A stretch of DNA of 44,329 bases. It comes from Bacteroidota bacterium (GTDB lineage: Bacteria; Bacteroidota; Bacteroidia; J057; JAJTIE01). The position numbers and the translations under genes are program-made. Positions 1-44,329 of the stretch are shown in pieces. Under the pieces are notes generated by a model. That model was not told the DNA's origin and searched no databases. It saw only the letters and a program-made list of their open reading frames with translations. Location of the stretch: NCBI GenBank assembly GCA_019638695.1, contig JAHBTG010000015.1, positions 1 through 44,329 on the forward strand, in the 5' to 3' direction. Position 1 is the first letter of the stretch; the number at the start of each line of letters is the position of its first letter.

Positions 1-2
1 CC

Positions 3-317
3 TCCGGTAAACCGGAGCATATCCAGATGACTGCCGGCGATGTCATCCGGAACCTGCAGCTCTACATCGGCGAAGGGGGCGGCCTGCAGCTTACGCTGTT
101 CTTCAAGGAACAGGATGGCAGCGGGCTGCTAAGCGCTATGACAGGCCTGGACGATACGCTGGGCGTGCTTTCCCTGGTGAGCAAACCGGGGGTGCCCTTG
201 CAGGCCAGGGGGGAAAAGACGGCCAAGGTGCTGTCTATCGACAACCACATCCTGCAGTTTGAGCTGAACGGAGCCCATGCGCATTATACGGGGCAATTAC
301 AGCTCACCAACAAATAG
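3..317 (+). CDS. C-terminal part of an unrecognised protein (5' end outside window)
   Basis: The frame is open from the left edge of the window to the TAA at 315-317, so the visible 104 codons are most likely the end of a longer gene; the first ATG in frame (27) has no promoter or ribosome site that would make it a convincing start. The visible part alternates short hydrophobic and polar stretches (such as LQLTLFF and LQFELNG), as expected for a beta-rich domain, and shows no catalytic motif, signal peptide or membrane segment. I do not recognise the family. It is followed only 2 bases later by a promoter for the downstream tRNA, so it ends its own transcription unit. Confidence 0.6.
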   Translation, partial: SGKPEHIQMTAGDVIRNLQLYIGEGGGLQLTLFFKEQDGSGLLSAMTGLDDTLGVLSLVSKPGVPLQARGEKTAKVLSIDNHILQFELNGAHAHYTGQLQLTNK

Positions 318-319
318 CA

Positions 320-351
320 TTTGCGATTGTCGCCCCGGCCTTGTAATTTTG
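320..351 (+). promoter_or_regulatory. Bacteroidota-type promoter for the tRNA gene
   Basis: TTTG at 320-323 (-33 element) and TAATTTTG at 344-351 (-7 element, consensus TAnnTTTG) are 20 bases apart, as expected for the Bacteroidota primary sigma factor. Transcription would start about 5 bases before the tRNA. Confidence 0.7.
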
Positions 352-360
352 CCCCGCTTT

Positions 361-434
361 GGCGAGGTAGCTCAGGTGGTTAGAGCGCAGGATTCATAAC
401 CCTGAGGTCGGGGGTTCAATTCCCCCCCTCGCTA
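361..434 (+). tRNA. tRNA-Met (CAU anticodon, probably elongator)
   Basis: A full cloverleaf can be folded by eye: acceptor stem 361-367 with 427-433 (the first pair is G-U), D arm with GCTCAG...GAGC, anticodon loop TTCATAA with CAT at its centre, and a GGGGG/CCCCC T stem (410-414 with 422-426) around TTCAATT; the discriminator is A434. CCA is not encoded. The last pair of the anticodon stem is an A-C mismatch. A CAU anticodon can also belong to initiator Met or to Ile2 (lysidine-modified). The general form resembles elongator tRNA-Met, but Ile2 is not excluded without a covariance model. Confidence 0.92.
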
Positions 435-447
435 CAAATCTGCATGT

Positions 448-469
448 AAGGGGCCTCTGGCCCCTTTTT
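448..469 (+). terminator. Rho-independent terminator of the tRNA
   Basis: Perfect GGGGCC (450-455) / GGCCCC (459-464) stem with a TCT loop, followed by five T; A448-449 extend the stem by pairing with the first Ts. It lies 14 bases after the tRNA. Confidence 0.85.
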
Positions 470-583
470 GCTTATAGCCCCGACTCATGTGCACCAGTTG
501 GGGATCAGGTGATCCGTAATGGTTTCGAGGATCTATTCAACATAAGCCATATAGATACCGGTAGTCTTTTAACCCAAAAGAAA

Positions 584-605
584 AGCCCCTTGAATAAAAG
601 GGGCT
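584..605 (-). terminator. Rho-independent terminator after the 3-hydroxyacyl-CoA dehydrogenase gene
   Basis: An 8-bp stem (584-591 with 598-605, AGCCCCTT/AAGGGGCT) with a six-base loop; read on the minus strand it is followed by a T-rich run. It lies 25 bases beyond the stop codon at 631. The whole 318-630 gap therefore holds tRNA, promoter and two terminators, and nothing else recognisable. Confidence 0.8.
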
Positions 606-630
606 GATTATCAGGGAATTAGCGCTACAA

Positions 631-1497
631 CTAGGCAGCGTTGTAATCATAGAAGCCGCGGCCGGTTTTCCGCCCCAGGTGCCCGGCGTTCACCATATTG
701 ACCAGCAGGGGGCAGGGGGCGTATTTGGGATTGCCAAAGCCGTCATAAAGCACCCGCAGGATAGCGAGGCACACATCCAGCCCGATAAAATCGGCCAGGG
801 TAAGCGGGCCCATAGGGTGGTTCATCCCCAGCTTCATGATATTGTCAATGGCTTCTTTGGTAGCCACGCCCTCATGGAGGGTCCAGGCGGCTTCATTGAT
901 CATGGGCATCAGGATACGGTTGGCTACGAAACCGGGGTAGTCATTGCTGGCATGAGGCTCTTTGCCCAGGTCCTGGCTCAGGGCAATGGTATCGGCCAGT
1001 ACGGTGGCGGAAGTATCGTATCCGCTAATGATCTCTACCAGCTTCATCACCGGCACGGGGTTCATAAAATGCATGCCGATAACCTGTGCGGGCCGCTGGG
1101 TAACGGCGGCTATCTGGGTCACGGAAATTGAACTGGTATTGGTGGCCAGGATGGCATGGGCCGGTGCATGCGCATCCATCTCGCGAAATATCCTGAACTT
1201 CAGTTCTACATTTTCGGTAGCGGCTTCCACCACCAGGGCGCGGTCTTTGAGGGCTGCCGCCAGGTCTGTAGAAAGTTGAATGCGGGCCAGCGCGGCGGTC
1301 TTATCCGCCTCTGTAAGGGCGCCTTTGCTCACCTGACGATCCATATTTTTGCCAATGGTGGCGAATGCACGCTCCAGCGCGGCCTGCTGCACATCAATGA
1401 GATTGACCTCATAGCCGCTTTGGGCAAATACGTGGGCAATGCCGTTGCCCATAGTGCCGGCACCGATAACGGCTACTTTCTGAAATTTTGCTATCAT
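631..1497 (-). CDS. hbd: 3-hydroxybutyryl-CoA / 3-hydroxyacyl-CoA dehydrogenase
   Basis: NAD-dependent oxidation of 3-hydroxyacyl-CoA (or reduction of acetoacetyl-CoA) in the cytoplasm, part of short-chain fatty acid metabolism. The 288-aa product has the N-terminal Rossmann motif GAGTMGNGIA (about residues 12-21), the conserved segment HFMNPVPVMKLVEII with the catalytic His, and the C-terminal dimerisation domain with NRILMPMINEA, PMGPLTLADFIGLD and GRKTGRGFYDY. Length is typical for single-domain family members. I chose the ATG at 1497 instead of the upstream ATG at 1569: homology begins here, and a promoter -7 box (1539-1546) lies inside the longer frame. It is monocistronic, with its own terminator. 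Whether it works in beta-oxidation or in butyrate/PHB-type metabolism cannot be told from the neighbours. Confidence 0.93.
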   Translation of the reverse strand: MIAKFQKVAVIGAGTMGNGIAHVFAQSGYEVNLIDVQQAALERAFATIGKNMDRQVSKGALTEADKTAALARIQLSTDLAAALKDRALVVEAATENVELKFRIFREMDAHAPAHAILATNTSSISVTQIAAVTQRPAQVIGMHFMNPVPVMKLVEIISGYDTSATVLADTIALSQDLGKEPHASNDYPGFVANRILMPMINEAAWTLHEGVATKEAIDNIMKLGMNHPMGPLTLADFIGLDVCLAILRVLYDGFGNPKYAPCPLLVNMVNAGHLGRKTGRGFYDYNAA

Positions 1498-1538
1498 AAG
1501 ATTAGGTGGGTTGAATTCCTGGAAATAAACAAACAGCT

Positions 1539-1546
1539 CAAAATTA
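1539..1546 (-). promoter_or_regulatory. -7 promoter box of hbd
   Basis: TAATTTTG on the minus strand matches TAnnTTTG exactly; CTTG about 20 bases further upstream (1567-1570) may be the -33 element. The predicted leader is about 35-40 bases to the ATG at 1497. Confidence 0.55.
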
Positions 1547-1584
1547 GAGGCTGAATCCCAGTTACCCAAGTAAAATTTACACGC

Positions 1585-2724
1585 CTAGAGCAATGCCTGG
1601 CGCCAGGATTCCGGCAGATGGATGCTTCCGGCACACACTTGTGTGCGGGCTCCGGTGACTTCGGTCAGCACATTGGGCCTGCGAAGCAGGGTCATAAGCC
1701 CCAGGAAAGCAAAGATATAGGCCTCCTTGAAGTCTACCATCAACGGCGGCACTTCTGCCAGTGTAATCCCTCTGTCGGCAAGCTTGTCTGCCAGGCAGTG
1801 CATGAGAAAACTATGGTGCGCCCCTCCTCCGGTCACATAGAGGCTGCTGTCCCGGATATCAAACCGTTCCAGCTCTGCAAACAACCGGTGGGCCAGGTGG
1901 TGGCACCAGGTGTGCAACACATCTGCCGTGCACGCCAGGTAAGGCTCCAGGAGGGGCAGCACTTCCTGTTGCACAAACTCCCAGCCGAGCACACGCGGGG
2001 GCGGCATATAATAGAAGGGCAGCGCTTCCAGTTTATGAAGCAGTTCGGGGATCAGCGTGCCTCCGGCGGCCAGTTGCCCATGCGCATCGTATGCCTGGTC
2101 TGGCAACATCTGGTGCAGCACATGGTTCAGCACCAGGTTACAGGGCGCTACATCCCAGGCCGCATAGGGTTTGGGCCCGCGCTGGGTGTATACCTGCCAG
2201 CGACTATCCTGTGGGCGGAACACGCTGATATTGGCGATACCCCCGAGATTGAGGAACAAGGGGCTATCCCATAGCTGCTGCTCTCCCATAGGTACCAGCG
2301 GCGCCCCGGTACCTCCCTGAGCTACGTCCCTTGAGCGCAGGTCTCCCACCAGCGGACAATCGAGGTAGGTCACCAGGGTTTCCAGGCAACCTATCTGGGT
2401 GGTGAAGTGCTGTTCTTTGGGCTGGTGGAACACGGTGTGGCCGTGGGTAGCCACCCACTGCGGCGTCACCTGGTGCGTTACCAGGAAACGGCGGAGCAGG
2501 AGTCCCTGCAAATGCCCGAAATCCGTGTGCAGCTTGCCAAGCGCCTCTGCACTGCCTGCCGGCGCCAGGCGCAGGCGCCGCTGCCAGTCTGCGTCATAAG
2601 GCACGGTTTCTGCCAGCAGCAGTTCACCCTGCCAGCGGTCTGCTACCAGGGTGAACTGCGCCAGGCAAATATCCAGCCCGTCTGCACTGGTGCCGGACAT
2701 CAGGCCGATACCGGTGTAAGGCAT
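1585..2724 (-). CDS. anmK: Anhydro-N-acetylmuramic acid kinase
   Basis: Phosphorylates 1,6-anhydro-N-acetylmuramic acid with ring opening to MurNAc-6-phosphate, the cytoplasmic step of cell-wall recycling. The 379-aa product has the family signature GLMSGTSADGLD at residues 7-18 (phosphate binding), the VATHGHTVFHQP segment, RDVAQGGTGAPLVP with the catalytic Asp, LNLGGIANIS, and a C-terminal YVTGGGAHHSF nucleotide-binding motif, so all parts of the ASKHA fold are present. Length is normal. Its ATG shares one base with the TGA of the upstream gene (TGATG at 2722-2726), which predicts translational coupling with that secreted protein. Confidence 0.96.
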   Translation of the reverse strand: MPYTGIGLMSGTSADGLDICLAQFTLVADRWQGELLLAETVPYDADWQRRLRLAPAGSAEALGKLHTDFGHLQGLLLRRFLVTHQVTPQWVATHGHTVFHQPKEQHFTTQIGCLETLVTYLDCPLVGDLRSRDVAQGGTGAPLVPMGEQQLWDSPLFLNLGGIANISVFRPQDSRWQVYTQRGPKPYAAWDVAPCNLVLNHVLHQMLPDQAYDAHGQLAAGGTLIPELLHKLEALPFYYMPPPRVLGWEFVQQEVLPLLEPYLACTADVLHTWCHHLAHRLFAELERFDIRDSSLYVTGGGAHHSFLMHCLADKLADRGITLAEVPPLMVDFKEAYIFAFLGLMTLLRRPNVLTEVTGARTQVCAGSIHLPESWRQALL

Positions 2725-4235
2725 CAGTTAATGACGATACGGCCTATGCGGGTTGCTTTTGCCGTAATGGCCTGAATGATGACATCCCCATTCTTGCAAT
2801 CCAGGTAATACTTGGGACGGAGATATGATTTGATATCCTTTTTGCTGAAAAGCGCATATTTCTTGTACTGCCCACCGGGCTGCACAACAGCCATCATTGC
2901 CATGGATTTATTCCCCAGCTTCATATTCTTGAGTTTCTTATCCTCGTAGACATCCAGGTTTAATTTATTGTCATTATAGATAATATACACCTTGCCATTC
3001 TTCTCGGCGGCAATAATAGAAGAGAAGATTCCATTATCATTAATAGTATGTTGTGCTTTGGGAATACGGCAGTTCCACGCCAGTTTTCCGTCCTTATCCA
3101 GAGCAATAACCACTACATCCATATAATAGTAGTGATAAACGGTTCGCACATTCCCTTTACTGTCAGTATACGTGCTGATAATAAGTTCATACTGCTCAGC
3201 CACAACCGTCAGGCCCCCATCTTTGGCGGGTATCATCCGGCGGATGTAATAAGGCACTTTATCTGAATACTTAATCTTCTCGGGATACAACCCATCCACC
3301 TTATTGACAAACTTTTGAAGGATCTGCCCATTGGCCCCATTAAGTTTTACGATAAAGAAACCGGAGGTCACATCTGATCTTTTCTTTTCTGCATAAAAGC
3401 CGGTACACACCAGCGCATTAGAGAGATCTACCTTCATCTCAGCATCTTCTATGTAATACTCTCCCAGGTCAAGTTCATATTCCTGAACAGCACCTGTGGG
3501 ATTCTCCAGCTTTACGATCTTATAATAATAAGTAGACTGCCCACGGCTTCGTTCTTTGCGCTCTTTGTATATACGCATAAGCACGTATACGTTACCCATA
3601 TTGTCTATCTGCACCTGGGACATATCGGTGTTCTTATCCTTATGCGGCAGAGAGACCGATTTCTCCCAGATCACATCTTTCATGTTGCGGAAAACGACTC
3701 TAAAAGAGAATTTCTCTTCTTCGTTCCGCCGATACATTTCATCGCTGTAGAGCAGGAACATGCTGGAGTCTGGGGAAGGCACCACTCTAAATCCTCCTTT
3801 ATTATATTTTTTATTGGAAGTTATGGTAGCCATCTCCATAACACTCCCTTCTTTCTTGGCCTCCAGGTCAGATTGAGAAAGCAGGAGCTTGTGGGCATTA
3901 GATTTCTTGTCATAATACTCACTGAAATAATGGATAACTCCATCCATGATGTATGAAGTCTCAAAACGGATATTCTTTTCATCCGGGTTAAAAATATCTA
4001 CATCACGGGAGTATACCTCCTTCATCCTGCTATTAAGCTTCTGCAAATGGAATTTATACTTATTGCCACGATAAGCATACAGCACATAGGTATCATCCCC
4101 CACAATACCTGCATAGTCCTCCACATAGTATTTCTTATCTTTGAGCAGGTCTCCCCAGATAATATCCACATTTTGGGCAAATGCGCCTGAAACAAGCACC
4201 AGGGGTGTAAGCAGAAGGAGTAGATTTTTTTTCAT
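2724..4235 (-). CDS. Secreted protein of unknown function
   Basis: 503 residues beginning with a clear signal peptide (MKKN, a Leu-rich core, and SGAFAQ with cleavage after about residue 21). The mature part has no cysteine-rich, catalytic or sorting motif that I can name; it consists of many short beta-like stretches, often ending in aromatic residues, with repeated 'DxxGNVYVL'/'EKNGKVYIIY'-type strands (for example around residues 210 and 410), which may mean a beta-propeller-like fold. There is no T9SS C-terminal domain, so it is expected in the periplasm or outer membrane. The gene is distinctly AT-rich (3781-3840 has 19 G+C in 60 bases) compared with anmK. It overlaps anmK by one base and is divergent from the gene at 4299. 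Confidence 0.75.
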   Translation of the reverse strand: MKKNLLLLLTPLVLVSGAFAQNVDIIWGDLLKDKKYYVEDYAGIVGDDTYVLYAYRGNKYKFHLQKLNSRMKEVYSRDVDIFNPDEKNIRFETSYIMDGVIHYFSEYYDKKSNAHKLLLSQSDLEAKKEGSVMEMATITSNKKYNKGGFRVVPSPDSSMFLLYSDEMYRRNEEEKFSFRVVFRNMKDVIWEKSVSLPHKDKNTDMSQVQIDNMGNVYVLMRIYKERKERSRGQSTYYYKIVKLENPTGAVQEYELDLGEYYIEDAEMKVDLSNALVCTGFYAEKKRSDVTSGFFIVKLNGANGQILQKFVNKVDGLYPEKIKYSDKVPYYIRRMIPAKDGGLTVVAEQYELIISTYTDSKGNVRTVYHYYYMDVVVIALDKDGKLAWNCRIPKAQHTINDNGIFSSIIAAEKNGKVYIIYNDNKLNLDVYEDKKLKNMKLGNKSMAMMAVVQPGGQYKKYALFSKKDIKSYLRPKYYLDCKNGDVIIQAITAKATRIGRIVIN

Positions 4236-4279
4236 ATTGTATAAATCTTGGTTTTCTTTGAAAACTGATTTTCTTTGTG

Positions 4280-4287
4280 CAAAAATA
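4280..4287 (-). promoter_or_regulatory. -7 promoter box of the 503-aa secreted protein / anmK operon
   Basis: TATTTTTG on the minus strand fits TAnnTTTG; CTTG at 4311-4314 is a possible -33 element 23 bases upstream. It sits in the 63-base divergent gap and would give a leader of about 40 bases. Confidence 0.45.
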
Positions 4288-4298
4288 AAAAAATAGCT

Positions 4299-5069
4299 AT
4301 GCGCTTACCTCAAGTATCCTCTTTTTTAGGGTTTTTTCTTTACATTCAACTATTACTACCTCAGCAGGGACAAGCGCAGGACAGCACTTCTACCGAAACT
4401 CGGATCCGTGTATTTGAATATGGAGACCATGTCAAATCCTCTTCTCTGAGCACCTATAGTACGGCGTTCAAACTCAACCCATACGGACTGCTCAATGGAG
4501 AAATTCCGGTATTTGCCGAGCGGCGGATCACACCCAAAATCAGCCTGGAAGCCAGCCTGGGCATCACCATGAAAGATTATATAAGCCGCATGTACCAGCT
4601 TATGTGGGATGAAGAATATGAAAATCCGTTTGACAATGAACTGAGTGAGTTCCGAACACAAAAAACAGGTTATACCTACAGCCTGGCCTTTAGGTATTTC
4701 CCTTCTGCGGACTACGACGCCATTGAAGGTTTATTCTTCGGGATTATGTGGAAACACCGGGCACATTTCTCAGAGATAGATCCCGCGTCCATGAACGGGC
4801 GCTATCCGGAGGTCACATCTGTGGCCAAAGAGAAACGGGTAGTAAGAGACCTGGCGCTCATCTTTGGCCAGCAAATCTTCTGGGATGCCAATATATCCAG
4901 CGAGTGGATGATAGGCTTGGGCTACCGGAATACGGCAAATAAGTATCTGAACCTGATAGAGCAGCATGATCCTCAAACAGACACCTACGAACGTAAGGCA
5001 GTCATGCAGGAAAAACCCTTTACCGGGCCCTCTTTAATACTGGCCTGGAAACTCGGATTTGGCTTCTAA
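4299..5069 (+). CDS. Outer-membrane beta-barrel-like protein of unknown function
   Basis: 256 residues from the ATG at 4299 (a longer frame uses a TTG at 4275, which adds nothing to the signal peptide). The N-terminus is MRLPQVSSFLGFFLYIQLLL with a cut site near GQAQ. The mature chain has alternating amphipathic segments, an aromatic-rich pattern (YSLAFRYF, WMIGLGYR) and ends with a beta-strand terminating in Phe (LILAWKLGFGF), the classic end of an outer-membrane barrel. This resembles the DUF3575/outer membrane-beta-barrel type proteins common in Bacteroidota, but I cannot name the family. Moderately AT-rich, divergent from the 503-aa secreted protein; the two may be a functional pair (inference). 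Its TAA overlaps the opposite-strand gpx stop codon. Confidence 0.7.
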   Translation: MRLPQVSSFLGFFLYIQLLLPQQGQAQDSTSTETRIRVFEYGDHVKSSSLSTYSTAFKLNPYGLLNGEIPVFAERRITPKISLEASLGITMKDYISRMYQLMWDEEYENPFDNELSEFRTQKTGYTYSLAFRYFPSADYDAIEGLFFGIMWKHRAHFSEIDPASMNGRYPEVTSVAKEKRVVRDLALIFGQQIFWDANISSEWMIGLGYRNTANKYLNLIEQHDPQTDTYERKAVMQEKPFTGPSLILAWKLGFGF

Positions 5070-5542
5070 AGCTCCCGCGCAATCCTGTCCTGTACCTCTT
5101 CATCCAGCACAGACTGCTGGGGCTTGAACCAGGCCACCGGTTTACCCTGTTTGTTTACCAGGTATTTCTGGAAGTTCCACTGCACCTCCCCGCTTTTGGT
5201 GGCATCCTTCAGGAATTGATACAGCGGGTGAGCGGCCTCCCCCTTTACACTGATCTTCTCAAACATGGGGAAACTCACCCCGTAATTCCTTTGGCAAAAC
5301 TCCTGGATCTCCTCAGGAGAACCCGGTTCCTGGGCGCCAAAGTCATTGGCAGGAAATCCCAGGATCTCCAGCCCTTTGGGCTTCAGGCGGTCATACAGCT
5401 CCTGCAGTTCTGCATACTGGGGAGTGAGCCCGCATTTACTGGCCACATTGACCACAAGCACGGCCTTGCCGGCATAATCTGCCAGGGAAACCGGCTTGCC
5501 GTCCAGGCTGTTGAGGCCGAATTCATGGAGGGAAGAAGACAT
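5066..5542 (-). CDS. Glutathione peroxidase family thiol peroxidase (cytoplasmic)
   Basis: Reduces hydrogen and lipid hydroperoxides, in bacteria usually with thioredoxin as donor. The 158-aa product has the peroxidatic Cys37 in NVASKCGLTPQY, Gln71 in FPANDFGAQEPG, Trp122-Asn123 in WNFQKYLV (the Cys-Gln-Trp-Asn tetrad), and a second Cys83 in EEIQEFCQRNYG where thioredoxin-dependent members keep their resolving Cys. No selenocysteine and no signal peptide. It is 20 bases downstream of a paralogue and very likely co-transcribed with it. Its stop codon (5066-5068) overlaps the stop codon of the convergent gene (5067-5069). Confidence 0.95.
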   Translation of the reverse strand: MSSSLHEFGLNSLDGKPVSLADYAGKAVLVVNVASKCGLTPQYAELQELYDRLKPKGLEILGFPANDFGAQEPGSPEEIQEFCQRNYGVSFPMFEKISVKGEAAHPLYQFLKDATKSGEVQWNFQKYLVNKQGKPVAWFKPQQSVLDEEVQDRIAREL

Positions 5543-5562
5543 ATGATGAAGAAGGTTAGCAG

Positions 5563-6150
5563 TTACAGGAGTTTATTCAGCGCCGCTATAAAAGCAGGAT
5601 CATCGGGTTTCACGGCGCTTTTGAAATGAGCAGCGGGTTTACCGTCCTTACCCACCAGCACTTTGTTAAAGTTCCAGGAAATAGGCTCCCCGGTAGTTTC
5701 TGTGAGGTACCTGTAGAGGGGTGCCATATCATGGCCCTTCACGGAGATCTTGCTGAACAGCGGAAAGGTCACATTATAATTGGTACTGCAAAAGGACTTG
5801 ATATCCTTGTCCGTACCGGGTTCCTGGCCCATAAAGTTGTTAGCCGGGAAACCCAGCACCACCACGCCCTTGTCTGTATACTGTTCATAAAAAGCCTGCC
5901 AGTCGGCATACTGGCTGGTGTAGCCGCACTTGCTGGCCACATTGAGAAACACCAGCACCTTTCCCTTGTACTGAGACAGGCTCACATCCCGGCCTTCTAT
6001 ATCCTGCACAGTGAAATCATAGACACTGGCAGCTACAGGATGAGATTTTTTGCCTTTGGCAGAAACATCCTGCTGAGCGGTGGAGCAGGCTGCATTGCCC
6101 ACCAGGATAACCAGCAGGATAAGACGGATGTTGGAATAACGCATGACCAT
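5563..6150 (-). CDS. Glutathione peroxidase paralogue, exported (probable lipoprotein)
   Basis: 195 residues with the same catalytic set as its neighbour: Cys75 in NVASKCGYTSQY, Gln109 in FPANNFMGQEPG, the putative resolving Cys121 and Trp159-Asn160 in WNFNKVLV. Unlike the neighbour it has a hydrophobic N-terminus (RLILLVILVG) followed by NAACSTAQ, which reads as a lipobox with Cys22, although Asn at -3 is not ideal; simple signal peptidase I cleavage after TAQ is the alternative. It should act in the periplasm or at the envelope, so the pair would guard two compartments against lipid peroxides. Start is either ATG 6150 or ATG 6144; both keep the signal peptide. Confidence 0.92.
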   Translation of the reverse strand: MVMRYSNIRLILLVILVGNAACSTAQQDVSAKGKKSHPVAASVYDFTVQDIEGRDVSLSQYKGKVLVFLNVASKCGYTSQYADWQAFYEQYTDKGVVVLGFPANNFMGQEPGTDKDIKSFCSTNYNVTFPLFSKISVKGHDMAPLYRYLTETTGEPISWNFNKVLVGKDGKPAAHFKSAVKPDDPAFIAALNKLL

Positions 6151-6230
6151 GTGTTAAGATGGAAGTTCAAGATAAACAGATAACCCCAACGGCTTCCGGA
6201 AAAATTCACTGTTCACGCAAAAAAGCTGTA

Positions 6231-6238
6231 TACTTTTG
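6231..6238 (+). promoter_or_regulatory. -7 promoter box of the lipid A type acyltransferase gene
   Basis: TACTTTTG (extended TACTTTTGCAG) ends only 8 bases before the ATG at 6247, so the transcript should have a leader of at most a few bases. No good TTTG -33 element is seen at the expected distance. Confidence 0.6.
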
Positions 6239-6246
6239 CAGGTGAG

Positions 6247-7125
6247 ATGTCCCGGCTCGGTTTTTATATCGCCCTACCCTTTCTCTACCTGCTGGCCTAT
6301 ATGCCCATCAGGGTGTTGTATCTGCTGAGCAGCCTCCTGTATGTGCTGGTATATCACTTGCTGGGCTATCGCCGTAAGGTAGTGGAAACCAACCTGCGCA
6401 ATGCTTTCCCGGATAAAAGTCCGGCTGAGATCCGCCGGCTGAGCCGGAAATTCTACCGCTACCTGTGCGACCTGCTGCTGGAAACCTTCCAGACACTGCG
6501 GTTCAGCCGCCAGGAAGCGCTGCAACGCTGCCGGTTCACAGACAGCCACCTCTTTGAAGAGCTGGCAACCAGGGAGCAAAGCTGTATCATTGTTATGGGG
6601 CATTATGGCAACTGGGAATGGGGGGGCAACGCCATGAGCCTGCTGGGCAGCCACCAGCTCTATGTGATCTACCATCCCCTGAGTAATGCGCATTTTAACC
6701 GCTTTATCATACGTATGCGTACCCGGTTTGGCACGCGCCTGGTTCCCATGCAGGACTCCCTGCGCCAGATGCTGCGCATGCGCGGCGAGCGCACGGCCAC
6801 AGCTTTCATAGCAGACCAGACGCCTCCCCCACAGCACGCCTACTGGACCACTTTCCTGAACCAGGACACCCCTATCTTTTGGGGAACGGAAAAGATCGCC
6901 CGCAAGCTGAACCTGCCGGTAGTATATGCCGAGCTGGACAGGGAACGCCGCGGCAGATATACCATACGGCTGGAATTATTATGCGAGCACCCGGCAGATA
7001 CACCAGAAGGTTACCTGAGTGAACTGCACACCCAGCGGCTGGAGCAAACCATCCTGCGCAAGCCCGAATTATGGCTCTGGAGCCACCGCAGGTGGAAACA
7101 CACCAGACCACCCCTGCCTGCCTAG
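6247..7125 (+). CDS. LpxL/HtrB-family lysophospholipid / lipid A acyltransferase
   Basis: Transfers a secondary acyl chain onto a lipid A precursor or an aminolipid at the inner face of the cytoplasmic membrane. The 292-aa product has an N-terminal membrane anchor (residues about 6-38), the catalytic HX4E motif as His119-YGNW-Glu124 after IIVMG, and the C-terminal WLWSHRRWKHTRP signature found in LpxL/LpxM-type enzymes. Bacteroidota use this family both for lipid A and for N-acyl amino lipids, so the substrate is open. It precedes a fatty acid desaturase on the same strand, consistent with membrane lipid building. Confidence 0.88.
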   Translation: MSRLGFYIALPFLYLLAYMPIRVLYLLSSLLYVLVYHLLGYRRKVVETNLRNAFPDKSPAEIRRLSRKFYRYLCDLLLETFQTLRFSRQEALQRCRFTDSHLFEELATREQSCIIVMGHYGNWEWGGNAMSLLGSHQLYVIYHPLSNAHFNRFIIRMRTRFGTRLVPMQDSLRQMLRMRGERTATAFIADQTPPPQHAYWTTFLNQDTPIFWGTEKIARKLNLPVVYAELDRERRGRYTIRLELLCEHPADTPEGYLSELHTQRLEQTILRKPELWLWSHRRWKHTRPPLPA

Positions 7126-7245
7126 TATCTTTTCCTCAGCATACGCTGTTGTTTTAGAATGGAATTAGTCTGAACTTTAGGGGTTACTTTGCATGGCAGA
7201 ACTAATTATTCTCCCCATCTCTTTGTTACCGTAGAAATTCCCTCT

Positions 7246-8280
7246 ATGTCCTCTGCAAATCCTGTACCGGTCATTGCTGCTGAAACACCTGCCAGCCCTT
7301 CATCCGCACGAACCGGCAAAGACCTGATACTGGCCACTAAGCCCTTTGCGCGGGAAATCCGCTGGCGCAGCTGGTTTGCCGTATGCAGTACGCTGGTCCT
7401 TATGACCGGCGGGCTCACTGCGGCCGCCCTCCCCTTACACTGGGCTATCCGGCTGGCAGCCAGTGTGTTCTCCGGCCTTATCATCATCCGGATGTTTATC
7501 ATCTACCATGATCACCAGCATAGCACCATCCTGCAGGAATCTGCCATAGGTAATGTACTGATGAAAGCCTTTGGGGTATTTGTCCTGGCTCCAGCAAGCA
7601 TATGGAAGCGCTCGCATGACTTCCACCACAAGCATAATTCCAAGCTCTACACGGCCAGTATAGGATCCTACCCCATTCTCACACGGGAGAAATTCCTGAG
7701 CGCCACCCGGGCAGAACAAAAAGCCTACCTGCGCACCCGCAGTCCGCTGACCATAGCCCTGGGCTACTACAGCATGTTCCTGGGCGGCATGTGCCTGCGC
7801 AGCTTCCGCAGCAACCCCGGCAACCACTGGGATTCGCTGCTGGCCATTATTCTACATTTTGTAGGGTATGGCGCACTCTACCTGCTGGGAGGATGGCAAA
7901 CCATATTGTTCGCCTGGTTCATCCCGTTCCTCATCGCCACAGCCATAGGGGCTTACCTGTTCTATGTGCAACACAATTTCCCGGAAGTCACCTTCAAAAA
8001 CAAGGAAGAATGGACTTACCATGAAGCAGCTCTGGAGTCCTCCAGCTATATGCGCATGAGCAAGGTCATGCATTTTTTCACCGGCAACATCGGCTATCAC
8101 CACATCCATCACCTGAACGCGCGTATTCCCTTTTATCGCCTGCCGGAAGCCATGCGCGCCATACCAGAGCTGCAAAAGGCCAAAACCACCAGCTGGCACC
8201 CCCGGGATGTGATAGCCTGCCTGCGCCTGAAGGTATGGGATCCGGATAAAGGGCGCATGACGGGCATTCCCGGCGCCTAG
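7246..8280 (+). CDS. Membrane fatty acid desaturase
   Basis: Di-iron acyl desaturase introducing a double bond into membrane acyl chains. The 344-aa product has the three His boxes in order: HDHQH at 88-92, HDFHHKH at 124-130 and HHIHH in the C-terminal third within GNIGYHHIHHLN, separated by hydrophobic spans, including pairs near 45-65 and 70-87 and again before the third box. I use the ATG at 7246; a TTG at 7189 extends the frame but lies in the likely promoter (TTACTTTG at 7184-7191 is a near match to the -7 box). The order of boxes and the NARIPFY segment after box 3 fit acyl-lipid omega desaturases. The lipid substrate and position of desaturation are unknown. Confidence 0.93.
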   Translation: MSSANPVPVIAAETPASPSSARTGKDLILATKPFAREIRWRSWFAVCSTLVLMTGGLTAAALPLHWAIRLAASVFSGLIIIRMFIIYHDHQHSTILQESAIGNVLMKAFGVFVLAPASIWKRSHDFHHKHNSKLYTASIGSYPILTREKFLSATRAEQKAYLRTRSPLTIALGYYSMFLGGMCLRSFRSNPGNHWDSLLAIILHFVGYGALYLLGGWQTILFAWFIPFLIATAIGAYLFYVQHNFPEVTFKNKEEWTYHEAALESSSYMRMSKVMHFFTGNIGYHHIHHLNARIPFYRLPEAMRAIPELQKAKTTSWHPRDVIACLRLKVWDPDKGRMTGIPGA

Positions 8281-8314
8281 GCCACCAGGACAAGACCCGG
8301 AACCGGCAAAAGGC

Positions 8315-8327
8315 GGGGGGGGGGGGG
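8315..8327 (+). repeat. Poly-G tract of 13 bases
   Basis: An uninterrupted run of 13 G lies in the 49-base gap between two convergent stop codons (8280 and 8330). Such tracts slip during replication, but here they change no reading frame; a sequencing length error is also possible. Confidence 0.9.
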
Positions 8328-8329
8328 TC

Positions 8330-9616
8330 CTACAGTAGCGGGTTACGGTGTAAATGTGCTCCCATAAGCGTGCCCCATACCCTTCCAGTCAAAGGCATCC
8401 CTTCATAGGGCGTGAGCCGATAGGGTGAATGAATATCCCCGGGAGCGGGAGCCCACAAAGTCTCCGGCAAAAAGAGGGTGAGCGCTGCCGGCTCGCCCGG
8501 GGCCATCGCCTGCTGGGGAAGGTTAAATAACCGGCGGGGGGCGCTGGTCAAGGCATCCACCAGCTGGTCCAGCGTAGCATGCCCTTGCAATGCCGTCCAT
8601 GCCACCGCAAAAGCAGTCTCCAATGCCGGGGCACCAAAGGTGGCATAGTCAAACTCCAGCCGCTTCTCATCTATGGTAGCCGGTGCATGACCGGTAGCCA
8701 GCACTTCCAGCGTGCCGTCTGCCACCGCGGCCCGCAAGGCCAGGACATCCGCCTGGGTGCGCAGGGGAGGACGCATTTTGAAACGCGTATCAAAATGTGC
8801 CAGCGTATCATCTGTAAGCAGCAGGTACTGGGGAAACGTGGATGCCGTCAGCCGCAGGCCTTCTGCCCTGGCCTGCCGGATCTGTGCCAGGCTCTGCGCA
8901 CTGGAAATAGGGCTCAGGTGCAGGCGCCCGCCGGTATACCGCAGCATCTCCACGCAGGTGGATACCATCAGGACCTCCGCCAGGACGGGGCTGGGCTTAA
9001 GACCCAGGCGGGTAACGGCGGGACTTTCATTGGCGATGCCATTGCCCTCCACCGCGGCATTCAGGGGCATCTGCACCAGCAGGCCATCCGTAAGGGCAAG
9101 GTATTGCAGGGTGCGCATAAACACACCGGCATCCTGGATAGGGTTCAGACCATCGGAAAAAGCCACGGCACCGGCCTGGGAAAGTTCCACCAGCTCTGCC
9201 ATCTCTTTGCCGGCGCAGCTCAGCGTAGCGGCTCCCATAGGGTGCAGCCGCACCCTGAGCGACTGTGCGCGGCTGCGCAAAGCGCGCACTTGCTGGGCAT
9301 TGTCCTGGACGGGCTCTGTTCCGGGCAAGGTAATCACATCCGTAAAGCCACCGGCCAGCGCACTGGCCGCCAGGCTCTCCAGGGTATCGCGCTGTTCATA
9401 CCCGGGATCATTGAGCACACAGTGGGTATCTACCCACCCTGCACTCACATGCAGTCCCGGGTACGAAATGACCTCTTCACCGGGGGCTGCGTGCAGGCTG
9501 CTTGCCGGTTGAATGTCCTGTATATGTCCGTTGAGCACCCTGATATCCACCGCCTGGCGGTGCAAGGCATGCGCCGGTGCGATGAGTTTGACTTGGGAAA
9601 GCAGATAATCGGGCAT
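8330..9616 (-). CDS. Dihydroorotase-like protein, predicted catalytically inactive (PyrC'-type)
   Basis: The 428-aa product matches type I dihydroorotase along its whole length (DPGYE, AFSD, ARLGL-like, LLLTDD, FKMRPPLR, EFDYATFGAPALET), so the amidohydrolase barrel is intact. However the metal site is gone: the family's DxHxHxR reads DTHCVLN (residues 63-69; second His and Arg lost), the HCED position reads QMPL, the CHVS position reads SPIS, the TPHHL position reads FPQYL, and ATDHAP reads ATGHAP (Asp to Gly309). Only the first His and one Asp of FSD remain. Known inactive relatives (PyrC' of Pseudomonas) serve as structural partners of aspartate carbamoyltransferase; that role is inferred here. 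A separate active pyrC is expected elsewhere in the genome. 32 bases downstream of rodA, with its own promoter box. Confidence 0.9.
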   Translation of the reverse strand: MPDYLLSQVKLIAPAHALHRQAVDIRVLNGHIQDIQPASSLHAAPGEEVISYPGLHVSAGWVDTHCVLNDPGYEQRDTLESLAASALAGGFTDVITLPGTEPVQDNAQQVRALRSRAQSLRVRLHPMGAATLSCAGKEMAELVELSQAGAVAFSDGLNPIQDAGVFMRTLQYLALTDGLLVQMPLNAAVEGNGIANESPAVTRLGLKPSPVLAEVLMVSTCVEMLRYTGGRLHLSPISSAQSLAQIRQARAEGLRLTASTFPQYLLLTDDTLAHFDTRFKMRPPLRTQADVLALRAAVADGTLEVLATGHAPATIDEKRLEFDYATFGAPALETAFAVAWTALQGHATLDQLVDALTSAPRRLFNLPQQAMAPGEPAALTLFLPETLWAPAPGDIHSPYRLTPYEGMPLTGRVWGTLMGAHLHRNPLL

Positions 9617-9633
9617 GGCAAGAGAATACTGGC

Positions 9634-9641
9634 CAAAAATA
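9634..9641 (-). promoter_or_regulatory. -7 promoter box of the dihydroorotase-like gene
   Basis: TATTTTTG on the minus strand, in the short gap after rodA; the predicted leader is about 13 bases. Confidence 0.5.
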
Positions 9642-9648
9642 CAAAAAG

Positions 9649-10974
9649 CTAGTAGCTATCCGGGGCCAGAATATTCACACGGTTAGCATAGAAGTTGAGC
9701 ATCAGGAACACCATGATGGTAAAGGATATGAGGCTGGAACCGCCATAACTGAAGAAAGGCAGCGGAATGCCTATAACGGGCGCCAGGCCAATGGTCATGG
9801 CCACATTCACCAGCACATGGAAGAACAGGATGGAAACCACGGAATAACCAAAAATGCGGGCAAAACGCGATTTACTGCTCTCTGCCAGGTAAGTAAGCTG
9901 GTAGAGCAGGACAAAGAAAAGGACCAGAATAAGCGTAGTGCCTACCCAGCCAAATTCTTCGCCGGGGGTGCAAAAGATAAAATCCGTGTGCTGCTGCGGC
10001 ACAAAGTTATACTTGGTCTGGGTGCCATTCATAAAACCCTTGCCCCAGAACCCTCCGCTGCCGATGGCGATCTTGCTCTGCGTAGTGTTCCAGTTCACCC
10101 CCGTCGGGTCTATCTCCGGATTAAAAAGCGCCTGAATGCGCTGCTGCTGGTGGGGTTTGAGCTGGGCAATCACCAGGTTCACACTCAGGGACCACACACA
10201 CAGCAAACCGGAGATAAGCAGGGGGCCCAGGGTATTCTTGCCCCGTATGTTCAGGTACAGTCCTATGCGGGCCAGGAAGCGGGCAATGGATTTGCGCAGG
10301 TAATAAATGAGCGTAAGCCCCAGGATAATACTGACCACCACATAAATGGACAAGCCGGCAATGACCATAACCGCCAAAGCCACCAGCGCCATGAGCAAGA
10401 GGAAAATGGCAACGGACATGCCTTCCCGCAGGAACATAAAGACAAATGAGCCAAAGACCAGCGCAGTGCCGGTATCTTTTTGCAGGAGCACAATAATGAC
10501 CGGCACCAGGATAATGGCCAGCAGGCCCAGGCGGTCCCGACCGCTGGAGAGGCTGAAATTATGCCGGGACATAAACTTGGCCAGCACCAGGCAAGTGCCC
10601 AACTTGGCAAATTCAGAGGGCTGTATGCCCACCCCGCCCACGCTGAACCAGGCACGGGCACCGTTAATGTCCTTGCCTACGAACAATACCAGGATGCAGA
10701 GCACCAGCGCCAGGCCATATGCCCCCCAGGCGACGAACTGCACCAGTTTGAGATCTACGGTGAGCGTAACAAAACAGAGTATTCCGCACAAGACAATGAA
10801 CAGGAACTGCTTACCCTGGGGTTTGTCAAAATTAACCAGGTCTGCCCAGAAACCTTCTTGCGTGGCGCCGCTGGCAGCATAGATATTCAACCAGCCAAAA
10901 AGGACAAAAACCACATAAATGCCTACTGTAATCCAGTCCAGCTTAAGCTCAGAGCGAAGGGAGGTTGCCACCAT
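9649..10974 (-). CDS. rodA: Rod-shape peptidoglycan glycosyltransferase RodA
   Basis: SEDS-family lipid II polymerase of the elongasome, in the cytoplasmic membrane, partner of PBP2. The 441-aa product has about ten hydrophobic segments and family landmarks: GVGIQPSEFAKLG, LLQKDTGTALVF (with the Asp of the active site region), LKPHQQQRI, GSGGFWGKGF, FVPQQHTDFIF, GEEFGWVG and GIPLPFFSYGGSS near the end. It is longer than the Escherichia coli protein because of an extra loop/membrane segment around residues 200-260, which is normal in Bacteroidota. The usual neighbours mreBCD and mrdA are not in this window. The start is ATG 10974; a -7 box abuts it, so translation could even begin at the second codon, GTG. 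Confidence 0.95.
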   Translation of the reverse strand: MVATSLRSELKLDWITVGIYVVFVLFGWLNIYAASGATQEGFWADLVNFDKPQGKQFLFIVLCGILCFVTLTVDLKLVQFVAWGAYGLALVLCILVLFVGKDINGARAWFSVGGVGIQPSEFAKLGTCLVLAKFMSRHNFSLSSGRDRLGLLAIILVPVIIVLLQKDTGTALVFGSFVFMFLREGMSVAIFLLLMALVALAVMVIAGLSIYVVVSIILGLTLIYYLRKSIARFLARIGLYLNIRGKNTLGPLLISGLLCVWSLSVNLVIAQLKPHQQQRIQALFNPEIDPTGVNWNTTQSKIAIGSGGFWGKGFMNGTQTKYNFVPQQHTDFIFCTPGEEFGWVGTTLILVLFFVLLYQLTYLAESSKSRFARIFGYSVVSILFFHVLVNVAMTIGLAPVIGIPLPFFSYGGSSLISFTIMVFLMLNFYANRVNILAPDSY

Positions 10975-10975
10975 C

Positions 10976-10983
10976 CAAAGTTA
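10976..10983 (-). promoter_or_regulatory. -7 promoter box directly before rodA
   Basis: TAACTTTG on the minus strand ends one base before the rodA ATG. If active, the transcript begins at or just inside the start codon. Confidence 0.45.
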
Positions 10984-11017
10984 GGCAATGAAGCAATACC
11001 CCTGCTGGTCTTTGCGC

Positions 11018-14000
11018 TTATCTCACCAGGGTAACCCCGCCATTGGCAGAGACCTTTTTGCCCTGGCTGTCCAGTCCTTCATACAGCCACACATAAACGC
11101 CTTCGGGCACATCTTCCCCGGTTTCATCCCGCCCGTCCCAGGCAACGGATTCTCCCGTAGCCGCCAGGCTGCGCACCAGGGTACCCCAGCGGCTATAGAT
11201 ACGCAGGGTACTGCTGACGATGTTTTTGCCGTAGATCAGGAAGTCATCATTCAGTCCGTCATTATTGGGGCTGAAGGCCGAAGGATAGGCCAGGGAAGGC
11301 CTGGAAGAGAATTCCACCTGGCGGCTGATCACATCCGTACACCCGCGGTCCGTGGTGGCCCGCAGGGTAACCGTATAGACGCCTTCCCGTGGAAAGGTCA
11401 CATTAATGGTCTCCGTGGCGGCCCCCGATACCAGGTTGGGAGACACCTCCCAGCGCAGGGTCTGGTAGCCGCTGGAAGTATTGGTAAAGGTCAGCAGGCC
11501 CGTGCTCTCGATATCCAGCGGGTGGCTGATATCCACAGAGGACAGGAAGTTAGCCTGCGGATTGGGCCACACATTTACATTGAGCACATGCCGCAGGGTG
11601 CAGCCGGCACCTCCGCCCTGGCGCCGGGCAATGATGGTCAGCTGGTCGGTCACCGGGGCACCGGTGGGGTAATTTATCTGCTGCACATTGGTGCCCAGGT
11701 TCCCAAATCGGTTACTGATCCAGCTGGCTTCTATACCATCCGGCAAACGGGGGCTAAAGGGCTGGCCCACACACAGGTTTACCGGAGAGGGCGGCAGCGT
11801 GGAGGAAATATCCGCCAGGGTCACCCCGCTTTGCACCGTGATCACCTTGGTCTTGGGACCGGAGATGCCCAAAGGCGTGGTAGCATCGAAATGGATGGTA
11901 TAGGTGCCCGGTTCATGGAACTGCAGCCGGATACCCTGTGAGTTTTGCTCAACAATGGTAAAGGCACCGGGGGTGTTGGGCGTAATGGCGTAATTAACCA
12001 CAGCAATGGGCCCCAGTGAAGGCGTAATGCGCTGAAAAGACTCCGCTTCCTCACACAGGCTGGCGCTCCCGCTCAGGGTAATGGCCGCAGGGTTACCACC
12101 CACGATCACATCATAAGCCGGGTAGAAGGGCCCGGAACAGGCAGGGTCATTACTGAGGGCACGCACCTCTATGGCAAATGTACCCACCGTAAGCCCCGGC
12201 GTGCTGCTGAGCAGCAGGTTATCCGATTCCGCACCGGGAATGATTTGTCCGCCAAAGCGCCACTGGAACTTGCGCCCGTATTCATAGGTGATGTTCGAAT
12301 TGGCATAATCGATCTCCACATAGTATTGCTTGGGACTGTTGCAGGAGCAGATGATGCGGTCGTCCACAGTGGGATTGGGGATCTCGTCAAAGGTTACCGG
12401 GTCCCGCATGATCAGGCGGATGACCCCGGTGGATACCGTATTGAGTGTAAAGCGAATAATATTACCCTTCTTCACCCCATTGGGGAAGCTGGGATGATAC
12501 GCCTCTATGCGGGCATAATAAAAGAATATGGTTTCATCAAAAGGAGTGGGCGGCCGGTACCCCTGGGCAAACATGGAATTATAATTACCCGGGGGAAACG
12601 AGAAGGTAAAAGTACCGGAAGAATCCTGGGTCACCAGGATGTCCGGAAACCCGCCGGGATTGGGCAGGTTATCCAATACGCCATCTATGGGGAACTGGTC
12701 GCGCGTTTGCAGCAGCTTCAGCTTGATCTGCGTGCCCACAGGATAAGTGCGCACGGTACTGTCGGAAAAGGTTACGGAATGCGTACTGGGCGCATTCGTG
12801 GGGATACAGGCCGTGAAATCCCGTCCGCCGTTGGTGAGGATATCTGCACGGCGAATACAGAACGGGCCGGCAGGCACCATATTCACCGCCTGTGCCGGGC
12901 GGGTGGGCCGGATGCGTACATAATAACCGCAGCCGGGAGGAATATCCGGCGTACCCGGACTGGAGTCTACTTTTCCGCCCACACTGCCCGACGGCGGAGA
13001 AGGAGGATAGGCAGCATTGTCCTGGGTACGGCCCAGTATCCAGGGGTCGGAAAAATCGCCCAGGGTATCGCTCAGTTCAATGATGTACTCATTGGTGGCG
13101 CCGTAGCTGCCCGTAGAACGGAAGTTGACATCTATAATGCTGCTGAGCGCGACTGAATCTTCATAGGCCACAATAGGCAAAGCGGTCTCCACCAGGTTCG
13201 GACACACTATGATATTGATGCTGTTGCTGGCAGGGCTATTGGCCGTAAAGAAGCCATTGTCATACACCACACGTACAGACCGGCTACCGAGCAGGTTATC
13301 GGGCAGGTCTACAAAGAAGAACTCGTCTCGCTCCACACCGTCTCCATTGCTGGTATAACCGGCATAACTTTCCAGGATCACCGGCGGAGAAGGGAACGTA
13401 CCGCTGGCCGTACTCAGCTCCAGCTGGATGATGCCGTCGCACAGGGGGACCGAAGAAGACACTTTCACCCGGTTGAGTTCGCCTTCCTGGCACACATTGT
13501 CTGTGGGGTCTATGCGGGCCGTCAGCACCTGGGGAATAAAGGACGGGTTCAGCTCTCCGCTGACAATGACATCATCTATGGCAAAGGGTATGGTGGGCGC
13601 GCCGCCGGTGGCATTCACCCAGCGAAAAGCAAACCGCAGGCGGGATTTGTCTGCAAACTCGGGCATACGCACCGTCTCCTGCCGCCAGCCGGACTGGCTG
13701 TTGTATTGCGTGCGGCCGTCGGTACTGGTAGTAGGCAACCAGGAACTGCCGCCGTCCGTGCTGTACAGGACCTCTCCATAGGCATTGGCATTGCCCTCGC
13801 TCACCCAGAAGAAGGTGAGCGTCACATTCACCAAGTGGTGGGTGCAGAAATCCCGGTTGATCACCAGCTGGTGCTGGGAAGCGCTGGCCGGGTCAAATGC
13901 AGTATTGGACACAGGCAGGGTGGTATTGCCCACGTGCCAGTAACCCATATTAGGATCCGCTATCGTACCTCCCGTGGCCAGCGCCTGACTCGGCGTGTTG

Positions 14001-14215
14001 GGGTACGTACCATTCCCGGTATAGCTACTGTTCCATAACCAGGAATTATTACCGGAGCCTCCGGCAGCTACCTGGCCCACACCCGCAGACGCATTAAAAT
14101 TCTGAAAGAAGAGTATAAACTGCGCTTGTACCGGACCAGCACCAAGCAGTATAGCCCATAGAATAAGTTGACGTAGCCGCATTAAGAAATACATTCTTTT
14201 TGAATACCATTTCAT
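11018..14215 (-). CDS. Large T9SS type B cargo protein with PKD-like domain
   Basis: 1065 residues, exported and surface-attached by the type IX secretion system. A signal peptide follows one of three possible Met (14215, 14194, 14182; the last, MRLRQLILW, gives the most normal length) and ends near PVQAQ. After it come a lectin/jelly-roll-like beta region (about residues 40-220, with FAIDDVIVSG typical of MAM-like or choice-of-anchor domains), several Ig-like beta domains, a PKD-like domain about 900-970 (FTNTSSGYQTLRWEV ... VTLRATTDRGC) and the gliding-motility-associated C-terminal domain in the last 87 residues (SAFSPNNDGLNDDF, IYSRWG, WDGRDETG, PEGVYVW). Function beyond adhesion or matrix building cannot be told. 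Divergent from another type B protein. Confidence 0.93.
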   Translation of the reverse strand: MKWYSKRMYFLMRLRQLILWAILLGAGPVQAQFILFFQNFNASAGVGQVAAGGSGNNSWLWNSSYTGNGTYPNTPSQALATGGTIADPNMGYWHVGNTTLPVSNTAFDPASASQHQLVINRDFCTHHLVNVTLTFFWVSEGNANAYGEVLYSTDGGSSWLPTTSTDGRTQYNSQSGWRQETVRMPEFADKSRLRFAFRWVNATGGAPTIPFAIDDVIVSGELNPSFIPQVLTARIDPTDNVCQEGELNRVKVSSSVPLCDGIIQLELSTASGTFPSPPVILESYAGYTSNGDGVERDEFFFVDLPDNLLGSRSVRVVYDNGFFTANSPASNSINIIVCPNLVETALPIVAYEDSVALSSIIDVNFRSTGSYGATNEYIIELSDTLGDFSDPWILGRTQDNAAYPPSPPSGSVGGKVDSSPGTPDIPPGCGYYVRIRPTRPAQAVNMVPAGPFCIRRADILTNGGRDFTACIPTNAPSTHSVTFSDSTVRTYPVGTQIKLKLLQTRDQFPIDGVLDNLPNPGGFPDILVTQDSSGTFTFSFPPGNYNSMFAQGYRPPTPFDETIFFYYARIEAYHPSFPNGVKKGNIIRFTLNTVSTGVIRLIMRDPVTFDEIPNPTVDDRIICSCNSPKQYYVEIDYANSNITYEYGRKFQWRFGGQIIPGAESDNLLLSSTPGLTVGTFAIEVRALSNDPACSGPFYPAYDVIVGGNPAAITLSGSASLCEEAESFQRITPSLGPIAVVNYAITPNTPGAFTIVEQNSQGIRLQFHEPGTYTIHFDATTPLGISGPKTKVITVQSGVTLADISSTLPPSPVNLCVGQPFSPRLPDGIEASWISNRFGNLGTNVQQINYPTGAPVTDQLTIIARRQGGGAGCTLRHVLNVNVWPNPQANFLSSVDISHPLDIESTGLLTFTNTSSGYQTLRWEVSPNLVSGAATETINVTFPREGVYTVTLRATTDRGCTDVISRQVEFSSRPSLAYPSAFSPNNDGLNDDFLIYGKNIVSSTLRIYSRWGTLVRSLAATGESVAWDGRDETGEDVPEGVYVWLYEGLDSQGKKVSANGGVTLVR

Positions 14216-14317
14216 TCACAAATAAACGGAAAACCACGTATGATTGGTTAGTTAACGCCTGATGTGCAAAATATGCCTGCTCAACAGCCCACCTGGAAAT
14301 ATTTCGTTTGTGATTTC

Positions 14318-14325
14318 TAACTTTG
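14318..14325 (+). promoter_or_regulatory. -7 promoter box of the 742-aa T9SS protein
   Basis: TAACTTTG (extended TAACTTTGCAG) ends 5 bases before ATG 14331, predicting a leaderless mRNA. The box lies inside the longer frame opened at 14262, which supports the ATG at 14331 as the real start. Confidence 0.6.
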
Positions 14326-14330
14326 CAGTA

Positions 14331-16559
14331 ATGTTCAAGAAAACTATACTTCCTCTCTGGCTGCTACTGTCTCTGGTTGCCACACCTGCGATATCGCAAA
14401 ACTACTTTACCCAGGGTACAGACTTCTGGGTAAGCTTTATGCGCAACTTCCAGCCGACCAACTCCATTTATAACATCGTAATTGCCAATAGCCAGAGCGG
14501 TACCGTCACCGGTATGATACGCAACCGCAGGCAAGGGGTGGAGATTCCCTTCTCGGTCAATGCCAACAGCAGCGTTACCGTGAATATAGACCGGGCTATA
14601 GTGGAGAACCTGGTCAGCGGGAATATACGGGACCACGGCCTGCAGGTGACCAGCAGTGCCCCGGTGAACGTCTATGCGTTCCACTTTGACCTGAACGGCT
14701 CCTCCGACGCCGCTATTGTATTGCCCTACCCCACCCTGGGAGACGATTACACCATAGTCACCTACTCGGAACGGGATCTGGCGCCGAACAACCAGATGGA
14801 ATCGGCATTCCTGATCGTAGCAACCGAAGATGAAACCACGGTGGAGATCACGCCCAGTACGCCCCTCTCCGGCGTAACGGGCAGCACAGCAGGCGTGCCC
14901 TTTACCGTAGAATTGCAGGAAGGCCAGAGCGTCATGTACAATTCGTTCGGCACCAGCACCACCCAGGTCAATGACGTTACCGGCACCCGCGTGCGGGTAG
15001 TGGGCGGCTGCAAAAGCGTAGCCGTATTCGGCGGCCACCATGCCAGCACCGCCGGAGGCAACTGCTCTGCCATTACACCCACGGCAGACCACCTCTTTGC
15101 CCAGATTACCCCCACCGCCACCTGGGGCAGGGATTACCTGCTGCCCGTGCTGGCAGAGAGCCCCCAGACCATGTTTCGCATCTATGCCCCCACGGCAGGC
15201 ACGGTAGTGACCATAGACAATATCGCTCATACTTTCCCGCGGCCGAATGGCAGCAGCATACTGGACACTACCCTGGAAAACTTCACGGCCCTGAACCCCA
15301 GCGGCGTTTACTGGCTAAGTTCCACTCAACCGGTGGGAGTATGCCAGGTGGGCATGGGCGCCAACTGCACCGGCATTCCCGTGACAGACCCCTTCCTGGT
15401 CTTTCTGGCGCCCACGGATGCCATGCTGGCCACCACCACACAGGTATATGTGCCGGCAGACCCCAGTGTGGCCACTGCCCGCAATTACATGACGGTCATT
15501 GTCCGCGAAGCGGAAACAGGCAACGTGCAGCTCGACGGCCTGGGGCTGGCCGGATGGCAGCCCGTATTAGAATTCTACCCGGGCGGCCCTTCCACGGGAT
15601 ATGCCGCAGGTACGATCGACCTCACTATCGCTACGCAAACCCTCACGAGTTCGGGCATGCTGGCTTATGCCTATGGGTATGGCGTAACCCCTCCCGGCGG
15701 CGGCGCCCCTCAGAATAGCTTTGGCTACCTGCTGGCCGGTGGTTTTGCCACCATTCCCCCCGTGCGCTTGCAGCTTACCGGCGCACAGGATATCAGCTGC
15801 TTCGGAAGAAATGACGGCGAGCTCACCGTTGAGGTGGAATATGGCCGGGCACCCTATACCCTCACCCTGGACTCCATAGACGGCACCAACTTCATTACCC
15901 TGCGCACGGAAGCACTGGCCGCTGCGGGCAGCTTCACCTTTACCGGCCTGTACTCCGGCAACTACCGCATCCTCCTGCAGGATGACCTGCTGTGCAGCAA
16001 GGAAACGGAACAGTTCCTGGCTCAGCCGGAACGGATCCGCCCCGGAGGCGACGCCCACCCGAATAACCGGATAGAACACTGCCGTTCGGAGCGCACCTTC
16101 ACGCTGCCGGACGCCCGCCCGGCAGGCGGCACCTGGAGCGGCACGGGTGTAGTGCCCGGCACCAACCAGTTTTCCTTTGACCTGCTGGCACAGGCAGGCG
16201 GCGGCAGCCTCAGCACGCTATACCTGCGCTATTCACTGGGCGTAGATTGCCGAGACAGCGTGTTGCTGACCATCCTGGAAGACTGTGAACAACTGAGCAT
16301 CCCCAATGTATTTACACCCAATGGAGACGGGTATAACGACACCTGGTATCCGCGCATGGCAGAAACCCGGGAGTACAAACTCATCGTTTATAGCCGTTAT
16401 GGCCATGAGGTGTTCCAGACCAACAATCCCATAGAAGTATGGAGAGGCGAGGCCAAAGGCTCGGAAGCGCCTCCGGGTGTGTATTTCTATACGCTGGAAG
16501 GCGTATTCCTGTCCAATATCGAATTCAAGCGAACGGGCACCGTCACCCTGTTGCGTTAA
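14331..16559 (+). CDS. T9SS type B cargo protein with IgGFc-binding-like N-terminal region
   Basis: 742 residues from ATG 14331: signal peptide MFKKTILPLWLLL...AISQ, then a region starting TQGTDFWVSFM with repeated beta elements (VNVYAFHFD, DDYTIVTYSE, VAVFGGHHAS, DYLLPVLAES) that resembles the IgGFc-binding N-terminal domain found in Bacteroidota surface proteins. A short SprB-like repeat segment (ISCFGRNDGELTVEVEYGRA, about residue 485) follows, and the last 87 residues are the gliding-motility C-terminal domain (VFTPNGDGYNDTW, VYSRYGHEVF, PPGVYFYTL). It should be displayed on the cell surface. The next gene starts 9 bases downstream on the same strand. Confidence 0.93.
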   Translation: MFKKTILPLWLLLSLVATPAISQNYFTQGTDFWVSFMRNFQPTNSIYNIVIANSQSGTVTGMIRNRRQGVEIPFSVNANSSVTVNIDRAIVENLVSGNIRDHGLQVTSSAPVNVYAFHFDLNGSSDAAIVLPYPTLGDDYTIVTYSERDLAPNNQMESAFLIVATEDETTVEITPSTPLSGVTGSTAGVPFTVELQEGQSVMYNSFGTSTTQVNDVTGTRVRVVGGCKSVAVFGGHHASTAGGNCSAITPTADHLFAQITPTATWGRDYLLPVLAESPQTMFRIYAPTAGTVVTIDNIAHTFPRPNGSSILDTTLENFTALNPSGVYWLSSTQPVGVCQVGMGANCTGIPVTDPFLVFLAPTDAMLATTTQVYVPADPSVATARNYMTVIVREAETGNVQLDGLGLAGWQPVLEFYPGGPSTGYAAGTIDLTIATQTLTSSGMLAYAYGYGVTPPGGGAPQNSFGYLLAGGFATIPPVRLQLTGAQDISCFGRNDGELTVEVEYGRAPYTLTLDSIDGTNFITLRTEALAAAGSFTFTGLYSGNYRILLQDDLLCSKETEQFLAQPERIRPGGDAHPNNRIEHCRSERTFTLPDARPAGGTWSGTGVVPGTNQFSFDLLAQAGGGSLSTLYLRYSLGVDCRDSVLLTILEDCEQLSIPNVFTPNGDGYNDTWYPRMAETREYKLIVYSRYGHEVFQTNNPIEVWRGEAKGSEAPPGVYFYTLEGVFLSNIEFKRTGTVTLLR

Positions 16560-16568
16560 CCATGCCCC

Positions 16569-17663
16569 ATGTATGACGTTATCATAGCAGGCGCAGGCAT
16601 CGCCGGCATGTCTGCGGCGTGGTACCTGCAACAGGCCGGTAAACGCATACTACTGCTGGATGCACATAAGTGCGGCCAGGGCACCAGCTGGGCTGCTGCG
16701 GGTATGCTGGCACCTGTCAATGAGCTGGAATTCCAGGAAGTGGAGGTCTTGCAGGCGGGAGTGGCGTCCCTGGAGTTGTGGCACCAGTGGGCGCGCGAAT
16801 TTGATTTTCTCACTCTTAACACTACCGGCACACTGGATATCGCGCTGGGCGTGGAGGATATTCCCTACCTGCAGCGGGTATTTGCCTTTCAGCAACAACT
16901 GGGGCTGCAGGTGCAGTGGCTGGAGGGTGAGGCCCTGCAAACCCTGGAACCCGCGCTGAGCCGCAACATCCCGGCGGCGGTGCATTCCCGCACGGACATT
17001 CAGCTGGAGCACCGCGAATTCCTGCCACATTTTGCCGATCATCTCCGGCAGGCGGGAGTAGACCTGCGCGAGCACTGCCCGCTTCACAGCTGGACCTTAG
17101 CAGAAGACGGCACCGTGCAGGTGCAGGCCGGGGAGCATTCGTTCACCGCATCGCAGCTGTTACTGGCCACAGGCAGCGCGCCCTTACCCGGCACAGCCGC
17201 GCCGGTGCGTATTTACCCCATCCGCGGACAGATGATCTCGGTGGCGCCGCCTGCCGGCGGCCCGCTGGTGCACCATAATGTGCGCATCCGCAGTAAGACC
17301 TATGGCTATGCATACCTGGCTCCCAAGCCCACACGTATCATATTGGGTTCCACCACGGAGGAAATGGGGCAGGATACGCGCCTCACTGCAGGGGGGATGA
17401 TGGATATCCTGCGCAAATGCTACCACGCCGTGCCCGGCATCTATGACCTGAATGTGCTGGAAACCTGGAGCGGCCTGCGCCCGGCCACCCTCTCGCGCCA
17501 CCCGGTGCTGGACGCACTGCCCGGCACGCCGCAAGTGTTTGTGCTCAACGGTCTCTATCGCCACGGCATCCTGCTGGGCCCGCTGATGGGCCGGGCTGCC
17601 GCACAGCTGATGACTACCGGCCACAGGCTGCCGGCAGTAGCCGGTTTTACCCTGGCTAACTGA
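16569..17663 (+). CDS. FAD-dependent amino acid oxidase, glycine oxidase ThiO / DadA type
   Basis: Flavoenzyme of the D-amino acid oxidase group; ThiO makes the imine of glycine for the thiazole of thiamine, while DadA-like members oxidise D-amino acids. The 364-aa product starts with the dinucleotide-binding motif GAGIAGMSAAWYL (residues 8-20) and LLLD, then GTSWAAAGMLAP, typical of ThiO, followed by PIRGQMI, GSTTEEMGQD, SGLRPATLSRHPVLD and the C-terminal FAD segment GLYRHGILLGP. Length is right for ThiO. No other thiamine gene is nearby and it sits 9 bases after a T9SS cargo gene, so the pathway is not confirmed by context. Confidence 0.85.
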   Translation: MYDVIIAGAGIAGMSAAWYLQQAGKRILLLDAHKCGQGTSWAAAGMLAPVNELEFQEVEVLQAGVASLELWHQWAREFDFLTLNTTGTLDIALGVEDIPYLQRVFAFQQQLGLQVQWLEGEALQTLEPALSRNIPAAVHSRTDIQLEHREFLPHFADHLRQAGVDLREHCPLHSWTLAEDGTVQVQAGEHSFTASQLLLATGSAPLPGTAAPVRIYPIRGQMISVAPPAGGPLVHHNVRIRSKTYGYAYLAPKPTRIILGSTTEEMGQDTRLTAGGMMDILRKCYHAVPGIYDLNVLETWSGLRPATLSRHPVLDALPGTPQVFVLNGLYRHGILLGPLMGRAAAQLMTTGHRLPAVAGFTLAN

Positions 17664-17790
17664 TATACTTACCCAGGCAACGTTGTAGAGGGACCGTACT
17701 TTCCCCCCGCGTGGCTCCAGCAACATGAGAGCGGAGAGATTGTCCAAAATAGTCTGGCGCGCCGGGCTTTGATCCTGCAAATTCAGTCAT
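17656..17790 (-). CDS. Possible 44-aa small protein behind a strong Shine-Dalgarno
   Basis: An ATG at 17790 opens a 44-codon frame (MTEFAGSKPGAPDYFGQ...) that ends with TAG and overlaps the end of the convergent oxidase gene by 8 bases. It begins 10 bases after the stop codon of the 192-aa gene, and AAGGAGG stands 4 bases before its ATG, which is unusual in Bacteroidota. No membrane segment, signal or known family is visible; the composition (Gly, Ser, Arg, Pro) is not distinctive. It could also be a chance frame in the intergenic gap. Confidence 0.3.
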   Translation of the reverse strand: MTEFAGSKPGAPDYFGQSLRSHVAGATRGESTVPLQRCLGKYIS

Positions 17791-17794
17791 TCGT

Positions 17795-17801
17795 CCTCCT
17801 T
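17795..17801 (-). promoter_or_regulatory. Perfect Shine-Dalgarno sequence AAGGAGG
   Basis: Minus-strand AAGGAGG begins at the last base of the TGA of the 192-aa gene and lies 4 bases before the ATG of the 44-aa frame. Bacteroidota genes rarely use such sites. Confidence 0.4.
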
Positions 17802-18379
17802 CACTCGTATGGGGGCTTTATCCGATGCGGTTCAGCCAGCAGGCGCCGGATCTCTTTCTCTGTGTTTTCATCATATACTCCTGATCTCAGGAGTTCCTGG
17901 ATGACCTCGGGACAGTCGGCACGGTGATACTGGGCCCCTGAGAAGACAAGCCCTCTGTAACTAATCCCTATCGGGCTGAACACCAGCACGCCACCGGTGA
18001 AGCGGACCCGGTAGATCTCCGGTTGACCGACGTCGATGGTGCTATCAGAGAGGAACCTGTATGCCAAGCGGTAAGCAGGAAGTGTCAAACCTGCCTCTGA
18101 GTATGAAATATAAAAGCAACTATCCGTGGCCACGATCAGGGAGATGCCCGTTCCGCCGCGGTACAAAGAAGTTGCACGCCAGCACCCCCGAATGGTTGGG
18201 GATAGGCTCAGCCCAGAGGCCTCCGGCGCAAGCAGGCAGAACCGGCCAGGGTTACCTGCTTCAGACTTGACACCGCTGGCGGGGCTAGGCGGGTTGAAGA
18301 TACGATCCTGATAAACGGATAGCACACCCATACCGGCCAGTACAAGCATGGTACAGATAATAAGGATTGCCTTCTGCAT
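17801..18379 (-). CDS. Membrane-anchored protein of unknown function
   Basis: 192 residues starting MQKAILIICTMLVLAGMGVL, a single hydrophobic N-terminal segment that is either an uncleaved anchor or a signal peptide, followed by a short Pro/Ser-rich linker (FNPPSPASG) and a compact soluble domain of beta character with three to four Cys residues, ending in a charged helix (NTEKEIRRLLAE). I recognise no family. It is isolated by about 140 bases from the gene upstream and by 10 bases from the possible 44-aa gene downstream. Convergent with the ThiO-like oxidase. Confidence 0.65.
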   Translation of the reverse strand: MQKAILIICTMLVLAGMGVLSVYQDRIFNPPSPASGVKSEAGNPGRFCLLAPEASGLSLSPTIRGCWRATSLYRGGTGISLIVATDSCFYISYSEAGLTLPAYRLAYRFLSDSTIDVGQPEIYRVRFTGGVLVFSPIGISYRGLVFSGAQYHRADCPEVIQELLRSGVYDENTEKEIRRLLAEPHRIKPPYE

Positions 18380-18519
18380 GTTCAGGAAATTGGAAAGGAA
18401 TAAAACTATGTAAAACTGAAGACGGCTGCAATCATTAACAGCCTTGGAGGCCTAATTGCCAGATAAACTGCAGTTCCAGAACTTACAGGCTTCCCGGGGA
18501 TCATGATTACCCAGGCGCA

Positions 18520-19422
18520 TCACCCCCGGTAAACGGGGTCTTCGGACACATCGGGGTTTTCCATCAGGCGCTCCACTTCATCGGCATGTACTTTCTGGAT
18601 CACAAAAGTCTTGCCTTCGCTTTCCAACGCCTGGCGATCGTCTCCAAGCGCCAGGAAGGTATAGTAGTTTTCTTCGTCTATATTGAGCACATCGCCCGCC
18701 TGCAGGTCTTCTTTCTCAAAGTAGAAATAATAGAAGACTTCATGAAACATGTTGAGCACATCCATAGGGTCTGTAAACTCATCTACAGGCCAGGCAAAAT
18801 CTGCTATGCCAAAGAGATGGTTACCACGGGTCATAAACCAGCGCTCTTCTCCCAGGATGGCCTGTATATAGCCGGTCCAGTAGACGAGCGGGGGATTCTG
18901 GCGCACCACGGGGAAGAACCGGGCATCCAGTATCTGCTCCAGCACGGCAGCAGGGTGACTGGTCCAGGCCGGTTCATTGACCACAGCCAGCAACCCTTCG
19001 GTGATCAGCAGGCCCGCTACCTTGTAAAGGGCTATATACTGCTCAATGGGATCTGTACTGGTGCCGTCATAGACCAAAAGGACATTAGCCAGGTGGCTCT
19101 GGGCAAGCTCCTTCCAGTCGGGGCTCCATGCACTTTGTACAATGGTGCGCTCCACGGCCTTCTGGGGCAGCGGGCTGGGCAGCCCTCCTATATGAATGGT
19201 ATGCGCACCGAATACGACGGAGGCGAACAGCATACTGCCGGTATCCAGGTCCTGCTCTATGGTGAGGCGCGGCGGCTCATCCAGGGGCTCCCATTGGTCG
19301 AGCCGGCTGAGGAGTGCGGGCAGGTCCAGCCGGGGCAGACGGTCATATAACAAGGCGAGCACGGGTTTCTCGCTGGCCGCAAAATCGGGGTTGCTGAGGA
19401 AAATCTTCTGGAACAATGACAT
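18520..19422 (-). CDS. DUF4261-domain protein
   Basis: 300 residues, cytoplasmic (no signal or membrane segment). The central part fits the DUF4261 pattern: HIGGLPSPLPQKAVE, then SAWSPDW and the hydrophobic strand ANVLLVYDGTSTDPIEQY with an acidic end, and a C-terminal motif near YYTFLALGD. Proteins of this family appear in Firmicutes and Bacteroidota with no established biochemical role; some occur next to polymorphic toxin loci, but nothing here points to one. It has its own promoter box and lies 40 bases downstream of the HD phosphohydrolase gene. Assignment is by motif memory and should be confirmed by profile search. Confidence 0.65.
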   Translation of the reverse strand: MSLFQKIFLSNPDFAASEKPVLALLYDRLPRLDLPALLSRLDQWEPLDEPPRLTIEQDLDTGSMLFASVVFGAHTIHIGGLPSPLPQKAVERTIVQSAWSPDWKELAQSHLANVLLVYDGTSTDPIEQYIALYKVAGLLITEGLLAVVNEPAWTSHPAAVLEQILDARFFPVVRQNPPLVYWTGYIQAILGEERWFMTRGNHLFGIADFAWPVDEFTDPMDVLNMFHEVFYYFYFEKEDLQAGDVLNIDEENYYTFLALGDDRQALESEGKTFVIQKVHADEVERLMENPDVSEDPVYRG

Positions 19423-19426
19423 GCTG

Positions 19427-19434
19427 CAAAGATA
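19427..19434 (-). promoter_or_regulatory. -7 promoter box of the DUF4261 gene
   Basis: TATCTTTG (extended TATCTTTGCAG) on the minus strand ends 4 bases before ATG 19422, predicting a leaderless transcript independent of the upstream operon. Confidence 0.6.
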
Positions 19435-19462
19435 GCCTGTTCTTCCCGGGAAAAAATCAGGG

Positions 19463-20716
19463 TCAGGCTTTATCCAGCAACGTCATCACGCCTGCCGGGG
19501 CACAGAGGTAGTATTTATTCACGGTCTCGGCAATGGAGCTGATCATGGGCAGGTCCGAGGCCTCTGCCAGGTCCTTGAGCCGCCCGTCTTTCATCAGGAT
19601 AAGGATAGGTTCCTTTTGCTGTACCCGGCGGGCATAGGCGAGGTTGGAGATCTTATCGGATACGACAAAATAGGCAGCGGCTTCTGTTGCCAGCTCCATC
19701 TGGTGGGCAGCAAGGGATACGGCATAGTCATGCTGCTGAACAGATACCGGCATATGCTGGAGGCGTATCTTGAAGAGCCTGCGGGCCAGTAACCCGCTGC
19801 ACAACCCGCTGAGCACGGGATCTGACACGTGTTGCCATTGTTTGATATGATACAGGATATCGGCATCATCCATCTGTACAAAGTGATGTATCAGCTCATC
19901 CGTCAGCGGCGTGGGCTGTTCCCCTGCAGTCAGCCCCAGGAAAAAGGCCAGTGCGGGTCCCGTATGGGGTAAGTCTCCCTGCCGGTAGAGCACCCGGGCG
20001 CGCTTCATAATGCCCATGAGCATGCACTCGGCAGCCAGCGCTGTCTTGTGGAGGTATACCTGCCAGTACATCAGGCGGCGGGCTACCACAAATTTTTCGG
20101 CAGAATAGATCCCCTTCTGCTCCACTACCAGTTGTTCATCCGCCACATTGAGGGTCTTGATCAGCCGCTCGGTACCCACAATTCCTTCCTGCACCCCGGT
20201 AAAGAAGCTGTCGCGTACCAGGTAATCCATGCGGTCCATATCCAGCTGACTGGAGATGAGCTGGCAGAGGAAGCGGCGCGGGTAGGTCCCGTCGAACAGC
20301 CGGATAGCCAGGGAAAGGGCGCCCTGCATCTCTGCATTCAGCCGGGTCATAAGGGCGCGCCCCACCTGCTCATGGTGGATGCCGGGCACAAGCAGATGCT
20401 CGAGGGCATGGCTGAAGGGCGCGTGCCCGATGTCATGAAGCAGGATGGCCAGCCGGGCGGCTTCGTACTCTTCATCGGAGATGGCGATACCTTTGGCCCT
20501 GAGGGTATTGAGTGCCTGGCCGGTCAGATGATAGGCGCCCAGTGTGTGGCTGAACCGCGAATGCACTGCGCCGGGGTAGACAAAGCTGCTAAGCCCCAGC
20601 TGGGAGACCCTGCGCAAACGCTGCAGCCACTGATGGTCTATAAGCTGGCGTATGGGGCCTTGCGGCACTTCTATGAAGCCGTGGACAGGATCGTTAAACA
20701 GTTTGACTGCGGACAT
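19463..20716 (-). CDS. HD-domain phosphohydrolase (dNTPase-like)
   Basis: 417-aa cytoplasmic metal-dependent phosphohydrolase of the SAMHD1/dGTPase-like superfamily. Visible motifs: FNDPVHGFIEVP at the N-terminus, HSRFSHTLGAYHL (His52, Arg54, His57), the HD pair His94-Asp95 in LLHDIGHAPFSHALEHLL, HHEQVG, and SSQLDMDRMDYLVRDSF with the final metal-binding Asp. This arrangement is that of the widespread YdhJ-like/HD family whose members hydrolyse dNTPs or other nucleotides; the substrate is not known here. It is the last gene of an operon with the YciO-family gene and a 136-aa gene (15-base gap). Confidence 0.88.
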   Translation of the reverse strand: MSAVKLFNDPVHGFIEVPQGPIRQLIDHQWLQRLRRVSQLGLSSFVYPGAVHSRFSHTLGAYHLTGQALNTLRAKGIAISDEEYEAARLAILLHDIGHAPFSHALEHLLVPGIHHEQVGRALMTRLNAEMQGALSLAIRLFDGTYPRRFLCQLISSQLDMDRMDYLVRDSFFTGVQEGIVGTERLIKTLNVADEQLVVEQKGIYSAEKFVVARRLMYWQVYLHKTALAAECMLMGIMKRARVLYRQGDLPHTGPALAFFLGLTAGEQPTPLTDELIHHFVQMDDADILYHIKQWQHVSDPVLSGLCSGLLARRLFKIRLQHMPVSVQQHDYAVSLAAHQMELATEAAAYFVVSDKISNLAYARRVQQKEPILILMKDGRLKDLAEASDLPMISSIAETVNKYYLCAPAGVMTLLDKA

Positions 20717-20731
20717 GGGCCAGGAAGCGCA

Positions 20732-21142
20732 CTAGCCCATAGGGGCATCTAGCACGCTATAGGGAATAAAGACAAAGTTGAAATACTGGGGGTCTGCCAG
20801 CAGGATGCAGGCCCGCTGGGTGGGGTCTGTGTAGGCGCGCTTGAAGTCGGCCAGTTTTTCGCCGGAAAGCACGGCCTTGCGCACCAGCTCTTCCAGGGTG
20901 CTGGCATTATAGTACCAGTGCAGCTCGTATTCATCCCGGGGGATGACCGGCACACCCAGTCCTACAGACCCGGCATGTGCAACGATAACGGGATAGCGGC
21001 TCACCCGGTTATGCAGGGTTTCCTGCGCAATGCGTTCCAGCACCAGGCCCACTTTATGAAAGTCTGCATGCAACTGGCGGAGGAGCTCGCTGTGGTCTTC
21101 TCCGGCGATACCGGGATTCTCGTTTTTATCAAAAAGGTTCAT
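20732..21142 (-). CDS. Conserved-looking hypothetical protein between yciO and HD phosphohydrolase
   Basis: 136 residues from the ATG at 21142 (the frame is open further upstream, but that part is antisense-type sequence inside the upstream gene). The ATG shares one base with the TAA of the YciO-family gene (TAATG), a coupling arrangement that decides the start. The product is soluble, with an amphipathic N-terminal helix (SELLRQLHADFHKVGLVLER), then VSRYPVIVAHAG, DEYELHWYYNASTLEELV and a C-terminal hydrophobic strand (FNFVFIPYSV). No catalytic motif is recognised. Confidence 0.75.
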   Translation of the reverse strand: MNLFDKNENPGIAGEDHSELLRQLHADFHKVGLVLERIAQETLHNRVSRYPVIVAHAGSVGLGVPVIPRDEYELHWYYNASTLEELVRKAVLSGEKLADFKRAYTDPTQRACILLADPQYFNFVFIPYSVLDAPMG

Positions 21143-21777
21143 TACCAATCGATTTGCAGGGCATTGGGGTCGCCCAGGCCTTCCCTGATGAGTTCTATCT
21201 GGTCGTCTCCCTGGCTGCAATCCAGGATAGTGCTGGGCACATTGCCGCCATAGCCGCCGTCTATGACGATATCTACCAGGTCTCCCCAGCGCTCATGGAT
21301 CAGCTCGGGGTCGGTATTATACTCCAGGATCTCATCATCATGCTTGAGCGAGGAGGTGATGATGGGATTGCCCAGCAAGCGGACGACCTCATGCACGATC
21401 GCATTGTCCACCACGCGGATGCCTATGGTCTTGCGGGCATTCTGGCTATAGTTGGGCAGTTGTTTGCCTGCGGGCAGGATGAAGGTATAGGGACCGGGCA
21501 GCGCGCGCTTGAGCAGCTTGAATATGGGGTTGCTTACGGGGCGGGTGTATTCCAGCGCCTGGGCCACATCCTGGCAGATGATGGCATACTGGAAGTCTTC
21601 GGGACGGATCTCCTTGAGCTGGCACAGCCGGGTGATGGCTTTTTTGTTGAAGATATCGCAACCCAGGCCATATACGGTATCAGTGGGGTAGATGATCACA
21701 CCGCCGCCCCTGAGGCAGTCGACCACCTGCTGCACAAGGCGGGGCTGGGGGTTTTGGTCGTGGATGCGTAGAAGCAT
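21142..21777 (-). CDS. YciO/YrdC/Sua5-family protein (threonylcarbamoyl-AMP synthase-like)
   Basis: 211 residues of the Sua5-YciO-YrdC fold, which binds nucleotide and, in TsaC/Sua5, makes threonylcarbamoyl-AMP for tRNA t6A37. Motifs: GGGVIIYPTDTVYGLGCD at residues 25-42, LPGPYTFIL, RKTIGIRVVDN, PIITSSL and DGGYGGNVPSTILD. The N-terminus (IHDQNPQPRLVQQVVDCLR) and the TIG(I/M)RV and EGLGDP segments are closer to the YciO branch than to TsaC, so a housekeeping t6A role is not certain; YciO has only weak activity of this kind in Escherichia coli. First gene of the three-gene operon. Confidence 0.88.
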   Translation of the reverse strand: MLLRIHDQNPQPRLVQQVVDCLRGGGVIIYPTDTVYGLGCDIFNKKAITRLCQLKEIRPEDFQYAIICQDVAQALEYTRPVSNPIFKLLKRALPGPYTFILPAGKQLPNYSQNARKTIGIRVVDNAIVHEVVRLLGNPIITSSLKHDDEILEYNTDPELIHERWGDLVDIVIDGGYGGNVPSTILDCSQGDDQIELIREGLGDPNALQIDW

Positions 21778-21839
21778 GGATACAGGCGCCTTGCCCTTTG
21801 GGAAAGACTTGCGAATTTACCCAAAAGCCTGCAGAAACG

Positions 21840-22508
21840 CTACTGCACGACCAGCCTGCCGGATTGACGGAAGGCACCGTTCTCCACCGTATAGACATAG
21901 ACCCCGGGTGCCAGGTGTTCCAGCCGCACGGACCAGGTAGCGGCAGGCAGCGCCTCCGTATGCACTACGCGGCCGTTGAGGTCCAGCAGGCGGAAGGTAT
22001 AGCCCTCACCCTCAGGCACTTCGAGGGAGATAATACCGGGTGTGGAGACGGGGTTGGGGTAGACCCGGGTTTCTTTGCGGGCCATTGTGCCGGAAGAAGT
22101 GGTGGCGGCAGCGGTTTCTGTAAGAGGTGCGGGGTGCTCTGCCACCACCCGCAGTACGATGGCCGTGCCATTATCCTGTGTGCGGTAGGTGGACTGCGCA
22201 AAATGGTAGCGGGGAGTGCTGACGAGCCGGAACTGCACCAACTGGGCCTCACGCCGCAGAGTATAGTGCCGCCCGGTATACAGGTCTTCGTTGGAAGCCG
22301 AAGCATGAGCGCCGGGCATGCGCGCCGCTTGTGCCTGGCTGGCCATGGTGCCGCTTTCCCAGTAGCGCAGCACCCGGATGCTGCCGCCTTGCTGGTAGTG
22401 GGCGGTGTGGTAAACGGGTGTGCCTGCGGAGCGGGGACTGACGGCCGTTTGCTGGGCACATAGAGTACTGGGGAGAAGAAGAGCTAGGATGGGGAGGATA
22501 CGTAACAT
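21840..22508 (-). CDS. Small T9SS type A cargo protein
   Basis: 222 residues: signal peptide MLRILPILALLLPSTLCAQ, a middle region of about 120 residues without a recognised fold, a short Thr/Ser linker, and the short T9SS type A sorting domain at the C-terminus (RVYPNPVSTPGIISLEVP, FRLLDLNGRVV, APGVYVYTVENG ending in RLVVQ). The ATG (22506-22508) directly follows the TAA of the gene upstream (22509-22511), with zero spacing, so it is almost surely co-transcribed with the two genes before it. Its composition is GC-rich, unlike the gene immediately upstream. Confidence 0.85.
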   Translation of the reverse strand: MLRILPILALLLPSTLCAQQTAVSPRSAGTPVYHTAHYQQGGSIRVLRYWESGTMASQAQAARMPGAHASASNEDLYTGRHYTLRREAQLVQFRLVSTPRYHFAQSTYRTQDNGTAIVLRVVAEHPAPLTETAAATTSSGTMARKETRVYPNPVSTPGIISLEVPEGEGYTFRLLDLNGRVVHTEALPAATWSVRLEHLAPGVYVYTVENGAFRQSGRLVVQ

Positions 22509-23462
22509 TTATTTATTTACTTTTATAATAGAAATGGTGTTTTTATTATGCAAGCATGCCAAAACATAAGGATCAGAATTCCATTCTAGGAAAGAAATTA
22601 TATTATCTGGAACGAAGAAAGATTCATGGACATGTAAGTTATAATCTAGAATATAAGCCTTATATCTTCCGCCTCTTTTACTATCTAACAATAATAGACT
22701 ATCTACACCAACTTGAAGAAGTTGAGCGGGATACTCAATATCAGTATCTAAACCGATAGATTGTAACTTTTCACTTTCAATTTTAACTACAATAGAATTA
22801 CAGCTATTAGTCAAATAGGATATTGGGCCCAACTGGGTTAAACGACCAAAAACATAATAACGACAATTTTCTTTCAACGAGTCAGCAGTAAAATCTGGCC
22901 ACAAAGAATTAGGAAGTGGTTTTATACGATTATTAGCAGCGGTAATACATGCTATTGCTTCATGGGAATATCTTTCTCCTTTTAGATCAATCGCAATAGG
23001 GAGAAGATAAGTTGACTCAGATATAAACTGCAGCTTTTCAAGAAAACTAGGCACATAGTATTTTTTCCCATTTATGTTAAAGTCAATTTTTCTATGTGAT
23101 AAATATCTTCCGGCTAAAGTATAGGTATATTCAGAATTATCCAGAACACAGAACAAAACCAATGTCTTCCCAGAAGTTCCAAACAAATCAGGCCGAAGGA
23201 TTACAGTTCTATTCTTATTGCTCTTCTCAATAAAATCGGGTGAATATTGTGAGCTTATTCTCGATATAAAATCGCCACCCTTTGAGAATATAGAAACACT
23301 GTAATCAGACATCTCATGAACATATATATATTCATCATAAGTATAGACCCGGATATTCATATCAGAGATATCGTGGTCTACCTTAATATTGCATATTGTA
23401 TCATTACCAGATAAATCTGGTAATGATATGAATATACATATAAAGAAAAATATGATTTTCAT
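22509..23462 (-). CDS. AT-rich exported protein of unknown function
   Basis: 317 residues with a signal peptide (MKIIFFFICIFISLPDLSG). The mature part has repeated beta-like units with aromatic strands (VYTYDEYIYVHEM, DYSVSIFSKGGDFIS, YRYVFGR-type), compatible with a six-bladed propeller of the kind found in many Bacteroidota exported proteins, but no family is recognised. No T9SS domain and no lipobox. Composition is strongly AT-rich: 22681-22740 has 21 G+C in 60 bases, and codons such as ATA, AAT and TTA are frequent. It lies 13 bases after the 810-aa gene and abuts the next gene. Confidence 0.75.
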   Translation of the reverse strand: MKIIFFFICIFISLPDLSGNDTICNIKVDHDISDMNIRVYTYDEYIYVHEMSDYSVSIFSKGGDFISRISSQYSPDFIEKSNKNRTVILRPDLFGTSGKTLVLFCVLDNSEYTYTLAGRYLSHRKIDFNINGKKYYVPSFLEKLQFISESTYLLPIAIDLKGERYSHEAIACITAANNRIKPLPNSLWPDFTADSLKENCRYYVFGRLTQLGPISYLTNSCNSIVVKIESEKLQSIGLDTDIEYPAQLLQVGVDSLLLLDSKRGGRYKAYILDYNLHVHESFFVPDNIISFLEWNSDPYVLACLHNKNTISIIKVNK

Positions 23463-24425
23463 AGACTAAGCTAGACTAGTACATTGAAGAAGGTGATGCG
23501 GAAGTGGATGAAGCACATATTGCCCCTAATTTTTTACATTGGCTAGACTCCGGAGGCATACAACAAAAATTCAACTTGTCACCATCTTCCGGATTATTAG
23601 TTTTAAATGGTACGCAAGAATACATCGGTTTTTCCGTAGTCATAAAAATATCATCCGTCAAATTAGGCACAAGAACATCGCTAATAGGCATTAAAGTAGC
23701 ATAAGCGATTGCCTGAACAGAATCGGAAATAACTTTATCTTGGGCTCTATAGAAACCTATGAGAGACGTTTGTGCCCAATAAGCATACATTTGCTCAGAG
23801 CCCTGTACCTGGCTGGCCAAGAAGCCTTGCCATTTTGTAGACTTATGTAAATCTGCATTATGCCAGTATGCAAAATCGTATCTTGCAATACTGGACGCAG
23901 ATAATAGTCTTTCCTTTTCGTCATTAGACAAAATGATACTCTCAGTAATCTTCTTTTCAATAGCCTTAACACTGTAAATAGTCTCAACATTATTAAATAA
24001 ACTTCTAGAATATGTAATATAAATATCTCCTAAGGCTGCTTTCTCTGCAGCAGACAAACTGCTGCCATTTACTTGGAAATCATAAAAATTGAAATCATTA
24101 TCAAAAATAGTTAGTGAATCTCCACTTGCGCCACAGTCTCTTAATCTCAGATTACATACATTAATAGAATCAAGAGATAAAGTGGTATCAAGTAATAAAT
24201 ATTTCAACAACAAAGCTTCTGAGAGCTTATAATCTACTTTAGAAGAATCTATAGAATAAGAACCAAGTGAAATGCTCAGATCAAAATCGCATTCATCCAA
24301 ATAGTAAGAAGTACTAGGTTTCCAAAAAACAATAGAATCTAGTTTGTTTTCTATATTAGTAAGAATTGCGTAGTGTTTAATACCGGCACTATCATAAGGA
24401 TTCTCAGGATTAAAAGGATCTATCT
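22509..24425. other. AT-rich island with a sharp left-right composition break
   Basis: About 1.9 kb of AT-rich sequence covering the 317-aa gene and the last ~315 codons of the 810-aa gene. It borders GC-rich sequence at both ends, at a gene boundary (22508/22509) and inside a gene (about 24425; 24781-24840 has 36 G+C in 60). No terminal repeats, transposase or integrase are seen. Confidence 0.6.
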
Positions 24426-25908
24426 CCCTTCCCCACTTCAAAAGCTTCCACCCCACCGGATCCGTCAGCCCCCCATCCCGGTGTGCAGCAATCATATACA
24501 TATATCCCGAAGTATCTCTTGCAATTCCTTTATAAATAAACCCCGGCAAAAACAACGGCGAAACATTCCCGCTATGGTACCTATAATGACCACTTTGCGC
24601 CCCATCCGCACCATACTGAACCATAAAAAACGTAGCCGTATCCGCCAGCAAATTCTGTGGCGAAGTATAGCCCCCCACAAACACCGTCCCGCTATCATCC
24701 ACCACCACCCCATACGGACGGTCATCCCAGTTCAGCACACCCCCGCTGCCCTCCCAGCGGTTTACCCAGGCAGGCGTACCGTCAGAAATATCCAGCTTCA
24801 GCGTCGCCACATCCCCCGCGCTCTGGCCCGTCACATACACATAATTATCCCGGTACACCACATCATTACCCCAGTCATTCCCACCTTGCGGCGCATCATA
24901 CGTCAATGCCCATCCCAGCGTACCATCCGCCTCATATTGCACCACCAGGTAATCCGTGGAGTCATTGGATTTGGTCAGTCCTGTTATATATACATTCCCT
25001 GCAGGGTCACCGGTCATCCGCAAAGGATGCTCATAACTCCCGCTGATTTCCTGGCTATAATGCCGCATCCAGACTTCTGCACCACTGGTAGTATACTTAT
25101 ACACTACCAAATCATTATTCAGCGTATCATTACGCATTTGTGCGCAGACATATATATGATTATTCGCAAAAACAATACCGCCCGGGTAACTGGCGGCCGT
25201 GGTAGATGGCCACCCCGGGGGCTGGTAGTTGACCTTCCAGTCTTCGGTACCATTGCTGTTCAGTTTCACTAAAAGCATGGCGGCAGTAAGTCCGCAACTA
25301 TCGTAGTTGGTCACCGGTTGATACCGCGCAAGCTGGTACTGAAAAAACCCCAAGTGAGAAGCCCCCGCAATATACAATTCATTCCCATCCAGCGCCAGGC
25401 GCATCCCGTGTACAAACACCAGCGGCACATCCGCCAGCCCGCCCAGCGTATATTGCCATTTCAGAGTGCCTGTGCTGTCGTATTTGAGGGCGACTAATCG
25501 CTGGAAATAGGGAGCTATTGAATCCACTGCATAACCGGTCACATATATGTTACAGCTATCATCTGCAAGGACATCCAAGGCATAATCATCATTATTACTA
25601 CCCGAATTCCACTCTACAGCCCACAATTCCTCCAGCTTCCGGTTGTATTTTTTGACCACAATATTGGTGCCCTGTCCTGGGGTAATCTTATTGGATCCCG
25701 CCATTACCACACAGCCCTGTGCATCCACAGCCGAGGGTACCATCGCCAGTGAATCTTCCCCGGAATAGGACCCAAACATGGCGGTTTTGACAATACTGTA
25801 TTCAACTAGTACCTGGGCGCTTGTTTGCTCATAACCGAAGAAGGTGAGTACCAGGATAAAACCAAAAATAGGAAAGGTTTTGCAATAGTATGTAAGTGAT
25901 TGTTTCAT
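23476..25908 (-). CDS. Exported beta-propeller (SBBP/delta-60-like repeats) protein with unknown C-terminal domain
   Basis: 810 residues. The signal peptide ends near QTSAQ. Residues ~40-490 carry at least six repeats with strands like DDSCNIYVTGYAVD, DPAGNVYITGL, RDNYVYVTGQS and DDSGTVFVGGY, as in SBBP or delta-60 propellers. From about residue 495 (IDPFNPENPYDS) the chain changes: no repeats, helical segments (SAAEKAALG, SNDEKERLLSAS) and a Cys-containing tail (MYSC, NFCCMPPESSQC, GAIC). DNA composition changes from GC-rich to AT-rich at the same place. There is no T9SS sorting domain, so the exit route and the role are unknown. First gene of a three-gene operon; no clean promoter box is seen in the 234-base gap upstream (TAAATTGCAG at about 25940-25950 on the minus strand is a weak candidate). 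Confidence 0.8.
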   Translation of the reverse strand: MKQSLTYYCKTFPIFGFILVLTFFGYEQTSAQVLVEYSIVKTAMFGSYSGEDSLAMVPSAVDAQGCVVMAGSNKITPGQGTNIVVKKYNRKLEELWAVEWNSGSNNDDYALDVLADDSCNIYVTGYAVDSIAPYFQRLVALKYDSTGTLKWQYTLGGLADVPLVFVHGMRLALDGNELYIAGASHLGFFQYQLARYQPVTNYDSCGLTAAMLLVKLNSNGTEDWKVNYQPPGWPSTTAASYPGGIVFANNHIYVCAQMRNDTLNNDLVVYKYTTSGAEVWMRHYSQEISGSYEHPLRMTGDPAGNVYITGLTKSNDSTDYLVVQYEADGTLGWALTYDAPQGGNDWGNDVVYRDNYVYVTGQSAGDVATLKLDISDGTPAWVNRWEGSGGVLNWDDRPYGVVVDDSGTVFVGGYTSPQNLLADTATFFMVQYGADGAQSGHYRYHSGNVSPLFLPGFIYKGIARDTSGYMYMIAAHRDGGLTDPVGWKLLKWGREIDPFNPENPYDSAGIKHYAILTNIENKLDSIVFWKPSTSYYLDECDFDLSISLGSYSIDSSKVDYKLSEALLLKYLLLDTTLSLDSINVCNLRLRDCGASGDSLTIFDNDFNFYDFQVNGSSLSAAEKAALGDIYITYSRSLFNNVETIYSVKAIEKKITESIILSNDEKERLLSASSIARYDFAYWHNADLHKSTKWQGFLASQVQGSEQMYAYWAQTSLIGFYRAQDKVISDSVQAIAYATLMPISDVLVPNLTDDIFMTTEKPMYSCVPFKTNNPEDGDKLNFCCMPPESSQCKKLGAICASSTSASPSSMY

Positions 25909-26114
25909 AATGGAAAAAGTAAAGTTTGATTCTGCAATTTATATTATGTGAAAGAACTATGCAATAGTTTTTCTGAATAAATAGGCTAACTTCCTGTAGG
26001 TCAATGAGAAAAAAATCAATATGGATGTAATCGGAGCATTTAGACCGCTCTACCGGAACCGGACTTATTTTAGCTTACACAACATAATAACTGCCATATT
26101 GTCAGGCCGGTTCG

Positions 26115-26122
26115 TATATTTG
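26115..26122 (+). promoter_or_regulatory. -7 promoter box of the miaB-secG operon
   Basis: TATATTTG matches TAnnTTTG and lies 20 bases before the miaB ATG. The rest of the 25909-26142 gap shows nothing recognisable. Confidence 0.5.
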
Positions 26123-26142
26123 GGGTTGTATTTGCCTATAGC

Positions 26143-27576
26143 ATGAGCCAAACCACTCAAAAGATATTCCAGCCGCTGGAAGAAGCTCTGGCCCACCATA
26201 AGCCCCTGGGCGAGGAGCGGCAGGGGGAAGCCTATATGGCAGCCGGTGCTGCCGATGCCCGCAAGCTGGCCTATATAGAGACCTATGGCTGCCAGATGAA
26301 CTTTTCCGATACGGAGATCATTGCCAGTATGCTTACGGATAAGGGATTCAGCTTCACGCCCAACGAAACCGAGGCCGACCTGGTGCTGATCAACACCTGC
26401 AGCATCCGCGAGAATGCGGAACAGCGGGTGTGGCATCGCCTGGATCACCTGAAGCATATCAAGAAAAAGCGGCCCGGCATGATGGTGGGCGTAGTGGGCT
26501 GCATGGCAGAGCGCCTGAAGACCAAACTGCTGGATGAAGAGAAGCTGGTGGATATGGTCATTGGTCCGGATGCCTACCGCAGCCTGCCTGCCCTGATAGA
26601 TGAAGTAGAAAGCGGCCAGCGGGCCGTCAACGTACTGCTGAGCCGGGAAGAGACCTATGCCGAGATCGCTCCCGTGCGGCTGAATACCAACGGGGTCTCT
26701 GCATTCATCAGCATTATGCGGGGTTGCAACAATATGTGCAGCTTCTGCGTGGTGCCCTTCACCCGCGGGCGGGAACGCAGCCGCGATCCCGAGAGCATTG
26801 TGCACGAAGCCCGGGAACTGGTGAGCAATGGCTATCGCGAAGTGACGCTGCTTGGCCAGAACGTAGACAGTTACCGCGTAGAAGGCACCGGCTTTGCCCG
26901 CCTGCTGGAGCGTGTGGCACAGGTGCATCCCGACCTGCGGGTGCGCTTCTCCACCAGTAACCCCCGCGATATGACGGATGAAGTGATCCACATCATTGCA
27001 GCTTATCCCAATATCTGTAACTTCATTCACCTGCCTGTGCAGAGTGGCAATACGGAGATCCTGCACAAAATGAACCGGGGTCACCACCGTGAATGGTACC
27101 TGGAACGCATTGCCCGCATCCGCGAGATCGTGCCCGATATCGGACTGAGCACGGATATCATCACGGGCTTTTGCGGGGAAACCGAGGCGCAGCACCAGGA
27201 TACGCTCAGCCTGATGGAAGCCGTGCGGTATGACAGCGCCTTTATGTTCTATTACAGCGAACGGCCCGGTACCCCCGCCGCCAAGAAACTGCCGGACGAT
27301 GTGCCGCTGGAGGTCAAAAAACGCCGCTTGCAGGAGATCGTGGACCTGCAAAACCGCCACAGCCTGGAAAGCAACCTCAAGGACGTGGGATGCACCTTCC
27401 GGGTGCTTATCGAAGGCAACAGCAAGCGCAGTGAAAGCGACTGGTGCGGCCGTAACGACCAGAACAAGATGCTGGTCTTCCCCAAAGGCTCCCGTACGGA
27501 CCTGCAACCCGGCAGTTATGTGCATGTGCGGGTAACCCAGGTCACAGGAGCCACATTGATTGGAGAGATTGTATAA
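26143..27576 (+). CDS. miaB: tRNA-2-methylthio-N6-dimethylallyladenosine synthase MiaB
   Basis: Radical SAM methylthiotransferase that modifies i6A37 to ms2i6A37 in tRNAs. The 477-aa product has all three parts: the N-terminal UPF0004 domain with cluster ligands Cys50 ([11 protein letters not shown]), Cys86 ([14 protein letters not shown]) and Cys120 (GCMAER); the radical SAM CxxxCxxC as Cys195, Cys199, Cys202 ([10 protein letters not shown]) followed by [12 protein letters not shown]; and the C-terminal TRAM domain (about 405-477, [11 protein letters not shown] ... [20 protein letters not shown]). Length and motifs are standard. First gene of a same-strand series with gaps of 27, 4 and 10 bases and finally an overlap, so an operon through secG is likely. 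Confidence 0.97.
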
Positions 27577-27603
27577 AGAACCTAAAGTACGTATCCATAA
27601 GGT

Positions 27604-28836
27604 ATGAACCGTACCACCATCAAACAGCGCTTCAGCATTATAGGCAACTGCCCGGCCCTGAACCAGGCCATTGATGTGGCCATGCAGGTGGCGCCCACCG
27701 AAGTGAGCGTGCTGGTAGTGGGGGAGAACGGCACGGGTAAGGACGTGTTCAGCCGCATTATCCACCAGCTGAGCCTGCGCAAGCACAAGACCTTTATTGC
27801 CATCAATACCGGTGCCATACCCGAGGGTACCATAGATTCCGAGCTGTTCGGCCATGAAAAAGGTAGCTTCACCTCGGCCTATGAAGCCCGCAAGGGGTAC
27901 TTTGAGGAAGCCAACGGCGGGGTCATCTTCCTGGACGAAGTGGCCGAAATGCCCTTGAGTTCGCAGGCGCGCCTCTTGCGCGTGCTGGAGAACGGGGAGT
28001 TCCTGCGTGTGGGCAGCAGTAAGGTGCAGAAGACCGATGTCCGCGTTATAGCGGCCACCAACAAGAACCTGATCCAGCTGATACGCGAGGGCAAGTTCCG
28101 GGAAGACCTGTACTTTCGCCTCAATACCGTGACCATACAGGTCCCTCCGTTGCGCGAGCGTGGTGAGGATATCGAGCTGCTGTTCCGCTATTTTGCCAAT
28201 GAGTTTGCCGCACGGTATGGACGCCAGCCCCAGCAACTGACGCCGGATGCCAAAGAGGTCCTTTACCAGTACCATTGGCCCGGCAATATCCGCGAGATGC
28301 GCAACTTCGTAGAAAAGCTCACGGTGCTGGAAGCCCGGGATGTGCTGGACCGTGAACGGCTGTTACAGTATCTCCCCAAGCCGGATAAAACGCTTACCAT
28401 CAGCGGCACGGCCTATACCCGCGACAACGGCGGTGAGGGTAACGGTCCGGGTTTTAGCAGCCGGAGCGAGGAATTCCTCATCCGCGGGATACTGGAGCTG
28501 AAGCGTGACCTTGCCGAGCTCAAGGAGTTTCTCCTGCACAAAGGCATTGTCCCACAGCCTGGCAGTATGGACGATGGCTATCCCTTGCAGACCGGCACAC
28601 AACTGGGTTTCCCGGCGCCTGGTGCTTACCGGGCATACCGGGACGAGGCGGAGACCACTCCGCTGTCTACTCCGTTACTGGAAGAAAGCCTGTCCATTGA
28701 ACGCAAAGAGAAAGACCTTATCCGGCGGGCGCTGGAGAAACACGGGCATAACCGTAAGAAGGCCGCCCATGAGCTGGGTATTTCGGAGCGCACCCTTTAC
28801 CGCAAAATCAAAATCTTTGGCTTGGACGAAGCCTGA
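27604..28836 (+). CDS. Sigma54-type AAA+ transcription activator without sensor domain, altered GAFTGA loop
   Basis: 410 residues, an AAA+ domain from the N-terminus followed by a Fis-type helix-turn-helix. Walker A is GENGTGKD (40-47), Walker B GGVIFLDE (105-112), sensor I VIAATN (148-153), arginine fingers in REGKFREDLYFRL (161-173), and sensor II WPGNIREMRNF (225-235). The loop that contacts sigma54, normally GAFTGA, reads GSFTSA (87-92): Phe and Thr are kept, but Ala and Gly are both Ser. The C-terminal HTH (residues ~366-405, RRALEKHGHNRKKAAHELG, then SERTLYRKIK) should bind DNA. No receiver or GAF domain, so control is not by phosphorylation. A linker of about 100 residues joins the two domains. 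Sits between miaB and lptE, a known Bacteroidota order. Confidence 0.93.
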   Translation: MNRTTIKQRFSIIGNCPALNQAIDVAMQVAPTEVSVLVVGENGTGKDVFSRIIHQLSLRKHKTFIAINTGAIPEGTIDSELFGHEKGSFTSAYEARKGYFEEANGGVIFLDEVAEMPLSSQARLLRVLENGEFLRVGSSKVQKTDVRVIAATNKNLIQLIREGKFREDLYFRLNTVTIQVPPLRERGEDIELLFRYFANEFAARYGRQPQQLTPDAKEVLYQYHWPGNIREMRNFVEKLTVLEARDVLDRERLLQYLPKPDKTLTISGTAYTRDNGGEGNGPGFSSRSEEFLIRGILELKRDLAELKEFLLHKGIVPQPGSMDDGYPLQTGTQLGFPAPGAYRAYRDEAETTPLSTPLLEESLSIERKEKDLIRRALEKHGHNRKKAAHELGISERTLYRKIKIFGLDEA

Positions 28837-28840
28837 CCCT

Positions 28841-29356
28841 ATGGTATACCCCGGAGTATTATATAGCAGATGCTTGTCCTGGCTGACGATGTTGGTGCTG
28901 GCGGGTGGTCTTTGGGGATGCCGCTATAGCTTTACCGGCGGTAAGCTGGAAGGTGAATCATTCTCCGTGCAGCGGCTGGAAAACGCGGCCAGCCTGGTGG
29001 TGCCTACCCTTGCGCAGGACCTTACCGAGAGACTGCGGGACAAGTTCCTGCAGCAGACCCGTTTGAACCTGCTGGACCGTGACGCGGATCTCCAGTTCTC
29101 GGGCAGTATTGTGCGCTACGATATCGCACCCCTCACGGTACAGAGTGGGGACCAGGCTTCTCAGAACCGGATGACCCTGACCGTGAAGGTCAAATTCGTA
29201 CACAAAATCAAGCCGGAGGATAGCTGGGAAGAGGACTTTTCCAACTTTGTAGATTTCCCCGCCAGCCAGAATGCACAGGCCGAGTCTCTTTACTTGCCCG
29301 AACTGGTAGATAAAATAGTGCAAGACATCTTCAACAAAACGTTGTCAAACTGGTAA
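28841..29356 (+). CDS. lptE: LptE-like outer membrane lipoprotein (LPS assembly)
   Basis: Plug protein of the LptDE complex that inserts lipopolysaccharide into the outer membrane. 171 residues from ATG 28841 (the frame is open upstream within the previous gene, but that part is not coding). Hydrophobic N-terminus with lipobox LWGC and lipidation Cys27, followed by RYSFTGG, the conserved start of Bacteroidota LptE (GC-x-YSFTG). The remainder (VVPTLAQDLTERLRDKFLQQTRLNLLD ... LQFSGSIVRYDIAPL) fits the alpha/beta SecA-inhibitor-like LptE fold. Starts 4 bases after the activator gene. Confidence 0.82.
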   Translation: MVYPGVLYSRCLSWLTMLVLAGGLWGCRYSFTGGKLEGESFSVQRLENAASLVVPTLAQDLTERLRDKFLQQTRLNLLDRDADLQFSGSIVRYDIAPLTVQSGDQASQNRMTLTVKVKFVHKIKPEDSWEEDFSNFVDFPASQNAQAESLYLPELVDKIVQDIFNKTLSNW

Positions 29357-29366
29357 CTTCAACCCT

Positions 29367-31991
29367 ATGAATCCCATCCACCTGTACCAGAAGGCATTCC
29401 TCACGTCGCTATCGCTGGCGGAGCGCACCTGGCTGGAGGAACAGCTGAAGCAATATCCTTACTTCAGCCTGTTTCACCAGGTGACCGCCAAGAATGCCCA
29501 ACAATCCAAAAGCGGGGAGCTGGAACAACTGCGCGCCGTGGCCGCCCTGTATGCTACGGACCGCCAGAAGTTTGCAGAGTATATGGACAAAGGGCTGAAG
29601 ATCAGGTTGCCCGAAGTAGAGATTCCTGTGCAGGCCACTGTTACATCTGTGCAGGAAACACCGGCGGCTTCTGCCGTTACCGCTCCCGTAGAAGACGCAG
29701 CAGAAATGCCTGTCGTAGAGGAGCCAGCTCCTGTTGCCGAAGTATCGGCTGCTCCTGTTACGGAGGAAACCCCTGCTCTCGCTGTAGAGGAAGCTGTAAC
29801 GGATGTTACAACTTTCCCGGTCGCACAGGTGGAGGAAGTGGTTTCGGAGACCATTGCCCCTATAGAAGTAGTAGCAGAAACACCTGCAATAGAGGCAGAA
29901 ATCCCTGTTACCGAACCAGAAGCGCCTGTAGAGGCTGCCTTGCCCCCCGTTACAACTGAAGACCCTAAGCCGGTTACCAGTAGCACTTATATGCCGGGCA
30001 TCAACTATAAGCTGGATATGATGCTTAATCTCAAGGCCGGCCGTTATGTAGGCACCTGGGATACGTTGCGCAAAGAGAGCGGTACATTTGCCCCGGCCAT
30101 CCTGGCCCGGTATACAACATCTGGTACTCCGCCGGTGGCTCCTGAAGCTATTACCACTGAACCACAGGATACGATTGTACCTTTGGGGGGAGACCACAGT
30201 GGCGTGGATGTCGTTATTCCGGCAAGTGCGCAGCAGGCTGTGCATGAAGAAGCGGCCAACCCGCCTGCCATGCAGGAACCCATCCTGGAGGCCAGTGATC
30301 TTCTGAAAACAGCAGCACAGCCCGTCATCGAAGTCCCCGCAACAGACGTGCCCGTAGCCGAACCGGTTACAGCTGCCGAAGCTCCGGCAGCTACGGAGCC
30401 TGCTGTAGAAGATACGGCCGGTCCGTTGTCATTCAAGCGCTTTGTACCTTTTGAGCCGGAGGCCAAGTCCCCCACCTTATCGGCTCCTCCTGTAGAAGAA
30501 ACCCCGGGAGAAACCCTCGTGGCGGAAATGACCTCCCCGGTGGCGGAAAACCCTGTACCTCCGGAGGCTCCTGTCGCGGAAGCTCCTGCAGCTGTAGAGG
30601 AACCTGTAACAGAAATTGCAGGCCCGGCTTCCTTCAAGCGCTTTACGCCCTTTGAACCAGAGGCCAAGTCCTCCACCTTATCCGCCCCTCCTACGGAAGA
30701 AACCCTGGCAGAAACCCCCGTGGTGGAAATGACCTCTCTGGCGGCAGAAAGCCCTGCCGCTCCGGCAGCTACGGAGCCAGTAGCAGCAGATACGGCCGGC
30801 CCGTCGTCGTTCAAGCGCTTTGTACCCTTTGAGCCGGAGGCCAAATCTCCTACGCTGACCGCCGGTCCGTTGGAGACGGTTGCAGACACCCCCGCACCTG
30901 TTGTGGCGCCTGTACTAGTGCTTCCGGTAGCGGAATCGCCTGTAGCCGAGCCGGTTACAGCTGCCGAAGCTCCCGCAGTTACGGAGCCAGTGGCAGAAGA
31001 TACGGCTGGTCCGTCGTCGTTCAAGCGCTTTGTACCCTTTGAGCCGGAGGCCAAATCACAGCCTTCTCCTACACCGGCTTCTACGCCGGAGCCCTCTGTA
31101 GCAGAAACGCCAGCGCCTCAGGTTAAACTGTCCCAACCTCCCGTAGCGCCGCTTAAACCGCTGTCAACAACAGAACATACCCCGGAGTCCGTGCTGGATA
31201 TTATTCTGGGCCTGGCAGGTGAGTTTAAGGGAGAGGATGTCGCCCCTACAGAGGTTGCCGCCGAACCTGCCAGCCGGCAACCGGAATCTTCTGCCCCTGA
31301 AACGGGTAGTGAACCGCCGGTTGTTTCCACTGCTTCCGCTCCTGTGGTAAATACCCCTCCTGCTATGACCTTTGCCCCGCCTGTCTCTACGGAGTTCAGT
31401 GCACCCAGGACGGACCAGCCGTTGCCGGAACGCCCGGCCATCGCCGCTAAAACACATACGGAGCCGGAGAAGCCCGCTTACCAGAGTCCCGCCACTATCG
31501 TGGGCAGTACAGAAGAGAAGATTACCCATTTCCGGCAAAACCTGGAAAAAATACGTAATCGCACTACGCTTTCTCCGGATTCCATTACCCTGGAAAGCAT
31601 TCAGCAGAAATACCTCAGCAGCATTGTCTCTGCCTTTGATGAGGTCTCTGCCGGAGCGGCTTCGGCCAATCCTGCTTTTACCCCGCTCTCCACAGATGTT
31701 ATTTCAGACCAGGATATGCCTGCTACTGCCAAATCCAACCGTATAGATGAAGTGATCCATAAGCTGGAGACCTTTAAGCCTAACCTGGACACAAGCCCTG
31801 CCGAACCCGGGGAGCTGGTCTCTGCCGAAGCCGGCGCTGAAAATGCCCGAAACTTTGCCACGGAAACCCTGGCCCGTATTTATGTTCAGCAGGGTAAAAA
31901 AGAACTGGCCGTTCAGATTTATGAAGAATTGAAATTGCGTTATCCGGAAAAAAGCAGTTACTTTGACACCCAAATTCAGGAACTGAAATGA
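29367..31991 (+). CDS. TPR-like protein with a long repeat-expanded Pro/Ala/Glu/Val linker
   Basis: 874 residues in three parts. Residues ~1-85 form a soluble helical domain (MNPIHLYQKAF, SLAERTWLEEQLKQYPYFSLF). Residues ~85-640 are low-complexity, rich in Pro, Ala, Val, Glu and Thr, and contain four copies of SFKRF(V/T)PFEPEAKS. The C-terminal ~150 residues include helical segments (ITHFRQNLEKIRNR) and a TPR-like end (ARNFATETLARIYVQQGKK, then ELAVQIYEELKLRYPEKSSYF). No signal peptide is present, so it is probably cytoplasmic or membrane-associated. Homologues of the two ends next to secG are usual in Bacteroidota; their function is not established to my knowledge. Its TGA overlaps the secG ATG. 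Confidence 0.85.
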   Translation: MNPIHLYQKAFLTSLSLAERTWLEEQLKQYPYFSLFHQVTAKNAQQSKSGELEQLRAVAALYATDRQKFAEYMDKGLKIRLPEVEIPVQATVTSVQETPAASAVTAPVEDAAEMPVVEEPAPVAEVSAAPVTEETPALAVEEAVTDVTTFPVAQVEEVVSETIAPIEVVAETPAIEAEIPVTEPEAPVEAALPPVTTEDPKPVTSSTYMPGINYKLDMMLNLKAGRYVGTWDTLRKESGTFAPAILARYTTSGTPPVAPEAITTEPQDTIVPLGGDHSGVDVVIPASAQQAVHEEAANPPAMQEPILEASDLLKTAAQPVIEVPATDVPVAEPVTAAEAPAATEPAVEDTAGPLSFKRFVPFEPEAKSPTLSAPPVEETPGETLVAEMTSPVAENPVPPEAPVAEAPAAVEEPVTEIAGPASFKRFTPFEPEAKSSTLSAPPTEETLAETPVVEMTSLAAESPAAPAATEPVAADTAGPSSFKRFVPFEPEAKSPTLTAGPLETVADTPAPVVAPVLVLPVAESPVAEPVTAAEAPAVTEPVAEDTAGPSSFKRFVPFEPEAKSQPSPTPASTPEPSVAETPAPQVKLSQPPVAPLKPLSTTEHTPESVLDIILGLAGEFKGEDVAPTEVAAEPASRQPESSAPETGSEPPVVSTASAPVVNTPPAMTFAPPVSTEFSAPRTDQPLPERPAIAAKTHTEPEKPAYQSPATIVGSTEEKITHFRQNLEKIRNRTTLSPDSITLESIQQKYLSSIVSAFDEVSAGAASANPAFTPLSTDVISDQDMPATAKSNRIDEVIHKLETFKPNLDTSPAEPGELVSAEAGAENARNFATETLARIYVQQGKKELAVQIYEELKLRYPEKSSYFDTQIQELK
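30352..31057 (+). repeat. Imperfect in-frame repeats coding the linker of the TPR-like protein
   Basis: Four copies of a ~59-base unit encoding (D/A)TAGPxSFKRFVPFEPEAKS lie at about 30411-30470, 30612-30670, 30789-30847 and 30999-31057. The first and fourth are preceded by the same ~57-base segment (GCCGA(A/G)CCGGTTACAGC...), so 30352-30470 and 30942-31057 are one larger duplication. Confidence 0.85.
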
Positions 31992-32329
31992 TCATTGCCA
32001 TTATAGCCCTTATCCTCATCGTTTGTGCACTGGTAATTGCGCTGGTACTTATCCAGAACAGTAAAGGCGGTGGGCTTGCCAGTAACATGGCGGGCAGCCA
32101 GTTTGCCAACTCCATGATGGGTTCCCGCAAGGCTGCAGACTTTGCGGTTAAAGGCACCTGGTACCTCATGGGTCTTTTGGTGGTGCTCACATTTGTGGCT
32201 AATATGCTGATGGGCGGCACAGACCCTGCCAATCAACAGGGTGGGGATGAGCGCACCCGCAATGCCAAAGTGAATACCACACCTACCCAGCCCATGTCTG
32301 TTCCCCAGGGTGCAGAAGGCGAAAACTAG
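31988..32329 (+). CDS. secG: Preprotein translocase subunit SecG
   Basis: Accessory subunit of the SecYEG channel in the cytoplasmic membrane. 113 residues with two transmembrane helices: 1-22 (MIIAIIALILIVCALVIALVL) and about 55-75 (GTWYLMGLLVVLTFVANMLM), joined by the conserved loop QNSKGGGLASNMAGSQFANSMMGSR, which is the SecG hallmark. The Ala/Gln/Pro-rich hydrophilic tail is normal for Bacteroidota. The ATG overlaps the preceding TGA (ATGA, 31988-31991). A strong terminator follows, so it ends the miaB operon. The groES/groEL pair that often comes next in related genomes is absent. Confidence 0.95.
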   Translation: MIIAIIALILIVCALVIALVLIQNSKGGGLASNMAGSQFANSMMGSRKAADFAVKGTWYLMGLLVVLTFVANMLMGGTDPANQQGGDERTRNAKVNTTPTQPMSVPQGAEGEN

Positions 32330-32353
32330 AATTCAGCCCAAAGAAATAACAGG

Positions 32354-32383
32354 AGCAGATCTTTTGTAAGGTCTGCTTTTTTT
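32354..32383 (+). terminator. Strong Rho-independent terminator after secG
   Basis: Ten-base stem AGCAGATCTT (32354-32363) / AAGGTCTGCT (32368-32377) with one G-T pair and a TTGT loop, followed by six T. Confidence 0.92.
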
Positions 32384-32418
32384 ATACTCGCATCTCAACC
32401 ATTTCCGCATAGCTTCTT

Positions 32419-34443
32419 ATGGCTTCTCCCACACCTGTCCTCAGTCAGCGGCAACTCCGGTATGACCGCAAGGGCCTGACGGATGCCGAATTGCTGCATC
32501 TGTACAAGGCTATTCTGCTGCCCCGCATGATAGAAGAAAAGATGCTGATCCTGCTGCGCCAGAACCGTATCAGCAAATGGTTCAGCGGTATAGGCCAGGA
32601 GGGCGTGGCTGTAGGCACTACGGAGGCCCTGGCCGCTACGGATTATATCTTTCCCTTGCACCGCAACTTGGGAGTGTTTACCAGCCGCGGTATGGAACTT
32701 TCCCAGCTGTTCTGCCAGTGGCAGGGCAAGGCTGCCGGATTCACCAAAGGCCGTGACCGGTCCTTTCACTTTGGTGCACCGGACTATCATATCATAGGCA
32801 TGATCAGCCACCTGGGTGCTATGCTGGGCGTTGCCGGGGGCACTGCCCTGGCTGCTAACCTCAGTGGCACCGGGGCCATTGCCCTGGCCTATTCCGGTGA
32901 TGGGGGCGCCAGCGAAGGGGACTTTCATGAGGCGCTGAATGTAGCGGCAGTGTGGGAGTTGCCCGTCATCTTTGTGGTGGAGAACAATGGCTATGGCCTT
33001 TCTACCCCCAGTAGCGAGCAGTTCCGCTGCAAGCAGTTCACAGACAAAGCCGCAGGCTATGGTATGAAAGGCGTGCAGGTAGATGGAAACAACGTCCTGG
33101 AAGTGTACCGCACTACCAAAAAGCTGGCAGAGCAGATGCGCAAGGAACGGAAGCCCGTGCTGCTCGAGTGTATGACCTTCCGTATGCGCGGGCATGAAGA
33201 AGCTTCCGGTACCAAGTATGTACCCCAGGCGCTGATGGATGAATGGGCGCAGAAAGACCCTGTAGCCAATTATGAGTTGTACCTGCTCGAGAGCGGTTTG
33301 CTCACGGAGGCTGCCGTGAAATCTACCCGCAAGGCGCTGAAGAAGCAGATAGATGATGCGCTGGAGGTGATGTTCGATACCCCGGACATCGTGCCGGACC
33401 TGGCTGCAGAACTGGCGGATGTATACCCTCCCGCACTAGCTGCTGCCAAAGCGCCGCGCCAGGAGCCGGCTGCGGGCGACCGTGAACTGCGGTTTGTAGA
33501 TGCCATCAGCGAGGGCTTGCGCCAGGGCATGGCGCAGAACGACAAGCTCGTACTGATGGGCCAGGATATTGCCGACTATGGGGGCGTATTTAAGATCACG
33601 GACGGCTTTGTCCAGGAATTTGGCAAGCACCGCGTGCGCAATACACCCCTGTGCGAGTCGGCTATTATTGCCTGCGGCTTCGGGCTATCCCTGGAAGGGT
33701 ATGCCAGTATGGTGGAGATGCAGTTTGCCGACTTTGTCAGCTGCGGCTTTAACCAGATAGTCAACAACCTGGCCAAGAACCACTATCGCTGGGCACATGC
33801 CCCTAATGTAACCGTCCGCATGCCGACCGGGGCAGGGATGGCTGCCGGCCCTTTTCACAGCCAAAGCAACGAAGCCTGGTTTTTTCACACGCCCGGCCTG
33901 GTAGTGCTCTATCCCGCCTCTCCTTATGACGCCAAAGGCTTGCTCACTGCTGCACTGGAGTACGCGGGTCCTGTTATGTACTTTGAGCATAAGAAGCTCT
34001 ACCGCAGTCTGCAAGGCGCCGTGCCTGCCCAATATTATACTCTGCCTATAGGTAAAGGCCGCGTGGTACAGGCGGGTACAGACCTCAGTATCATCACTTA
34101 CGGTATGGGCGTGCTCTGGGCCAAAGAAGCCGCCACGCGTTTCCCTCATGCCAGTATTGAGATCATAGACCTGCGCACGCTGCTCCCCTGGGACCGCGAG
34201 CTGGTCTGTGAATCTGTGAAGAAGACGGGCAAATGCCTGGTGCTGCACGAAGATACCCTGACAGGAGGGATAGGCGCTGAGGTTGCCTCTGTAGTTGCTG
34301 AAGAGTTGTTCCCCTGGCTGGATGGTCCCGTGGTGCGGGTGGGCAGCCTGGATACCCCGGTGCCTTTTAATGCTAAGCTGGAAGAGCAATTCCTGCCACC
34401 TGCCCGCTTGCAGGAGCGGCTGGACTTTTTGCTGGGTTTCTAG
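32419..34443 (+). CDS. 2-oxoacid dehydrogenase E1, fused alpha and beta subunits
   Basis: Thiamine-diphosphate enzyme that decarboxylates a 2-oxoacid (branched-chain or pyruvate type) and acylates the lipoyl group of E2. The 674-aa chain has E1-alpha first (residues ~20-330) with the ThDP motif GDG (160-162) to NN (189-190), spaced exactly as in the family, and phosphorylation-loop-type sequence RMRGHEEASG. After a linker comes E1-beta (~362-674) with RFVDAISEGLRQGM, GQDIADYGGVFK, CESAIIACGFGLSLEGY, MPTGAGMAAGPFHSQS and VMYFEHKKLYR. Both halves look intact. The fused form is common in Bacteroidota; substrate cannot be fixed from sequence alone and E2/E3 genes are not in the window. Confidence 0.92.
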   Translation: MASPTPVLSQRQLRYDRKGLTDAELLHLYKAILLPRMIEEKMLILLRQNRISKWFSGIGQEGVAVGTTEALAATDYIFPLHRNLGVFTSRGMELSQLFCQWQGKAAGFTKGRDRSFHFGAPDYHIIGMISHLGAMLGVAGGTALAANLSGTGAIALAYSGDGGASEGDFHEALNVAAVWELPVIFVVENNGYGLSTPSSEQFRCKQFTDKAAGYGMKGVQVDGNNVLEVYRTTKKLAEQMRKERKPVLLECMTFRMRGHEEASGTKYVPQALMDEWAQKDPVANYELYLLESGLLTEAAVKSTRKALKKQIDDALEVMFDTPDIVPDLAAELADVYPPALAAAKAPRQEPAAGDRELRFVDAISEGLRQGMAQNDKLVLMGQDIADYGGVFKITDGFVQEFGKHRVRNTPLCESAIIACGFGLSLEGYASMVEMQFADFVSCGFNQIVNNLAKNHYRWAHAPNVTVRMPTGAGMAAGPFHSQSNEAWFFHTPGLVVLYPASPYDAKGLLTAALEYAGPVMYFEHKKLYRSLQGAVPAQYYTLPIGKGRVVQAGTDLSIITYGMGVLWAKEAATRFPHASIEIIDLRTLLPWDRELVCESVKKTGKCLVLHEDTLTGGIGAEVASVVAEELFPWLDGPVVRVGSLDTPVPFNAKLEEQFLPPARLQERLDFLLGF

Positions 34444-34514
34444 GACACCGCGCAAAAACAGGGCAGGGCAGGGTGTGAATCATTCATTTCCAGGGCCCTG
34501 TAGCCTGATTTGGT

Positions 34515-34522
34515 TACCTTTG
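34515..34522 (+). promoter_or_regulatory. -7 promoter box of the glycosyltransferase gene
   Basis: TACCTTTG (extended TACCTTTGCAG) lies 26 bases before ATG 34549. It is inside the longer TTG-initiated frame, which supports the ATG as the start. Confidence 0.55.
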
Positions 34523-34548
34523 CAGGACCTTCGCGAAAAGCCTGTTTC

Positions 34549-35733
34549 ATGCACCCCACCTTGTCCTTCACCTTGCAATTGCTGTTCTGGCTGGCTGCAG
34601 GGCTGGTGGTGTATAGTTATGTGCTTTTTCCGTTGCTGTTACGGGTATGGGCCGGTGACCGGCATCATCTGCCGGGTCCGCCGGGCGGAGAGCAGCGTTT
34701 GCCGCCGTTAAGTATCCTCATGGCGGCGCATAACGAAGAGGCTGCCATAGCATTGCGCCTGGAGAACCTGCTGGCGGCCGATTACCCGCATCCGCATGAT
34801 ATTCTCATAGGTACAGATGCCTGTACGGATGCTACCAATGAGATCATCCGCAGCTACCAGGCCAGGCATCTCAATATCCGGCTGTTTGCTTTTGAGACCC
34901 GCCAGGGTAAGCCCGCCATTATTAACCAACTCGTATTGGAGGCGCAGCATCCCATCTTGTTGCTCACAGATGCCAATATCTTCTTCCGGCAGGATACCCT
35001 TACCCGGCTGGGCCGTCATTTTGTAGATCCACGGGTGGGGGTGGTCAGCAGCGCCTTTGCCAGCCAGCCCGCCGGTACCCTGGGGATCAGCCGGCAGGAG
35101 AAAAGTTACCTGCAGTATGAGTCCCGGCTCAAATTCCAGGAGGGATTACTGTTTGGGAGTTGCATAGGCGCCAATGGCGGATGTTATGCCATTCGCAAAG
35201 ATGACTATGTGCCCACGCCCCCCCGTTTTGTGGCCGATGACTTTTTCATAGGCATGCAGGTATTGCTGAGGGGCAAGCGTTGCCTCCTGGATCCTGATTC
35301 TGTGGCGGAACTGCCGGTCATGCCGCAAGCCCGGCGGGAGTTCAGGCGCAGGGTGCGCATCTCTGCCGGCAACTTCCAGAACCTGCGCTACTTCTGGTGG
35401 AAAGCCTTTCGCCTGAAGCCCACGGCCCTGGTCTGCTACGGCTCCCATAAGGTACTGCGCTGGCTGACCCCTTTTTTGTTATTGCTTTGCCTGCTGATCA
35501 ATCCCTTTTTGTGGGACGTGCACCCGGGGTACCGGCTCACCCTGCTGGGGCAGAGCCTCTTGCTGGCCATCACTTTACTGGACAGCCTGTGGGGGGAGCG
35601 CCCCATGCTGCCGGTGATCCGGGCCATCCGCCACTTCTATGTAATGAACCTGGCCTTGCTGGTGGGCTTCTTCCGCTGGATGCGGGGTATCAGGTCCAGC
35701 ACCTGGACGCCTTCCCGCAGGGTGGTGCAGTAG
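34549..35733 (+). CDS. Membrane glycosyltransferase family 2
   Basis: 394-residue processive-type GT2. N-terminal transmembrane helix (LSFTLQLLFWLAAGLVVYSYVLF minus ends, ~4-26), then the GT-A domain: LSILMAAHNEEAAI (nucleotide-sugar binding), IGTDACTDATNEI, LLLTDANIFF (DxN/D motif), GANGGCYAIRKDD (acceptor region), ADDFFIGM (catalytic base) and RRVRISAGNF (where processive enzymes have QxxRW), followed by three C-terminal hydrophobic segments (~300-375). It is probably involved in exopolysaccharide or glycolipid synthesis; no polysaccharide operon surrounds it. The next gene is 98 bases downstream. Confidence 0.88.
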   Translation: MHPTLSFTLQLLFWLAAGLVVYSYVLFPLLLRVWAGDRHHLPGPPGGEQRLPPLSILMAAHNEEAAIALRLENLLAADYPHPHDILIGTDACTDATNEIIRSYQARHLNIRLFAFETRQGKPAIINQLVLEAQHPILLLTDANIFFRQDTLTRLGRHFVDPRVGVVSSAFASQPAGTLGISRQEKSYLQYESRLKFQEGLLFGSCIGANGGCYAIRKDDYVPTPPRFVADDFFIGMQVLLRGKRCLLDPDSVAELPVMPQARREFRRRVRISAGNFQNLRYFWWKAFRLKPTALVCYGSHKVLRWLTPFLLLLCLLINPFLWDVHPGYRLTLLGQSLLLAITLLDSLWGERPMLPVIRAIRHFYVMNLALLVGFFRWMRGIRSSTWTPSRRVVQ

Positions 35734-35831
35734 AGACCCGGTTGTTAAGTTATGGTTATGATTGGAGGATAGGGTAGGAGGGTCCGCTTGCCCTGCCTAA
35801 TATCGCCCTGCAATATTCCTGATCTATAACC

Positions 35832-36902
35832 ATGAGAACCCTGATATTTTGCGGGTATATGCTGCTGGTGCCCGTAGTAAGCGCCGCCCAGAACCATCTC
35901 CTGCCCTTACAGGTTACCCGCCTGGCCTTTGGCTCCTGTGCGCATGAAGACAAGCCCCAGCCCATCTGGGAAGCTATTAACCGCATACAGCCCGAAGTAT
36001 TTGTCTTCGTGGGGGACAACATCTACGGCGATACCGAGGACATGGCCCTGCTCAAGGCCAAATATGCCAGGCTGGGTGCCAAGACCGGTTACCAGGCGCT
36101 CAAAAAGCAATCTATCGTGCTGGCTACCTGGGATGACCACGACTATGGCGTGAATGACGGCGGGCATACCTACCCTAAAAAGGAAGAGAGTAAGCAGATC
36201 CTGCTGGACTTCTTTGACGAACCCAAGGACACGCCACGCCGCCAGCGTCCCGGCATCTATGAGAGCTACCTGATAGGCAGCGGCGACCGCACCGTGCAGG
36301 TGATATTGCTGGATGAGCGCACCTTCCGCAGCCTGCCTTCCTGGAACCCCACCTATGCCCGGGGAAAATGGCTGAATGAACGGGCAGACGGCCTGCCCTA
36401 TGGCCCTTATATCCCTGACTGGAGCGATACCTGCAGCATGCTGGGCGAGGCCCAATGGCAGTGGCTGGAGGCAGAGCTGCGCAAACCCGCTACTTTTCGC
36501 ATCGTGGCCAGCAGCACCCGATTTGCTGCCGGAGACGATGGCATGGAGATATGGATGAACTACCCGCGCGACCAGAAGCGGATGACGGATCTTATCAAAC
36601 GGACCAAGGCCGAGGGTATCGTTTTTATTAGCGGAGATATCCACCAGGGAGACCTGAGTGTCTTGCCCGTGAAAGATGCCTATCCGCTCTATGACCTCAC
36701 CAGCAGCGGCCTCACCCAGGTCTGGCGGCATGTGGTGCCCAATACGAACCGGGTAGCCTCTGCTTACCTGGGCCCCAACTTTGGGCTGGTGACCTTCTTG
36801 TGGGAAGAAGACCCCAAGCTGGTGCTCGAAGTGCGGGATGAACAGGGGCAGGTGCGTATACACCATATAGTGCCGCGTTCTGTACTCCGCTTCGCCCCAT
36901 GA
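35832..36902 (+). CDS. Exported PhoD-like metallophosphatase / phosphodiesterase
   Basis: 356 residues with a signal peptide (MRTLIFCGYMLLVPVVSAAQ). Catalytic metal-binding motifs of the PhoD family are visible: LAFGSCAHEDK with the Cys of family members, VFVGDNIYGDTEDM, ATWDDHDYGVND, RIVASSTRFA and FISGDIHQGDLS with the final His. Alkaline phosphatase D-type enzymes hydrolyse phosphodiesters or monoesters outside the cytoplasmic membrane, usually with calcium/iron. No T9SS domain, so periplasmic location is expected. No Pho-box can be claimed. The size is at the short end for PhoD because the N-terminal extra domain is missing. Confidence 0.88.
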   Translation: MRTLIFCGYMLLVPVVSAAQNHLLPLQVTRLAFGSCAHEDKPQPIWEAINRIQPEVFVFVGDNIYGDTEDMALLKAKYARLGAKTGYQALKKQSIVLATWDDHDYGVNDGGHTYPKKEESKQILLDFFDEPKDTPRRQRPGIYESYLIGSGDRTVQVILLDERTFRSLPSWNPTYARGKWLNERADGLPYGPYIPDWSDTCSMLGEAQWQWLEAELRKPATFRIVASSTRFAAGDDGMEIWMNYPRDQKRMTDLIKRTKAEGIVFISGDIHQGDLSVLPVKDAYPLYDLTSSGLTQVWRHVVPNTNRVASAYLGPNFGLVTFLWEEDPKLVLEVRDEQGQVRIHHIVPRSVLRFAP

Positions 36903-36967
36903 TCTTCCGTATACAGGTTTTTTGAGCCACTTATCCGTTTCGCAGGGTGAAGGGTGATAGGTATTTG

Positions 36968-36975
36968 TTATTTTG
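36968..36975 (+). promoter_or_regulatory. Possible -7 box of the M16 peptidase gene
   Basis: TTATTTTG differs from TAnnTTTG in one base and lies 17 bases before ATG 36993. No -33 element at proper distance. Confidence 0.3.
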
Positions 36976-36992
36976 CCTCAAACTCCAACCCT

Positions 36993-39809
36993 ATGTTATC
37001 TAAGTTATCGAATATGATGCGTGGCCGCAGCCTTTGCGTGCTTGTGGCATTGTGGCTGCTTCAATTCCCAGTCTGGGCGCAGGCCCCCTTGCCTTTGAAT
37101 CCCAATGTGCGCCAGGGCGTCCTGCCCAATGGCATGCACTATTACGTATTGCGTAATGCCAAGCCCGAGAAACGGGTAGAGTTGCGCCTTGCTCTCAAGG
37201 CGGGCTCTGTGCTGGAAACCGACGAGCAGCAGGGACTGGCCCACTTTGTGGAGCATATGGGCTTCAACGGTACCGAGCACTTCAAAAAAAGCGAACTGGT
37301 AGATTACCTGGAGAGTGTGGGTACCCGTTTTGGCGCAGACCTGAACGCATACACTTCGTTTGATGAGACGGTCTATATGTTACAGGTGGCTACGGATGCC
37401 GACAGCCTGCTGGACAAAGGATTGCTGGTGATGCAGGACTGGGCGGGCGGCGCTTCCCTGGAGGATGAGGAGATAGACAAGGAGCGCGGGGTAGTCATCG
37501 AAGAATGGCGCCTGGGACAGGGTGCGCAGAACCGCATGCTCATGCAGTGGCTGCCCAAGGTCATGGCCGGCAGCCGCTATGCCGAACGCCTGCCCATAGG
37601 CAAGAAAGAGGTGCTGGAGAACTTCAGCTACCAGACACTGCGCGACTTTTATTCCGACTGGTATCGCCCGGACCTGATGGCCATTATTGTGGTGGGCGAC
37701 GTGGACCCCGAGGCCATGGAACAGCGCATACGCCAGCAGTTTGGCAGCCTCACCCGCAAGAGCCGTGCGCCCAAGCGCGAAAAGTACACTATCCCCGGGT
37801 GGCAGGAACCCCGTGTGGCCATTGCCAAAGACAAGGAATCGCCAATGACCATGGTGCAGTTGTCTTACCTCCATCCCGAATTTATCATACGTACCGAAGC
37901 GGACTACCGCACCTCTCTCATCCACAGCCTGTACAACGGCATGATACAGGAGCGTCTGGCAGAGCTGACAAAGACCAAGGATGCCCCCTTCATGTATGGA
38001 TACAGCGCTTATAGCGGGTTCCTGGGACCGGTAAGCGCCTATATCAGTGTGGCTGCTGTGCGCAATGACGGGCTGCTGGGAGGCCTGGAAGCGCTGGTGC
38101 GCGAGAACCGCCGCGTCCAGCTGCACGGCTTCACTGCCACCGAACTGGAGCGCCAGAAGATAGAACTGATGAGTTTTATTGAAAAAGCCCATAAAGAGCG
38201 GAATACCACCGAGAGTGCAAACTTTGCCAGGGAACTGGTACAATATTACCTCGAGGGTGAGGCTGCGCCCGGCATAGAGGCCGAGTACGCGCTCTATCAG
38301 AAACTGCTGGCAGGCATTACCCTGGAAGAGGTGAATGCGATGGGCGCCGGGTTTGTTACCAAGGAGAATATGGCCCTGGTGGTTTATGCCCCGGATAAAG
38401 AGGGGGTACGCATTCCTACCGAAGCGGAGCTCTTGTCGGTGATTGTCAAGGTAGAGGCTGAGAAGATCACTCCTTATGTAGATAAGGTGAGCAATGCGCC
38501 CTTGCTGGCGCAGCTACCCAAGAAGGGTAAGGTAACCAAAACCGAACAACTGGCCAATGGCATCACTCGCCTCACCTTAAGCAATGGCGTGGTGGTGCTG
38601 CTGAAGCCCACAGACTTCAAACAAGACCAGGTGGTATTCTCTGCCACTCAGCAGGGAGGCTTGTCTCAGATCCCCGATGCACAATACCTCTCTGCCAGCA
38701 TGGCCGATGAGGTGGTGGAAGAGAACGGACTGGGAGAATTTGGGCAAATTGCCCTGGAGAAGAAGCTGGCCGGCACCCAGATCTCCCTCATGCCTGTCCT
38801 GGGAGAGTTGTCTCATGGGATGAATGGCAACTGCCCGCCGGAGCAGCTGGAGACCTTCTTCCAGTTACTCTATCTTTACTATACGGCTCCCCGCGTGGAT
38901 GAGGAGGCCTTTGAAGCACTCATAGAAAAGACCCATACCAGCCTGGAGAATGAAGAGGCCGATCCCATGTCTGTCTATTCCAAAGCCATTCGCCGGGTCC
39001 TGTATAACAATCACCTGCGTACCCAACCCTTGCGCCTCGAAGACTTGCCCAATATCAAACAGCAGGAAGCGATCAATGCCTATAAGCAGTTGTTTGGCAA
39101 TGCCCGCGGCACCACTGTTACCCTGGTGGGTAACTTCGATGTCAATAAGGTAAAGGCGCTGCTGGAACAGTATGTGGCTACGTTGCCTGCTGCCAAAACA
39201 GCACCCGCCTGGAAAGACAACCGTGTGCAGATTGTGCCCGGTCCCAAGGATGAGACCGTACATAAAGGCGTAGAACCCAAGAGTTATGTGACGCTGTGTT
39301 TCTCCGGGCCGTTTGAGTATTCCCGTGAGCAGAACTTTGCGCTGCAGAACATGCTCAAGGTACTGGAGATCAAGCTGCGGGAAAACCTGCGCGAGGATAA
39401 GGGTGGCGTGTATGGCGTGGGTGCCTATGGTTCCGGCACTTCCGAGCCTCAGGGCCGCTATTCTGTATTCATCCGTTTTGGGTGCAACCCGGACCGTGTA
39501 GAAGAGCTCACCCAGGCTGTGCGGGAGGAAATACAGGCCCTGCAGCGGGACGGCGGACAGGAAAAGGAGCTGGCAAAAGTGCGGGAAACCCTGCGCCGGG
39601 AGCATGAGCTCGACCTGAAAGAAAACCGCTGGTGGATGCGGCAGATGAGCGCCTATCAAAAGTATGGCTACCCTTTTGCCGAGATCACAGCACCTGAGCT
39701 GGACAAGAAACTGGCAGCCTGGAATGGCGCTGCCGTAAAAGCCGCTGCTATACAGTACCTGCCCCTGGATAGCTATCTGCGCATTGTATTGCGCCCCGAA
39801 AATCCTTAG
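36993..39809 (+). CDS. Exported M16-family zinc metallopeptidase (pitrilysin/insulinase type)
   Basis: 938 residues from ATG 36993 (a second possible start is the ATG at 37014; the upstream extension to 36954 is a poor leader). Signal peptide ends near FPVWAQ. Two homologous halves: the N-terminal half has the inverted zinc motif HFVEH (84-88) with the third ligand Glu in the EDEEIDKERGVVIEEW region; NGMHYYVLRN and DLNAYTSFDETVYM are typical. The C-terminal half (from about 510, NGVVVLLKPTDFKQDQV) lacks the zinc motif, as in pitrilysins, and ends with GVYGVGAYGSG. It should degrade peptides in the periplasm. A strong terminator follows. Confidence 0.93.
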   Translation: MLSKLSNMMRGRSLCVLVALWLLQFPVWAQAPLPLNPNVRQGVLPNGMHYYVLRNAKPEKRVELRLALKAGSVLETDEQQGLAHFVEHMGFNGTEHFKKSELVDYLESVGTRFGADLNAYTSFDETVYMLQVATDADSLLDKGLLVMQDWAGGASLEDEEIDKERGVVIEEWRLGQGAQNRMLMQWLPKVMAGSRYAERLPIGKKEVLENFSYQTLRDFYSDWYRPDLMAIIVVGDVDPEAMEQRIRQQFGSLTRKSRAPKREKYTIPGWQEPRVAIAKDKESPMTMVQLSYLHPEFIIRTEADYRTSLIHSLYNGMIQERLAELTKTKDAPFMYGYSAYSGFLGPVSAYISVAAVRNDGLLGGLEALVRENRRVQLHGFTATELERQKIELMSFIEKAHKERNTTESANFARELVQYYLEGEAAPGIEAEYALYQKLLAGITLEEVNAMGAGFVTKENMALVVYAPDKEGVRIPTEAELLSVIVKVEAEKITPYVDKVSNAPLLAQLPKKGKVTKTEQLANGITRLTLSNGVVVLLKPTDFKQDQVVFSATQQGGLSQIPDAQYLSASMADEVVEENGLGEFGQIALEKKLAGTQISLMPVLGELSHGMNGNCPPEQLETFFQLLYLYYTAPRVDEEAFEALIEKTHTSLENEEADPMSVYSKAIRRVLYNNHLRTQPLRLEDLPNIKQQEAINAYKQLFGNARGTTVTLVGNFDVNKVKALLEQYVATLPAAKTAPAWKDNRVQIVPGPKDETVHKGVEPKSYVTLCFSGPFEYSREQNFALQNMLKVLEIKLRENLREDKGGVYGVGAYGSGTSEPQGRYSVFIRFGCNPDRVEELTQAVREEIQALQRDGGQEKELAKVRETLRREHELDLKENRWWMRQMSAYQKYGYPFAEITAPELDKKLAAWNGAAVKAAAIQYLPLDSYLRIVLRPENP

Positions 39810-39834
39810 GATACCTCTTTTCCTTTCCGGCTTC

Positions 39835-39871
39835 ATAGCCCCCAGATGTACCTTCTGGGGGCTATTTTTTT
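39835..39871 (+). terminator. Strong Rho-independent terminator after the M16 peptidase
   Basis: A perfect 12-bp stem (39835-39846 with 39854-39865, ATAGCCCCCAGA/TCTGGGGGCTAT), a 7-base loop and six T. Confidence 0.95.
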
Positions 39872-40035
39872 GCCCCTAACCCAGGTCCGGAAGCATTATA
39901 TCGAGGTTTATCAGTGCCTTAACATAAGATTAATAGTGCGTGTGGAGCTTTGCTCCTGATAGCTGGCAAGACTTGTAGTAACCGAACCTCATGCTTCTCC
40001 TCTCTTTCATACATACCCCTGCCAGCCACATAATT

Positions 40036-42978
40036 ATGTCTTTTTGTACGCTTCGTCCACTCGCTCTTTCTGTATGCTTCCTGTTTGTTCTGGGTATCCT
40101 GGAACAGGTTCATGCACAGGCGTTTACCGTTACCTATGATTTCCCGGTAAATGGTTCGGGCAGCTCGTGCAGTGGCGGCACCGCTGCCGTCAATGAACCT
40201 TCGGGCAGCAGCAGCACCTTGCCTGCGCTCTGTGTGAGCACCGGGCTGGTGCAGCGGGTAAACGGCCTGAGTTGCGTAGGCGCCCCCGTATATGCCGGTT
40301 TCAACTCCAGTTGCTGGCAGAATGCCACTAAACCGGCCTCTCAATCGGCTATCAACAGCTCTCCGGCAGTTTCCTGGGTGCTCAATGCCTGCTTTGGAGA
40401 TATGGAGATAGACCGCGTTAACCTTTCGCTGCGCAGGAGTAATACCGGTCCGCAAAGCGCTGCTGTTTTTTACCGTGTGGATGCGGGTTCCTGGCAGCAA
40501 TGGGGCACCGATATGTCTGGCTATACCACAGACAATGCCAACAGCACGGCTTATTCCCAGTTCGGTTCGGTGAGCGTGCCCAAGGGTAGCCAGGTGGAGT
40601 TTCGCCTGGTAGCCTGGAATGGCACCGGGGTTACCAATTGTTCCACCAATGGCGGTACCCTGCGATTGCGCACCCAGCTCAATATTTCCGGTACCATGAG
40701 CAATGCCACCCTGCCGGCCCCTGCCTCTCTGACCCCTGATAACATAGGTTGCAGCAGCTTCACTGCCCGCTGGCAGCTTATGCCCGATGCCTCTGCTTAC
40801 CTGCTTGAAGTGAGCGACCGGGCAGACTTTGCCACCCTGCTCCCCGGCTATGAAGGCACTGCGGAATTGTCCGCTTCTACTGTGACCCGTGAGGTGACGG
40901 GGCTCAACCAGAACACTACTTACTACTACCGTGTGCGGGCCCGCCGTAAGTGCGATCAGTATGGCGGCGCCAGTATTGTCTGCAATCTGAGTGATTATTC
41001 GGCAGTGCAGAGCGCGCAAACCCTTACTACGGGTACCGCGCCTACTGTGGATCTGGCTACCAACGTAGGCTGTGCAGGCTTTACGGCCAACTGGCAGGCC
41101 TATGCCGGCGCCACCGGGTTCCGGGTGGAGTGGTCTCCTGACATTACCTTCACTACAGGGGTCAGCCACCAGGATATTGCAGATGGTACGGCTACCAGCT
41201 ACACAGTTACCGGCCTTGACCAGAATACTACTTACTACTATAGGGTGCGGGCTGCAGATGCCTGTGGAAATACCCCTTTTTCTGTGGGTGCTCAGGTCAC
41301 TACCCTAGATAGGGTGGCTACCCCTGCTATTCAGCCCGCCGGCAGCATTGGTTGCAGCGGTTTCACCGCCCATTGGGATGCCGCGGCCGGTGCCACCGGT
41401 TATACGCTGGAATGGGCGGATAACGCCGGCTTCAGCAGCGCCACTACGGTGAATATCCCCAATGGCGCTGCCACGAGCCACACGATTACGGGCCTGTCTC
41501 TGAATACGACTTATCATTATCGCATTCGCGCTACGGACGCCTGCGGCACCACTTCATTCTCAGGCAGTGTGCAGGCTACTACCCTCAGCGCCCCGGTTGC
41601 TTCAGTCGTGCAACCTGCCGGCAGCATTGGTTGCAGCGATTTCACCGCCCATTGGGATGCCGTGCCCGGGGCCACCGGCTACACGCTGGAATGGGCGGAT
41701 AATGCCGGTTTTTCAGGCGCCATTACCGTGAATATCCCTGATGGGACTACGGTGAGTGAGGTGCTTACCGGCCTGAATCCCGGAACAGACTACTATTACC
41801 GTGTCCGGGCTACGGATCCTTGCGGTACCACCGCATTCTCATCTGCCATACAAGCGACTACTTTGATCTTACAGGCTCCGGATCTTACCGTAGGACCTCT
41901 TACCTGTAACAGTATCTCCCTGAGCTGGAATGCCATTGCCGGTGCTGCCAATGGATATACCCTGGAGTATACCCGGAATGGAAATACACAGACGGTGGAT
42001 GTGATGGGTACCAGTACTGTCCTTACCGGCTTGCTGGCCAATACTTCTTACAGTTGCAGGATACGTACCAGGGGTGTCAGCGGGTGTGCCGACAGTCCCT
42101 ATAGTCCTTCGCAAAATGCCCACACACTGATCAGTCCCGACCTGGGGCTGGCGGTATCCGCAGCTGATATTTGTTATGGACAGACTACCGCAGTGCAGGT
42201 AGCCGGTAGCCAGGTGGGTGTGCAGTATAGCCTGCGTAGTGCTTCTGGCGCTGTGCTGCAGGGACCGGTACCAGGCAATGGCAGTATGCTGTCCTTTACT
42301 TTGCCGGGTCTGACGGCCGGGGACTATGGGTACCGGGTGTTTGCCAGTAATGGCGCTGCCAGTGAGCCCTGTGAAGACTACCTGCATAGCGATGCCGCTT
42401 TCCGGGTACATGGCATCCCGGCCATAGGTGCCGAGCATGTACAGACGGTTCCGGTCAATACCGCCTTGCCCTTTAGCGTGGAAGATTACCCGGTGGTGAC
42501 TTTCCTCACCCCTGCAGATGGCAATACCTATACCTTTCAGTACCCTGACGGCTCGGCCGAAGATATCCTGCCCGGCGGGGTGCCTGCACTGCATGCGTTT
42601 GCTGCCAACGGCTACTACACCGTGCAGGTGACCGTAGATAACGGCTATTGTGACAACACTCATACCCTCATGGTAGATACCCGGTATGAATCCGTTGTGC
42701 GCTTCCCCAATGTCTTTACGCCTAATAATGATGGAATCAATGATCACTTTGAAGTAACGGAAGGCCCTTCAGATATCATCTTCCAGGTATTCTCCCGCTG
42801 GGGTACCCTGGTATATAGCACCAGCCGCCTACCTGTACGCTGGAATGGCCGCATAGAAAACACCGGCACAGAGTGTCCCGAAGGTTCCTATGTCTATACC
42901 TACAAGGTCAGCGCGCCGCCACAGGTTGCGGGGTTTTCGGCCAGAGAGCGTTCCGGCACCATTACGCTCATTCGTTAA
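40036..42978 (+). CDS. T9SS type B cargo protein with fibronectin type III repeats
   Basis: 980 residues from ATG 40036 (an upstream frame to 39991 does not improve the signal peptide MSFCTLRPLALSVCFLFVLG...HAQ). Then comes a beta domain with Cys-rich strands (~20-220), five FN3-like repeats from about 230 to 690, each starting with (I/V)GCSxFTAxW and ending in YYRVRA(T/A)D, of which numbers 3 and 4 are nearly identical, then a further Ig-like domain and PKD-like region (~800-880), and the gliding-motility C-terminal domain (FPNVFTPNNDGINDHF, VFSRWGTLVY, PEGSYVYTYKV, ending in TITLIR). It is secreted by T9SS and surface-attached. The upstream gap contains the hairpin GGAGC-TTT-GCTCC (about 39942-39954) but no consensus -7 box. 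Confidence 0.93.
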   Translation: MSFCTLRPLALSVCFLFVLGILEQVHAQAFTVTYDFPVNGSGSSCSGGTAAVNEPSGSSSTLPALCVSTGLVQRVNGLSCVGAPVYAGFNSSCWQNATKPASQSAINSSPAVSWVLNACFGDMEIDRVNLSLRRSNTGPQSAAVFYRVDAGSWQQWGTDMSGYTTDNANSTAYSQFGSVSVPKGSQVEFRLVAWNGTGVTNCSTNGGTLRLRTQLNISGTMSNATLPAPASLTPDNIGCSSFTARWQLMPDASAYLLEVSDRADFATLLPGYEGTAELSASTVTREVTGLNQNTTYYYRVRARRKCDQYGGASIVCNLSDYSAVQSAQTLTTGTAPTVDLATNVGCAGFTANWQAYAGATGFRVEWSPDITFTTGVSHQDIADGTATSYTVTGLDQNTTYYYRVRAADACGNTPFSVGAQVTTLDRVATPAIQPAGSIGCSGFTAHWDAAAGATGYTLEWADNAGFSSATTVNIPNGAATSHTITGLSLNTTYHYRIRATDACGTTSFSGSVQATTLSAPVASVVQPAGSIGCSDFTAHWDAVPGATGYTLEWADNAGFSGAITVNIPDGTTVSEVLTGLNPGTDYYYRVRATDPCGTTAFSSAIQATTLILQAPDLTVGPLTCNSISLSWNAIAGAANGYTLEYTRNGNTQTVDVMGTSTVLTGLLANTSYSCRIRTRGVSGCADSPYSPSQNAHTLISPDLGLAVSAADICYGQTTAVQVAGSQVGVQYSLRSASGAVLQGPVPGNGSMLSFTLPGLTAGDYGYRVFASNGAASEPCEDYLHSDAAFRVHGIPAIGAEHVQTVPVNTALPFSVEDYPVVTFLTPADGNTYTFQYPDGSAEDILPGGVPALHAFAANGYYTVQVTVDNGYCDNTHTLMVDTRYESVVRFPNVFTPNNDGINDHFEVTEGPSDIIFQVFSRWGTLVYSTSRLPVRWNGRIENTGTECPEGSYVYTYKVSAPPQVAGFSARERSGTITLIR
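41332..41868 (+). repeat. 279-base tandem duplication within the FN3 region
   Basis: Two adjacent units, 41332-41610 and 41611-41868, match closely in DNA (for instance GGCAGCATTGGTTGCAGCG at 41341 and 41620). The 279-base period equals 93 codons, exactly one FN3 domain, so the frame is kept. Confidence 0.88.
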
Positions 42979-43013
42979 CACGTCTCATGTATTCATTAAT
43001 AAAATCAGTCGCT

Positions 43014-44120
43014 ATGAAAAAGCTGTGTACTCTTTTACTGGTGCTGTCCTTGCATGGCGCTGCCCTGGCGCAATGTACCGAGCTGTTTTGGTCTGAATAT
43101 TCAGACGGAGCCGGTAACGACAAGTACCTGGAGATCTTTAACCCCACTGCCGGCAGTATAGATCTTTCCGAATACGCCATTACCCGTTTCCGCAATGGCG
43201 GAACGCTTACGGACCAGGGCGTGTGTTCCAACTGCTGGGTGACGCCCCTGCAAGGCACGCTGGCCTCCGGTGATGTATTTGTAGTAATGAATGGCCAGGT
43301 GGACGATGTGCCCATAGGCGGCGGCAGTACCAGTCCCGGCGTGAATGCTACCCTGCGCACTTATGCAGACTTTTTTGATTGCACCACACCCTATCTGCCC
43401 GGTGGTACCGCCACGCTTTCCGAGGAATGTTACGGCGGTCCCAACGGCAACCTGGAGGGCTCCGTGACCTATATGAATGGCGACGACGCCATTGCCCTGC
43501 TCAAAAAACGCCCGGCTGCGGGCGCCACGGCTACCTTGTTCATTGCCAGCCCGGTAGGTTCTGGCACTGCCAGCAGTTTCAACTGGGATGTGATAGACCT
43601 TATCGGGGAGATCGGCTACCGTCCTACCACTGCCTGGCGTTCTTTGCCCGGCGCCGATGGAAAATATGGTACCAGCGGTGTATGGATCACCGCCCGCAAT
43701 ACCCTGATCCGTAAACCCGGCGTGCAATCCGGTGTGACGACCAATCCCAACGGCTTCAATGCCCTGGCACAATGGGATACCCTGGGCCGTAACCTTAGCT
43801 ATAGCCTGGGCTGGCATGTGGTGGACGCCCCCTGCCATAGCCTCACAGCAGCCGGCCGCCATGTCCGCAGTGTAGCCCAGGTGAGCTTTTTCCCCAATCC
43901 GGTGTCACAGAACAGTCATTTTGTGCTCAATGCCGTTACCAGTCCTATCATGCAGGTAGTGGTGAGGGACATACAGGGCCGCAGCCTGCGTACCCTGCAG
44001 TTTACAGACCGTGCACTGCGTCGCCGGCTCTCTGCGGAGGGACTGGTACCCGGCCTTTACCTGATAGACGTGCATGCAGAAAACCAGGCACAGGCTACCT
44101 TGAAGCTCGTAGTTCACTAA
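43014..44120 (+). CDS. T9SS type A cargo protein with lamin-tail-like domain
   Basis: 368 residues from ATG 43014, the start that gives the signal peptide MKKLCTLLLVLSLHGAALAQ; the frame is open further upstream across the end of the previous gene. Residues ~20-120 match a lamin-tail (LTD)-like pattern: ELFWSEYSDGAGNDKYLEIFNP, IDLSEYAI, LASGDVFVVMN. Further residues NGDDAIALLKK and VIDLIGEIG continue the fold of the same type as secreted nuclease-associated LTD proteins. The C-terminus is a type A sorting domain (VSFFPNPVSQNSHF, VRDIQGRSLRTL, VPGLYLIDV). No nuclease catalytic motif is visible. Lies 35 bases after the FN3 protein, likely co-transcribed. Confidence 0.88.
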   Translation: MKKLCTLLLVLSLHGAALAQCTELFWSEYSDGAGNDKYLEIFNPTAGSIDLSEYAITRFRNGGTLTDQGVCSNCWVTPLQGTLASGDVFVVMNGQVDDVPIGGGSTSPGVNATLRTYADFFDCTTPYLPGGTATLSEECYGGPNGNLEGSVTYMNGDDAIALLKKRPAAGATATLFIASPVGSGTASSFNWDVIDLIGEIGYRPTTAWRSLPGADGKYGTSGVWITARNTLIRKPGVQSGVTTNPNGFNALAQWDTLGRNLSYSLGWHVVDAPCHSLTAAGRHVRSVAQVSFFPNPVSQNSHFVLNAVTSPIMQVVVRDIQGRSLRTLQFTDRALRRRLSAEGLVPGLYLIDVHAENQAQATLKLVVH

Positions 44121-44187
44121 CCGTGCTGTCTTCTCTCCTCGCGAGCGGACATATGATTTATCTACCCTGCTCTAACCCACTTTCGTT

Positions 44188-44223
44188 CCGGGGCAATTCC
44201 GGCAGCTGGCCGGTTTGCCCCGG
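44188..44223 (+). terminator. GC-rich hairpin after the lamin-tail gene, possible terminator
   Basis: CCGGGGCAA (44188-44196) pairs with TTGCCCCGG (44215-44223), enclosing a second CCGGC/GCCGG stem. The T run after it is only three bases, so termination efficiency is doubtful. The surrounding 44121-44276 gap has nothing else recognisable. Confidence 0.5.
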
Positions 44224-44276
44224 GGTTTAATCCTTCCCACCACACACGCTCGCAGCGCTCATCTGTGTTCCGGTTT

Positions 44277-44329
44277 ATGAAACGATACCTGTTGTTTATC
44301 CTCTGTGCTTGTTTTCCCTGGGCGCTTCA
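44277..44329 (+). CDS. Start of an exported protein (cut by window end)
   Basis: An ATG at 44277 opens a frame to the end of the window; the 17 codons read MKRYLLFILCACFPWAL, a convincing signal-peptide start with a charged head and hydrophobic core. The product cannot be named. It follows the hairpin at 44188-44223 on the same strand as the T9SS genes. Confidence 0.6.
   Translation, partial: MKRYLLFILCACFPWAL

Follow-up and report, generated by a model that had tools for sequence, protein, structure and literature searches.

A dihydroorotase homologue with an eroded metal site, a probable noncatalytic partner of PyrB in a class of Bacteroidota

The stretch of DNA analyzed here (the window; 44,329 nucleotides) carries a gene for a homologue of class I dihydroorotase (DHO) whose metal site has been erased. 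The explanation that fits best, and that we consider likely, is that this pseudo-dihydroorotase (pDHO) is a dead class I DHO kept as a structural, and perhaps regulatory, partner of PyrB, by analogy with the class A2 ATCases of Pseudomonas. PyrB, which is the known kind of partner for such a protein, tracks pDHO across the window's class even though the two genes lie far apart. More broadly, and with somewhat less assurance, we favor the view that an active DHO has turned into a noncatalytic ATCase subunit at least three times in the phylum (in the window's class, in sister family f11, and in genome G096), and that in the window's class this subunit is unlinked from pyrB, near-universal, and lost together with a change in PyrB type.

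The window protein and its metal site

An open reading frame of 428 aa with an ATG start occupies 8330-9616 on the minus strand; read on the plus strand, this interval is interrupted by many stops. The encoded protein matched the class I DHO family TIGR00857 over its full length at 276.2 bits, just under the curated cutoff of 279.05, and matched DHOs in the PDB down to an E value of 2.8e-58. A Pfam search at E<=0.001 returned no family. The AlphaFold model (mean pLDDT, 79.9; pTM, 0.85) aligned with the seven best-ranked DHO structures at TMq values of 0.82-0.86 and with the Bacillus and Aquifex DHOs at TM values of 0.85-0.86. Family, PDB, model, and fold matches thus all indicate a full-length class I DHO fold. 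Model confidence was low at residues 71-75, 186-208, 274-284, and 314-328, segments that appear to be the active-site loops.

The metal ligands of class I DHOs, which we take to be H59, H61, D151, H178, H231, and D304 (Bacillus-type numbering), were read from an alignment whose ligand columns are anchored on the Bacillus DHO row. At these columns the window protein has H65, V67, G156, M183, P236, and G309, which leaves it one of the six ligands (H65) rather than the full set of a catalytic type I DHO. On the substrate side, R63 is replaced by N69 and N93 by G99. The features are given below, with window coordinates of the ligand residues converted by hand from residue numbers.

8330..9616, minus strand: pseudo-dihydroorotase (pDHO), class I DHO fold with an erased metal site (from the open reading frame, family, fold, and ligand map)
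9410..9430, minus strand: residues 63-69, DTHCVLN; the first His ligand is kept as H65, the second is lost (V67), and the substrate Arg is now N69
9149..9154, minus strand: residues 155-156, DG; in TDDG the second D is the ligand Asp, here G156
9068..9070, minus strand: M183, where HCED has its ligand His
8909..8911, minus strand: P236, where HVCHVS has its ligand His
8690..8692, minus strand: G309, where ATDHAP has the Asp that is both catalytic and a ligand
9649..10974, minus strand: rodA, 32 bp upstream of pDHO and co-oriented, above the cutoffs of NF037961 and TIGR02210; a neighboring gene that probably does not belong to the system

An earlier note on this DNA had claimed that nearly every metal- or substrate-binding position is replaced, and the alignment bears this out. 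It had also held that all of the motifs it named lost their His or Asp, which is true of most of them, but the first His of DxHxH and the His of ATDH remain. The latter, which follows D304, is retained as H310, and 138 of the 139 tallied rows have it. The alignment that the note had proposed as a check revealed no ligands shifted elsewhere; because the motifs of the window protein fall in the same alignment columns as those of its relatives, the shifted-ligand explanation was ruled out. The window pDHO is very probably inactive as a DHO. This is an inference, since activity is reported for a Pseudomonas DHO paralogue that lacks the zinc ligands (PMC2770081, citing Brichta 2004).

Ligand loss across the class and phylum

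All 58 same-class sequences keep only 0-3 of the six ligands. The same is true of all 80 named records, of which 79 are Bacteroidota by taxonomy and one is filed under Alphaproteobacteria, and of a copy on a Rufibacter plasmid, and none of the 139 class-level relatives examined kept more than three. The replacing residues at the ligand columns differ between lineages within the class. By contrast, 55 of the 60 DHOs examined from other classes of the phylum have all six ligands (motifs were read in 60 of the 102 outgroup genomes with a match). This difference excludes chance as the source of the ligand loss. The Nonomuraea row also has six of six.

The five eroded exceptions among the 60 sister-class DHOs belong to family f11 (G001, G006, G011, and G016) and to G096. 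Two DHO trees bear on their origin. The second, which took in 32 of the 58 class rows, 27 of the 55 intact outgroup rows, and five of the six plasmid-record rows, united the class pDHOs in one clade (support, 98/99) and placed f11 and G096 elsewhere; long-branch rows such as G162, G168, G226, G174, G185, G258, G264, and G041 were left out of it, as was Methylobacterium. The first tree, which had more long-branch rows and omitted the paralogue of G273, eight outgroups that were near duplicates, and further genomes that lack pDHO, put G001 of f11 inside the pDHO group, and the separateness of f11 therefore rests on the second tree. Among the rows examined in the trees, the class pDHOs are one clade within rows of their own phylum. 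Because f11 and G096 fall outside this clade, the sequences suggest that DHO was probably eroded three separate times in the phylum: in the window's class, in f11, and in G096.

Several individual records are also worth pointing out. The separately eroded DHO of G096 (G096:C130; L300) keeps two of six ligands, and the same genome has a PRK09236-type DHO. Replicon DHOs of Azospirillum (L269) and Methylobacterium (L273) keep three and two of six, respectively, and may represent pseudo-DHOs in Alphaproteobacteria. Plasmid 2 of Rufibacter tibetensis (L275; 12.5 kb) carries its pDHO gene together with DUF4199 and glycosyltransferase genes. A record titled Sphingomonadales (L107) contains a typical Bacteroidota pDHO and is probably mislabeled or misbinned.

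A second, intact DHO and selection on the pDHO gene

The window genome encodes a separate DHO of the active type (G000:C82:2963-4327, minus strand), as class A2 systems do. Its DxHxH, K, HCED, HIST, and ATDHAP motifs are intact, and it scores 701 bits against NF006688 (cutoff, 535). The search for a second intact pyrC and a pyrB, which had been suggested earlier, thus found both elsewhere in the genome. A relative of this second DHO is present in 144 of the 148 class genomes, in G165 only at 7.6e-41. Of the four genomes where it is missing, G216 has an E. coli-type PyrC and keeps pDHO, G072 has an intact DHO directly behind pyrB, and G177 and G207 are without the second DHO, PyrB, and pDHO alike. 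Outside the class, relatives at strong scores (1e-110 or better) were seen only in G087, G096, and G109. None was found in f11 at E<=1e-40; all four f11 genomes carry another DHO-like protein, and the copy in G001 (L320) reads as intact. The DHO of G072 (L178) groups with rows of other phyla in the first DHO tree and may have been transferred.

The pDHO gene is itself under selection, as close pairs show dN/dS values of 0.050-0.080 (nine unsaturated of 11 pairs; two were saturated). The corresponding values for PyrB were 0.006-0.025 in eight unsaturated pairs, with two more saturated; pDHO is constrained, less tightly than PyrB. The proposal that this is a conserved gene kept for a probably noncatalytic role is accordingly supported, with the intact DHO and pyrB located elsewhere in the genome.

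Co-occurrence of pDHO and PyrB

The window genome's own PyrB (G000:C105:6048-6992) is encoded in an EVE-pyrR-pyrB run. The pDHO gene is on another contig (C54) and hence is not directly next to pyrB, in keeping with what had been read from the window. No PyrI was found in the window genome (G000), so that PyrB is present without PyrI, as in class A2.

Across the class sample (n = 148), native-type PyrB, defined by an E value of <=1e-111 to the window genome's own PyrB or by fragments at 64-72% identity, occurs together with pDHO in 129 of 129 genomes. None of the 14 genomes with another PyrB type has pDHO; G072, whose PyrB is paired with an intact DHO, is a third arrangement and was counted apart. 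PyrB was not found in four of the 148 genomes, namely, G177, G207, the draft G260, in which pDHO is present, and G162, which has a divergent pDHO-like gene. PyrI was detected in seven of 148 class genomes, all among the 14 with another PyrB and no pDHO, and in 0 of 148 genomes of the phylum sample. The cut for pDHO was the gap between E values of 1.6e-47 (G168, a degenerate pDHO) and 2.3e-41 (G273, an intact paralogue), and pDHO-lacking genomes other than G273 were judged on score alone.

In a PyrB tree that takes in 49 of the 129 native genomes and all 14 nonnative ones, the 49 native PyrBs form one clade (96/96), and all PyrBs of pDHO-lacking genomes fall outside it. The change in PyrB type can be seen even within a genus: the PyrB of G220 is of a foreign type and linked to carAB, and pDHO is absent there, whereas its congeners G160, G193, G242, and G263 combine native PyrB with pDHO. 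As a separate observation, the foreign-type pyrB by carAB in G220 (L185, 5251-8243) is followed by an acyltransferase-desaturase-like pair that resembles window positions 6247-8280.

It is also important to consider family f68, in which all four genomes (G180, G209, G233, and G255) lack pDHO. G209 has the EVE-pyrR-pyrB order of the window genome, and placement of f68 inside the native PyrB clade was not rejected (p-AU, 0.457, from a tree that kept 25 of the 49 pDHO rows and did not include E. coli, G012, G220, or the rows with PyrI). Native PyrB may therefore be able to live without pDHO; f68 may have a native but strongly diverged PyrB, which would speak against strict dependence. As its PyrB branch is long (1.58-1.99), PyrB was either replaced or much changed after pDHO was lost. 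From family labels, we estimate that pDHO was lost independently in only a few lineages (about five or six). Much of the 129/129 co-occurrence goes back to shared ancestry.

Linkage to pyrB differs across the phylum. In 27 of the 102 sister-class genomes with a match, including the four of f11, pyrB is directly upstream of a class I DHO gene (pairs were counted by eye from coordinates). In Pseudomonas, the PyrC' gene directly adjoins pyrB. An eroded DHO beside pyrB was found only in sister family f11; in G006 (L276), pyrB (4036-4980) overlaps the eroded DHO gene (4977-6284) by 4 bp, which, judged from the sequence, is a Pseudomonas-like arrangement inside the same phylum. The closest approach of pDHO and pyrB in the window's class is about 2.9 kb, on opposite strands (G228).

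Residue 104 of PyrB was tried as an interface marker and dropped. Within the phylum, this position (numbered on the window genome's PyrB, L176) separates PyrBs partnered by a DHO or pDHO from unpartnered ones: 48 of 49 pDHO rows and all four f11 rows have K, and all 25 active-DHO rows have K or R. It is G in f68, G195, G012, and five no-DHO rows, and absent in class B. It is also G in Nonomuraea and in Aquifex, and because the Aquifex PyrB binds DHO yet has G there, the residue is no proof of an interface.

Genomic neighborhood

Standing alone behind rodA, the window pDHO had been suggested to have a new partner. This is not borne out and was rejected as a general claim: apart from the window, rodA adjoins pDHO only in G256 (L188), a genome of the same family, and none of the 80 named loci has this arrangement; an adjacency so specific to one family does not indicate a new partner. 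Likewise, no pyrB was present in the fetched flank of any of the 80 named pDHO loci, and no pyr gene is a regular neighbor of pDHO in the class. In relatives, BatA-like, DUF4199, GT2, and other genes are common neighbors; in a comparison of 87 loci, such clusters lay on one side of the gene in 40, 43, and 45 loci, with each neighbor family assigned from one example. Other parts of the window include two adjoining glutathione peroxidase-like genes (5066-6150, minus strand) and a 1,065-aa protein that carries a type B sorting domain of type IX secretion (11018-14215).

Alternative explanations

The genes around pDHO raise the possibility that the dead DHO has taken on a function that has nothing to do with ATCase, perhaps one in the cell envelope together with these neighbors, and that its co-distribution with PyrB reflects shared vertical inheritance. 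The co-oriented rodA at 32 bp, the BatA-like, DUF4199, and GT2 genes beside pDHO in relatives in place of pyr genes, and the lack of pyrB in the flanks of the named loci would all fit such a role. However, the neighbors vary by lineage, with rodA beside pDHO in none of the 80 named loci, and loss of pDHO coincides with a change in PyrB type, even within the genus of G220; we regard this explanation as unlikely. Less likely still, pDHO might still catalyze the DHO reaction, or a related one, though the classic ligands are gone, like the P. aeruginosa PyrC paralogue reported active (PMC2770081). Some pDHOs do keep up to three of six ligands, but the replacements differ by lineage, the substrate residues drift, the window protein keeps a single ligand, and a second DHO of intact type is nearly always present.

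That second DHO could itself be what pDHO partners or regulates, instead of PyrB, as both genes are in nearly all class genomes. This seems very improbable: the 14 other-PyrB genomes, which have no pDHO, all carry the second DHO as well, and G216 keeps pDHO though its second DHO has been replaced. Finally, a decaying pseudogene copy of pyrC would explain the lost catalytic residues and perhaps the longer median end branch of pDHO (0.6 in the first DHO tree, versus 0.22 for PyrB in the PyrB tree). We find this hardly credible for a gene whose frame is open and free of inner stops in every row listed, whose dN/dS is well below 1, and which is retained across the class.

Proposed origin and significance

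A noncatalytic partner of PyrB thus remains the reading we prefer, and the following course of events would account for it. The ancestral state of the phylum may have been a pyrB-pyrC pair encoding an ATCase-DHO complex. Another DHO would then have taken over the reaction, and the old subunit would have lost its active site. The dead subunit would have been retained because PyrB would need it to assemble or stay stable, and in the window's class its gene would then have moved away from pyrB. By analogy with the P. aeruginosa complex, pDHO would bind PyrB and PyrB would depend on it; that the dependence goes so far as to leave PyrB inactive without pDHO we rate about as likely as not.

Should this hold, what most genomes of a large bacterial class list as a dihydroorotase gene would encode a pseudoenzyme and a structural part of ATCase, which would affect metabolic models and the interpretation of essential genes. 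The phylum would also offer a natural series (an active pair, an eroded pair, an unlinked eroded subunit, and loss upon PyrB replacement) in which the dependence of an ATCase on a dead partner could be tested directly.

Comparison with known systems

Among the papers listed by searches of open-access PMC, none on a pseudo-DHO of Bacteroidota was seen. An older survey of ATCase quaternary structures (Labedan and co-workers, 2004) may mention it, so a prior mention is possible.

Among related proteins, the PRK09236-type DHO (NF006688; Porphyromonas 2gwn in the fold list) is also present in the window genome. Unlike the window pDHO, it has an intact Lys-type active site and is the likely catalyst. 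The DHO-ATCase dodecamer of Aquifex aeolicus (class A1; 3d6n and 4bjh) is the closest solved fold with an ATCase partner (3d6n; TM, 0.85), and 3d6n_B is the best PDB match of the window genome's PyrB. However, the Aquifex DHO is catalytic, whereas the window protein keeps only one of six ligands. In fungal CAD-like proteins (PMC7053772), an inactive DHO fold is likewise kept with ATCase. There, the pseudo-DHO is a domain of a fused multidomain eukaryotic protein, while the window pDHO is a free-standing gene.

The nearest parallel is PyrC' of Pseudomonas. In P. aeruginosa, PyrB stays monomeric and inactive as long as pDHO is not bound to it, and the complex has been reconstituted (PMC7053772). 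In contrast to that system, the window gene lies apart from pyrB, its erosion appears to have arisen inside Bacteroidota, and the complex is putative. The likeness is that both are full-length class I DHO homologues that have lost their metal ligands, as expected of a class A2 pseudo-DHO subunit, and that both are kept alongside an active DHO encoded elsewhere and a PyrB without PyrI.
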